From NCBI GenBank assembly GCA_027946365.1, contig JAPEUQ010000002.1, forward strand, positions 2,046,001-2,110,000: DNA of 64,000 nucleotides. Reading direction: 5' to 3'. Source of the stretch: Kalmusia sp. IMI 367209. Taxonomy: Eukaryota; Ascomycota; Dothideomycetes; Pleosporales; Didymosphaeriaceae. The position numbers and the translations under genes were made by a program. Of the stretch, positions 1-64,000 are shown in pieces; the stretch's first letter is position 1; the number at the start of each line of letters is the position of its first letter. The notes beneath the pieces were generated by a model. It made no database searches. It was not told the DNA's origin and saw only the letters and a list, made by a program, of their open reading frames with translations.

Positions 1-1951
1 ATATGGATAGTGATGCCGAGGCCTGCCTTCTCCCCGGCGTACTGAAAGTTGTCATGGATATGGCTTGCCGGTCTTTCAGAAAATGCATTCATAAGGTTCC
101 ATGACTCCGTGAGGCTGTCCTATCCATAGTTCAAAGCCCAATACGAATATTACGCCGTCCTTATCGCGATTCTTTCCAACATTGACACTTAAAACCGTTC
201 AAAGGCGTTTGATGTGGAAGTGTGTATGCTCCCCTCTGTGCCTCAAAGTGTCGTTCTGTATGAGCATGGGGTACACCACATTTTTAAACAGAAAAAAAGT
301 TCAAGCTAGTCGCCGCATGGCTCCAGGACGCGGCTCTGTCCTTTCCGGCAGTATTAATTCTTCATTATCCTCAATTCCCTGGTCTTTATAGAGCCGCCAT
401 AGAATTGGGCCAGAAGTGGTTTTACGTGGAAGCGTGCATCTTCCCTCCTATCCCAAATCACCAGAACCACTCGTATTTGTGGTGGATAAAAATTGAATGG
501 AGACCTAGCATGGTTCGGGGGAGGTTTTCCTGCTCAGATTGGCCTGTACAATCCATATGTGAGAGACCAGCAGCAGTACGTACCCGACGACACTCTTCTC
601 CAAAATCTCTCTCTAAAACCCAGAGGATGATACCGATATGTGCTTCTCTCTGCCTCGCTAAAACTATACTATAATGGAACTATGGAGCGCACCATTTGAA
701 TCTCAGTGCCTGCGCATCTACATAGGTCTGAGAGATTCTTCTGTCTTCTTCCAACTTCGCCGTTGCTGTACATCTATACGAAGGATACATTATCCCTGGA
801 AGATCAAATTCTTCCCCGTCAGCCACATAAAGGATTTAGTAGAAGATCTATTCATAATCTTTATTTACTCATTATCAGAAAGACACTTCAGCGAACACAT
901 GTGTACTGTGGCTTGATAACTCAACTCACAACTAAGTATATATATACCTGCGGAAGTATTTTCTGACTTCCCTCGACTTTATGAGCATATGGAGACTTTT
1001 AAAAATTTATCTACTTCATACCCTACTCTTGTCATGTCGATCAAACTTATAAAAGTTCGGTATATGTGGAGGCCTGCTTCTTCCGAGTCATACCAGAAAA
1101 GACTACCTTACAAATCCGGGTCATCATTCATATTGACACGACTAAAGGATATCTACGCCCTGGCTATGAAGTACGCGGCTTCGCAGAAGAAAGTGCATGA
1201 AAGCATCGCTCTGGGAGACTATCCTCTTCCTTTCCAGTCTAAAGTATTAAAATCAAGTCTTTTCTACTTCTTCATGAGTAATCCCTGGTTTGCGATATTG
1301 TACTAACATCATAAGGTCCCTCACATGATGTTCGAGCAATAAAAAGAAATCAATCTAACCAAGAAATGGAGTGCCTGGCTATGAGAACATAGAATAAACG
1401 GTTTGTGGCTCTTGGGGGCCCTCTTCTTTTATTTGATTGGTCGAATAACATCATGAAAGAGCTAGTTCTACAAGGGAACATATCCTATAGTCACTTGGAT
1501 CCTGAGCTCATAAGTATTCCTTTGTCGCTTGTCTAATCGCATCTCACACCTTTTTTCACGATCAAATGTCCATGTGATCGTCATAATTGACTCTCACCCA
1601 GATTCCTCTCATGTCTTAGTCGTTATGTCAGCGATGTCAGACGCCATGGGCGCTTTTACCACATGGGGCAATAAGCCATTACCGGACGCGGCACTGCAAC
1701 ATCACCTAGCACGACTCTCACAGACATCATAGCTGAATAGGTGGGACAGCATATGCCTACTAGATTCTAGGGCGATGAGGAAGGTCAAGTACGCAAAGAC
1801 ATATATAACGGCGTCATGAAGCGCCTCAAAACTCTGCCATTCTAATCACATAACATCAGCTACTCCGCTATAATTTTGCTGTATCGGTTTTACGAATTGA
1901 GATCACCGAGGTCGTCTTGCTGTCGTAATATCTTCTGTCCTCCATATTACT
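1..1951. other. No convincing gene; degenerate stretch
   Basis: I see no coding region I can defend here. Short open frames exist but show no recognisable domain, no plausible start context and no splice pattern. Related phrases recur at about 10-45, 205-240, 415-450 and 1060-1090 (a core like TGTGGAAGC/GGCCTGC followed by TTCTCC/TTCTTCC). Short CCCTGG-containing phrases recur near 375, 797, 1157 and 1280. This may be a decayed tandem family or chance. The last part, about 1850-1972, is the 5' flank of the esterase gene that follows. Confidence 0.4.
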
Positions 1952-1972
1952 TTGTATCCATATTCATCCACC

Positions 1973-3039
1973 ATGTCGAATAACGTCTACCTCGATCCCC
2001 TCAACCAAGCAGTAGCCGACCAATTTTCCTCCGAACCCCCTCTAGAAGATCTGACCGTCCCTGAATTCCGCGCCTTATTCGAGCGCGTCCAACAGCACGA
2101 CAATATTCCAGGCGTCACTCGCACGAGCTTCGCCGTCCCTTTCGAGAATGGTGTCGAAGTCTTCGTGTTCAAGGCTGATGGAGCCACGGGCGATCTCCCC
2201 GTCATCCTTTATTTACACGGAGGGGCCTGGATCGGAGGCAGGTAAGCCCCATTCAGTTAACTTTGTTGATTGGAATTGGAAAATATTGATAAATGCAGCG
2301 TAAACACGTACGACAGCATGTGTCGCGATCTGGCCCTGCAAACTGGCTTTGCCGTCGTCTTCCCATCTTACACACTCGCGCCCGAAGCGCGCTACCCAAC
2401 TCAGCAAGAACAGTGCTACGCTACTCTGAAATGGGTCTTCGAAAATGGCCACAGCCAAGGTTTGTCACAAGATCGATTCGCTATTGTGGGAGACAGCGCT
2501 GGAGGTAAGTATATCGCGCTTTTGAACGGTGATTAGAGCAATGCTGAAAATCATGCGTAGGCCAATTGACGGTCGCGGTTACGATACTAGCTTCGACACG
2601 CACTCCCACTATTCCGATCAAGTTTCAGGTCCTGCTCGGTCCTGTAGGTGACACGGTAACCAGCGACCGCGATACGCCCAGTGAATTCCGCTTCTTCAAC
2701 GGGCCGTTCAACACAGTGCCGTTCATGCGCAAAAGCATCGATACATATATCCCGTTGCCCGAAGATCGTGTGTCTGAACTGGCGACCGCGCGAAACATTA
2801 CGCCCGAGCACGCAGCGAAGCAGCCGCCAACGCTGATAATTAGTTCGGCGGTCGATGTACTGAGGGACGATGGGCTGCTATTTGGTGAGGCGCTGCAGAA
2901 GGCGGGGGTAGAGTGTGCGGTTGTAGTGGCGCATGGGCAATTGCATGTTAGTTTGGTGCTGGAGGCTACGAGGAAGGGGCCTACGCCCATGGCGATGATG
3001 CAGCTGGTGGCCACGCGCATCAAGGATGTTATAGGATAG
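1973..3039 (+). CDS. HSL-family alpha/beta hydrolase (esterase/lipase-like)
   Basis: Predicted cytoplasmic serine hydrolase of the hormone-sensitive-lipase type, cleaving small ester substrates; the substrate cannot be told from sequence. Three exons (1973-2241, 2299-2504, 2561-3039) give 317 residues, normal for the family. The oxyanion-hole motif HGGAW lies near the end of exon 1. The nucleophile elbow GDSAGG spans the second intron. The acid Asp is in SSAVDVLRDDG and the catalytic His in AHGQLH near the C-terminus, so the triad looks complete. I chose the ATG at 1973 because it sits in CCACCATG; an in-frame ATG seven codons earlier (1952) is possible. Both introns (57 and 56 nt) have GTAAG donors. 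The neighbouring GH71 gene is convergent, and there is no sign of a shared cluster. Confidence 0.88.
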
Positions 3040-3237
3040 AGACTGTATACCAGACAGGAAGAGGTACAGCCAACTGATGCTTGTGGAATGCGTCTACTAG
3101 TATCGATTCATTGAGGAAGGAGTAGGCGGGTATAAAATCTAACTCTATATGTTTACCATGTGACTGATATATATGATTCGTCGTCATCCGGGGAAGTTTT
3201 CGCAGATCCGAGCATTGCTAGATATCTTCCGCAACAT

Positions 3238-4720
3238 CTATCCAGGGAATCCAACGACCTGGAAGTTGTAGTTGCAAATCGAGGAAGTCGTCGCGACTTC
3301 TTGGTTGCTGTAACCACCGCCAATCATAGTGCTTCCATCCCCTTCGATCCCAAGCGTTAGCAAACTCCTAATTAAAAGGGTCAGGTGATAGACTCACAAA
3401 CTTCGAGCTGGACCTTCCCAGCACCCAGCTGATCAAACTTGAATTTGTTAAACCCCTCATTGAGCATAATCTGGCCAAGCTCCTTATCTCCGTTATTCAC
3501 CACAGCGACAAGCCCGGTATTACCCTTGGCTACTAAGACAACACCGCTGACCGAATCCTCAGCAGGTAGTGGATCCGGCTTTCCCTTGGGATCCGCACTA
3601 CAATCACCACCCACAGTGAGCGTATGGTGCCAGAAAGTGCCCTGAACCCGCTGTCCATTCGTCGGTACCATGCTGTCAGCCGTCTGATCGCAATCGTGCC
3701 ATGCTTGCGTGAACGACTTGATAATCTGCCAGTAGCCCTTGTGATCAAAGCCACCGTACCATGCCTGCGCCTCCTTGCTACCTGCGTTAGGCTCGTCCCA
3801 GAGATTGCCGATGTAGTGGCTTTCGGGGGGCGTCGTTCCACGTCTGGATCTCGATCATGTCGGGCTGGTCCTTGAGTAGCTCTTCCATGCGGTACTCGAG
3901 GTTCTGCTCGCCGCGACGGTACCAGTTCTGACCTTCATAGTGCTTGAAGTTCACGGGTGAGAGACCAGCGATGCGGATCTTGCCCTCGGCATTGGCTACG
4001 GCTTGCTTCCACACGCCGTCGTCGGTCGTTTCCATAGAAGTTGCTACGTTGCCCGCGGATTGAGCAGGCCATGAATTCCAGCCAAATACACCGTCGTAGC
4101 TGGGATTAGCACTGAAGAGGTCGGGTGACGGAGCGTTCTTGTAGAGTCCAGGGACGAGAACGATGTTGCCGCCGACATCGCTCTTGAATTGAGACCACTT
4201 GCTATCGGGCAGGTCCTCGCCACCAAAAGTTGATACTAAGGCTTTTCCATTGTGCTGGAAGTATGCGCTCCTCTGCAGGTAAGGCTTGACGTATTCAGTG
4301 ACTTGGCTAGGGTCTGCGAAGTTGTTGTCGCCAAAGTCGAAGGAGAAGAAGAGTTTAAAACCGAGGGCCTCGGCGTTGTTGAAGAGGAAATCGACGGTTT
4401 TGGTTGCCCATTCTTCAAGAGAGTCTAATTTGTGTTAGTAATGTTTTGCAGAATCACAGCGTGGGTGTAGTACTAATGTTGAGCGCGAACGCATCGAGTC
4501 CCAGGTCCTTTGCGTCCTGGATATCCTGCTTGGTGTGCTCGTCGAAAATCTCCCCAATCATGTAGTGTGCGAAACTTTCGACGTGAGCGGTGACTTTACA
4601 AAAGACAGTTTTGTGGTCTTACATTGGCTTGCTTGAGCATTGGCGCCTCTCCAGCGCATGGGGCGCACACGAAGCCAAGGCCACCAGCGCAGCAACGGAC
4701 CAGCCAGCAAGAAGACGCAT
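3238..4720 (-). CDS. Secreted GH71 alpha-1,3-glucanase (mutanase), frameshifted
   Basis: Glycoside hydrolase family 71 enzymes cut alpha-1,3-glucan in fungal walls and septa. The start at 4720 gives a hydrophobic signal peptide (MRLLAGWSVAALVALASC) followed by a Kex2-like LERR. Hand splicing uses introns 4575-4622 (48 nt), 4425-4473 (49 nt, branch TACTAAC) and 3342-3397 (56 nt, branch TGCTAAC). These restore family motifs in order: FAHYMIGE, LGLDAFALNI, FFSFDFGDNNF, VFGWNSWP, RRGEQNLEYRM, QTWND and ESHYIGNLWDEPN. The frame breaks between QTWNDAP and ESHYIG at six identical bases (G3825-3830 on the plus strand). Removing one base restores the reading, so this is either a sequencing indel or a young inactivating mutation just before the conserved ESHYIG segment. 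The last exon, ending NYNFQVVGFPG, replaces an earlier stop that would come from intron read-through. Confidence 0.85.
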
Positions 4721-5813
4721 CGTAAAATGAACGACTGAAAACAAAGAGAATGAATGACTCGCAAACAAAGGCAACAAAAGAGTGACGATGAGGCTCGAGA
4801 TTATCGCCACAGCAAGCTGAAGGCAATTCTTATATCAGGAGGGACGATGCGCATACCATTATGTCGAGTTATTCTTGAAACGTCCGCTCAAGTAAGGCCA
4901 TCGACTAAGCACCCACGGTGACTTCGATGGGGCTGTCATTGTTAGGTTCGGAAACATGAAACTACAGCCGGACCTGCGCGAAGTCCGCCATCCGCGAGGT
5001 TAGCGCAAGCATGTTCATTCGATATAACGTTAGCGCCTCGTAATACCGACTTGAAAGAACAGAATGTGGAAGTTGCGCAGGGCAAGGGGCGTTTCAAGCC
5101 ACAAAATGCCGGCTTGTCGATGGCATGTTTTCTACCAATGACCAACCATTGATGTTTGGTATGTCTTCGAGTGTTACTTTAGAGCCTTCTAATTACCAGA
5201 GAGTATCTCAATCCTAACAAACTTGTTGCCTGAGACTGCTAAGCATTCTTGTGAGGCTGGGGTTAACTGAATCGGCCTCCGACGGTGTCCGCTACTATTG
5301 TGGAATGTCGTCTGGCATCCCTCGCAAGACAGTTGCTTCATGCCAGCCTGAGAGATTGAAACAGAGAATGCATACCTCTCAGACTCATGTGTACTCCTTT
5401 TGAGTTCAGCGAGAACGAAGAGTCGTCATTGTAGGCCAGTGAAATCGGGGGGATCGGGGGCCAAAGGAGATGTGTGCGGCTGTACTAACCAAGACAGGAA
5501 AGGTTCAAGAACATATCTGCCGATCAACGCTCGGAATTCCCGACACTAATACTCCTACCACCTTGTAGTGACATTCTGTCTACACACAGTTGTAAATATG
5601 GCTGTCTGTAAGTGCTCAAGGATTTATATGATGCTATGCGGTTTTCCGGACTTGATCTTGATCCTTGTCGCCTATGATACATAAGGTTTGATTGCAAGAC
5701 TGCTCAAAGTACAGCATGGAGAGAACGAAGCAGTCGCCTAGTTTGAACAAAATCTCCACGAGACACATTCACGGATATGCATACAGTCTCCAGTACGAGT
5801 GGTACCTTGGTTC
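4721..5813. other. Intergenic, no gene seen
   Basis: This stretch lies between the divergent 5' end of the GH71 gene and the 3' end of the next minus-strand gene. Several short open frames are present on both strands, but none has a recognisable motif or a consistent splice pattern. A G-rich run (CGGGGGGATCGGGGG) lies near 5447-5460. The first few hundred bases should hold the GH71 promoter. Confidence 0.5.
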
Positions 5814-6913
5814 TCACAAGGTCTTCAACCACTCATTCAGTACAGCCGCCGTTTCCTCCGGCGCCTCCTCAGCCCCAAAGTGCCCGATCTCACTTCCTAA
5901 TGCATGTGTCTTCAACTTCCCTTCCTCAACCCATTCCCCCCACACCTTCGGAAAGTCATACCTCTTTCCGATATACCTTTCACTATAAACGACCAATACC
6001 TCTACATCCAGCTTCTTCCTCTGGTTTCTCCAACCCTTTTCAACATCGACATCCACAGTCGCTCCAGCTTCATAATCTTTATTGCTCGCGATCAGCGTAT
6101 GCTCCTGACTGAAGAACTGCCTATAGACAGACAGAGAATCGTCGGCTTTGAAAGACGCAAGGCCAGACGGGCTTTTGCCCGCCCACCTGAGACACATCTC
6201 CTCGCACCAGTTTCCGGGACCGAAAGCCGTGATGAGGCGGGTAGCTAAGTCGACGTTGGCGAGTAGTGGCCAGTGGAAGTAACCTACTACTTCAGCAGGA
6301 TTTTTGGAAGAGGCTTCCCATTGAATCGTTGTTGGGACCTGTCTTTTGTGTCAACGGGTTCTATAACAAGAGATTGAGGCATGTGCTGTTAGACTCACTA
6401 TGTCGATCAGAGAAACGCCTTTGATGGAGACTCCCGCTGGGGGATGGGCAGCGAGATGGTGGACTACACGAGCTCCACGATCGTGTCCAATTAAAACGAC
6501 TGGAAGAATTTCCAAGTTCTTACTGCTCGTCCGCTTGAACTCCGTTTGCAAGGCTGCCAGTACGACGTTCCCGATAGTAAGTTTATCGTTCTTTTCAATT
6601 GGCGCGCTGGCACCGTACCCGGGGAGGTCGGGCGCGAAGATAGGCGCCTCTGCTGGAAGTAAGGGAATTAAATGTCTCCACCTGACTCATGTTGTCAGTC
6701 GTGGTAGAGAGTACAGGGAAATTGGCCCAAAGCAAAATCTTACATGTATGAAGACTGTGGATATCCATGGAGCAATACCAAGATTGGATTCTGCTCAGAC
6801 ACTGTGCCTAACGCACGACTGTAACTGACCACCTGTTCTTTATTTGCTATTATCTTTCGGAGACCCAGAGACTTGAGCTTCTCGTCCTGAATGCTAATCG
6901 CTGAGGCCGACAT
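5814..6913 (-). CDS. Alpha/beta hydrolase, epoxide hydrolase / haloacetate dehalogenase-like
   Basis: Predicted alpha/beta-fold hydrolase using an Asp nucleophile, as in soluble epoxide hydrolases and fluoroacetate dehalogenases. Exon 1 starts at 6913 and carries the oxyanion motif HGYPQSS. A GTAAGA intron and then exon 2 (WRHLIPLLP...) follow, with the cap-core motif DLPGYG and the nucleophile elbow IGHDRGARVVHHLA, where the Asp of HDRG replaces the usual Ser. A second intron (GTGAGT, acceptor ACAG) leads into the cap and C-terminal half, which ends IGHFGAEEAPEETAAVLNEWL; the His of GHFGAEE fits the catalytic base. Length is about 320 residues, usual for the family. The substrate is unknown. 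Similarity to dehalogenases does not prove C-F or C-Cl cleavage, and epoxide hydrolysis is equally possible. Confidence 0.83.
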
Positions 6914-7292
6914 GATTTCAATGGTGTTGTTTACAATGTTGAGTAAAACGGATGCTCTAATATGTATACAATCCAATTGTGCGTAAGCTCCACTTGCTGT
7001 AGTTATGTTGCTGTTGTACGCCCTTCAGTTGATAGCTTTGAAATCAAAGCTACCTAGCAATGACGTTAGCGCGCCATACCTAGAGAGGATTAGCCGAGGT
7101 AGACGATGGATGTAGCAGAAATTCACGTAGGTGAACAGTATTCTATGAGGCATGTGAAAAGTGTAACAGATCAATAGGGTATATTGTGATATGAATGAAC
7201 GAAATTCTCTAAGCGATGTGCAAGGTGTGATCGCACCCCGTTTTGCCTGAAATCGAATCCTGACGCCGTCGCTATGCATAAGTGAATTTCCC
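6914..7292. other. Short intergenic stretch
   Basis: About 380 bases between two tandem minus-strand genes. It holds the 5' flank of the hydrolase and the 3' flank of the Sof1-like gene. No open frame or RNA gene stands out. Confidence 0.5.
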
Positions 7293-9011
7293 TCATTGTT
7301 CCCTTGCCAGAATCATCTTCTCTCGTTCGGCCTGTCGTCTGACTTGGCCCTTTTTGCTGTGCCGACGTTCATTTTCTTCCTTTCTCTTGATAGAAGCAAG
7401 CTCTTCTTTCTTGATTTCGCCAGCCTTCTTAACCTGTTTAGGCACGTGCCTGTGTCTTGCGATGCGCTTGATCTCAGGCATGTGCTGGTATCTTTCCTTC
7501 AATGCGTCGTCATACTGCAACTTTTGCCGGAGCGCAGCCGATTTGACGCCTTGCCGGGAGGAGGCATTTGCCCTCCACAAACGGACGTTACCGTCATCAC
7601 TGCCACTGAGCACTAAATGTAAAACGGTATGATCAGTGGCGATCTCAGATTTAGAGACAGGCACATCAGTGTCTCCGCTAGGTAGGGGAAATACTCACCA
7701 TAGTTATTGTCCGGGCTCCATGCCACTGAGAATACTCTTTGCATCCGTTTCGTGTGGTATATGTCTCTAGCGTGGCCTTTTTGGCGCTCCCACAACCGTA
7801 CCGAACGATCGTAAGAACCAGACACCAGCTCTTCGCCGGTGGGGCTGTATTCAACACTCATGACGGCTGCGACGTGGCCCTTGTAAACGTTTAAAGCGCG
7901 CTTCATGTTCCGCATATCGAAAGCATAGACGTTATGATCCTCATTCGCGACGGCGAAGTTGAAAGCTTCCTGAAATGAAGTCAGCGTGGGTGAAAAATTG
8001 GGGTTTGGTACAGTGCGCATTTCTATCTAAGCAAAAGAGAAGAACATCCTTTGCCACCAAGAAACATTGACTTTGTACTCGGGGTTTGCCTACCATGGGA
8101 TTCCACGCGATGCAGTTCGAAGCCAAATGTAATACGGTCCGGTGCAACGGAGAGTTAGTTCTGAGGTCGTACAAGATCAAAGCACGGTCCGTGGCGGCGG
8201 AAGCTATGATGGAGGTCTCAACCTGATTCCATGCCAACGCGCTTATGGTGTCAATCGCGGTTGGCCACTGTAAAGTCTGTACTGGTGCGCCCGATGTCCT
8301 AGAAATGTCGTAGATGGATACTTTGTCGGATGCGGCCGCAAATGAAGGCAAGTCTCGATGGTGCGAGACGGAGGTGAATGCGCCTCCATGCCATGTCGCT
8401 TTTGGAGTTTTTGACGGTATTGCAAATGCTTCGGTCGCATACGGCTCGAACAGCTGGATCTTCTGGTCGCTTCCACAGGTGATGAGCTTCCTATCTCTTG
8501 TCCAGCACATGCCCTTGACTATATTCTCGTGCGCTTGCGCCTGCCACTTCTCCTCTCGCGTTGTCATGTCCCACACTTTGACAATGCCGTCGCCGCTGCC
8601 GGATGCGAAGTGTTCCAGGCTCCCGGGGTCCTTTGCGAAACTATACACACCATCGACGTGACCAGGCTCAAAATCGCCTAGGAATGGTTGCGCAAACATG
8701 CCTACTCATGTTAACTCTTGCCCTCGTCTAATCGATCCGAAGAGAACCCACGGCTAAGCTTGGTAGCATTTAGAGCTCGAGTGTATTCGCGCGCTCGCTC
8801 GAATGGATGCTGCGTCGGATCCAGATTCCGTGTCAATCTGTATATAGCTGTGAGTCTCATGACATGTGTATAGTTGTGATAGTTTTACTTATTGACATTA
8901 GAGCCAGGAGCTTGCGCCGACGACGCAGGCCTGCTGAGCGCCTATAAAATTGGTCAACTGCTAGAAGCCTTGAGCATTCATAGTTGGAAGAGCCATACCT
9001 TAATTTTCATC
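7293..9011 (-). CDS. SOF1: Sof1/DCAF13-like WD40 protein of the small-subunit processome
   Basis: Sof1 is a nucleolar WD40 beta-propeller protein of the U3-containing SSU processome needed for 18S rRNA maturation. The Sof1-specific N-terminus is recovered by splicing: a 12-nt first exon (ATG at 9011, MKIK), a second exon at 8889-8941, then LTRNLDP...HPFERAREYTRALNATKL and MFAQPFLG. WD repeats follow (GSGDGIVKVWD, GSDQKIQLFEP, SYDRSVRLWER, GSDDGNVRLWR). The C-terminus has the Sof1 tail (EIKRIARHRHVPK, then a Lys/Arg/Glu-rich helix ending QAEREKMILAREQ). At least five introns interrupt it, giving about 440 residues, normal for Sof1. It is transcribed away from the eL27 gene. The family assignment rests on both the propeller and the two conserved ends, so I am confident. 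Confidence 0.93.
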
Positions 9012-9206
9012 TTGGTGCAGTATTATCGCTCACTCAGTTCATGGCGTTTCGCGGTAGGAGCGATCGTCGAAAAAGTTCCGCCAAGGCTAGCGGGGTCGGC
9101 CAAATATTTTAGCGAGGCCGCCCACAGATCCGGCACATTTCGAACTTCGCGAACCTCATTCAACACCAACGACCGCCCATCTCCACACGCCGCGAGAACA
9201 GCAAAA
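9012..9206. promoter_or_regulatory. Shared divergent promoter of SOF1 and RPL27
   Basis: Only 195 bases separate the two start codons, which point away from each other. Both promoters and 5' leaders must fit here. No TATA box is obvious. The eL27 start has an A-rich context (GCAAAAATG), typical of highly expressed fungal genes. Shared control of a ribosome assembly factor and a ribosomal protein is a reasonable inference from the geometry. Confidence 0.6.
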
Positions 9207-9830
9207 ATGAAGTTGTGAGTGCTCCTCGAACGATCCAATAGGTACATCGAAGGCTTGCGATTGGAGTTTGCTCGTCCATTGAATGCCTAGGGTGCATCGA
9301 ACACAAAGCTAACAGCTCTTACAGCCTCAAGGTCGGACGCGTTGTCGTATGTCGCAAACCGCTCAATTTGCCTGCCTGCACGAAACTCACGGTGCTTAGA
9401 TCATTACCCGGGGCCGCTATGCCGGCAAGAAGTGCGTGATCATTTCGCCCCTCGACAACGGCACCAAGTCGCATCCCTTCCCTCACGCCCTCGTCGCCGG
9501 CATCGAGCGCTACCCTTCCAAGGTCACCCGCCGCATGTCAAAGAAGAAGCAGGACAAGAAGAGCAAGGTCAAGCCCTTCATCAAGCAGGTGAACTGTGCG
9601 TGGCCACCATCCACCATAACCGCGGACTCTCGACGCTAACCCCAGCAGACACCCACATCATGCCCACGCGATACACGCTCGAGCTCGAGAACCTTAAGGG
9701 CGTCGTCTCAAACGACACATTCAAGGAGGTTTCGCAGCGGGAGGACGCCAAGAAGACGGTTAAGAAGGCCTTTGAGGAGCGGTACACGTCTGGCAAGAAC
9801 AGGTGGTTCTTCACTCCCTTACAGTTCTAA
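9207..9830 (+). CDS. RPL27: 60S ribosomal protein eL27
   Basis: Structural protein of the large cytosolic ribosomal subunit. Four exons (9207-9214, 9325-9346, 9400-9595, 9649-9830) encode 135 residues, the usual eL27 length. The first exon is only 8 nt. Recognisable segments are [64 protein letters not shown] and the C-terminus [17 protein letters not shown] (here [13 protein letters not shown]). Codons are C-ending and frugal, as expected for a ribosomal gene. Early tiny exons and introns are common in fungal ribosomal protein genes. Confidence 0.97.
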
Positions 9831-10295
9831 GCTTTCTTTCGGTCACGGCTGGGCGTCGACGGGCATGGTTTGACAATCGAGATGATCCTGCATGAGTATG
9901 TCAAGGGATAGCACCGGGTGGGCAGGACTGAGTGTAGCCGCCACTCGAGCGTGTATTTCGATAATCAGAGCAAAAAATTCTAGCTTTGGGTCGAATTGGC
10001 GATTCCTGACAATTTGAGGAACTTGGTGACGGAAAAATACTGACGGGCTAGGCATACGACAGCGCTACGAGACTTCCTAGACCAGACGCAATATATGTGC
10101 ATTCGAGATCGTTTCTACTCGGGCACCAGTTGGATCCTTCAGTGTTTCACCATGTGTACCATTTCTATCCCTAGAGGCTAAAGAAGAGGTATCTAAGCAA
10201 TACAAGGAACATCGACAAGCTCTCACTATGCTAACAATCCGCAATCAATCCGCACAGTGCAATTAAAAATAAAGTCGGAAGGCCCACCGGCACAA
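9831..10295. other. 3' flanks of convergent genes
   Basis: About 465 bases between the stop of eL27 and the predicted stop of the CAP20-like gene on the other strand. It should hold both 3' UTRs. I see no further gene. Confidence 0.5.
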
Positions 10296-11072
10296 CTACT
10301 GCTTCACCTAGAAATCGAATTAGCATCCACCCGCGATTAAGGATCTCCACAATGACTCACCTCATTAACCTTCTTCGATGTCTCCTTCTGCCCTTTGTGC
10401 AGATACTCAACCAAGAACGCATACCCATCCAGTCCAATTTTCAATTCCGTGCTGATCAATGCCTTGACACTCTTCACGACACCCTCATTACCTCTTGTCT
10501 TGCTGTACTCGTCTTGCCACGTACCCACCACATACTCCTTGCCCTTGCCAGCCAGCTGGAACGGCAGACCAACATACTCGGAGACGGTCTGCCTAAGCTT
10601 CGACGTATCTTCCTTAACGATGGGGAAGCGGTGATCGACTTTGGAAAGGCCCGTGTCGCCGAGCTCGTCAGCGCGCGACAAGTAGGGCGAGAGGTACGAG
10701 TAGGGAGTCTGCAAATAGGGGTGGAAGGGCGCAACGAAGGACTGGTATGTGTTGTGTAGCAGGGTGAGGGATTTTGCGCCGTAGGGGTTCGATTTGTAGA
10801 ATTCGAGACCGTCGTGTACTACGGGGTAAGTTTGGAGGTGCTAGGGATCCGTCAGTATGTCTCGTGTGGGATGAAAATCCGAGTATGCGTTGTCTCCGTG
10901 GAATGGGGACCATCAGCGTGGGGTGGAATGTAAAATTGAGACTGTCGCAGATCGGTGAATGCATTGGAGTGGTACACACCGATAAGACTTTGGACTGCGG
11001 CTTCTCGCCGTTGGTAAGCGCCGTAGACATGTCGCCGTTGACCGTTGCCGTATCTTTTTCAGCGTGAGGCAT
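10296..11072 (-). CDS. CAP20 / MPL1-like perilipin, lipid droplet protein
   Basis: CAP20 was described in Colletotrichum as an appressorium-expressed virulence protein. The Metarhizium homologue MPL1 is a perilipin coating lipid droplets. Exon 1 starts at 11072 (MPHAEKDTATVNGD). An intron with a GTGTGT donor and CTAG acceptor leads to HLQTYPVVHDGLEFYKSNPYG. The family core follows: PYSYLSPYLSRADELGDTGLSKVD, RFPIVKEDT and AGKGKEYVVGTW. Reading straight through ends VSHCGDP. A GTGAGT donor after KVNE with an acceptor at TTTCTAG gives the more family-like end VNEVKQ and a stop at 10296-10298, which I prefer. The protein is about 190 residues. It likely acts on the lipid droplet surface during germination or infection; that role is inferred from the family. 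Confidence 0.82.
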
Positions 11073-13440
11073 CGAATGTTCTTATCAAACTGCAGTCAGG
11101 TAAGTATGCGGTGTGAAGCACACAGAATGAAGGCAAAGAGACGCAACGCTTGAGGTGTAGCAAGCATACAAGTCCCAACGCACCTTATTTATGCCACGGC
11201 CAGGGAAACAATAGCAGCGCGGTGCTGAAAACGGCGGCTGCGCTTCTGCGATGCGTGTCAGTTGCGGACGTGTATTGTAGGAGTGCCACATGTTTATCGA
11301 TAGCGATAGAGGATGGCGTACCTGGGCTGTTGCTTATGGTAAAGGTGTGAGGGTTAGGAGGGAGAGGAAGAAGAAAAGGTAGCGGGAACGGGACCGTATA
11401 GTATCACCAGCATTGCCCTGCCGCCCGTGTGCGAAAATATAAGGCGTGGTATTTCGTGATTGCCCCCGCGCATTCCACTGGGCAGGCGCATAGCATGTGA
11501 AAGGCGCACGGGCCCTATCCGTTCAACGTCACGATAAGGCGACAGCACCACACCAAGCAGCCAAGTCAAAAGCGCCCCTCGCAGACTCGCCCTCGCACGC
11601 CTAGCTATTTTTTTTGTTGATGCGCCGCCAATACGAACCCTGCGGTCTAGGTCCCTACGCGACGCCCGCTGCTCGACGGACGTCCAGCTTCAGGTTCACG
11701 GTGCTGCCCTCATGTGTAACGTTTGCGCGCACTCAGAAACATGAAGCAGCTCCAACAGACGGGCTCTCATCGGTGGCCGCCTGCAGCATGGAAACCTTCT
11801 TGATAGCAGGTCCCCGGGCCTGTTGCCTTGACTGGACCGGTTCATCCGGGCATACGAGCATTTGAGTGCTGCTATGAAGACGGCCATGGGAAATGAGGGG
11901 GTGTTGCATGCGCTCTTGTCTCTACCATGCTCGAGACAGTCTTCAATTGGTCTGCGCCTTGTCTTATCTGCGAGCGCTTCGACGACGCTCACCGGCAAGG
12001 CTGCTCAGATCAAGTTCCAAAGCGGATATCGGGGTCCTGAAGTCCTGCTATGGCGTCAGTCGACTGGCGGCCCATGTGGAGCTGCGTCAAATGCAGGAGA
12101 GTGTTGAGGTAAGGCGCACAGTCGGAGCATGTGAAGATGTCGCGTCGCGTCGCTTTCGCTTACGCCACGGCTCGAATTATCCGCCTCCGTGGCGCGAGCA
12201 GCCTTGGCTTGGCCCTATGCTGCTTATTCAGCGACAGTTTGAGGTTCTGCTGGACTTGGCACCGTTTTTCTTGACCTTCAGCTGCTGCCGAATGACGCCG
12301 AGGCATGGCGAGGCTGTTCTGCTTTGAGGCTTGCCTAGGCTGTGGAAACGTGGTAGTGGACATTTTGAGGTGACACAGGGCCGGGAGTGGTGACCCGTTC
12401 ACGCCACTTGGTTGCGTACCCAGAGGTACAAAGGTACTTTCACGTGTTTATGCAAGCCTGGAGATCCACCGTGCGAAGCGAGCTCAACGGCCTAGGGTAC
12501 AGCTGGGAACAGCGGATTCGATCGGATTGACATCAAGCTTAGTTCAAATGTGCCGCTTGGACACCCTTGCGTCTTTCTTACATATGTATGTCTTCAAGGG
12601 TCGCCCTGAATACGAGCGATACGCTCCAACCTACCGTTCGCGCTGCATGTATGTTCAAATTGCTTCGTCCCAAAGATTCCGAATGAGCGACAAGAAAGTC
12701 GTCGGCGATTTCGGAGTCCGAGCTGTTGGCCTCAGGCTGCAATGGGCACTGGATTCAATACCCTTTCCAGCTTTCATGAATATAGAAGGTATATGCAGTC
12801 ATGCATAATTTCTTTCATGTGGGAAATATCGATCACGGAATAAGGCAATTGCTCCGGCCTTCTCCACTCCATTTTCACCTCCGATTCCCAAAGCTGTAGC
12901 GGACCCCACTATATTCGAACTCACCTCATCAAAGATTGCTTCTTCGGGGTCCAATACGGTGTCTTCGTAGCACAGTCACATGTGAGCCTTGCGCGTAGCT
13001 CACTGCTGCTTCTCCTACTGAATGTTGTGCCTAGGAAAGGAATATGACCGTCATCGGGAAACTAAGAAGAAAATGAAAATGAGTTCACATGAAGCATGTT
13101 TACCTGGAGTTGGCTAACCTTTCGTTGTCCGTCTTCAATATTTGTGCGAGATTATGCAGAATTGAGCAAGAAACTCGTCATCACCATGTAGCGGTAAAAA
13201 TGCATGTTTCGAAGTGGCAGAGCATGAGTGAAGTTGATGCGAGCTTTTTTCATGTTAAAAAGCGATCTACAAGGAAAAAATATATTCATTAACAAACAAA
13301 TCCCAGTACCAACAGCCGTTATCTACAGTTATATGTAAGCTGCACCTTTCCCCGGTAGTAATACCAGAGGTGCCCAAGCTCTTATATGTTCCCCTTCCGG
13401 TTTCAAAGAATAATCTACATTAATATGAGTTGGAATCATC
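11073..13440. other. Gene-poor stretch of about 2.4 kb
   Basis: Several overlapping open frames exist on both strands at 11.6-12.4 kb, where base composition is GC-rich. They lack recognisable motifs and disagree with one another, so I do not call a gene. The part just above 11072 is the promoter side of the CAP20-like gene. The stretch at 13.0-13.4 kb is AT-richer and forms the 3' flank of the next gene. Confidence 0.45.
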
Positions 13441-16400
13441 CTAGACCTCTTCAAAGTCGCTAGAACCCAGCTCGTCCTCAAAGGAATCGGCACCATTGCG
13501 ATCGAGCTCCTCTCTGGACTCGTTCTCGAAGGCTTCTTCGCGTTTACGCTTACGGGCTTCCACCGCGTATTTCCAATCCTTTGACTTGTTACAGAAGTTG
13601 ACATACTCTCTCCATTGCCCGAACAGGTCCATCATGTCGTCAAAAGGTTCTTCAAGTTTAGTGTGAAAGTCTAGATTCCAAGCCCAATCACCGTCATCAT
13701 CGGTGGGCCCATCATGGCGGCGGTTCCAGATGTATTCCCTAAGAGAAAGTTCGTGGTTTTCCGAGGAGTGTAACCTCCTTTGTAGATCGAGCCCCTCTAA
13801 AGGAGCCACTGTGAATGGCTCTTCTCCCTTCAAGCAAAGCTTGAACCACGTATACCGTCCATCATCGAACAGGACGTCTGTGCAAGCATTACAAACATCC
13901 TCCTCCCCTATTGCAGCGCAGCATTCGCAACAAGACATTCCTTGCGCTTTGCGCTCTCTTGCAACGTTTCTCCAGAATCGCATCTCTCGAGAGAAGAGTT
14001 TGTACAGTATGAACATACGTGCTTTGCGATCGCGATACAGAAGTCGAGAGTCCCTCCAAGGTGAAAAGTTTCGCTCATATAGCTGGGACCCAGACTCCCC
14101 CGGTGCTCGCGACGAGCCCTGTGTGACAGGGATTCTGGAACTTAGAGCAGTAACGAACGCAAGGAATCCAAATCCTTTGGTGTATACGCCGTAGGTATCC
14201 TCAATGTTCCATGCGCCTCTATAATAGTCGTCGGGAGGTTTGAACGGAGCAAGTACCGAGGACCAATGACTTCTAGTCGTGTGGTAGACGTCACGCGTCT
14301 CGAAGGCGTTTACGACAATATCAGCCAACTCTTGTCGTGGCGGCAGACGTGGTGTACCCGAGGTCAGGTAAGCGCAAAATTCGGATTTCGAGCGGTTTGC
14401 ATCGACCTCAGGATAGCATGTTGCAGTCAACAGCACACAGCCGTTTTCAGAAGCCTCCGGGACTGCCCTAAAATGCGGTTCAACATCGATGTCTAGCAGA
14501 TGTTGCTGGTCCAACCTTCGAGAGATCCTCAGGAACGGCTCCTGCGGCTCCAAGTTGCCCTTTTTGAAGGATACGTAGACAGAGTGGACTATGCGGCGGA
14601 ATTCTCCATCGTCCATCGTGAGGCGGGGTTTGCCACCGATCGAATCACCGAGCTTAAGGGATCGTCGGGAAATGGCTGAGTAGAGGACCTGTGATGGAGA
14701 ACCAGCTTGGAGTCGCTTGATTGTGTTCAAAAGAGCCGCCCCGTCGAGGTCTTGCAGGGTCACAGGCGGCCTGGCTTTGCCTCTACCCTGCTTCAGCTTA
14801 GAAGCGACAATAATGTCTTCCCAAGCATCTTCTGCAATGGCAATAGCGAATAGCTCACGGACGAGATGCCAGCTTGAAGAAATATAGGTCGAAAATGACA
14901 TGACGGTGTAAAATTTCGTGCCCATAAGCTGGCGAGATGACAAACGGGCGCTACCTGTCCATTGCTGCTCGACTGCATCCAAAGCTGACAGTTCAACCGA
15001 ACACGCATCTCGCATGTGGTTTAGAACCTTTCTGCAAAGGCCTACAAGTTTAGGCTGTGGTACGGAATTCAACAGAGTCTTGACATTGTCTCTTGTAACG
15101 AAGACACAGCAGTAGCTGGATTCAATGAGTGAGGCGTGACGAATAACCCCAGTGCGAGCATCAGCTTCTGTGAAAGAAGCCTGTAGGGAGAGTGATGCTT
15201 GAAGGTCTTCTCCTTCTCCAGTCGGCACGCCCGTGTGATCCAGCGTATCAACCGGAACGGTTGAAAAGATGTCGTGGTCGGTATAAAATTCGCTCGCAGC
15301 GTCGTTATAGCCAGTAGCGAGGACTCGAAGCTCTCTGATCACATCCTCGCGGTAGACATCACGAGCCCAATCAAAAATGTAGTCAATGAGTAGAAGCAAT
15401 TGCAAAGCCCCATCCCGAGTGATAATGGAGCCACTCCAGATGCGAAGAACATGCTGCGCGCCGTTAGCATATGGGTATAGATCTGAAACTCAAGTATACT
15501 TGCATATTCATAGACTCCAACGCTGTGTGCCGCTGCAGCAGCAGGCTGCATATATGCCGCGTAGAGGCGCCAGTCTTCCCCTTTGTTCGCAAGGAACCAC
15601 ACAAGAGGCCCAGAACGCCATTTTGAATGTCCTTCAGCAGCATTGCGTAGCATATCTTGCGTCTGGAGCAAAGTCCTGATCGAACAAGCAGTCTGCATTT
15701 CAATCGAGTGCCAGCTATAGCCCGAGTCTGCTGACTTAGCTTCGAGGACAAGAAATGGAAAGAGAATCCGATCGCCGTTCTGACGTATTGGTTGGTCACG
15801 TCCTAGTACTTCTTGCACCTGTTTCCTTTCAACAGGGTTGACCTGGAAATGAGCCTTTGCTTCATCGTAGAGTAAATTCTCAATGTTTCTAGTTTGTCGC
15901 AGTCCGTACACCCGATCGGGCCTCTCGCCTTTCCCAAGCTTCTTTGCAACGTCCTCGTCGTGGTGCACTTCTTCGTCCGATCGGAAAGCAAAGATCTCGT
16001 TTATACCGACGGCTTCGAGTCTTCGTAGATGAGCATTTCGCATTCATTTTTCAGCATGGGAACACCTACTGATCCTGTGGACGCTGCACACGGGGACAAC
16101 GACAAGGTGTCCGAACTTCTTGACGTTTTTGCAGCCGTTTTGCTGCCGCAGAGTCATCTTGACGGGATGCTTCAACTTCAGACCGCCATAATCGCTTCCG
16201 ACAAGTCTTGCTAGACATAGTTGAGCGGGTCTCCGATAATAGTTTCCATGATCATTACGTACCAACAAACTTCCGAGTTTAGCCTTCTCAGGATGTCAGG
16301 TTCGCAAGCGAATCTCCAGGTTGCTTCGTTACAACCCCCAAGATTTCCGGCCCTCTTGACTAGTGAGAGGGCCGTGAACTTTACTACCTCTTTCCATGGT

Positions 16401-16594
16401 TCTATTTCTGATGTATCGGGTGCAGTGGCGTACTCATCATACTTTTTACTTCCGAGCAGTTTCACATTTTCAAAAACTTTTCGGTGACACCTAGGCCACT
16501 GCGAAGGGTGTAGATCCTCAAAAAAGATAATGCGATATGTGCGGCAAATGTTCTCTAAACGAGCCTGTAATTCATATCCTTTGTTAGGAGACAT
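13441..16594 (-). CDS. Large fungal protein with PD-(D/E)XK-like domain
   Basis: I cannot name a function; it resembles a lineage-expanded fungal family of unknown role. Spliced by hand it runs from MSPNKGYELQARLENICRTYR to the stop at 13441, about 1,000 residues. Intron 1 begins after EVCWY (GTAATG) and resumes at TCRKRLWRSEVEAS. A second, 49 nt long (GTAGGT), joins PQDQ to LEAVGINEIFAF. The segment FPFLVLEAKSADSG, followed by WHSIEMQTA, has the E-x-K of a PD-(D/E)XK nuclease core. A third intron, 15454-15503, appears to be GC-AG (GCAAGT donor, TGCTAAC branch, GCAG acceptor); it joins VYEY to HVLRIWSGSI in frame. A CxxC pair (CCECC...CNAC) lies in the C-terminal half, and the tail is acidic (FEDELGSSDFEEV). 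The N-terminal start is uncertain, and more 5' exons may exist up to about 16840. Confidence 0.65.
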
Positions 16595-18163
16595 TGAGAA
16601 GAAGCAAATGTCGCACTTTGTAGCCAGGATTCAACACGAAAAACCGAAGAGCTGCTTGGACGTGAAAAACTGAGCAGCTCCCCTTCAAATACGTAGTATC
16701 TCTGCCTAGGATTGTGTTTCGAACAGTGCGGCTGAGTAACCGCGGTACATCGACGAGCACGGGTTCTACAAGGGCTGAGCATATGCAGCCTTGCTCTCTT
16801 CCCCCTGTCAGTGACATGTTGACATTTTCACCCACCACCCTTAGAGAAATACCGCCAGATTCCTTGAAAAGGAGGGCAGACAGTGATCGAACAGTAAAGA
16901 ATTAGGAATAGCCGAGAGCCTGACTCTGGCCCATGCATGTTGATTGACTCGTTGCGTCGTTTCTGAAACAACAATGACACTTTTTTCAGGTCGCTCATAG
17001 GACCCGTCTCTCACTATAAGTCTGTTGTACGCCAAACTCCCGCGACTATTAAGCGTATACAATAGCGTAGTGTTGTAGTACATGGCTTGCCAACTGCCAG
17101 ACTGCAATGAATTAGCAAGCCCCCTTCCTCGGAGGACGCGAAGGCTGATACGCTAGTGCGCAGGGGTGTAAAAGATGCATGAACTGCCAAGAAAGAGAGG
17201 GAATGCGGTGGCGCAGCACTTAATTCTTGTAGCACTGCCACAAGCAAAAGAAAACATCCAGTTGCTCAATTGTCTTTGGGAAAGTCGAGCATCTCAAACT
17301 CAAAGCATGGAATACTTAAAATGGGAAAGCTCTCCAAAAAAAAATATAGGGTACGCTGCTAAGAAAGAGTAGCCCATACACTATCTTCATCGACGGTATC
17401 GTACGAAAGCTCCATCCGCTCAGAGTCATATCCTACGATCATGTCCTACGGTGGTCATTTACCAGGCAAAAAAACGACAATAACATACAACAGCGGGTAT
17501 TCGCTAGTGGTCACCCACCTAACTACTAATCCGCCGGTACACTGCTTGTGTAAGGCTGAGCGGACGGGAAGCCCAATTTTCAATGTCCTATGGTCGTATG
17601 TGTTACATATTATTCATGTTTAACATTATATCCATATTATGTTAATGGCTCATGCAATTGCGTCGCGCCATGTGGGAGCCTAGATTCTGTTGGAATAAAT
17701 GACGTCATTATCCAGCCTCGCGGCCATTTCAGACATTCACACTCACCAATATGCTATATTTATGTTCACGAGCCTATATCATTGTCGACGACTGCGATGA
17801 CCTCTTCATGTTTCCCGTGTGTAAGTGGATGATGAGAACAACAAAGGAGCCCGTTTCATTCCATCCAGGAAAGGATGGGACGCTCATTGCGGTAATCTAT
17901 CATGTATTCACAATATCATTGAACCTTGACATGCAAGTGTTGTTTGATAGAAGACACATTGCCATGCCTATACATGTAACAAATGGCTACGAGGGTATGT
18001 GTTCTAGATATACAGTTACGACGGTCAGGCAGTGCAAAATAGTGGAGCTTATCTCAAATAGAAAGGGCATGGTCAGCAGAGTTCAAGTCATCGCGGAGTC
18101 TCTCATGAGAGTGTAGCTCAGGCTAGGCAAGATTCTTTGCTCGTCTCAACACCGCGGGCTTCT
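16595..18163. other. Intergenic, AT-richer, no gene called
   Basis: An open frame at 16584-16838 (minus) might be a further 5' exon of the gene at 13441-16594, but I cannot link it by splice signals. The open frame at 17751-18116 (plus) has no recognisable motif. Otherwise this is a spacer before the PKS 3' end. Confidence 0.4.
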
Positions 18164-21100
18164 TCACATATCCTTGGACCATGTGGATACCTTGCTATTC
18201 TTGATAGCAATCGCACAAATCTCGCCCAGTGACTTCGTCCCCATCAAATCGAAAACACTGATTTCCGATGCTAGCCGATCGCGAAACCACCTTTTCAGTT
18301 GCGTAGCAAGTAAAGAATCTACACCTAATTCGTGCAATGGTTTGTCTGCATCAACACGTTTCTCGCTGGTTCCCAGCTCCCCTCGACAACTTTTGAGAAA
18401 ATGTCTTGACAAGTAAACCTGTGGCTTGGGCTGTAGATGAAGCCACGAAAACTAAGCTCAGATCATCTTCGATCTTGTCTTCCTGAACAGATTGTGCTGC
18501 TATGTCTGTCTGCGGTGAAGACAACCTCACAAGATGTCTCCAGATCGGTCGATTGAGGATGTTATCTGACGATGCGTTGTTGTATGCAGATACCCCGATG
18601 AGTGTTTGTCTTCTCTCTACCCTTCTTAATCTCTCTGCATGACAATAATAGTCCAGGAGAGACAGCATGGTTGCTTCCGATATTGGTGGCATGTATGTCT
18701 TCGATTTGAAGCGTTCCAGCAACACAGCAGACTCGGCTATAGTACCGGCAAATTCCAGATATCCAAGATCGAGAGATATGATGGGCAAAGCCTGATTGCC
18801 GTAACGTGTTGCGAATCCATCGAGGAATGTATTCGAAGCAGCATAGTTTGCTTGTCCAGCCATACCAAGGATGCCAGTAGCTGAAGAAAACAATATGAAA
18901 AAGTCGAGGCTCTTTCCGAGCAGAGAGTATAGAATACGTGTTCCCTTTACCCGGGAATCGATGACCGATGTCCATTGCTTGTGACTCATGTGTTCAAAAA
19001 TGGCGTCCTGGAGCGTTAGGACCCCCTGCATGCAACCTTTGATAGGCGGCATCATGGATGTACAATTTTGGAACACATTTTCAAGCTGCAGAAAGTTCGA
19101 TATGTCGCACACGGGGCTCTCGATGCGAGCACCACTGGCAGTGAGCTCAAGGATCATATCTTGTGCCGCCTGAGATGATGGCCCCGAGCGCGATAGGAGA
19201 AGTAGGTGACGAGCGCCGCGTCGAACCATCCAGCGACATGTACTTCTGGCCAACCCCCCAAAGCCCCCAGCAATAACATACGTCGCATTCGGATCGAAAT
19301 TACAAGGATGCTTTCGTTGATCTAGGTGCGCGTTGACAGCTACAGCAGGGATCGCTCGTTGGATAGAGATCTTCCCGTCCAGTACTCGGAACTCTTGCTC
19401 GATATTTTGGCTCAGGTCAAAGTCTGATAATCGTTCTACCAAAGTCGATATGTGCGCGGCATGGTAGGCGATGTCCGTTGCCTGGAGACAGAAAGAGACG
19501 TAACCACTCCGTCCGGTTTCTGATCGCAACACGCGAAGCAATCCATTGATGATATCGAACGCCGGCTCATGGTCACCAGGATCTCTTAGCCACATGAGCG
19601 CCTTGCAGGAAGATAAGACGGTCCGAAGACAGACAAATGCATCTTTGCTTATCGAAATAAGGAAAGGTTCGAACAGCTCTAGTAAGCTGATCACAATCTT
19701 ATCGGACAAATCGAGCTGAGAGGCTTCTGCTAGGCTCACAAAGTTCACTTCCCGAGCATCTTGAGAACGAAATCGTTTCTGGATGGTTGAAGCAGCCTCC
19801 TTGGTGCCCTCATCAGTAAAGTCTGCAACGATCATTATCTCCGGCATGGCTTTGAGGTCATTTTTTTCAACTGCAGTCGACACAATCACGCTGAAAAGGT
19901 GACAATCTTCGTCCAAGGAATCGTCCAAAACAACGTCAACTCCAGAAAACCCATTGCTTAACAGTGCGGATCCCCACAGATCGCTCGATATACATGGGCT
20001 GCCATTTCGATATTCATCAGTACCTGGGAGCGGTGATGGTCAGCGAGATCAATCGGGGACAAAGCAGGAATCTAATGACTTACTCAGCCACCAACCGGGA
20101 AGCAAGCCGAAAATCGTCTGAGCAACCCACTGATTGTTTGTCATCTCTAATAGAACTAATTTGCCACCACTGCTAGCTTGGTCAGACTAGAATCGAATGA
20201 ATGTTGACTCCATAGGACTCACGCTTTCAACAACCTCCGCATATTTCTCAAAGTCTCGTTTAGATTAGGCGTTGCGTGCAGGACATTTGCAGCTATGATG
20301 AGATCATAGCTGCCTTTAGCGAACCCCTGTTCAATTGGATCTCTCGAACAATCCAGGACTGAGAACTTCATTTGGTCAGAATATCTCCCGAACTTCGTTT
20401 TTGCGGCCGTGAAGAATGCCGGTGATATGTCCGTAAAGTCATATGTCGATACGGCCATCATTTGTCGATCGGCGGAAGGCATAGTAGCATATTCGAGCAC
20501 GAGCTCTGTTGTGGACCCAGTACCTGCACCGACTTCAAGTACCTTGAGACCTGGCTGCTTGAAGAAGATCAATTCAGCTACATGTTTCAGTGCTAGTTGA
20601 GTATGATGGTTGGTGAAGCGATAAAAGCGTTCTGCTAAGTTCGACTTAAACACTACTTCGAGAGGATGCTTTTTACCCAGAAGAATATCGCGTAAGTGTG
20701 ACCCAACCTCAACGAGTCCCTCGCCCATGACGCTTGCTCGTGCAATTGTTGCCGAAAGAGTGTCGCGGTCGATGGGATCCTCAGACGATTGCGCAACATG
20801 CTCTCTCATCCAGCTCAGATATTTATCCAGGTACGGTGGCATTGCCCGCAAGGCTTCTTCGTCGAGGCATCCTAGTACACTCATACATATGCTGCTGAAG
20901 AGCTGCCGGAGTTGGTCATAATGAGATTTGGGTGCTATCGATGGCAAGCACGAGCTCGGCGTCTGTCTGCACCGTAAAAAGTCGATATCTGCTTTCCATT
21001 CTAGGTGATAGCAACTTGCTGCTGCTTTATTCTTCTCCAATTGACGCTCTATATCGATCTCAGTGACCTCAAGGCCGTCAATGAAAATGAGGCCAGTTCC

Positions 21101-24100
21101 ACTGTTGGCCCTAGCGGTTGCGGATAACAGTGAAATTCGTTCTGACTTGGACGTGACCTTAGCAAACGACCCGAAGGATGTAGTAGCCGCTGTGGGGTTG
21201 TCGAGACGTTCTAAATAGAGCTCCTTCAGCTTGGTGGGTACGGCAGTAGGCATCTTGTTTGGGTTATTCTTGACAAGAGCAGCGAGGGCGGTCTGGAACA
21301 TGCCGTCTAACGTGATAGGGTGGATCAAGTGGTTTTGGGAGAATGCGCACTCTCGGCCAGTCCATAGATAGGGGGTGATGGTGCTCCATGCAAGTCCGTC
21401 TGAGCTGGTTGTAACGTTGGTCAAACTTTGGAACGCCGAGCCGAAGCGGAGGCCCATTGAGGCAAAGATGTCATAAAGGTCTGTACTAGCAACCTTATGC
21501 GAGTGAGACGATGGCGTTTGACCTGACACTGAATCAGATAGGTCGACTTTAGACTGTGTGTCCATTGTAGAATGCTCCGTGGAGGAGGTTTCAGAGTTGA
21601 TGGTGCCAACGGAAGAACTCCTGATCATCGAGGAAAACGTTGAAGGGGTTCCCACTTTCTCATCTACCCGGACATCGAAACACTCGCATATTGCTCCTGA
21701 GCAATTTTTTATCCAAGCACCCTGTTGCAGGGTGCACAGCGAGAAGGAATATTCGCGTAGAGTTTCATCGCTTCTACCGGGTCTCAACTCAAAACGAGAC
21801 TCCACGCTCTCATCTCTCTGAATCAATATCGGCCGAGAGAACTCCGCATTCATCACCCTATAAGCTTTGATTTTTTGAGTAGGATTTGAGATCTGGCGTA
21901 CTGCTTCTATAGCCATGCATATCATCCCCGCTGCGGGATAAACTATATTATCGGATACCTGAATTTGATCAATAACATCGCCAGGCAAAAGAACTATGAT
22001 AGGGAGACATACAACGTGTTCTGCTACCCATGGAGTCTCTGAGATTCTTGTGAGCTTTCTCCATTGATGAGATAATTGCGGTGGGCCGTTTTGATCGATG
22101 AGACTTCCTAGAAGGTCCAAACGAGCGGCTGTCGATGCGGGGGCTGACTTGAGGCTGGGGCGGTTATATCTCTGCGCAACAGCTCGATCGAAAGGATATT
22201 GTGGTAGATCTGTCCATGATGGCAGGGCCTCTTTGCGTTGTGAAGGTACATTGTTGGCCGCCATAAGGTTGACCGGGTAGCCAAGGGTGAAAAGCTTCCC
22301 GATCACCTTGAGCAGAGAAAATGAGGGACTGAGCTTGCGTTTCAACACTCTCTCATAACCGAAGTGATGTCCGTGATCAAAATGCGATAGAATCTCGGTG
22401 CATGGACCCATCAAAGCGGAGTGTGGGCCTATCTCCAGGATATCCAGTCGTTCTCCATTTGTCCGTGGGTCTTTTCCATCGTGGTAGATTTCCACGTGTC
22501 GTGTGAGCATGTTCGTAAGAGCCTCTCTGAACAGGACCGGCGATCGCAGGTTTCGAATCCAATATAATGGATCTTTCACTTGATCCTGCCTTACCAAGCA
22601 GTTGTCGACTGTTGATATCATCACTGTAGTTGGAGCTTCCCCGGCAACAGGACCTTCGAGGGCCCCCAAGAGGCTCTCATACTCTTTGGCGACCTTGTCC
22701 ATGTGTGGCGAATGATAGGCTACCGGCACACGAAGCTTGCGCACGAAGATGCCTTCTTCATTGAAACGTCTAGTGAGGTCGTCCACAGCAATGGTATCCC
22801 CAGACATGGTCACGCTCGAGTCACTGTTGCTGCAAGCTACTACTATAGTAGAGCTAGGATTCTTTTCCCGGTATTTGCACAAATATTCATTGGCATCATT
22901 CAGCGACAGCCCTACTGCGAGCATACCACCGCAACTACCTTCGGCCGTAAGGCTTGACGCAATGATACCTCGGAAATAAGCCACTCGGTAAGCTGACATA
23001 GCGGATAGCAATCCAGCAGCATAACTAGATCGATTAGTCACTATTGACGTTGGAACTATCCAATTGGAAAAGGCCAACTTACGCTGAAGCTATTTCGCCT
23101 GAGGAATGACCCACAACTGTATGCGCAGTTACACCGAGGCTTGATAGTAGATCAACAAGTGCAATTTGAAGTGCAGTGCATATGGGTTGGCTAAGGTCTG
23201 GCTGGTCGATGCTGCTAGTGTCTTGACTACGCTCCATTTCGTCTGTGGTATTGTTAGCAAACATGCAACATGCCTTGCTCCTGCTCCAAAGGATGTGACA
23301 CACCTATCAAGTTCCATGAGCAACCGAGTTGTTTGAAACAGGAAGACGCATACTCGAGGCTGTCTCTGAAAACTGGATACCGTCGTAGCTGTAAGCCCAT
23401 TCCAGCGTATTGGGCACCCTGTCCCGTGAACACAAAGCAAAGAGCTCTTTGTCGAAGTACCATGGTTGGTGAAGACGCGAATGAAGCCAGCCATTTGAGA
23501 TTCGATGGAGAATCCAAAACAGCAAAGGCTCTTGAATCGAACGTAGTCCTTCGGGCGATCAGAGTGTATAGCAGTGACTGGAGCTGTTCACTGTGACTGA
23601 TCCGCCGCGTGGACAGATATTGAGATAAGTATTTCATCACACGGTCTGTTGAGCTTGCATCTATGGCAGACCAGGGCAGCAAGATTGGAAAACACTTTTG
23701 CATACCCTCTGATGTTGTTGCTTCCTGTAGTTCTCGATGGTCCTCGAGGTCCATGTCTACAGAACTATGCACTCCTCTGATGTAATTGAGTCTCAGAAAG
23801 TTGCATGAATCTTCGAGGACGACGTGCGCATTGGTGCCACCAAAACCAAATGAGTTAACTGAAGCTCTTCTTAATCCGGGAGTCGGCCAACGTGTGCATT
23901 CAACAGGGAACTATCGTAAAATCAGTTCAATACCCCTAGATGATACAAATATAACAAGTTTTAAGGGCATATACTCTGATATTTAAATGTGCAAGGTCAA
24001 TCTTCGGATTTGGCTTCTCGTAATTCGTATTCGGGGGTATGATGCCCTTCTCTAGGATCAGGATTGTTTTGATCAGACCGGCCAGGCCGCTGCCACCTTC

Positions 24101-25377
24101 CAAATGTCCAATATTGGATTTGACTGCTCCACTAGTTTAATTGTCAATGCGGGTTTACAATATCACCCATCGGATCGGTCACTTACACATAAACCGGCTC
24201 ATTACGATCTCTCAAGGTACCAAATACACTGCCAATAGCGTTCGCCTCAATTGGATCGCCCAAAGGTGTACCAGTTCCGTGTGCTTCCACATAAGTGGTC
24301 TCTTTGGGGTCTATCCCCGCCAAGCGGTAGGTATCCCGGATCAACGCTACCTGAGCTGTTGGGCTAGGTGCTGTTAAGCTCGGTGTTCGGCCATCTTGAT
24401 TGATGCCAGTGGCTCGTATGACGGCTCGTATCGTATCGTGGTTACGCAGTGCGCTTGACAGCGTCTTGACGACTACGAAACTAAAGCCTTCCCCTCTCGC
24501 GTAGCCATTTGCACGTGCATCAAAGCTGTAGGAGAGACTCGACGGAGACAGCATCCCGAGATTATTTAGGGACAAGAATTGCTCGACAGAGGAGAGCAAG
24601 CTACTTCCCCCCACGAGAGCCTTGAGGCGTCCGGTTAGTTGAAACTTGCGTAGGTTCTCAAGAGTCATCAAAAAGACTCACCATCGAAGACTCCCCGTTA
24701 CGCAACGATTGGCAAGCGAGGTGTAGAGCAACGAGCCCACTTGAGCACGCGGTATCAATGTTCATGCTAGGGCCTTTGAAATTATACCACCAGCTCAATC
24801 GGTTTGCAAGCATGCTAAACGAAGTAGCACTTGCTACGTACGGAGAACTAGTTTCCATGTCTCTTACGCTGATGATTTTATGATCATCGGAGAAAGAGCC
24901 TGTGAAAACACCAGTCTTCGATCCAGACACTGATTGAAGAGGAAGTCCAGCTACATACTAATTAGTCATCACCTAGCCTTCAAAGACGGTGGCTTACCAT
25001 TTTCAAGCGCATGGAAGGAGCACTCGAGCATGCCTTTTTGTTGGGGATCCATTGCACTTGCTTCTGCGGCGCTAATAGAAAAGAACGGGGCATCGAATGA
25101 CGCAAGGTCTTCTTTCAGAAAATGTCCACCGCGTAGGTTGAGCTGCATCTGTGTAAGTTCGGAGATATCTAGCTATGTGAAATTATTAAGAACTCACCGT
25201 GTCAAGGCGATCTTGATCAGGGTGATATACAGAGTTGATGTTGAAACGGTCTTCTGGCACTGCTGTCATAGCACAGCGTCCCTCGACCAGCATTCTCCAA
25301 AATTTCGTTTCATCTTCAGCATCTTGCGGAAACCTGCAGGCAAGTCCTACAATGGCGAGTGGCTCAAGTTGGTTCAT
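18164..25377 (-). CDS. Reducing polyketide synthase, KS-AT-DH-MT-KR-ACP, no ER
   Basis: Iterative type I fungal PKS of about 2,200 residues with about ten introns. KS (start 25377, [11 protein letters not shown]): Cys in [14 protein letters not shown], His in [15 protein letters not shown] and [36 protein letters not shown] and AYHSPHM. DH: His in PWVAEH and Asp in [11 protein letters not shown] 54-nt in-frame intron (21959-22012) interrupts the DH and restores [16 protein letters not shown]-methyltransferase: [12 protein letters not shown], near residue 1470. [15 protein letters not shown] with Ser and Tyr in [32 protein letters not shown]. The segment between MT and KR is too short for an enoylreductase, and there is no thioesterase. 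The frame breaks between the KR and the ACP at a four-base run (C18379-18382 on plus); dropping one base gives [14 protein letters not shown]. Expected product: an unsaturated, C-methylated, partly reduced polyketide, offloaded in trans. Confidence 0.93.
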
Positions 25378-26082
25378 AATGTTGATGAGTACAAAAGTCG
25401 AAGAATAGATTCGAAATCGCCAAACATTGGCATACCTTCCTTATCGCACATACATAAGCCAATACGGGTCATGTAAGTTCGAGGCGAAAACTTCAGCATC
25501 ACTTGAATTGGCCCCCAAATGTCCTGTTCATATCTTGCTTCCTTGATCCGGGTCCGCTCCGAGACACGTATCAATGGCGTCTGTTCTGCCACCAATAGGT
25601 AGCACATGGAACGGCTCAATTGTCACGGGTTGAATTCGGCCCCATACTTTCATTACCACAGCAAGTGCATGTACAGAGAGGCAATCAGAGGCATGTGGTG
25701 ATAGGCAACCAATGTATTTGGTGTTACATGAGGCACGCCGGGCTTCGCGATATTGAGTGCGTAACGAGTGCACCATTTCGGTGCGTAGGTAGCACAAACG
25801 CGGTGCAGATTAGCATGATTTCCTGCAATAACTTTATCGGCTGGACCCATGTTTACTAGAGCCTTTAGGTCTGCAGATAGTACGCGCATGCAGAATGTCT
25901 CTCGCAGGGGAACGATAAGGCCTCATTTACCGGGGCATGCAAATTCCATGTCTGTTAAGTGGCTGAGCTGTTCATTGTTGTAATCGCGGTACCTCGGTAT
26001 TTATGTCGGCTGCAACCCGCCCATAATACACCGTTCCAAGAACACCGCCATTATTCCTACGCACGGCTGATATACGCTCACT
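25378..26082. promoter_or_regulatory. Divergent intergenic promoter between PKS and hydrolase
   Basis: About 700 bases lie between the PKS start (minus) and the hydrolase start (plus). Both must be driven from here, which suits co-regulation in a metabolite cluster. I could not pick out a repeated or palindromic factor site with confidence. Confidence 0.45.
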
Positions 26083-26914
26083 ATGAACCCTACCGTCGTC
26101 ATCTGTCCAGGTGCCTGGCCGCTAGTGTGGTTTTTCCAGCCGTTGATGGAATCCTTCGAAGCGCAGGGCTACCCCGCTGTTTGCAAAGTACCCGATCAGT
26201 ACCCCACCACCGATGACCCTGGCAATGATTTGCAAACGAACCCCGATACCACTTTCCTACGCGACAATGTCCTATTGCCCCTCATCGCGGAAGGCAAAGA
26301 TGTTTTGTTATTTATGCACTCGTACGGAGGAGTATATGGCCCCCAAGCTCTGAAAGGCCTGAGCAAGGCCGAAAGAAAATCTCAAGGATTGCAAGGAGGG
26401 GTGGTAGCTCTCATCTTCGTGGCTGCCTTTGTAGCACCTGTGGGTGCCTCTGCAGTATCTGCTATGAGATTTGACCCCCAAAATCTCCCGGAATGGATGC
26501 ATCACGATGTGAGTAACGACATCATAAGATGAAGAGCATGACTGAAGTTTCCCACAGAAAGCTACTGGTCTAGTGGCCTTCAAGAAGGATCATGCGAAGG
26601 CTATGCTGTTCCACGACCTCTCCGATGAAGAAGCTGAGAGATTTGCGGACGCATTGCCAAAGCAGCCATGGGCTTGTTTCTCAACGACGGCTCAATGGGA
26701 TCCATTCACTGATCCTCACTTTGCGGGCACTGTTGGGTACATTTATACTGAAGCGGACCGAATTCTGCCATATGAGATGCAGAAGTTGTTTGCACAACAG
26801 GCACACGCTGACAAATCTACGGTATTGGAGGGCTCATCCCATTCTCCTCACATTGAGAGGCCAAATGAGTTAGCTTCAATAGCGATTGGCTTGTACGGCG
26901 ATATCACGCACTGA
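26083..26914 (+). CDS. Alpha/beta hydrolase of the PKS cluster
   Basis: Predicted alpha/beta hydrolase of the AB_hydrolase-6 type often found in fungal clusters. Two exons are separated by a GTGAGT...CACAG intron of 49 nt after EWMHHD. The N-terminus VVICPGAW gives the oxyanion motif. The nucleophile is the Ser of LLFMHSYGGVYGP, the acid is probably the Asp of YTEADRILP, and the base is the His of EGSSHSPHIERP. Length is about 260 residues with no signal peptide. Next to a PKS without thioesterase, it could release or hydrolyse the polyketide chain or tailor the product; this is inference from context. Its start lies about 700 bases from the PKS start, in divergent orientation. Confidence 0.85.
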
Positions 26915-27125
26915 GATCTGCTCTGTTTTCGGCGTATGCACGATACATAGTCATGTCTCGCTCTACTTTCAAGGCAGCTCGTTATCAGTATCGAAATAGA
27001 CATGCTTTTTTTGGAACATATACATGTCACCTCACGATAATAGTTCGTAGCTTCGAGAGAAAATGCATGATCGTATTGTTTCACTTGCCCAGACTCCCCC
27101 GGTAAAAGAATACACTGCACCCTCA

Positions 27126-28810
27126 TCACACTGAGTCGTACAGACCTTGTATTATAGCCTCATAGAGGGAGATGGTCATTTTCCTCTGTACGATGCCCTT
27201 AAGACTGCGCGCCATAGGCTTGTTCTCATCTGTCACGATGATATACTCTTTGAGGATGCGATGATCGGGGAAGTACCGGGAATTCATCGTTTCGACCGAG
27301 CGCCAGATTGCAAGCACATAGTCCTCCTTTTCTTTCGAATTTCCACATGGTTTGTGAGGCTCGACAATGAGGCACGGTCGTGCGTAACCGTTTCCTACCA
27401 TAAGCGCGGCATTGATGGTGGGATCCTGTATGAGACCACGCTCCATAACGGCAGGGCTAACGTTCGCCCCAGTCGAGAGGCATATCGTCTCATCGATGCG
27501 ACTGCTCCACTTCCAATATCCTTGAAGCTCTGGATGAGGTACGAACAGGTCGCGTGTGCAGTAATCGGACACGTTTGGAAACAACTTGAATACAGGCTGG
27601 GAGGACTCGTGATCGCCTCTGATGATCCAGGCCTCATACACATTTTTCTCTCCCGTATCTCTGTAGGGTCTGAATTCCCATTGAGCTGCAGAGTGGGGTC
27701 GGATGTAGTTCCATAAGTCCCGTCTCGTGACCGAGCAATCGAACTCAGGGATACTGCCAGTTTCCGTGGCTCCATACAGTGTCACAAGCTTGACACGAGA
27801 AGACACAATGTCCCCATGAGTGTCTGAAATCCTTCCTCCACCAGAGATCAGGGTATCAAGCCGAGTCTCCAATATCTGTAGGTGCTTCTCATTGGTTGCA
27901 AGCTGCGTGATAAAATGAGGTGGGACGAAAGCCACATCGATGTCCAAGGTCTGTATAGCTTCAAGGAATGTTTCCATACAGATAGGAAGTTTTGCTGGGG
28001 GGATGATGATTGTGGTCTGCAGTGCCGGTGCTATGAATGAAGTACAGAAGATATTGGCGGCATGATAAGGTGGCATCATGATCAAGAATCTGACCCCCTT
28101 CATATTGAAGACTTTGAGGTCCTGATCCAGGTCGTTCTGATCTGGCTGCAGCTGCAGACTTGCGATGTATGCGGCCACCCAATCATTGGTGTATACGACA
28201 GGTTTTGGTAGAGTCGTTGTGCCCGAAGTGTGCAAAATGACTACCGGATCGTCCTTTATGTCCTCGAATCCGCTGTTGTAGGGGAATTGGGGAAATCTCT
28301 GGTCGGCAAGGTTTTGGAGAGCAGGAGTTTGGAAAGCCAACATGGGTTGCGCCTCTTGAACCAGGCGCGCGAAGGGTGCTTGCAGATTTGCGGCTAGGCA
28401 GATCTCACATTTTGTTTCTTCAATAAGAGATCGAAGTGATTCCAATTGATTACGTGGCGAGACCAGAAGGAGCTTTCGAGCTTTTGTTAGCCTCATACTG
28501 TAGTGCACGCTGCATGACTGACCTTATACCCAGTCTTCGCGCATGCCAACAGCATGATATTCTGCATAAAGTCGTTGTCTCCAACATATAGAAGGGTCTG
28601 TGAAGCCGTGCATTTCCCCAGCTGCGCTGCCATCCACCATGCCAGACCATTTACGGCGTTCGCAAGTTGTCGATAGGTTAGCTTGTAAAAGCCATCCTTG
28701 TATCCTGAACTCGACCGGGGAAAGTAGCCGTAAACAGAGTGCGGCCTTGACCTCGCTATCTCATCAACAATCTTCACTAGCGATTGCCGTTGAACGATTC
28801 CAGCAGTCAT
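27126..28810 (-). CDS. Stand-alone adenylate-forming enzyme (A domain of NRPS-like type)
   Basis: ANL-superfamily enzyme that would activate a carboxylic acid with ATP. Two exons, with a 50-nt intron after CAKTGYK (GTCAGT donor, GGCTAACA branch), encode about 545 residues. Motifs: VVILHTSGTTTLPKPVVYT (phosphate-binding loop), MMPPYHAANIF, LISGGGRIS, LVTLYGATETGSIPE and the C-terminal SLKGIVQRKMT. It is closest in look to the A domain of fungal NRPS-like reductases and synthetases, but it stops soon after the KGIVQRKMT motif with no carrier, reductase or thioesterase domain. In this cluster it could load an acid or amino acid onto the PKS, or activate the released polyketide acid as CoA ester or amide. 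Which of these cannot be read from the sequence. Confidence 0.85.
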
Positions 28811-29853
28811 GGTGCGATGTTTCTGATGAGTTCAAAGATTCGTATAGGCGAAGTTTCGGACAGAGGTTAGTTGTCTTGCTGCACTCAGCCAGGATCTGCC
28901 AAGGTGAAATACTCTCGAGCACAAGAACCCTCGGGGACTATCTGCGGTATGATAGAGAATGTGTAGTCCATTGGTCCACACGCTCACCAGAAGGGTTCTA
29001 TTCATGTCCACCTACGGGTACCTAACGCGTCACAAGGGGTTTAGCCAGGCATCTCAATCGAAGATCGGATAAGGCATTACGGCCCCTAGCATACCACCTG
29101 AGCCGGTTAGTGTTAACGTCACTCTACATCACTTCTCGTATTCTCGAATCTGCCTTGAGAGCCAGGGTTAGTATCAGGATGCAGCAACAAGGTGTAGTGG
29201 CAAAGTTCACCTTCTTAAGTGGGGTAACAAGGGTGCGTGCCACCCTAACCGAATCGGAGCTATTCGCACGGAAGCACCCGCCGCGCACCGCTTGGCGTAC
29301 CTGTCTGCATTCTCTCAATTCTTGAAAGCGTTCGTACGTGTCTTAGAATCGATGCAGGACTCGGGAGAGGCGCAGTCCCCCTGCACGAGCTCGTAGACCG
29401 TTCTCCAATATACGTAGATTAGCCGCTCGAGCTATGTATGCAAGCATCGCGACACGGGGAACGTGATCAAGGAAGGTGGTACAGATCAGCGATAGCAGCC
29501 ATAGCGGTGCAGCATGCCTGTTCAGGGTTACCGCTGCGTAACTTTAGCCCGAGCGAAGACGGTTCGCGGACAGACCTCACTCAACGTGTGGGGGCGTAAT
29601 TCAATATCAAGTCCGTCGCTAGTATCATGTGAAAATTCTGGAATACCTTCATCGGAGAGGGAAACTGTTCCCGCCCCATCATTCAATATCGATGTACGAG
29701 GGAGTTCCGATTGCGCCTACCGGGTGCTGTCACATTCTAGTCGATCAGTCCTCGAAGATTGGACTCAGGTCCAATAACGGATATCCACTATCCTTCACTC
29801 AAGATCTTCTCATTTCAAACTTCCAAAATTTCGTCGTCACTTTATTCCTCAAA
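28811..29853. promoter_or_regulatory. Divergent spacer between adenylating enzyme and MFS gene
   Basis: About 1 kb without a credible gene, lying between the starts of two divergently transcribed cluster genes, so it should hold both promoters. Sequence near 29470-29530 (GATCAGCGATAGCAGCCATAG) has some internal repetition, but I cannot assign a site. Confidence 0.4.
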
Positions 29854-31873
29854 ATGTCCGTTGTCTTGCTCTCAGAGTCGTCTAGCTCGGGTCCTGTGAG
29901 CTCGCACATTGAAACGTTGGATCCAATACTGTACACAAACAACACATCTTGCAATGACCAAGTAGAAAAAGCTGAGATCGGCGATGAAACCAGCCAGTAT
30001 CTTTACGGCTGGCGACTACACGTCACTACTCTTGGGTACAGTAGGCCGCCTCTTGCATGTCCTCCGCTTACGGAACAGATTATGTATCTCGCTCTTCCTG
30101 CCAAATTTCGAGGTGACTTGTGTGAGCACAGCTCTTCTCAAAATATCCGATGGTTTATCGAGCTTCAATAGGAGCAGTTGGATAATCGTCAGTTACCTTG
30201 CAGCTTATACAAGTATGTCCCAAAGGACCCAACAGGAACTCTTTTCTAAGTAGCAAGGCTTCATGGTGATATGGGCAAAGCTCAGCGACGTGATTGGCAG
30301 ACGATCTGCTCTGTCTGTTTCCCTGGTTATCTTTACGGCGTTCTCAGCGGGCTGCGGGGCATCACAGTCAATGGTGCAGCTGTAAGTGAGTATTCTTCTG
30401 TTTGGTGCGATCTGACAAGTAGCAGCATTGTCATGAGAGCGTTTCAAGGCATAGGAGGCGCTGGATGTTACAGCGTTGCGGCTGTGGTCATCTTTGAGAT
30501 GATACCCAAAGCTTTATACCCAAGATACACTGTGAGGATGACCAAACGAGACCTTGAAAGGCCCGGACTGAGCGCGTGTAGAGCATTTCCGCTGCCATTG
30601 TAGCGCTAGCAACCCTTCTCGGGCCCATCCTTGGCGGTGTACTGACGCAGTATGCCGGTTGGAGGTGGGTATTCTTCGTCAAGTAAGTTTTCACCCTAAT
30701 TGCGCTTATCAACGTTCATCTTAACTAGCATCCCATGCGGCATAGTCGCACTCCTGATTCTATGGATCACCCTATCCGGGCAATTCGCCACTAGGAGAGA
30801 AAAAGGGACCCAGCCTAAGACTTTCCCTATTCTTATAATCCTGTCCGAAATGGACTTATTAGGAACATTGAGTTTTCTGGGGGCATCTTTCATGTTTGTG
30901 ACAGCACTATTGGAGACCTCGTCTCGATCGTGGTCTTCAGCAACGACGATAAGCCTTCTAGTCTTGTCAGCAGTTCTGTTCACACTATTCCTGGCTTGGG
31001 AATGGTACATTTCCAGCCGCGTCCATCTCCCTGAGCCTATTTTTCCATGGAAGTTTGTGCATGATCGTGCTTGGATGGCTATGCTACTGTAAGTGTAGTC
31101 CAATTCCCAACTGTCAGCAAAGTAATTCACTGACCCCCAAATAGTGTCTCTCTTCTACTTGGAGTTCCATTTGCCGTTCTGGTGGTCACTATTCCTCAGA
31201 AGCTCCAGACACTTGACAACCTGTCGCCGCTTGAAGCCGGACTACGACTTCTGCCCTATGCTCTTGTAGCACCTATTGGCGGTGTTGTCACAAATATCTT
31301 CATATCCCGAAGGAAAAAGGTGCCTCTGGTGTATCTCGCATTGCTAGGCACGATCATTCAATTACTCGGTATATCCCTATTTATGGTCTATGGTACTAGA
31401 CAACGATTTGGTGCCGCTCAGTATGGCCTGCAAGCAATTGCTGGGTTTGGTCTGGGAATGGCATTTTCTACAGTGGTTGTTATGACTCCTCTGCATGTTG
31501 CGCGGGAAGATCTTGGTCAGTTGTTCTCTTCACTTCTTCAATGCGCGGCTAAAAATTCACTTCAGCGACGGCTACCGGAAGTATTGTCCAATTCCGCCAG
31601 TTTGGAAGTACAATTGGTCTGTCCATTGCAGCAAGAGTGCTCGATGCTAGGCTCCAAGAAAAGCTACCATCGATACTTGACCCCGAGTTGGTCGACACTC
31701 TACGCCAAAGCACAGCAGTCCTGTACCACTTAGACCCATACTTGCGAAGCCTAGTATTGGAAGTGTTCTCTTCCGCTTACGTCATACAAATGCGGATCGT
31801 TACTGGTATCGCAGCTTTGAATGTTGTCGCAGCTATCTTCATCTGGAAGAAGCATCAGATTCGAGCAGGGTGA
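29854..31873 (+). CDS. MFS drug-efflux type transporter (14-TM DHA2-like)
   Basis: Plasma-membrane exporter of the major facilitator superfamily, likely exporting the cluster product. The ATG at 29854 follows a purine-rich leader. Eight exons must be spliced; the joins I used recover TTLG / LCISLFLPNFEV, SYLAAYT / SFMVIWAKLSDVIGRRSAL (motif A), SQSMVQL / IVMRAFQGIGGAGCYS (motif C region), LGPILGGVLTQYAGWRWVFF (motif C) and AREDLA / TATGSIVQFRQFGSTIGLSIA. The transmembrane pattern and the long loop before the last helices fit the 14-helix class. Predicted length is about 520 residues. Introns are 43-56 nt. Position between the adenylating enzyme and the aminotransferase supports a self-protection or secretion role. 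No frame breaks are needed. Confidence 0.88.
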
Positions 31874-31971
31874 TGAGACAATCCGACCGATTAAAATCAC
31901 CATTGCATGTAGCTCCAACAAGTAGCACTTGTGATTGAAACTGTACTGGCAATTTATATTTCAATCTACCA

Positions 31972-33374
31972 TCATGTACGCAAATAATTCTCTATGCAAG
32001 TGATTGCTTTCAATGCAGTGTCTGTCGTGACTGCGATCAATATCCTGGCCCATCCGAACTCTGAAGTTTGGCCACCGTAATACAGGTTGCCCGGACTAAC
32101 AAGCAAACCGGAATCTGCGAGAGCTTGGATTCCTCGGCTCTCTTGCTCCGAAGTAGTAGCACATTTAATGATGCGAGCAAACACAAAGGTACCCTCATTT
32201 GGAGGTAGATGCTCAATGTCCAATCGCTCGAATGCCTCCTTGAAGACGAGATAAGCCTTGCGCAGGTTCTCAGAGTTTGAGAGTAAAAGGTTTGGTAGAA
32301 GTGAGGATGTTAACACACATTCCAATGTTCGTGAGCTTAGAGATGAAACTCCTGCATATGTCATCAGGGAGACTGCGGTCCGCACTTGAGGGTTATGTGA
32401 GACCAAACAACCCTTTACCTGTTAGCCTGAATATCGATTGAATACATTCAACTCACGATCCGAAGCCCACCCATTCCAAAGAGCTTGCTGGCACTCCAAA
32501 TAACATGCAGCTGTAAAGGATTCATAGCTCTCTTTTCGTATAGGGACAGAGCTGAGCAGAACTTTGAATGGTCAGCGCTCCGCGTGCGCGGGGATATAAC
32601 ATTTAGAGCATATAATTCGTCACAAATCAGATGCAAATTCCTCTCTTGGCAGAACCGCATACACTCCAGAAGGGTGTCTTCAGTATAATATTGGGAAGAG
32701 GGGTTGTGCGGGTTCGTCAGGATCACGGCCCTGATCTTTTCTGAGTCTCTGGCTTCGGAATAGGCACGGCGTAGTGACGAAAGCAAGCTCATGGTATGCG
32801 TCGTAAACGAAGATGCACAAGCAGTGACAATGTTGACGTTGGGTACACCATTAATATAGGGGATAAATCCGACTGCGATATATCAGCGTAAAGTTTGGGT
32901 ACGCGAAGAGAAGCTGGCAACTTACACCAAAAGGGTCCGGGAATCAATACACTGTCCCCTTCGTTGCATAGGCTCTGAACCAATGCTTCTATACATCTCC
33001 CAGCTCCTTGAGTTAGGATAATATTTTCTGTTACGATACGAGGACAGGGGTCAAAGTAATTGTTAAAGAAGTCCACGAGATGTTCGCGGGTCCTGACATT
33101 GCCACCGAAGGTCGAGACGAGACCGAAGTTCTTCACGAGGAAGTGTTGTTAGTGACTGCGCATTAGAGGACTTTCGGCTGCTGACCTGATTATCTACTTC
33201 AGAAAAAGCAGTGCCGTATATTTCTTTCATCGCAGAGTCAAAAAATGTGTTCTCTGCCCCGGAAAGATCGACAATGTCGTTTGAGGAATGGAGTGGTGTC
33301 TGTACAGTAGCGAGCAACGGCATAATCCTTTGCATGTGCTGAGATGCACGCTCAGAAAGACCGCCCATCTTCAT
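31972..33374 (-). CDS. PLP-dependent aminotransferase, ACC-synthase-like
   Basis: Fold-type I pyridoxal-phosphate enzyme of the aminotransferase class I/II group, with the look of fungal ACC-synthase-like proteins. Start chosen at 33374 (MKMGGLSERASQ). Four exons join as FSEVDNQ / NFGLVSTFGGN, GPFW / FGFIPYINGVP and GLRI / GCLVSHNPQ. Key sites: LTQGAGRCIEAL (cofactor phosphate region), TNPHNPSSQYY (Asn and Pro of the substrate loop), LICDELYALNV (Asp and Tyr) and the Schiff-base Lys in IWSASKLFGMGGLRI. It is about 400 residues long and appears intact. In the cluster it could transaminate an aldehyde or ketone of the polyketide, or make an unusual amino acid for the neighbouring adenylating enzyme. 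True ACC synthase activity is not implied. Confidence 0.87.
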
Positions 33375-33978
33375 TAACAAACAATTCCTACGAACATAGA
33401 TGTGAGCAAAGAAGGTCTTGTACGCAAATTACGTCATGTGGCTTCAGACTCATATCGCAGTCTGGATCTGTTGTGGACGAAAAAGACCTACCTTTTTCAA
33501 AACAAGTATCTATGCTCCGTTCTCCGTCCGACCAGATAACGATCCGTACTTTAATATCTCTACGGAGTCCGAATTATGTTTCCTGCATTGATACAAGGTA
33601 CATAGGGTCGCACAACGTCGAAGTTAATAGCTGTCACGCGAAACCGTCGCATTCAAGCAGCCCTGCACCCATGCGAAGAAAATGTGCATACGGTATCACC
33701 CAAAAGGAGGCATAAGGGCTCGGACTGGCTGCATGCCAATAACGATGGCCCAAATCGCGGGGTCCGTCTTCACGTTACGTGCGTTATGCGCCTCGCGTTT
33801 TTCCCGCGAATGGCAACAAGCCGCCCCCCACCCTCCGTTACCCAGCACAAACCGACACCCAGGTATGTACGCAACCTTAAAGACTTTTCAAGTTCGGGTG
33901 ATACGTTACTCCATTGATTGTTGCTTTGCTGTGTTCCTTTTACCCTTTTCTCACTCAATCACCACCCATAGCAACAAT

Positions 33979-35170
33979 ATGACCGACGACGAGCGACAGT
34001 ATGTTGACGTCTGGGCTTCCCATGCCGTTATGGGCGCTGCAGCTACAATTGCTGTGGGCCTTCGTTTTCTAGCCCGAAGAAAGACTAAGAATACTCTAAA
34101 ATGGGATGATTGGATTGCTCTATTTTCTGTGCTTCTTATGTGGAGCGACTTCACATGCACTATTCTCGGTGTGTTTGATACAAGACGTGTAGTCGAACAG
34201 ACTTGAGTTAACGTGTGAAGAATATCGGCCAGACTACAGGACTCCACCCTCAGCAGACTTGGCTTTACAGTATGGGAGCCGCATGATGCTCGTAGGTTCC
34301 TCGCTCGTCAATACATCACCTTTTTTTTTTCTAACCGTGTGTAGATTTCCTTCGTGTCTATATACTTCACTATAGCCTGCGAGACATTTACCCGACTTTC
34401 TCTTGTCCTATTATACTACCGTCTTTTCAGTGTCAAGCTCTGGTTGGGCCGAAGCCTCAAAGCTGTCGCGGCTTTGTCATTAGTCTGGCTTCTGGCTGTG
34501 CTGTTGACCACCACGTTCCAGTGTAAGCCCATCGCAGCGGTGGTGGATGCTTCTGTTTCAGGAAAGTGTATCAATCTCATGTTGGCGTTTGTGATTACAG
34601 AGGCGGTCAATCTGGGACTCGACTTCGCTATGGCTATACTACCTATTTCGACTATCCTAAAACTCAAGTTACCACTAAAGGAGCGTCTTGGTATCTGTTT
34701 GATTTTTCTCACGGGTTTTGTGTAAGTGGAACAGAGCTTTGCGCAGTGATTCACTTGCTGAACAAAGACACAGGGTGATTCTCACTCAAATCCTTCGCAT
34801 GGTATTCAGCTATGACCCGAACGGCGGCGGTGTTCTCTCACTGGAGCAACTCTCGATCTGGACAGGGCTGCATCTTGGCTTTGGCATTATATGTGCCTGT
34901 CTACCCGTGTTCCGGGTTTACTTACCCAAGGATGACGGTCTTATAAACACCACACTGAAAAGATTATACACCACTGTGACAACTCGCTTCTACTGGCTCT
35001 CTAATAAGTCCTCCAGCTCTGGAACCAGTAACCCAACATTACCAAGCTTCGTGCGACCGAACAAGCAAACAGATAACAAGCTTCCTTCAACGGATGAATT
35101 ACCACTCACCGAGTTTTCAGTCGTATCAGAGGTAGAGAGATTAGGTGCTGCAGAGTATCACCGCCGTTGA
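33979..35170 (+). CDS. Rhodopsin-fold integral membrane protein (PTH11-like/SAT4 family)
   Basis: Seven-helix fungal membrane protein of the family annotated as rhodopsin domain-containing, related to PTH11-type receptors. The ATG at 33979 (MTDDERQYVDVWASH) is followed by VGLRFLARR and WDDWIALFSVLLMW. Splicing resumes at ISFVSIYFTIACETFTRLSLVLLYYRLF, then WLLAVLLTTTFQCKPIAAVVD with a conserved Cys, LPISTILKLKLPLKERLGICLIFLTGFV, and a last exon with VILTQILRMVF...WTGLHLGFGIICACLPV. The tail is hydrophilic and Ser-rich. Four exons; intron 2 contains a T10 tract. It is tail-to-tail with nothing and lies about 600 bp beyond the aminotransferase start, so it may mark the cluster edge or belong to it. 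Ligand unknown. Confidence 0.8.
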
Positions 35171-35913
35171 TTGAAGATCCTCCCAAATTAATCGCGATGA
35201 TTCTGTAGCTTGCAATAAGACATCGTTCCGGGTCAAGCTGCCGAAACATCACATTTTGACATCTGTAATCTCCCATAGAATACGATTAGACATAGATACT
35301 AGTACTGTAGGCTGTTATTCCATCCTTTCCACCCAAAACCCTAGATACTTGCTTCGGTCTTGACATCTGTGGACATGGCCGTCTGGCATACATCTCCAGA
35401 GTGGCCGACGCTAAAAGTCGAACCGCGCCTGGACATGTGGTATGTACCATCTCGCGCCATAGTGAAAATGAGCGACAAGCTAGTAGACTGAAATATTATA
35501 CATGTATTAAAATGAGTAACAATCTCGGCCCTGAAAATCTAAGGCGTTAGCACTGAGGCCTTTCCCACACAGAAAGACGCGGGGTCTAAACCTAATTAGG
35601 TAAATTGAAATACACGTTTCTAGTCCCTCGTTGGTGCTGTCTGATCTGCGCAAGGGGGTGATGTCTGAACAAGTCGGAATTTGTATGCACCTGACTTCTG
35701 TTGATCATGGACGAGCAGACTTGAAGGAGATATCATGCTGTCTCTCCGGAGCCTTTTGTATCGAGGTGCGCCTGGTCCTTGTTGAGTGTCAAGTATTCAG
35801 AAGGGTATGGGGTGGTAGGCTGGTGGTACTCAGTCCTACAAACCATCAACATTGTCGACCGACCCGTCCTGAGACGGATACCAACCCTGACGAGTTTCAT
35901 ACGTATCATCGAT
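35171..35913. other. Intergenic, no gene seen
   Basis: About 740 bases between the membrane protein stop and the relic HNH gene. A phrase near 35540-35600 (AAGGCGTTAGCACTGAGGCC... CGCGGGGTCTAAACCTAAT) looks faintly like a decayed repeat, but I cannot assign it; it does not fold into a convincing tRNA. Confidence 0.4.
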
Positions 35914-36513
35914 TCACCGTTGGACAAAATCCTCAGCTGGATCCGAATCGTCGTCGTCGTCGCCCTCCTCCTCCTTCCACCCCACCGCGCCTGACATTGC
36001 CATGATGCGCTGCAGATGCCACTGCAACTCTAAAAGGCCGGGGTCCGGAAGGGGTCTATTAACCGGGTCGTCGGTCTTCATGGTGAACCTTTGGCCGCTG
36101 ACAAGCCGAGTTAGAACGCTATTATCCATATAACACAGGTATTGACCAAGCTCGGAACCTAATAAGCCTCGAGAGGGACTGGGTAGGTATAACAGATCTA
36201 ACGTTTTTCTTGAATCACGGGCCTGTCTCTTCAGCCAGTGGAACTCTAATTCGAGTTGAGTCTTGTCGGCTGTTATGCGTACAGGTCGCAACGCGAAAGC
36301 ACCTTCAGTGTGGAAAATGTGCAATGTTGCGGTGAAGGTGATTATGTTCTCAACTGTCTCGGTTCCGTATGGTGTACTGTTGTTGAGGAAGGTCTTCGCT
36401 TGCCAGGCGTCAATCTTGTCCTTGGGCCAAAACAGCTTCAGAACTTTCCAGAAGTTGGCCGCACGATCTAAGCTTTGAGCTCCAAAAGCACACCATGGGT
36501 AAATATTGCATGC
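35914..36513 (-). pseudogene. Truncated HNH-endonuclease-like fungal gene
   Basis: The minus-strand frame from 36513 reads ACNIYPWCAFGAQSLDRAANF, then WKVLKLFWPKDKIDAWQ, NNSTPYGTETVENIITF and TLHIFHTEGAFALRPV, ending in an acidic tail (KEEEGDDDDDSDPAEDF). This matches the back half of fungal HNH_2-type proteins, in which the HNH core is followed by an FFPF/IYPF-type segment. The front half, with the Cys/His metal ligands, is missing: an in-frame stop lies at 36514-36516, and I find no upstream exon before the SNF2 gene ends at 36755. It is therefore most likely a 5'-truncated relic. A missed intron is possible but would need unusual splice sites. Confidence 0.55.
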
Positions 36514-36754
36514 CTAGGCCGCACCCATCCTCAATATGACGCAGATTCAGTCGGTCGAGTGTGGTGCTAATATACCCCGGTTGAGACTGGCTACAGTTTC
36601 CCGTTCCCAGGTGCGGTCCCTCGACGAAGAGCGAGGCGGGGAGGAAAACCAATTTTCAGTGTCCTATGGGGTATGTGCTTATTGTCTTTTGACATTTGCT
36701 CTATATAGCTTTTTGGAATAACTTCGCATCGCTCACCACTAGGTAGACTTTCAC

Positions 36755-39700
36755 TCATAACAGAGATCGCAAGCGCTGTATTCCCTTCAGCTTCATCTTG
36801 ATAACGGTATAGTTTAGAGAACATACCTGCAACGCCCCAAGACTATCATCAGCCTGTCCGCCATCATGACCAGATAACAGCACCCCTGCAAGATTCTTCT
36901 TCGATTCTTGCACATCCATAACCCTCTCTTCAAACGATCCTTGAACGTAGAACCTCACAGTGGTGACCTCTCGTTTCTGGCCGATACGGTGTATTCGTGC
37001 TAATGCTTGTTCTTCGATCGTGGGATTCTTCAAGGTGGGGCATAGTTAGTAAATATTTCAGATCCTATATGCGACAGGAGCTTCATACCCAGTGAGGCTC
37101 CATCAGATAAGCTCGCGATGCTTCCGTTAAAGTAAGACCAACCGCTCCGCATGAGAGCGTCAAGAGCATAACGGGAACATCAGGGTCGGTCTTGAAGCGA
37201 TGTAGCACGGATTGACGCTGTGTTTGGGGCACTTTCCCATCGAAGCGGACGCAGGAGATGTTGTGCTGATTCAGGCCACTTTCGATCACGTCGAGGGTGA
37301 GACGCCACGCTGAGAATACAATGCTAAGAAAATCTGTCAGACAGATATACCAAAAATATGTAGACAAGCGAGTTTTACCTCTTCACATCTGATGGCTGTT
37401 TTTGCAGATCATCTATTAGTGCCTTCACCTTCGAGGGCAGCTCAGTGGGTGAGTTTTCGGAAGGCGATCGAAGATGACCTGGTGTCTCTTCCAGGGCCGT
37501 ATCAATGATAGAGACTGGCGCGACTGGGCATCTCGGGGTATGGCCACAGACCATCTTCTGCTTTGCATAACGTAGTCGACGGGTGCAATTTGGACATGCA
37601 TACTTCAAGCACTCGGAAAATAGTGGATCCTCGAGGGCAACGTCGTCCATGTAAGTTCCAGTGAGATCGAGCGCGGATGAGCACTGAGAGCAGATGATAG
37701 GGTCCATCTCACGCTGGGTGTTGAACGTCTCTTGCGCTATGTTCGACCAGTCCAGAGCCTCATGGGATGTCTTCTTCTCGTGTCGACTCTGAAAATGCAA
37801 GCCAAGATCACAGACTAATCGCATGCTTTCAAGCTGTTGAAGGACATTAACGTAGACCCCAAAATTCGAGAGCTCCGACTCATGTTGAAGAGCATCGTCA
37901 ATTTTCCGGATAGTCCGCTGGCGAATGGTGTCATACAATGCTTTCTCTGCCTTGCTAAATTCAACCGCACATAATTGGTCGTGACGCAGCGGAAGATCGA
38001 TCGTGTGTTTTGCGCGACGTAGAACAAGACACCTCGCAACTCTTTTCAGCCTCTTGACTGCCTCTTCATCCTCACCTGACTTCCATAACCTGGATATGTC
38101 TCTGTCGAAATGTTTTGGCTCGTCGTAGGGAAAAGCTCGTATGAATTTCAGCAGAGCTGCAAGGTCATTCAGACTGTTCTGGATCGGTGTGCCTGTGACA
38201 GCCCATCTTGACACTGCGTCGAGATCACAGATAGCACGTGCTATGCGTGACTTCAAGTTGCGAACGATGTGAGCTTCATCTAAGATGATTCTTCTCCATT
38301 GAACAGAAAAGATAACATGATCACCCTTGCTTTTCGACACTTGCCAGTCTGCAGACAGTGTGTGATACGTAGTGAGTACTACATTCTTCGCATCGATGTC
38401 GGACAACTTGCTGAGTCGCATCTTTCCATGGTGTCGACAGAAGCTTAGTCCATCCTTTTCTACGTGACCTGATAATTGCTCTTCCCACGTCCCCAACAAT
38501 GGTTGCGGTACAACAATCAATGTCGCCTGAACTATAGGTTTGTCGTCTTGCTCGAAAGAAAGCTCCGGTTGATCATCGGGTTCCTGATCCAGGTCGCTCG
38601 CAGCCAAAGCAATCATGGTGAGTGTTTTGCCGAGACCCATGGGATCAGCCATGATACCTCCGCAAAACTGCTGAGGTGGATCGTCTTGATGCGTGTTGGA
38701 GACCCGATTGATAAAGTACCGACCTTGTGTTGTATCCGATGTCTCCCATATATCATGACTATCTTTTTCGACAGCCCAGCCTCTTTCGCGCTGTTGCATG
38801 AAAGTCAATGCCTGTTTTTGATGCTTGTGCAGACGAGCTTTTATGGCCGATGGTGTTGGTGCTTCTTCCAGGTCGTTTTGGCCGCTGAGTAAGTCAAGGA
38901 GATCTGGTTGGGCAGTTATGTACTGCATATGAGCGAGTCCGGCCTTGCGAGACGTAACCCTCGAGAGCATTGGGCAAGCTTCGAGATCGTCCGAAGCCAA
39001 CTTGTGGGGATTGCAATATTTGACATCTAAATGACAAATACGTGGATCTTGCAAATATATGTCATAGTCCTGGAACCACAACCCAATCGACCCGAAGAGC
39101 TCCCAAGGTCCGAAAACGGTGATCTGTAAAGTGCATGGTGTCTGTGCACCAAAACCAGCCCACTTTGGCGTAGAATATGTGTCTACGATACACAGAGTGT
39201 GGAGTTGCAGCGTCTTTTCGTCAAGAAGACCTTGCACCATCTGGCCATGGCGAGAAGAGATGAAGCCTCGAGTCGCCGGATCGGATGAGGTGAAGCGCTC
39301 GGATGACTCCAAGTCAACAGGGAATTTAGTGGTATTTGACAACGTTCCGTCGCATTTGGCTTCAATAGCGGAGATCTAAGAATAATTAGCTCGTCAAATG
39401 AGCATCGCATGAGCCCGATAATTCGTAGTGGCGGTAGCAGACTGAAAATGGGTATGCTCGGTCGTCTCAATTCCTAAACGATTGCGTGCACTATATGTAA
39501 AGATGAAAGTACTTACCATCCCATAACATACTAACACCTCGGTCTCTTCTGGAGGCGATTGTGCAATGGCCAAGTCTGATGGGCTGGGCTCGGGCTCGTC
39601 CACAACGTGGCGCAAATTCATCACATCATTGTTAGGCCATTGACGCAACGACTGATTGTCATAGACTGGAAGGTGCTGATAATAATCGGTGTACTGGTTT

Positions 39701-39921
39701 GGTGCTTGAACTTGTTGGATGTTGCAGACATTCCAATTATTTGGCATCCAACTATGGCCTCCCGGGATATGAGGGGTTTGAATCGTATTCGCGGGTTGCA
39801 ACTGCCAGTGAAGCGCGTGTTGATCCGAGTTCAAGCGCCGCCGTTTGGCTTCAGGTTGCTCATTAGTATAAGCAGTCCAGAAATATCCACACGCGCCAGC
39901 AGAAGGGGGAAAGCCATCCAT
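36755..39921 (-). CDS. SNF2-family DNA translocase, HLTF/Rad16-like
   Basis: SWI2/SNF2-type ATPase acting on chromatin or post-replication repair. Start chosen at 39921 (MDGFPPSAGACGYFW); an in-frame ATG at 40110 is possible. The N-terminal exon holds a basic KRRRLN and ends EETEVLVCYGM. The main exon has Walker A GGIMADPMGLGKTLTMIA, motif II RIILDEAHIVRN and motif III AVTGTPIQNSLNDL. Inside the insertion is a Cys-rich segment (CSQCSSAL, CPNCTRRL, VCGHTPRCP), possibly a degenerate RING-like finger. The helicase C half follows after introns: VFSAWRLTLDVIE, LLTLSCGAVGLTLTEASRAYLMEP and ARIHRIGQKREVTTVRFYV. A last 51-nt in-frame intron gives the end GALQRLRSLL. About 1,000 residues. Its 5' end lies about 400 bp from the interrupted NLR gene, head to head. 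Confidence 0.88.
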
Positions 39922-40337
39922 CTCGAAACCTATAAGAGCACACCCTACGTGTCGACATGAGATCAGCGACTTTGATAAAATCAGGAGAAGGCCAGGCTGC
40001 GAAAGTCCAGAGCTGCGTGGCGTTGTTCTCCTGTGGGGGCTGAGCGGCTCAGCCGCTGCAACCTCGTGTCGCGAATCGCCCTCGCCCATCATCGCCCTCG
40101 CCGTTCGCACAGCCTACCGATGAGACGATTTTCACAGCGGCCACATCTACGGTTTCTTGATATCACTTGAGCTCGAGTGCCGTTTCTCTGTCGCTTACCG
40201 CATATTTTCGTACGGATTGCGAGGCTCCCATCACTACAGTCCAGTTCCGACGCAGGAACACGTATGCCCAGGCTGAAGCATGTGTATAAGAACGACAAAC
40301 TGAGTCCAAGCTGGGAAAACAGCGCATACTGGCCAAT

Positions 40338-40468
40338 ATGCCGCCGCGACTCGCACCTGCCGTGTCGACGCTGGCTCGGCAGACCATGAAGACGGCCTTT
40401 GACGAGTTGGAGAGAATTGTCACACCCACCGATGCACGTGACTTTCGAACGACGACCCTTCAACAGGA
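40338..40468 (+). pseudogene. 5' fragment of interrupted NLR-like (STAND) gene
   Basis: The frame starting at 40338 (MPPRLAPAVSTLARQTMKTAF) continues through VTPTDARDFRTTTLQQD to the transposon edge. Deleting the element and one copy of the duplicated TA joins CAGGA-TA-TGCTC. The frame then runs on without a break into MLTLQAVRTAALEVEKRLE on the far side (50050 onwards). This is the N-terminal region usual for fungal STAND proteins with a DUF7708-like domain. The gene is split by 9.58 kb and cannot make an intact protein unless the element excises. Confidence 0.8.
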
Positions 40469-40470
40469 TA

Positions 40471-40584
40471 CAGCTCAGCCGACTGGTCAAAAAGCCAAGC
40501 CTACTAGTGGGGTCTGAGCTTCCTCGTGCCAAGCAGTAGGCTTAGCTTTTAAATTAACTAACTAGTCGGCTGAGCTTTACTAAT
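40471..40584 (+). repeat. Left terminal inverted repeat of outer element
   Basis: 114 bp matching the reverse complement of 49936-50049 with few differences. Those seen (positions around 40506, 40514, 40557-40565) are all C/T or G/A transitions. The repeat is itself palindromic: CTCAGCCGACTGGTC at its start is mirrored by GACTAGTCGGCTGAG near its end, and AAGCCAAGCCTACT by AGTAGGCTTAGCTT. Each end could thus fold as a long hairpin. Confidence 0.9.
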
Positions 40585-42584
40585 CATAAGTCTTATGTAA
40601 AATACAAAAAAATAAGAGGATATAAATATATTCTTAGCGTATTTATATCCTATTCATCTCCTAATTGCAAACGCCTCCATCTCTCAAATAAATCTAGCTC
40701 CTTTTCCTTAATAGCTTGCTGCTCTACCTTTAGCTTAGTTTTTAATAGTTTTAATTTAATCTACTGCCTTCGCTGATCTATTTCTTACTAAGAAAATTAC
40801 CCAATAGTCCTAATAGAACGTGTTAGTAATATGTTCTAAACAGATTATAGAATATTTATAAGGCGTATCTAGTAGATAGCCTTTATAAGTTAGATCTTAA
40901 AGTTAAACTTCCTCATAAGTTTTACCGTAAGCCCCTACGCCGAATAATACCACTTAAGGATACTCTAATAAGAAAAGAGTTAGGGTTAATAAAATTCTTA
41001 GGCTGTTCCTTAATAGCTAAAGTACGACGCCGTTCTAGAATACGTTAAGAATATGTTTAAATCCTATTTAGAATGTTATAAAGTATTATCTACTTTCATA
41101 AGTATATAACTGCTGAAATTAAGCTACTAGAGACGTATCTCTCTATCTATAAGATACTCTAAAGCTCTAGTAAGTATTATACTAATCTATATCACGCCTA
41201 TTAAGCCTTTCACTACTAGAACACCTTAGGAACATGCTTAGAACGAGTTAGGAATATCTTAAGAACTTATTTTAAGATTATAGCTAGTATCCTTTACTTT
41301 TTACTAGTTATATTTAACTTATTTACACTTTGCTTAATAGCATTCGTATGATACCGTAACGTAGTAAAGATAATAGGGTTAATTAATAAATAAGCCTTAT
41401 TAAGCCCACCTATAATAAGTAGATGGCGCTTATGCCTAGCCTATTCTTTAATAGGAGCTTCTTTATACTCTATAACGTGTTAGTAAGATATTGTAAACAT
41501 ATTCTAAATATAATAAATACTAATTAAAAGATCGTAAAGCTAATTATACTTAGTAGTAGTTTAATAGGTTAATAAAGATTTTATGCGTAACTGTAACTTA
41601 TAGTTTATAGATACTAGAGTAGTTATACTTCTAAAGAAGTATATAAGATAGAATACTATTATCTTTTATATATACTATACTGGTGGTCTAGCTTGTGGAT
41701 CGATAGAATGGAGATATTACCTAAATTCTAGGAATATACTTAGAATATATTTTAAATATGTTATAGCAGCTTACCTAGAAATTGGCCGCTATATATATTA
41801 AGGGTAATTAACGTAAACGAACAATCTTCGCTAAAGGTAATATAGGACTAGGATAGCTTCTTATCTAATATATTCTCAACGTATTTAAAAGCCTTTAGAA
41901 TGCCTTGAAATAGCTTTCTTAGTCCTGTTTCTCGATATATACTCTCGCGAGGGTAATAACTATTTAAGTTAATAACCTATTCTAAATGTGTTCTAGACGT
42001 ATTTACTTTACTATATTTCTAAGGAATTTTCTAATTATCATTTCGTTCAGATTTCGCTGCTTAATTTATTTAAAGAGACATTAACTTCAAAATTCTCTTA
42101 TATTAATAGAATCTAAAGCTTATCCTTTAGTAAAGCATATAATCTAAATCCTAGAGATATTATTATATATACCTTAGATATATTGCTATATAATTACGTT
42201 AGTAATACCTTTATAACGCGTTTAGAATACGTTTATATATATTTACTACCGTCCTATATCTTTGCTCATATTTAAATACTACGCCTATAAAATCTCATCC
42301 TTAAGGCTAATAGATAATTCGCTATTTACATATAATTACTAATATTTAATCAAGGTTATTAAACAAAATATAGAGATCTTATAATATTTAAATATTATTC
42401 TATTAATAGTATTGCTGAAGTAAGGGCTCCGAAGAAATATACCTAAGGAAGGTTATTAACACGTTATAAATAGCTTTTAAACATGTTCTAAACCTATTAT
42501 TAACCCTAGGTCTTTTATAGATTTTATAAGCTTTATAATCTCATAGATAATAGATCCTAGCGGCTTATTTAGTGGCGGTGGTGG
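40585..42584. repeat. RIP-saturated AT-rich left interior of outer element
   Basis: No open reading frame of note. The DNA is dominated by TA-rich words, and stop codons occur in all frames. Degenerate copies of a short near-palindromic core (like AACGTGTTAGTAATATGTTCTAAAC) recur at about 40827, 41035, 41220, 41478, 41730, 41988, 42213 and 42462. The right interior carries more copies. This is the part of the outer element to the left of the hAT insertion. Confidence 0.75.
40650..40770 (-). pseudogene. C-terminal relic of a transposase-like protein
   Basis: On the minus strand a frame reads KLKVEQQAIKEKELDLFERW, then RRLQLGDE and a stop at 40650-40652. A short Lys/Glu-rich coiled tail before the stop is common in Fot1/pogo-type transposases. 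Upstream the frame dissolves into RIP-mutated DNA. Low certainty on family; it is clearly protein-derived by its codon pattern. Confidence 0.4.
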
Positions 42585-42592
42585 GTGTATAT
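42585..42592 (+). repeat. Target site duplication, left copy
   Basis: GTGTATAT, identical to the copy at 48549-48556 on the other side of the hAT element. Confidence 0.92.
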
Positions 42593-42775
42593 TAGACTGG
42601 CAAATGGGTATAGGTTGGGTTGGGGTTGGGTCAGATTACATAAGACCCTAACCCAACCTATACCTAAACCCATTAATTTAGCGCTAGTAATGGGTATAGG
42701 TTAGGTTAGGTTACTAAAATCAGGGTTGGGTTAGGGTTAGGGTATATGGTTATGTCTAGGGTCTGAGTAATCATA
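42593..42775 (+). repeat. Left subterminal repeats of hAT element, telomere-like
   Basis: The terminus is followed by G-rich repeats of the type GGGTATAGGTTGGGTT and GGTTAGGGTTAGGG, with a mirrored C-rich patch (CCCTAACCCAACCTATACC) between. hAT transposases bind short subterminal repeats, so these are probably binding sites. The likeness to telomeric TTAGGG is striking, but it lies strictly inside the element ends. Confidence 0.75.
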
Positions 42776-42927
42776 ATCAATTAATATATTTCTATTTACG
42801 TCTTAGTCGTTTTTTTTAATTATGATTATTGTTAAAGGTGGATACTAGGTAGCTAGGTAATATCAACTATCACGCATTTATTACAGTTAATTATAACAGT
42901 ATAACTAGATTCATTGCTACTAGAGCT

Positions 42928-43502
42928 TCATGACCTATAACTACTACCCCTAACAGGTTTTCTCCTTAATTTGATAGAACGCAGGATATGGTATCTTTGG
43001 TAGTAACGCTTTGCCAAATAAGAATCTTTGACCTGAATTGTAACCCTCTTTGCATGGATCGCATTCATTTGGCAGTCTAGGAAAATAAGTATTTACTTAA
43101 TAGTTAATATACTGATTAGAGTACATACCTTCAAGATATCCAACCATGAACGCCTCAGTAGCTTCTTGAAGAGCACTTGCAGAAGCCTGGATGCGCAAGT
43201 CCGGCTTGCAGGCATGGACTAGCTCGCGAACAAGACGTGAGAATGGAAGCTTGCGAATAAGTAGCTCTGCAGTTTTTTGATATTGCCTAATCTCTAAGCG
43301 CCACCGCTATATCCTATCAGCTTAAGAATGTGATTAGAAGCTGTGATAACTTACTGCCTGGCTTAAAGCGCCGCTTTTTCTTCGCATTGCCAGCGATCTT
43401 CTCGCGCGCAGCCTTACTAGCTAGATCTTTCTTGGGAGCTTTTCCGCCAGTTGCTAGCTTATGGCGAGGCTTTTTAGTAGCAACTTGTTTAGATCTAGCC
43501 AT
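42928..43502 (-). CDS. Divergent histone H3-like protein inside the hAT element
   Basis: Three exons cover a whole H3 fold. Exon 1 from 43502 reads [20 protein letters not shown], then [15 protein letters not shown] and KKRRFKPG. Exon 2 reads [52 protein letters not shown]. Exon 3 reads [20 protein letters not shown] and ends [10 protein letters not shown]. Compared with canonical H3, K4, K14, K18 and K23 positions are recognisable. The tail has a basic insertion, and the ARKS motifs around K9 and K27 are changed ([14 protein letters not shown]). At the first splice the TVALREI segment is damaged: AGAGAG appears as AGAG (two bases lost), giving a stop. A downstream acceptor (CTTAG) restores frame as KPGKIRQYQ. 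A full-length product is therefore possible but altered at the start of the alphaN helix. Its role is unknown. Confidence 0.8.
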
Positions 43503-44019
43503 TATAGGTAGAGTTTGTAGAGCAAGATAAAGTTAGAGCAGTTGAAAGTAGAAGTAGAAAGTAGAAGTAGAAAGCTAGAAGTTTAGTCGCTGAGGCAATA
43601 GTTATATAGGCGGTGAATATAGAAGTGAGAAGTGAAGGTGAGAGGGAGAAAGTGAAGGTGAGAGGGAAATACAAAAAGTTGGGCAAGCTAATTTACAGAC
43701 TCTATCAGCGTATATCACAACAACTCCGTGATAAATTTCCGTGATAATTCACATAGGGAAAGAGCTTAAGATGCGCTTTCGATTGATACTCTTGCCGTAG
43801 TAATGCGACTTTTTTTGGTCGCTGTATGCGTATGCGCAATATACGATTATTATTATTTATTGTTGTTGTACCGCGCTAGCATCGCGCACAGGCCACCAAA
43901 TCTCGCTTAACTGCATCTATAGTCAGTCCCTGTCAACTTTCTTCTACCTACCTTTCTACTATCACTTTTGCAGGATCGCTCTATAAGTTACTACATGCCT
44001 TTATTACAGTTTCTGCGCA

Positions 44020-45209
44020 ATGAAGTCTCCGCCTATTAAGCAAGAGCCTATTGAAGAGACCGATTATCTAGATCGTCCTGAGGGTTTACTGCCCAGTATT
44101 AAGCGCGAGATACCAGCTGGATATGACTATGATGAGTGGGACAATTTACAGAGGTATTTATTCTAGTTTATTATCACAGTATAAACTAATTTATATAGGT
44201 TTTACTCTGAAGAGCAAGAAATCGATCACGTCCTCTCACTACGTGGACAGAGCGGTTCTCGAAAGGTCGTCCTACGAACTTATCAGTACCGTTTAAGGGC
44301 GTACTTAGTAATAGTGCTCGTGCTGTTCAGCAAAGAGATCGAGCTGCTCTACGTGATAGAGAGACCAAGGCTATTGAGAGCGCTAATGCTGCTGATCGTT
44401 CTGCCAAAAGTATGCTTAAGAAGAGACTTGAAAACAAGACACGTACACTTCTCTGTCTGAGGATGCAAAGAAAACTACCTTAAGATGGAGCAGGAGAAGC
44501 TTTCAGATCAGCTTTCAGAATCAGAAGAGTAGTAAGTTATAACAGTAATTTATCACATGTTTATACTTACAAGGTGTAGGTGAATGGCTAGTAGCTCAGC
44601 TACAACGAGTCCACCGGAAATGGGAGAAGCTAATCACGAAGCTCTTAGGCAGCACCACAAATCCCTAGAGGAAGCAGCCCAGGCTAGTAAAAGCTTCTGA
44701 TAGACAACTCCAAGGCCGCGGAGAGTTGCGACTTATGGATTGGCGGTGCCCTTATAAATTAGTGAGACAATCGAAGACGGCTTAGCAAAGCTCAAAAGCA
44801 ATACATTCGAAAGCAAAGAGTATAAAGCTGATTGCTATCACTTATAGATGGCCTACCAAAGAAGAGTTAGCTATGGTAACAGATAAGGACTGGCAGTAAG
44901 TTTATTACATCTTTTATCACGCTTATATACTAATTACGCTAGACGTTGTGAGCCCACGTCTGTCCTTGAGTTGTATATCTGGGGGAGAAGATATTACGCT
45001 TGGTGCCAATTTGCCATATGTTCTTATGATGAGAGTGATGAGTGTGAAGAAGAAGTTGACTATGACTCTGAGATTGACGCTGCGTATAATGAGGGGATGA
45101 TGAATATGAGACCTCTACTGATAAAGATGAGGATGAGGATAATGATGATAGTGAGGAGGAGTTTGAGGGCTTTACAGATTTTGAGGGGTTTTCTGATGAA
45201 GACGATTGA
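44020..45209 (+). pseudogene. Cargo gene with charged middle and acidic C-terminus, frameshifted
   Basis: Unrecognised protein. Starts at 44020 (MKSPPIKQEPIEETDYLDRP), with two SUMO-like psi-K-x-E sites (IKQE, IKRE). An intron (GTATTT...TATAG) joins to FYSEEQEIDHVLSLRGQ. Beyond that the likely frame shifts to a charged helix (AVQQRDRAALRDRETKAIES, ...KSMLKKRLENKTRT) and shifts again to KENYLKMEQEKLSDQLSESE. After further intron-like gaps the last part reads YIWGRRYYAWCQFA, then DESDECEEEVDYDSEIDAAY and finally a run of Asp/Glu ending EGFSDEDD at 45209. At least two indels separate these parts. An acidic tail is a common feature of histone-binding proteins, which is notable next to the H3-like gene, but function is not established. 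Confidence 0.5.
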
Positions 45210-45557
45210 GTGTCAGAGTCTACTACAGAATGAATACTCAAATATTAGGAGGTAGATCTTAGTTAAGTTTTGGCACTCTGCTTAACTGCAATTAGCTAGT
45301 AATAGTTAATACAGCTAATAATCACAGATTGTTTACCTGGAATGTAAACATATCATTTATGATTTTAATACTCACTTATTATGGAATGTACTTAGGAATG
45401 TAAACAGACGTACTAGAATATCATAAGCCCTGCACCCTATCTTATAGTCATGAATGGAAACATACGCATTAAACCCTCTCAGGCCACCAACATATCTCAC
45501 AACTCCTTTAGTTTTATCACATCTTTTATCACACCACTATCCTTATCCATTCTACTT

Positions 45558-48079
45558 ATGGCATCTGCTCTTCAATCCCCACAGTTTCCACCTATCCTTA
45601 ATCAATTCCAATTAAGCGCCCCCCAAATTGTTAGAGGGGGAACTCAGAGCACCCTGATATTAATTAAATATCCATCTACGAATAACGAACACAATGAGGA
45701 ACAAAGCGAAATTCGTTCTATATGGAATAAGTGGTGGAGTGAAACTACATGGGCTACGGATCCTTTAACTCATAACCCACGGTGGAATTCAACCTCTCGT
45801 TTTGGCCAAATCTGGACCCACTTTGAGAGGCCGCACAGTATACAGATGGTCGCCCATATGTATTCTGTCTTAATTGCGGATTTGCACTTCAACATCCAAC
45901 AGTCAAAACAATTGAACTAAGCATCTTACGAATCACCTTAATACTCAATCTTGTAAGGAGACTCTAACTCCTATACATATTCAGTTACCTACACCTACGG
46001 CCCGGCCTCTACATTATCGAAATACTATAACACCAGTCCCATTGTATTCTCCTATGACCTATGAGAATGAACTTGTACGGGTGGTATAGACAACAACTGG
46101 TCTTTTTCCGAACAGTAGAGAGGCCATCCTTCAACGCTTCCTTCAATACCTAGGCCCAATACTGTGATAACGAGCCGTTATAAATTACAGTCGATATTCC
46201 AGGATCAAGTTAAACAGCTAAAGCTTCTCTACTTTGTGATCTTTGTAAAACTACGAAGATCTCAATTGCCTTAGATGTTTGGTCTGCAAGAAACCATCTT
46301 AGCTTTCTTGCAGTAAGGGGTACTATATTAATAACAACTGGGAATTTTGTGAGAAGCTACTTGATTTTATCCCACTGTGGAAGCCATACAGGTACTTCTA
46401 TGGCATTAGAAGTACTACAGGTTCTATCTGATACGAATACTAGCAGCAACTTCTAGCTATCACATGTGATAATGCTAGTAATAATGGAACACTGGCCTGT
46501 ACTATCCAAACTCAACTACAAGAAGAAGGTATTAATTGGGATTCTACTGAGAATACGGTTCCATGCCTCGCTCATATCATCAATCTGGTTGTCCAGGATA
46601 TCATTCAGCATCTTGAGCTAGCAGCTCCTAGTGAGCTAGAGGTTGAAGAGAATCTACAACGGCGCCATATAAATGAGATTCAATCAGAAATTTCAATACC
46701 GAATTTCTTCGGAAGGTAAGCTAGCTTTTATCACAGGTATTTATTACAGACTAAGTTATGGCTAGCTCCGGGCAATATGCAAAGCGATTGATCGATCCCC
46801 ACAACGTTTTGAACGTTTTATTGCTACTCAGCAATCCCTACCACCAAAAGAACGTCTCTCTGTTATACGAGACGTGAGAACTCGTTGGAATTCGACGTTC
46901 GACATGTGTGACCGCGCAGTTAAGCTCCAGTCATATATCGATGAATGGCTTAAACAAGAAATCAACTTAAAAACGACTCCTCATATTACTAGGGCTACCA
47001 GTAATAATGATAACGCGGAGGTAGATTTCCGTGACCTTAAACGACTTCGACTATCTCATACTGAGTGGCACCACCTTGAGCTTATCACAGCTATGCTAAA
47101 GAGGTTTAAGGATGCAACCGACTCTTTGAGCCAGAACCAAAAACCACAGATCCAATATATCTGGCTTATGTATAATCGACTCTTTGATTTTTTAGATAAG
47201 ATGACGGAAGAGCTTAGTGAAGATTCAGAGAATAGAGATAACGCAGAGTGGCCAACAGTAGTAAGAGCTGCAGCTAGAAAAGGACGAGCTAAACTAAGCA
47301 AGTACTATTCGAAAACAGATGCAGAGCGGGGCTTCTTATTCAACTGCGCAACTATTCTCGATCCAACACAAAAGCTTACAGCATATGAGGTACTATTATC
47401 ACAGCTATTTATTACAGTAATCACTAATACTATCTATAGGATGATACTTGGGAAGCTCAGGACAAGCATAACTACCGCCAGCAATTTCTTCAATACCTTG
47501 ATCGCTATGATAATAAAGAAACCAGAGATTTTACTCCAGTCTCAACTACCTATCCTAGACGATCATCAGGTACAGAGTGGTTCCGGAAGCCCCCATCCTT
47601 AAACCAATCACAGTCAAGTAGTATTTCAGTATCTAGCCAAAACCAGGGTACTAGCTTACAACATATGGAAGAAGAGCAAGGGGCAGCACGTCAGGAAGGA
47701 GAAGCTTATCTAAGTACACCTCATATTATTATAGGTGAATCTTTTGATATTTTACAGTGGTGGAAAGCAAATGAGGATACTTATCCTCATCTTGCCCAAA
47801 TTGCAAAAGATATTCTACCTATTCAGATTACTGCAGTAAGTATTGAGCGTGTTTTTAATATTGCAAGAGATGTAATTGGAGATCGGAGACACCGTCTTTC
47901 AGCCCAGAGAATTCAGCAGATCATGTTTTTTTAAGCATGCAATTTTTCAAGAGAAGGAGCAATATATTATTACAGAGGATAGCCTAGCACCTTATGATGG
48001 AGTAAATGATCTTTTTGAGCTTCCAACCTATTCAGATCATATAGATAGTATAGAGGAGGAAGAGATTACAGAGGAGTAA
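45558..48079 (+). pseudogene. hAT-family transposase with BED finger, decayed
   Basis: N-terminal frame from 45558 (MASALQSPQFPPILNQF). A BED-type finger is recognisable across a frame change: YVFCLNCGFALQHPT, then TKHLTNHLNTQSCKE. Premature stops follow near 46087-46170. The catalytic region reads TCDNASNNGTLACT, VPCLAHIINLVVQDII, then after an intron DVRTRWNSTFDMCDRAVKL (the RW motif) and a long helical domain. A 50-nt intron at about 47391-47440 precedes the dimerisation domain: DILQWWKANEDTYPHLAQIA, DILPIQITAVSIERVFNIAR, RHRLSAQRIQQIMFF. Several indels and stops make it non-functional as read, although the C-terminal half is intact. Introns share a TTATCACA...TTTATTACAG phrase. Confidence 0.85.
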
Positions 48080-48359
48080 AGAGGTTATAGATGAGGAAGA
48101 TATTATAGAGCAGAAGATATTGTACATATTCCTAGTGTAAATAGGAGCAATACTCCAACACGTAAACGTCGAAGGGTTCAACCTCCTTTACGTTACCGTG
48201 TTTAATAGCTGTTATAAATAAATAGTTCATATCTCTGACTTCCGCTAGTAGAGTGTTCTACAAAAGTTATAGACGTTTCCTAAATATACTTTCTAGTAAT
48301 AAATTATATAAAATATCAATATAAATTACGTTATATAAATCCAACCTAGATAGGAACCC

Positions 48360-48548
48360 TTAAGCAACCTATACCCAAGGTCCGTGCGACCCAACCCTAA
48401 CCTGCACCTAGGGTCCAAAAGTGCGACCCAACCTTAACTCTACACCTAAGGTTCGTGCGACCCAACCCTCAACCTATACCCAATGCTTAGTAATAGCTAA
48501 CCCAACCTCAACCTACCTATGGTTAACCCCAACCCATTTGCCAGTCTA
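48360..48548 (-). repeat. Right subterminal repeats of hAT element
   Basis: Reads as repeated CCCAACCCTAACCTGCACC and GTGCGACCCAACC units, then AACCCCAACCCATTTG into the terminus. It is the C-rich counterpart of the left subterminal block, in inverted orientation, and probably serves transposase binding. Confidence 0.75.
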
Positions 48549-48556
48549 GTGTATAT
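48549..48556 (+). repeat. Target site duplication, right copy
   Basis: GTGTATAT, identical to 42585-42592. Confidence 0.92.
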
Positions 48557-49935
48557 GCTCTCTAATTAATATTAAAAGGATATATAGTATAGTAAGAAGG
48601 TCCTTAGATATAAATAAATAGAAAACTATATTATAGGTTTTATAAGAAGTTTTCAGGGCCTTATAGATGGTTAATACCTATTAAATAGTTTAGAACGCGT
48701 TTAGAACTTATTTTAAATAGTTTACTATAATTCTTTCTTCGATAGCTTCGTTGTTCTATTATATAATAGCTAGTTAAAGAAGTAGTACTTTCCTTTATAG
48801 AGGATAGCAGTTCTTCTAGATAAGATATATTATATTTTGTAATAGAGGATAATAGTTTTAGTAAATAAGGGTTCTTTACTATATCGTATAATTCTCACAG
48901 CATAAGAAATACTAGGGTTAGTTATTAATATCCTAAAACGTTAGGAACGTGTTTATATTATATTTATAATATAATTTTAAGGTAGTTACCTATATTATAC
49001 CTTGCTTTTTATAAACATAGTATATATATAGGTTATTAGTCTATATAGGCAATTCCTTACTGGAATCGTCTTTAAAGGCTTATGAATAGACTATTTATAG
49101 TAAGTATATTTATAACACGCTCTAAACGTGTTATAAACGCGTTTATATCTCAATAGATTAGGTTAGAATCTAAGTAATTAATAACCTACCGAAGCTCTTA
49201 GATTAATCTCTAAGTAGAATCCTCTACTTTAGTATATATTAACGTTTATAAGGTATTATGAATATATTTATAATATAATATATCTATATAACGTAACTTC
49301 CATTTCGTTCATAGGCGCCATTTAAGAAAGGTGAGGTTACTATAGTTACTTAATAGATTTGGCTCTAGCTATATTGCACCTATTAAAGCGCAATCATATT
49401 AGTATATATATAGAACACCTTATAAACATCTTAATAACGTATTTTTATATAGTAGACGCTACTTTGTATAGGATTATGTTGAGAACATGTTAGGAACTAC
49501 TTACTAATACCTGTTTAAGATCGAGGATATCAGTTATATTTATATAGTATATATAGCTATCTTTATATATTTATGAATATTCTAGTATATATAAAGCAAA
49601 TTCGAGCTCAGCAGTAATAAGGGGGCTAAACTATACTATAATAAGTATAATAGGCATAAATAGGTTCCTCCTAAAAGAATGTTAACGTGTTATAAACATG
49701 TTTAGAATATCATAGTTTTAATCTACCTCTTCCTCTAATATGGTAGTATTTAACTCTTTAATCTCTAGGTTAACTTACTGTAAAACACTATCCTCAATAT
49801 TAGGTAGCTTAGAGATATCTATTTAGTAAGGAATAGCCTTAGAATATGTTTAGAATATGTTACCATAGGTTGCGATATGTGAAGAATCACAAAATATAGG
49901 GGTAAAAGAATACTATTATAAAGTGAAAATTTTTT
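48557..49935. repeat. RIP-saturated AT-rich right interior of outer element
   Basis: Continuation of 40585-42584 after the hAT insertion. It has the same TA-rich character, no usable frame, and further degenerate copies of the AACGTGTTATAAACATGTTTAGAA-like core at about 48690, 48935, 49112, 49420, 49685 and 49845. Confidence 0.75.
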
Positions 49936-50049
49936 ATTAGTAAAGCTCAGCCGACTGGTCGGTTAATTTAAAAGCTAAGCCTACTGCTTGGCACGAGGAA
50001 GCTCGGACCCCACCAGTAGGCTTGGCTTTTTGACCAGTCGGCTGAGCTG
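49936..50049 (-). repeat. Right terminal inverted repeat of outer element
   Basis: Inverted partner of 40471-40584, ending GGCTGAGCTG directly before the TA at 50050-50051. It keeps CGACCAGTCGG where the left copy has TAACTAGTCGG, so the left copy carries more RIP-like transitions. Small open frames beginning MARGSSDPTSRLG arise in both repeats from this shared sequence and are not genes. Confidence 0.9.
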
Positions 50050-53000
50050 TATGCTCACCCTTCAAGCTGTACGCACGGCGGCCTTGGAGGTAGAGAAAAG
50101 ATTGGAAGCAAAACAAACACTTCGGAACATGCGCCGCTTGAAACCGCTATTTGATGGGATGGAGCACTATGCAAAAGTCGTTGACATTCTTTGCAATGGG
50201 ACCCCGTTCTTACCATGGATCTGGGCGCCCATTACACTGATCTTGAAAATATCCTCTGAGTATATCGAGGCCTTTGAGCTGCTGATGAAAGGGTAAGTGT
50301 CTTCTAGTTCTATTTGCGTCCATGGGATCGATTTGCGTGGATCGGCCGGTCTACAACAGCGCCTTTTTCAAATGATTCGAGTAGGCGGTCATGCTTTCTG
50401 CGATTTTAGTATGAAATTACTTGAATAGCTTAGATTGGAAGGGGGCAGGAAAGCTAACGAGCTGTGCGCTTACCAAAATTGACCGAGGAAAAACGCTAAC
50501 GCTGGCACGTGCCACCTGCAATTAGATACGACAAAATCGCTTCAAATCTTGGGAGATTTGAAAGGCTCAGTTCAGAATTCCTCACGAACCAAAATTTTCA
50601 GTATACCCTAGCGGTCTACTATGCAGATGTCCTGCAGTTTCATAAGCATGCTTACAAGTTTGTACGCCGGAGTGGTGAGTTACTTTTTCGTAGCTGCGGT
50701 GCCAGATTGGATCTGATCCTGGACTAAGCTCACAGTTTGCAGGATGGCAACTGCTCTTCGTTACGTCATGGGGTCGATTCCAAAGACGATTCGATAACCT
50801 CCTTGAAGATCTAAAAAGACACGGTGAATTGATCGACACAGAAGCGAACTCTCATAACATTGTGGAAGCCAACCGCATGCGCAAGGAGATAAGACAATGG
50901 AGAGAAGAAAGTCTTGACCAGGTCGAGCGTGATGAAGAAGAGCGTGCTGCAAGTCACTTCCGATCGGTACTGTCTTGGCTCAAGATTGATGAGTCTGAGC
51001 AGCTTTCCATATGCGATTCCATATATGAGGAGGGCTCAAAGTATCCTGGCACATGCTCTTGGGTCACCGGACACTCGAAGATACGTTCATGGCTCCAACA
51101 GAAAGCAGATTCTCCAGTGGTCTGGTTACAAGGCAATCCCGGCACGGGCAAGAGCATTGCCTCCGGACAGATCGTGAAGTTCATTGACAATGGCCATACC
51201 TTTGTGATTCGACACTTTTGCACTTACTCGCACGTGGCTTCTACCAAGTACGACAATGTTGTCAAGTCTCTGCTCTCACAGCTCATTCGTGGAAACGGAG
51301 AATTGGTTGCACACGTCTACCAAGATTGCATTTTGAACAAGAAGGCGCCGACCATCACCCTTTTGGAGCAGTTGATATGCACGCTTTGTGCCAGCATCAC
51401 TGAGGAGCCTGGCAAGGTGCGATATTTGTGGATCGTTCTGGACGGCCTAGACGAATGCGAGCAAAATAAGCAATGCCGTCTGCTCAGTTTAATGAACCAG
51501 ATCTTGTCGAAATCGGCTTCGGAAGGCAAGACAGTGTGCAAATTGCTTGTATCAAGCAGGCCTTCGCCAATAATCAACAAGTACCTCCGCAAGAAACAGG
51601 TTGTTTCACTATCCGACGAGACGGATCAATTGAACAGGTCCATCCAGATGTACGCTTCACAGAGGCTACTATCTACAAGTAAACGGCTTCGACAATTGGA
51701 TATCGAGCAAGAAGACATCGATGAACTAGCAAACAACGTTGCAACCAAGGCTCATGGCATGTTTCTTTATGCCCGATTGGTTCTTGACTATGTTACTTCG
51801 AACATCTTCTACAGCGCAGATGAGATTAAGGTTTCCATCAACCAGCTCCCTCCAAGCTTGACTGAATTCTATCAGAAGATACTGACCCAGATGATCCAAG
51901 GTTTAGACGCACGCTCGGTCGACCGAGTCAAGACAATTTTGAGCTGGGTCGCATTTGCGAAACGGCCGCTGAAGAAACTAGAGTTGCTGTCAGCTGTATC
52001 ATTTGGGCAAGCCAACCCTAACATTGATCGTCTTGTTCCACCGTATATCTTGGACATTTGCGGTCCACTGATGGAGGAACGACGTGATGCAACTCTCGCT
52101 TTTATACACGTCTCTGTGAAAGAGTAGGTTGAGTCCTGAATCGTCATGATCATGTTAAAGCTTACAATTCGGCTAGATTTCTTCAGTCCGCTCAGGGCCG
52201 TATCTCCATTTCCGAACGCGTCGCATCACGAGAACATGCCACTGCCACCGTTACTTCACTACTCGCTGGACTTCGAGTTTTTCAGGAGGGTGCTGATGAG
52301 CGCATCCGACTGCTTCAGCTTGTCCGAGGCGTACATGGACTCCATGTCTATGCGACCGAATTCTGGATTGAGTGTCTTTTGAGCGATGCAGCATTCACGA
52401 ACGGATTTGATGTCTCCTCCGATCTTTTCGCCCTTGCATCTGGGTTGGCGCACCAACTTAGCGCTGGTCGCACCGATCCGCTGCCCAAGGAGCTTACGGT
52501 GCAGCCGTCTGACGTTGATGAACGACTGCAACTTTTCCAGCAGCATCCGCTTATTTATGAGCAGATGAAAGCTGCTTTGAACGCACGATCGCGCAAGCAT
52601 CTCGAGAATGAAATGTTACGCCAGCAAGGTGAGCTTCCACACGAAACCTCCCCCTGAGCGAGCGCGCATGGTAATCGCAGTGGCTGATAAAACGCAAAAC
52701 ACTAAACCAGTCGCAGGTCATCCGCCTCCTCTCGATGGTATTTCGCACATGCTCCGATCCTATCAACAGGCAGTGGAACTACTCTTAAACGAGGAGTTCC
52801 ACCCTGGCGTCTCTGCCGAAGAACTTGAAAATTGTGAGTGGGCCCAAAACTAGTACGTAATGAACTGTCGGCTGACTGTGCCCGTACGTTCAGTCAAAAG
52901 CCAATTCAGAACTTCAGCATTCACGTGTCGCCTTCGGTCCTGTCCAAGAGCCACGATTGGCTTTGAGAACGATTCTCTGCGACGGGAACACGAGGTCACG

Positions 53001-54805
53001 CACGCGGGAGGCTACCATTGCACTGTCTTCAACTGCCAGTACCCCCTTTTTCCTTCGGCTAAATCATTGAAGAGTCACACAGCAAACGTTCATAATCCTA
53101 ATCCGGCCCCAAAGTCCATACGGCGTGTTGGCCAGCTGAACGGCCTGATCAGACCTTCGGTTACTGGAAATAGCAAGCGAGAACAACAGTCGGCAAAACC
53201 GAACACTTCTGGAAACGCTGCTGTAAACATGCAGACTACTAGTAACTCAAAGGCTTTCCAAGACTTCCCTTCCGCCGAGTCTGTGGACGACCTTTCCAGC
53301 GACATAAGAGACCAGCTATTTAACCCGGCTCTCTTTAGTGATTACCGTGACAGCTATAATGTAAATATCGGCGAGGGTCCTTCCGAGATGGATCAAGACT
53401 CCTTTTTCAAGCAGAACCCGTATTTTGAGCCGACAATTCGGATACAACATTTGGATGATATGCTTCAAAATCTGCTTCAAAGCGCGGAGTATTCTGGGAT
53501 CCCGGAAAAGTTGGAGAAGACTTTGATAAGGCTCATAGGAACGCAAACACCACTAACAGTAGAGGATCGGGCAATATTAGTACCTCCAGGCACTCCTACT
53601 GTTATTAAAGAGGAGCTTGCAAAGCTTCCTCAAGTCCAATTCGTAGCTTTTATGTTGCAAGCGTGCACAGCAGCGCGCGTGAAAAGGCGAGAAAAAGCCG
53701 ATAAAGCTCTACCGGTGTCAAATCACATGGATCACATCAGTTCTGATATGAACTCACAATTTTGGAAGGAAGATGCACCTTGGGCGTCTTCTACTGTCAA
53801 TCAAGAGCTACAATCAACGAGCAATACGCCACTGATTTCTGAGCTCACAACTGGACAGCTCACACAGTATCCGGCACGGAACCCAGGAAGTCCATACGCT
53901 AAATCCCCTTTTCCAGAAGCGCCTGGTGCATCCAAACCCAACCCATTGCTTCTTCCACTACCCAAAAACAATACCGACCCTGTACCAATATTCATACGAC
54001 CACCACAGTACGCACCGCTGCCACCCTTATATCAACAACAACATCAATCACATCAACAACAACGAAAGGTGCAGCAAAATATGAAGGCGCACTCAGGACA
54101 GCAATCCCTCATGATGATGCCATCTAGTGGAGCCATGACAGCACATATTGTAGCTTCTCCAACCACGGCTAAGTCGCAGCCTGAAGACCCACCTGCATTG
54201 AGATTCACGAATCGCATTGCTAATTCCAACTACAAAGAATCTGAGACCCCTTTTTCTGCAGATGCAAGGCAAGAAAATGTTACTCCTGCGTGCGACATAT
54301 GTAGATTACTGAAGAGAAAATGTGATCGACACAGCCATTCTGTGAGGATTGCTTAACCCCTTACAAAGATGTAAGTTCACTAATCGGAATACTAGGTTTG
54401 TCATGTGTGAGAGAAGGTTTCATGTGCGAGTACAAGCCGCTCAAGAAGCAAATTACTTCTTCGGAACCGCAAGAACAATCGCTGCAAAGGATGGGTCCGG
54501 CTACATCGGATCCAGTGCAAGAGCGCTTGAATGCTGCAGTTGAGCAAGCTCAGCAGGAGGTAAAAGCAGCACGGCAAGCCTGGGGACTCGCTAAACGACA
54601 AGGATATCTGGAGGACCTGCCTGAAACTCAAAGGCGCTTCATATCTGCTGAATCAAAATTGCAGCTCATAATTCTCGAAAGGCAGAACCGTGAACACCCT
54701 CTTAAGGCAAGATGCGAACAAGACTCTACCGTATCGAGTCAAATTGCAAGGGTTGACAATGAACCCTCTTTTGGCAGCCTAGAAGGTAATGATAAAAGCC
54801 TTTGA
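50050..54805 (+). pseudogene. 3' part of NLR-like gene: NACHT plus C2H2 and Zn2Cys6 fingers
   Basis: Continues the frame of 40338-40468. First exon to 50293 holds NGTPFLPWIWAPITLILK, the conserved fungal STAND N-terminal patch. After two introns comes the linker and the NACHT NTPase: Walker A VVWLQGNPGTGKSIASGQ, Walker B LWIVLDGLDECEQNK, LLVSSRPSP and MFLYARLVLDYV. Helical exons follow to about 52850. From 52920 two C2H2-like units appear (FTCRLRSCPRAT...REHEVTH; YHCTVFNCQYP...SHTANVH), then a long Pro/Gln/Ser-rich stretch. Near 54295 the motif CDICRLLKRKCDR begins a Zn2Cys6 finger. Its second half, FCEDCLTPYKD then LSCVREGFMCEYKP, is in another frame, so one base seems lost near 54335. A coiled C-terminus ends at 54805. 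Fungal STAND proteins act in non-self recognition and programmed cell death; here the gene is split by the transposon as well. Confidence 0.82.
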
Positions 54806-54899
54806 GTCTACCGGCCTATTGCTTTTCAACGCTACAGTTATGCTATAAAGATTGAACAATCGGTAGCATACCTCAAAAGATCTTAGTGATAGCTGCAAG

Positions 54900-55640
54900 G
54901 GGCTGAGCCTAGCGTAGATGTATTTTCTTGGCTGGTGGCTAATTACATTTTCTAAGGCTATAGAAATCTATATAGCCTTGGAAAGTTCCAATGTAATACG
55001 CTGAAAGATTCTATGATTGCTACTTTAAGGATTTTATCAAGGCTTTACCTCTTAGCTATCACATCATTAAATTCATGACCGTTGTTCATTGCAAAAGGTT
55101 AAAACTACGTACCCATATAATAGCGGCTGCTCAATTAGGCATCTCGAATTATAGGAAATTCGATTACCTATTAAGCTAGATTGGAAAGAATAGGATAGAT
55201 CCAAAAGTTGATTAATTATCGGGTTTGTATCACCAGACATCAATTCAAAAGACTCTACTTGAACAGGAAGCAAACAGACTTAGGAAGACACTAATCAATA
55301 AGAGGCTCCATAAGACGCAAGATAGGGTCTTACATTTGGGGGAGGCTATATAGTATCATGGTGATGCTATATTCTAGTCACCAAGAAAGGTCAAGAAGGC
55401 ACGTGATCGTCAGCAATAAAGTAGCCTGAGGAACAAGAGCAACACTAGAAGGCTGAGGCAACCAGGCTACATGAGCAAGAGAGGCTGATCAAAATTAGGA
55501 TAGTAAAAAAGGGGACCCCATCAAAGGCCAGAGGTAAAGTTAGTAAGAGAGAAGCCGAAGGCTAAGTAGCCTGCTGGTCAAGACTCTCGACTATCAGCGT
55601 GTTGAAATGCTGAATACCCCCTCACTGGCCTTCTACAAAA
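54900..55640 (+). pseudogene. RIP-damaged relic of a transposase-like gene
   Basis: AT-rich DNA with scattered in-frame stops. Plus-strand segments such as TSIQKTLLEQEANRLRKTLI, then KRLHKTQDRVLHLGEA, FWSPRKVKKARDRQQ and a Lys/Glu/Arg-rich end look like the C-terminal tail of Fot1/pogo-type (DDE_1) transposases. Many TAG/TAA codons replace Gln or Trp codons, as RIP produces. No termini were identified. The rest of the stretch to about 56500 shows nothing else I can name. Confidence 0.45.
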
Positions 55641-56513
55641 GTGTACTGTGTACCACACTACGTTATCAGGCTGAGCTATATGTGATTTGGGGGCGGAAGC
55701 TTTGCCGCCAACCGTCGCCCATGTGCGCGTCGCTGCTTCACCGAGACTAGATCCTGGTGCTATGCTGACGCCTTCTTAACATCGAATACGCACGAATTTT
55801 GGTCCATCGCGCAAAAAATTGAGCGTACGCAGTATTGTATTGTATAATTGATCGAATTATATTATGCGTGATCAATATGAGAGTCGTGTTATCAGCAACT
55901 GTGCGGGCTCCGCGACGGCAAAAGGTGGAGCGAAATAAATCGCTGGCTAGGGTAAGTATTGTAGGATGAAGGATAGATATCCCTTTTCCAGACCTCTGCT
56001 TTGTTTTGGCGTTGTGCGATGTTTAAATATTGCGTGGTATTAGAGCTAAGCTTGTATCTGCTATTCTTTTACGCGACCATGTCGCGCAGACTCTTTTCTA
56101 AACGTTACTGGGTATGCTTTCGATGCGCTTGTAGTATCGCGAGACATGAAAATCCGATTGCCTGCCAAGGGTGAAATGAATCGAGATGAGAATGACTTGA
56201 ACGCGAAACTGGACCTGGGAGATCGCTACTTATCATTTCACAATAGATATATCACGATGTGGTTAGCACCTGTAGAGATAAACATCATGTCGCAAGAGAT
56301 GCTGGCAAGCACGTCATGAAGCTTCTTTCGACCTCATCTAGTAGTCGCATTTACAATAAAGACCGGTCTCGATTATTGTTTATCTAGCTATTTTACTCAA
56401 TACCTCGAAGAGAATGAACTCAATACCTCTGCCAGGCCAACGGCAGAGGAATATTGGAGAGGCACTACACCCTGTCCACCACGATCCCATCTACACAAAT
56501 TAAGCTCCATACC
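55641..56513. other. Intergenic, no gene seen
   Basis: Mixed composition between the transposase relic and the secreted-protein gene. Short open frames only, with no recognisable motif. Confidence 0.4.
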
Positions 56514-57146
56514 TTAGTTGCACCTATAAGAGCTAATCTGATCATTGATGTTGGGAGCGACGGTGTTGAAGTCCTGAATTCCAGGATTGGTGAAGGTGAG
56601 GAAGGTGCCGAAGCAGTTGGAGTCCCTACGATTTCGCAGCGCGATTAGCGGACGAGCCTCTCAGAATAAAATTTACCATTGGATGCCTTACGAGAATACC
56701 TGGCAAGTGAAGCCATTGTCAGGGCCAGCAGAGCTGATGCTATCCTGGAACGGAGAGAACAGATTGTCTGGGGCTAGGTCAGCGCGCGTTCTAGAAGTAC
56801 ACCAAAGGCAGCCATTTATCGCTTACTGCAGACGCCGGTGGTAAATTGCAGGTTCTGGCAGGTTCCGGCAAAGTTTCTGTCAGTGCAGACGAAGAGGTGA
56901 CCGGCCGCGCGCCTAGTGCTTTGGGTCAGCATCTCTTTCATACGGAAAATCGTGGGTTCAAAGTTGTACTTACTTCTCGAGATCACGCTTGTCGGCGCTT
57001 TCAGCAGGTGATTGAGACACAGTCAAGCTGGTGGCGACGGGCGCGTCTTTAGCTCGAATGTTGATACCTGGGGTGAGGTTGTTGACAGCGGCGCCCAGAG
57101 CAGCCGAGGAAAGGCCAAGAGCTACAGCGAGAGTTGTGAATTGCAT
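56514..57146 (-). CDS. Small secreted six-cysteine protein, effector candidate
   Basis: Found by splicing, since no single frame is long. Exons 57146-56974, 56912-56827, 56767-56692 and 56625-56514 give 148 residues; introns are 61, 59 and 66 nt with GTAAGT, GTAAGC and GTAAGG donors. The N-terminus MQFTTLAVALGLSSAALGA is a clear signal peptide. A propeptide-like stretch follows with a KR (ESADKRDLEKR), the usual Kex2 pattern. The mature part has six cysteines: LFVCTDRNFAGTCQNLQFT, TGVCNNLF, GFTCQVFSDSNCFGTF and, at the end, NDQISSYRC. Repeated FxxxISS segments (FQDSISSAGPD, NINDQISSYRC) suggest a Greek-key or crystallin-like fold. Secreted, cysteine-rich and next to RIP-damaged repeats, it fits the profile of a fungal effector, but no function is shown. 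Confidence 0.78.
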
Positions 57147-58775
57147 TTTGAATGGAGGATAGGAGCTTTTGGCTGCTAAGAAAAATGCTGCTGTGCTGAT
57201 CTGTTGGACTTGTTGCTTGAGACTTTAGAAGAGGCTGCTGGAGAAACCAAGAACAGAGCGACATTCGACTCTTATTTATACTCGAATTCTAACTCCGAGA
57301 TATGCCTAACGATTGCATACAAGAAGGCAGGATTTACGGTGTGATGCTCTTTGCGTCTCGTTTCCATACTCCTGGAGATATAGCTGACGCCAGCGAGAAG
57401 CACCATAACGTAAAACTATGTTCTACAGCATCAAGGCAGCTCTTCGGGATACCCTAGCCGGAGGGAGGCAACCTTGGGAGCCGAGTTTGCCTCGCTGCGT
57501 TTCTCAGCCTGGCGGGTACTGTAACTGGTACGTAGCAGCATGAATCTTCGCTCAAGATGCCTGAAAGCACAACCGTGGATTGCTCCAAGCTTAATGCTCA
57601 TTATACGAAAAGTTACATTATGTATGCAAAGATGTTTGCGTTATGTAAGGGACACTAAATTTAATATTTACCAACAAATACCTTACACCTTTGATGTAAT
57701 AAGAAGTCTGCTGCAGGAGGTAGCCGGATCGAGAAAGTCTCTCATGGTCATCAGAATTAATATGCGATCAACAATAAGGCTCTGCCTTGCGGCTGACGAA
57801 GTTTCCCATTCCGGCGCCGTTCGCGAGCTGACAGGCTTATATAGGAAATTGATTGCTGATTTTGGGAGCTTGAGCGCATTTGTAGCTGCGGGGAAATCAG
57901 CATCTTATGAGTTAAGGCTAAACAGTAAGCATACGAGCCGCGTAGTTTTTGTCAACTCTCTACCACTGCGTATTATCAAGATGGCGCAGGCACTAGGTGG
58001 GGCGGGAAAAGCCTCACGGACACTCAGGTTTGGTTCCTGCCGGATCCAAGGTTTCTGGTATTGAAAAGTGCGCATTCACTCATTTGATTGCGTACAGCGA
58101 GTATCTACAAGCAGCACTTCGAAGCGGCGGGCTCTGTTGTTTCTTCTACTTAGTTGCCGCTTGCTAGGAAGCTATGTATCGACGATAGCCGAACGATACT
58201 GCTGACCTATGATGGGCGCGCGCTGAGCGCGAGCGGATGCCCAACGCTCATCAACTTCTCGCATCCATCGCCCACTTTCTTAGACAGGTTGACTAGAAAA
58301 AATCGCGTTGGGGCCTAGCATGTATTTATTGACATTACCAAATCCGAGCTTGCGCTTGTTCATTAGCAGCAACACCGCACGCTCTCAACTCTGCATAAAT
58401 CGACTTCCTTCAATGCGTCTCCGGATTCTTTGTCTCTGCAACTACTAATCGGCTGAAGCTGCAAGTCCGAAGGCACTATAGCGCCTCCAAGTTAGGGTTA
58501 CGTCAAAGGCCATGGCATGACGTGGGGCGCTGCGCCCTCCTGAATCAGCAGCAAACGGCGACATAAAATTGTATGACGTACAACAGGCATGGTATAAAAT
58601 AGCACATTATTAGTCAGGTCGATGGTCTTCCAATATTGGAGTCAAAAGGCACTAGTTCATACGATTCGGCCGAACCTCTTGTCTGCTCTCCTTGTCAATT
58701 CCTGGTTACGGTAACTCGAAAGACGGCATAGCGATGAGTAAAAACTAATTCTTGGTGACCTACAGTCATATGTGA
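57147..58775. other. Gene-poor stretch
   Basis: An open frame at 57540-58064 (plus) covers 174 codons but has no recognisable motif, poor start context and AT-rich beginnings, so I do not call it. The part directly above 57146 is the promoter side of the secreted-protein gene. The rest, to the stop of the Hsp70-kinase gene, shows nothing I can name. Confidence 0.4.
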
Positions 58776-61700
58776 TCATTGTTCTACGATGCTTGCTCTA
58801 TCTACATCACCAGGAGTAACTGTGAATTCCTCAGGCGCCATATCCCACGCCTCATCCCCACTTTCATCCTCAATTCCACTACTTTCACCAGCTTCCTGGC
58901 AGCAAGCGCCACAGAAGGGTACACCTTGTCTAGCGCACTCCACATTAATATCGTGGTGCAGCGATGCGGCGGTAGGTCGCTTTCCAGGCTGTTCCTCTAG
59001 CATGAGCAAAGCCCAATCGAAGATGACGTCGTCTTTTTCTAGACCAGTCTGACGACAGCTGTCAATCCAGGAAGTAATACGAGTAATGTTTGCGTAAAAG
59101 CGGTAGTTGCCAGATTCTTCTTCGAAGAAAGCGCGCATTGCTCTGATAGGTCGGCCTTTGAGAATCGTAGCCATCTCTATGAACACGCAGCCTAGTGACC
59201 ATATGTCAGCGGAGGTATTGCGCTTCTCGTACCGGACCACTTCGGGAGCGGCATAGAGCAGCGTTTTCCCCGAATCGGCGGTCGTCGTTGACCTTGAGAG
59301 CTCCTCCCAGTCGAGCGCGATGCCGAAATCGGTTAGAAACACACGGTCGCCTCTGACAAGGATATTATGGGGCTTGATGTCGCGATGACGGATGCGAATA
59401 CTGTGGATGTATTGTAATGCGTTGGCTAGGCAGCCGAAAAAGCTGCGGAGCAGCGAACTTTTATCAACGTCTTTGAGAGCTATAGAGTAGTAGTCGAGTA
59501 AATTGCAGTCGCCGACTGGCGACATGATCAACGCAAAGAATTTGGGATCAGTGTAGCTTTGGACCTAAATCTAATGAGCATACGGATCATCGACGCCATC
59601 AGCAGATACGTACCAGTTCAATGCAGTGGTAATGTTGAATCCGCTTAAGGACTTGTAGCTCAGTCAAAAAGCTATTGATCGCATCTTTCCTCATGCCGCG
59701 CACCCGTTGAAACAGCTTTCGAGCGTATTCCCGGTGGCTTACTGTGCTCATGACCTTGTCGACTTGTCCATGTGCTCCAGCCCCAAGTTTACCCACGACC
59801 TCGTATGGGAGTGGCTCGCCTTGCAAGAACCTAGTGTGTCTCCGCCCTGGGCTCTTCTCGAATAATAGTGATTTAGATAGCACTGACTCTTGATGTTTGA
59901 GAAAATTCGCTTTCGTAGACGGTGATAAAACATGCGGCAACGTCGTCTGCGAAAATGGGAACCAGATATCTGTGATCCCTTGCTGAATGAACACGTCCAG
60001 CATATCCAGTTGGTTGATTAATCTGAGCACAGTGTATAATCGCGGGATTTTACTCCAGTCTGGTTGGCCGGTATTCCTTAGGTAGGTCGAGATCTGGATA
60101 AACTCAGTATCAGTATACGTAAGGCTGCTGTCGGTCGGCTTATTGAACAGTGAGGTCAAACCTCTGTTAGCGGTTCGAGGAGTATCAGAGCGTTCGGGGC
60201 CGTCCCTAGCCAATAGCTTTGTTGTAGATGATGACGGGGCCGATGAAGGAGGCGATGCCGGATGCACCATCGATTGGATAGGGTCTCGTGACTCGTCACC
60301 ACGATCAATTCTTCTATTTAGGTCCCCTTGTGAGTCGTGTTCCACCATGCTCTCTACTACTTGCCTGCCGTTTTTCTTCTCCTCATATTTCGTTGCAAGA
60401 TGAACATTATTCTTTGGCTGATCTTCTATAGTGGTAGGTGTCGATTTCAGCGTCCCAAGTAGCATGTCTTCTTCATCGGCCCTGTTTGCTGTGGATTCTC
60501 GCATGGCTGGATCCTTTATGGGAAGAGGAAGTTTCTGATCGTGACTTTCTTGGCTTATCCTACTTTCTGATCCAGGCCTTTTCTCTACTTCTTGCCTTGT
60601 ATCGCTGCTTGAAACCGCAAGGTTGTCGATGTTCTCGTCATGTCGTAAAGGATGAGCCACATTTCGCTCGACTTTCTGTTGCGTTTGCAACTTATGATGG
60701 GTCACTTGCTCTATGGCTACACTCTTCTGAAATTTTCGCAGATGTTCTGTACGAGTCTCAAACTCCGATGCGGGGCCAGATGGGTTAGTATCCATCCAAG
60801 TGAAAATGCTGTCAGCTAACCCTTCCAAACGATTCACACCACTCGTTCGTTCGCCTAGGGCAATAGTACCTGTCCAATCTTTGATTCGATAGAGGAGTTC
60901 TTCCAAGGTGTTTCTGGCTTCTATTCGGGCTTGCTCAACGTCGTCATCGGCTTCCATCCTCTCTTCTCCAACAATTAATTCTTCCAACTGGAATTCATTG
61001 AGACGCTCAAAACCTTTATCAGTGAGGCCATCAAGCCTGATCTTTTGACGTTTTCCTGTACTCTTAGCTAAGATGTCTACGTTAATCATATAGTTGGCAT
61101 CAATATCAAAAGTGACTCCTATTTCCTGAGTATTTCGGGGAGCCGGTGGGATGGACATCTGCACATGTCCTAACCGCATGCAGTGCTCTGTTCTTGCATG
61201 ATCGCCTTCAAAAAATGACGCAGAAAATATCTGCTGATCGTCTTGGTAAGTACCATAGGATTCCGACTTTTTAGTCGGAATCGAAGTGTTGCGTGTTATG
61301 ATTGGTGTCATTATACCGCCTGCTGTCTCGATACCCAGAGACTGCGACACCACATCGCACAATAATAATTCATTCGTACATTTTGAAGTCTGATCGCCAG
61401 ATAGGATCGCCGCATGAATCGCCGCACCTCGCGCTGACGTCTCTTCAAGATTCAGGCAGCGAAGAGGTTCTTTCCCATTGAAAAAATCTGTGATCGTTTT
61501 TTGAATTACCGAGATTCTGGAAGAGCCACCAATGAGCACGATATCATGGACTTGACCCTTTTCTATCTTCGCATCATGCAGGACGCGCTCAATTGGCTCG
61601 AGCAGAGGTCGTACCAGATCAATGCTGGGTTTTTCAAATAACGCTCGAGAGATGCGACCGTTCAAATCTTTGCCGTTAAGGAATTGTTCGATCTCGACAA

Positions 61701-62544
61701 GGGCCTCCTTAGTAGAAGCAAGCTGGTGTTTTGCCTCTTCACAGGCTGTCCTTAAGCGTCGTAACGCTCGAGGGCTTCGACGAATGTCCTTATAGACCTC
61801 GTCCATGTTACTGATCTTATGTTTCAAGCCGAAGGTGTCGACCATGTGTCGCATCAACATCTTGTCAAAATCAACTCCCACACATATTTCCTCTGCACCA
61901 ACCACAGCCTTGATATCTTGTATTCCTTCCTCCAAGGTAGCGAGCACAACATTGTAGTGGCCTGCACCAATGTCACACATCAAGACATTGCGTTCTCCAG
62001 CAGGCATCTTTTGTGTCACGACCAAATCCGCAAATGCAACGGTTGGGGCATGGATCAGCCGGAGCGCGTGAATTCCGGCGATCAAAGCAGCGTCTTTGAT
62101 TGCATAACGTTGGCTCAGGTTGAAGGAGCATGGTATTGTGATGACAGCATTTGCAATAGATTGTCCGAGGAAATTCTCCGCGTCCTTTTTCGCTCTTTTC
62201 AGTATCATGGCTAGAATCGCCACAGGCGTGAAAGCCGTTTCGACTCCCTTATACATAACTCTGAATACAAAGTTCCCCTTCTCCTCTGGGAGTAGACCAT
62301 CATATGTAACCTCAAATGGTGGATTGTTTCCAATGAACCTCAGAACATTGAAAATGGTATTCTTTGGGTTTATGTTGGCTTGGCTTTTCGCTGCTTGTCC
62401 GACCAGGCGGCCAGTATCGGTAAAGGCAACGAATGATGGCATTACAGACTGTCCCTCGTGAGGTATGATCTCACACTGGTCATGCCGAAATACTGCAACC
62501 CTGGTGTTGGCCGTGCCAAGGTCGATGCCGATAGCGATGACCAT
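58776..62544 (-). CDS. Hsp70-like domain fused to a Ser/Thr protein kinase
   Basis: Two exons (62544-59614, 59564-58776; 49-nt intron, GTACGT donor) encode 1,239 residues. Residues 1-570 are an Hsp70: AIGIDLGTANTRVAVF, VLIGGSSRISVIQKT, SQSLGIETAGGIMTPIITRN, FEGDHARTEHC and a short helical lid. The ATPase centre is altered: the catalytic Lys (K71 of Hsc70) is Leu68 in NTIFNVLRFIG, Glu175 is Ala166 in HAPTVAF, and Thr204 and Asp206 are His196 and Asn198 in CDIGAGHYNVV; Asp8 and Asp191 remain. A charged disordered linker follows (about 570-840), then the entry segment of fungal kinases (IPRLYTVLR, QGITDIWFPF). The kinase looks intact: KLGAGAHGQVDKV, REYARKLF, HRDIKPHNILV, TDFGIAL, YAAPEV, DIWSLGCVFIEMA. 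The first exon runs unbroken from Hsp70 into the kinase N-lobe, so the fusion is not an artefact of joining neighbours. Confidence 0.9.
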
Positions 62545-63355
62545 GTTTGCAGGTCGACAAGATTAGGGAGCGCTAGGAAATTATGTGGACCGTGGTTGAA
62601 ACATCGATGCGGACCATTGATGTGCGAACCGTGCTTGAGTATAATGATCGGAACAGCAGGGACGCAAATTGTAGCTGCTGATGTACCCTTTGCTCCGCGA
62701 GCAGCGAGCTTAGTTCGAATAGCGATTGTGAGATGCCTTCCAGTGTTTTATCCAAAAGGAATGTCGCTGTCATATGTGACGCATAGATGCCAAAAATTGA
62801 AACAGTGAAATGCTTGATAGGTAAGTAGGCAGCGATCGGGACATGGAGAGATGAGGGGCTGAAAATTTACTAATACGTTTGTGGAATGGCGCCAAATAGC
62901 AAGAACATGGGGGCCAACCCCACTCACCTAATAATAGCTCCAAATATAGCAGGAAGAAAATGTTGGTGTTGGTGCTATGGGATAATCATGTAAACTTGCT
63001 ACGGGTGAAGCATTGGAAGGATCATACCCAGTTCTTTGAAGGGAGCAATTGAAAGCTCATCTACGCAATATGGGTCCGTCCTTCGCTGTGACTATTAACA
63101 ATTCGATGTGCTGGATATCAACTCTCAAATACACCGGCGGTGTCAAAACTCTGTGTCACACGAAACGAGCCATATCCAACTCTTAGGAAGCTGGTGCTGA
63201 AACGGTCTACACAAAAGTCAATTTACGTGATCTTTTTGTTTTCAACAACTACGCCCCCTCTACGTAAACGCCATGCATACCGTATCCCCATGTTTTTGCC
63301 TGAGCTCCAGACAGAGCAATGAACGCAATCGTACACAGTGAAACACCAAGGCCCC
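62545..63355. other. Intergenic, 5' flank of the Hsp70-kinase gene
   Basis: About 810 bases with no credible gene. It holds the promoter of the minus-strand Hsp70-kinase gene and the 3' flank of the partial gene at the window end, which is also on the minus strand. I looked for heat-shock elements (inverted nGAAn units) and saw no convincing array. Confidence 0.45.
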
Positions 63356-64000
63356 TCAGATAGCCAGCTTTCCAGTGCCTACCCATCCCGTCGCCCACAC
63401 GCCCCCAATCTCTCTTGCAAGATCCTCAGCTGTCTTCCCGTTCGCATCCCTCATACTCCTTATATCTGTCTTGTCCTCCGTCAATCCCCTCATTATTCCC
63501 AGCGTCTCAGCTTCCTGAAAGACTTCTGGTGGGAACTCTAGTAGTGGGAAATTGCTCGCCAGCAATAGTAACAACCACGCGACCTCACGACTTTGCGCCT
63601 GCACTGCCGCATGCAGCCCGGACTGCATCTCCCCAATCGGATCCTGGTATCGCAACAGTGCGTCAATGCCAACCTCTTTCTCGGTTTCTTCATCAGCCAT
63701 CTCTTCGTCCTCATCTTCATCATCGCTATCGCCTTGCAGCATGCCGATGATAGCCTGCATATCGCCCTCGCGGCAGAACTCGAGGAAGGCGCGACACTTG
63801 CGCTCGTTAGGATACGCCTTCAAATAACTCTCTTCGGTGAGTAGTGGAAGTATGTCGAGGTTCTCTTGTAGACCACCCTCGTTATTAAGGTTGCAGAGGA
63901 CTTGCTGTGTACCGGCTGAGGAGGTCGAGGCGATGTTCTTGCCACAAGCGGGGCATTCGGTGATTTGGTAGGCTTCGAGGAGGCAGTCCCTGTTATCATC
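63356..64000 (-). CDS. Ankyrin-like protein with Cys pair, partial
   Basis: The minus-strand frame is open from the window edge to the stop at 63356, so the N-terminus lies outside. It reads LLEAYQITECPACGKNIAST, then LKAYPNERKCRAFLEFCREG, DMQAIIGMLQGD and an acidic run (DSDDEDEDEEMADEE). An ankyrin-like pair of helices follows (DPIGEMQSGLHAAVQAQSRE, VAWLLLLLASNFPLLEFP). The end is RDANGKTAEDLAREIGGVWA, the DxxGxTAxDLA pattern of ankyrin repeats. Function is unknown; ankyrin repeats serve protein binding. Confidence 0.7.
   Translation of the reverse strand, partial: DDNRDCLLEAYQITECPACGKNIASTSSAGTQQVLCNLNNEGGLQENLDILPLLTEESYLKAYPNERKCRAFLEFCREGDMQAIIGMLQGDSDDEDEDEEMADEETEKEVGIDALLRYQDPIGEMQSGLHAAVQAQSREVAWLLLLLASNFPLLEFPPEVFQEAETLGIMRGLTEDKTDIRSMRDANGKTAEDLAREIGGVWATGWVGTGKLAI

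What the first reader, a model, noticed from the sequence alone, without database searches (positions are those of the whole stretch)
42928..43502. Histone H3-like gene carried inside a hAT transposon
The gene lies wholly between the hAT ends and covers the H3 tail, the histone fold and the C-terminal helix over three exons. The tail is rewritten around the positions of K9 and K27, with the ARKS motifs lost and a basic insertion. A transposon-borne H3 variant could alter the chromatin of its own DNA, for example by escaping H3K9/K27 methylation-based silencing. That idea fits the lack of RIP saturation in this element compared with its host element.
Basis: partly seen in the sequence, partly recalled or inferred. 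Interest (0 to 1): 0.87.

Follow-up and report, generated by a model that had tools for sequence, protein, structure and literature searches.

The report
Histone H3-like gene in hAT transposon
A fungal jumping gene carries its own altered copy of the DNA-packaging protein histone H3; such elements were already described in a related fungus, but comparison suggests the histone is an old, maintained part of the transposon and not a passing passenger.

Summary
The kind is known: Manning 2013 described a ~5.6-kb hAT with transposase, central ORF and H3L in Pyrenophora tritici-repentis (Ptr). This is a new member in another genome. Corrections: the window copy has small deletions against its sister copies, so the proposed CTTAG acceptor is probably an artefact; copy L038 encodes an intact 147-aa H3L in three exons. 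RIP escape is not supported: 9 of 21 full-length copies are RIP-saturated although all 21 carry the H3L region. K9/K27 loss is not conserved across H3Ls. New here, as far as my searches go: eight H3Ls (this genome, four named Pleosporales, three unnamed sources) form one branch (99/97) apart from canonical H3 and CenH3. All eight have Asn at H3 position 110 and Tyr at 130, two of four residues that control H3-H3' pairing. Between window and Ptr, H3L (61%) and transposase (63%) have diverged about equally. Best reading: an old hAT accessory gene kept by selection, probably making a variant nucleosome. Function is untested.

The parts
42593..48548 (+). hAT element, full length, oriented by its transposase
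   Evidence: TIR TAGACTGGCAAATGGG / CCAGTCTA and 8-bp TSD GTGTATAT; 20 further full-length copies
42585..42592 (.). left target site duplication GTGTATAT
48549..48556 (.). right target site duplication GTGTATAT
43355..43502 (-). H3L exon 1 (N-terminal tail to RRFKPG)
   Evidence: structure as in copy L038
43129..43306 (-). H3L exon 2 (aN, a1, a2); in this copy carries a 2-nt and a 3-nt deletion against sister copies
42928..43076 (-). H3L exon 3 (C-terminal helix); in the frame of L038 it would end near 42966, in the window's own frame it runs to 42928
44020..45210 (+). central gene of unknown function with probable introns (ends by eye), found in sister copies; the Ptr element also has a central ORF
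   Evidence: for Ptr; not compared with the Ptr ORF by sequence
45558..48205 (+). hAT transposase gene with introns (ends by eye), frame disrupted by small indels in this copy; a query joined from three copies is 63% identical over 80% to the Ptr protein P0234
   Evidence: PF05699 1.9e-18, PF14372 1.2e-4 and below its curated cut-off
40465..50055 (.). outer AT-rich, RIP-degraded element with 130-bp TIRs (92% complementary) into which the hAT is inserted
   Evidence: composite RIP index 0.95-0.99 in its flanking parts

Best explanation
H3L is an old accessory gene of one hAT lineage in Pleosporales. It was captured once, before the lineages sampled here separated, and has since been kept by selection together with the transposase. 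It encodes an H3 variant that can probably still enter nucleosomes but has a changed H3-H3' pairing surface (N110, Y130, Y/F131), a freely varying tail and a different C-terminal end. Proposed working: the element expresses H3L in trans; H3L pairs with host H4 and enters chromatin, making nucleosomes that are less readily modified or more easily disassembled, so that transposon DNA is more open to expression or excision. Shown: position inside hAT ends, presence in 21 of 21 full-length copies, an intact frame in one copy, one-branch grouping, shared signature residues, divergence similar to the transposase. Taken from Manning 2013: ESTs for H3L in Ptr. Inferred: selection on function, incorporation into chromatin, benefit to the element.
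For: 21 of 21 full-length copies contain the H3L region. Intact 147-aa three-exon gene in L038. Eight H3Ls form one side of a branch with 99/97 support against 18 canonical H3 and CenH3 rows. The L038 H3L has both residues. Window-Ptr identity is 61% for H3L and 63% over 80% of the query for the transposase. The query and nine of the 15 near transposases form a 100/100 branch, and the next relatives are about 29% identical. Neutral simulation of two lineages down to 61% protein identity gives on average 3.5 stops, with none in only 64 of 2000 runs. H3L introns (just after PG and LE) are not those of the host H3 (after ARK and VTI), so the copy is not a plain recent duplicate of that gene.
Against: Only for Ptr (published) and this genome is H3L known to lie in a hAT; the other H3L proteins came without genomic context. 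No DNA-level dN/dS. As assembled, 11 of the 12 least-RIPped copies differ from the majority in the H3L region. The simulation is one-sided: databases list intact frames, and 3% of neutral pairs also lack stops. H3Ls were first picked by a C-terminal motif, so finding shared residues there is partly circular. Enrichment of conservation at DNA-contact positions is not significant (13 of 23, P=0.076). RIP saturates 9 of 21 copies, so H3L gives no lasting protection. Manning 2013 suggested that the genes 'may have undergone drift'. The AlphaFold model was uninformative (mean pLDDT 51).
Confidence: 0.45

Rival explanations
1. Passive transduplication: a host H3 was captured by the hAT and hitchhikes; its tail and fold drift, and only recent copies look intact. 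This is close to the view in Manning 2013 and Dhillon 2019.
For: Tail differs widely among H3Ls, and only 39 of 94 fold positions keep the host residue in all eight. Many copies are broken as assembled or RIPped. H3 capture by another hAT in Mycosphaerellaceae, with all copies dead, shows that H3 can be picked up without evident benefit.
Against: One-branch grouping with shared residues, complete frames in seven sources and a partial one in an eighth at 60-70% identity to the window protein, divergence about equal to that of the transposase, no full-length copy without the H3L region among 21.
Confidence: 0.3
2. H3L is an old host H3 variant of Pleosporales, picked up by the hAT more than once; its constraint belongs to the host gene.
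For: Six of the eight H3L proteins (Paraphoma, P. teres, Massariosphaeria, three unnamed) have no known transposon context.
Against: In this genome three H3-type protein searches found canonical H3, CenH3 and 31 clusters of H3L hits; the nine clusters outside near-complete copies or the split C13 copy each have a central-gene hit within 3 kb, so no free H3L locus was seen. Ptr H3Ls are also in hATs.
Confidence: 0.12
3. H3L acts against the host, for example as a dominant-negative or dosage-disturbing histone that weakens heterochromatin generally, instead of marking transposon DNA.
For: An altered pairing surface could poison mixed H3-H3L tetramers; copy number is high (31 clusters of hits, a lower bound, many of them RIPped or broken).
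Against: No expression or phenotype data here; copies are still RIPped.
Confidence: 0.1

Closest known systems
Ptr H3L hAT transduplication (Manning et al. 2013, PMC3538342; section 20 read, passages elsewhere)
   Same: hAT element of about 5.6 kb with TIRs, full-length transposase, central ORF and an H3L gene; many near-identical copies; tail insertions; neither H3 nor CenH3
   Different: Another genome; H3L 61% and transposase 63% identical to the Ptr proteins; here 9 of 21 full-length copies are RIP-saturated whereas the Ptr copies are described as nearly identical; the 2.3-kb short form was not looked for here
hAT with captured H3 in Pseudocercospora fijiensis and other Mycosphaerellaceae (Dhillon et al. 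2019, PMC6710886; abstract, Results and first part of the Discussion read)
   Same: H3 sequence inside a hAT, amplified and RIPped
   Different: About 9.5-kb element with an intronless H3 retrocopy, all copies inactivated; that paper found no similarity between those hATs and the Ptr hAT; not compared here by sequence
Repeat R25 of Stagonospora nodorum (Hane and Oliver 2010, PMC3017866; passages seen)
   Same: RIP-degraded repeat matching a Ptr histone H3 protein (EDU47581.1) and, weakly, DNA transposons
   Different: Only a degraded consensus was described, re-classified as presumably an endogenous gene region; whether EDU47581.1 is an H3L was not checked
CenH3 and canonical H3 of the same genome
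   Same: Histone fold
   Different: Lack N110 and Y130; canonical H3 has different introns; CenH3 at C12:185.6-186 kb, H3 beside H4 at C12:2.358 Mb

Membership tests
hAT superfamily | 8-bp target site duplication | tested here: met
   GTGTATAT in the window; identical 8-bp duplication in 13 of the 20 other copies, one mismatch in one, different flanks in five, left end not found in one
hAT superfamily | short terminal inverted repeats | tested here: met
hAT superfamily | transposase with hAT dimerisation domain | tested here: met
   PF05699 1.9e-18; 63% to Ptr P0234
H3L-hAT group of Manning 2013 | H3L plus central ORF plus transposase between TIRs | tested here: met
   homology of the two central genes not tested
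H3L-hAT group of Manning 2013 | transposase on the Ptr branch | tested here: met
   100/100 branch of the query and nine of 15 near hits, next relatives about 29%; that P0234 is the transposase of the published H3L element is inferred from its name and 28 member sequences
H3L-hAT group of Manning 2013 | H3L on one branch with Ptr H3L | tested here: met
   99/97; P0192 taken as the published H3L from its species, 19 member sequences and features
Canonical histone H3 | near-invariant tail with ARKS at K9 and K27 | tested here: not met
CenH3 (CENP-A) | groups with CenH3 | tested here: not met
   H3L lies apart from host CenH3, the only CenH3 in the tree
Functional histone | incorporation into nucleosomes | not testable with these tools
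   needs protein or cells

The most novel reading that the evidence does not exclude
The hAT lineage encodes a partner-selective histone H3: natural changes at positions 110 and 130 (and 131, often 109) make H3L-H4 prefer H3L over host H3, so that the element builds its own homotypic nucleosomes. It would be a natural counterpart of the designed H3X/H3Y pairs (eLife 2017, PMC5626479), serving selfish DNA.
Probability: 0.15. Interest if true: 0.92.

Novelty: new member of a known kind. Interest (0 to 1): 0.6.

Why it matters
A eukaryotic DNA transposon that keeps a histone gene under selection would mean that selfish DNA can interfere with chromatin by supplying its building block, not only by evading readers and writers. 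The shared changes at the H3-H3' pairing surface make this directly testable with recombinant histones or a yeast H3 shuffle strain. If selection is not confirmed, it remains a clear example of a captured gene and of RIP acting on transposon cargo.

Tried and rejected
Rejected: escape from RIP; CTTAG acceptor as a real splice site; C12:185.6-186 kb as a second H3L, which by sequence is CenH3. Contig-end clustering as subtelomeric targeting: 8 of 21 full-length copies lie within 25 kb of a contig end (P=3e-7 against uniform), but the last 300 bases of the nine contig ends checked show no telomere repeat array, so assembly breaks at repeats explain it as well.

Candidates for hAT copies without H3L: five of 31 transposase clusters had no H3L hit within 7.5 kb (a lower-bound list; 73 of the 89 rows were put in, the other 16 fall in the same clusters). 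One (C6, L048) has a decayed H3L region in the alignment, one (C30) has decayed H3L remains, one (C5) is a transposase fragment of about 400 bases, and two are truncated or split copies (C29:1580, C13:570).

Led nowhere: viral-contig scan for H3L, no relatives; AlphaFold of seven H3Ls, pLDDT 51; DNA-contact enrichment not significant (contact list recalled); young-versus-old substitution analysis has no power because all 69 differences are RIP-type.

Selections made: the tree used 8 H3Ls, host H3, host CenH3 and 16 of the other 225 H3-type proteins, picked by hand (P0195 left out as a near-copy of P0192). The transposase tree used the query plus 17 of 88 hits, picked by hand. H3L proteins were recognised by a C-terminal motif in the 233 listed proteins, and P0225 was added by eye; that one search finds the shared residues again in them is therefore partly circular, the tree less so. 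The first indel count (222 of 274) used a wrong right end for L038; one search repeats it with the right end (223 of 275).

Full report
What is there. The window is part of a 42.8-Mb, 30-contig genome, fungal by its genes and by RIP. A hAT element spans 42593-48548 with an 8-bp target duplication. It sits inside an older AT-rich element with 130-bp inverted repeats at 40465-50055 whose sequence is RIP-degraded. The hAT carries three genes: H3L on the minus strand near the left end, a central gene of unknown function, and a transposase with a hAT dimerisation domain.

The gene. Among the 12 least-RIPped copies the window differs from the majority by four small deletions, two of them in exon 2; copy L038 shows no difference from the majority in this region and encodes a 147-aa protein with two introns, just after PG and just after LE. 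The intact protein keeps TVALRE, which the window reading loses. Indels of 1-3 nt differ from copy to copy, and 223 of 275 single-base ones sit beside the same base. This suggests uncorrected long-read errors, so true breakage of the window copy is undecided. Substitutions occur too: over the whole element the window has 57 indel events, 21 C>T or G>A and 46 other differences from the majority; L038 has 45, 18 and 17.

Copies and RIP. DNA search found 23 near-complete copies, a lower bound. The window and 20 others were read in full, and all 21 contain the H3L region; the two not fetched (C4, C1) have H3L hits at the expected place. Ten copies have a composite RIP index of 0.07-0.13, two 0.35-0.37 and nine 0.85-1.31. 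All 69 young-versus-old majority differences in 444 coding bases are C>T or G>A. So the family is a normal RIP target, and carrying H3L does not protect it.

Relatives. Two protein searches, each listing the best 120 of 1559 and 7991 matches, and a motif filter gave H3L relatives: Paraphoma chrysanthemicola P0004 (partial), Pyrenophora teres P0025, Ptr P0192 and P0195, Massariosphaeria phaeospora P0225 (added by eye), and P0005, P0007 and P0178 from unnamed contigs (sources lgn and jgi). Paraphoma, Massariosphaeria, Boeremia and Ptr are Pleosporales. That the window genome is one too is inferred from its nearest transposases. Eight H3Ls form one side of a branch (99/97) against 18 other H3 and CenH3 rows; the root was not tested, but the other side holds canonical H3s of distant eukaryotes. 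The host has a canonical H3 beside H4, with introns elsewhere, and a CenH3. Three searches gave 31 further clusters of hits. The nine clusters that do not lie in near-complete copies or in the split C13 copy each have a central-gene hit within 3 kb, so no free H3L locus was seen.

Signature. In positions 38-131, 39 of 94 are identical to host H3 in all eight H3Ls; S102G, C110N and L130Y are shared by all eight. G102 is common in canonical H3 (202 of 260 matches) and so is not special. The N110 pattern occurs in 7 of the 233 listed H3-type proteins, all H3Ls (P0195 has N110 too but escapes the pattern); the Y130 pattern in 9, of which one, P0213, is not an H3L. The passages seen of PMC5626479 name L109, A110, L126 and L130 as the hydrophobic cluster of the H3-H3' interface and show that changes there control pairing; passages of PMC3093613 report that C110E weakens tetramers in solution, yet such histones still form nucleosome-like particles, so N110 need not block assembly. 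H3L keeps L126, H113 (7 of 8), A114, R116 and D123. The tail is free: K27 is kept in 6 of 8 and K9 in 3 of 8 on this alignment.

Transposase. The nearest protein is a Ptr hAT protein (63% over 80%). Fifteen near hits include Boeremia and unnamed rows; nine of them with the query form a 100/100 branch; the next relatives, from Penicillium, are about 29% identical. H3L differs about as much between the window and Ptr (61%). A neutral simulation to that divergence leaves both frames open in 64 of 2000 runs, which favours constraint but does not prove it.

What is known. Manning 2013 (section 20 read) described this kind of element in Ptr, with ESTs for H3L, suggested drift, and raised altered chromatin as a possibility. 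Dhillon 2019 (abstract, Results and the first part of the Discussion read) described another H3-capturing hAT and called the Ptr case recent and independent. Hane and Oliver 2010 (passages) found an H3-matching RIPped repeat, R25, in Stagonospora nodorum. In the listings of searches I saw no paper whose title or abstract proposes a single old H3L lineage kept with the transposase, or the pairing-surface signature; subscription papers and preprints were not searched.

Verdict. The element is real and of a published kind, so it counts as a new member. The RIP-escape reading fails. The stronger and testable reading is an old transposon histone with a changed pairing surface; its function is open.

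Noticed in passing
window 40465-50055: Outer element with 130-bp TIRs beginning CAGCTCAGCCGACTGGTC, apparently flanked by TA (Tc1/mariner-like by eye); interior AT-rich and RIPped, with the hAT inserted later.
   Followed up: partly
window 42593-48548, introns of H3L, central gene and transposase: The motif TTATCACAG / TATTACAG recurs in or near intron ends of this element by eye (3 exact TTATCACAG plus 2 reverse in L038, none in the window outside the element); possible intron-borne repeat.
   Followed up: partly
window 42600-42760 and 48370-48530: Subterminal parts of the hAT are rich in GGGTTAGGG/GGGTTGGG-like repeats resembling telomere repeats.
   Followed up: no
G000 contig ends (L052-L060): 8 of 21 full-length hAT copies lie within 25 kb of a contig end; the last 300 bases of nine contig ends checked show no telomere repeat array, so the cause may be assembly breaks.
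   Followed up: partly
G000:C13:558917-570905: One hAT-H3L copy appears to be split by a second copy inserted into it (pieces 1-1917 and 1921-5092 of the element flank the copy at 561091-567051).
   Followed up: no
window 50056-50296: Open frame directly beside the outer TIR that looks like the N-terminal part of a fungal NACHT/STAND-type protein (by eye, not searched); the outer element may have inserted into this gene.
   Followed up: no
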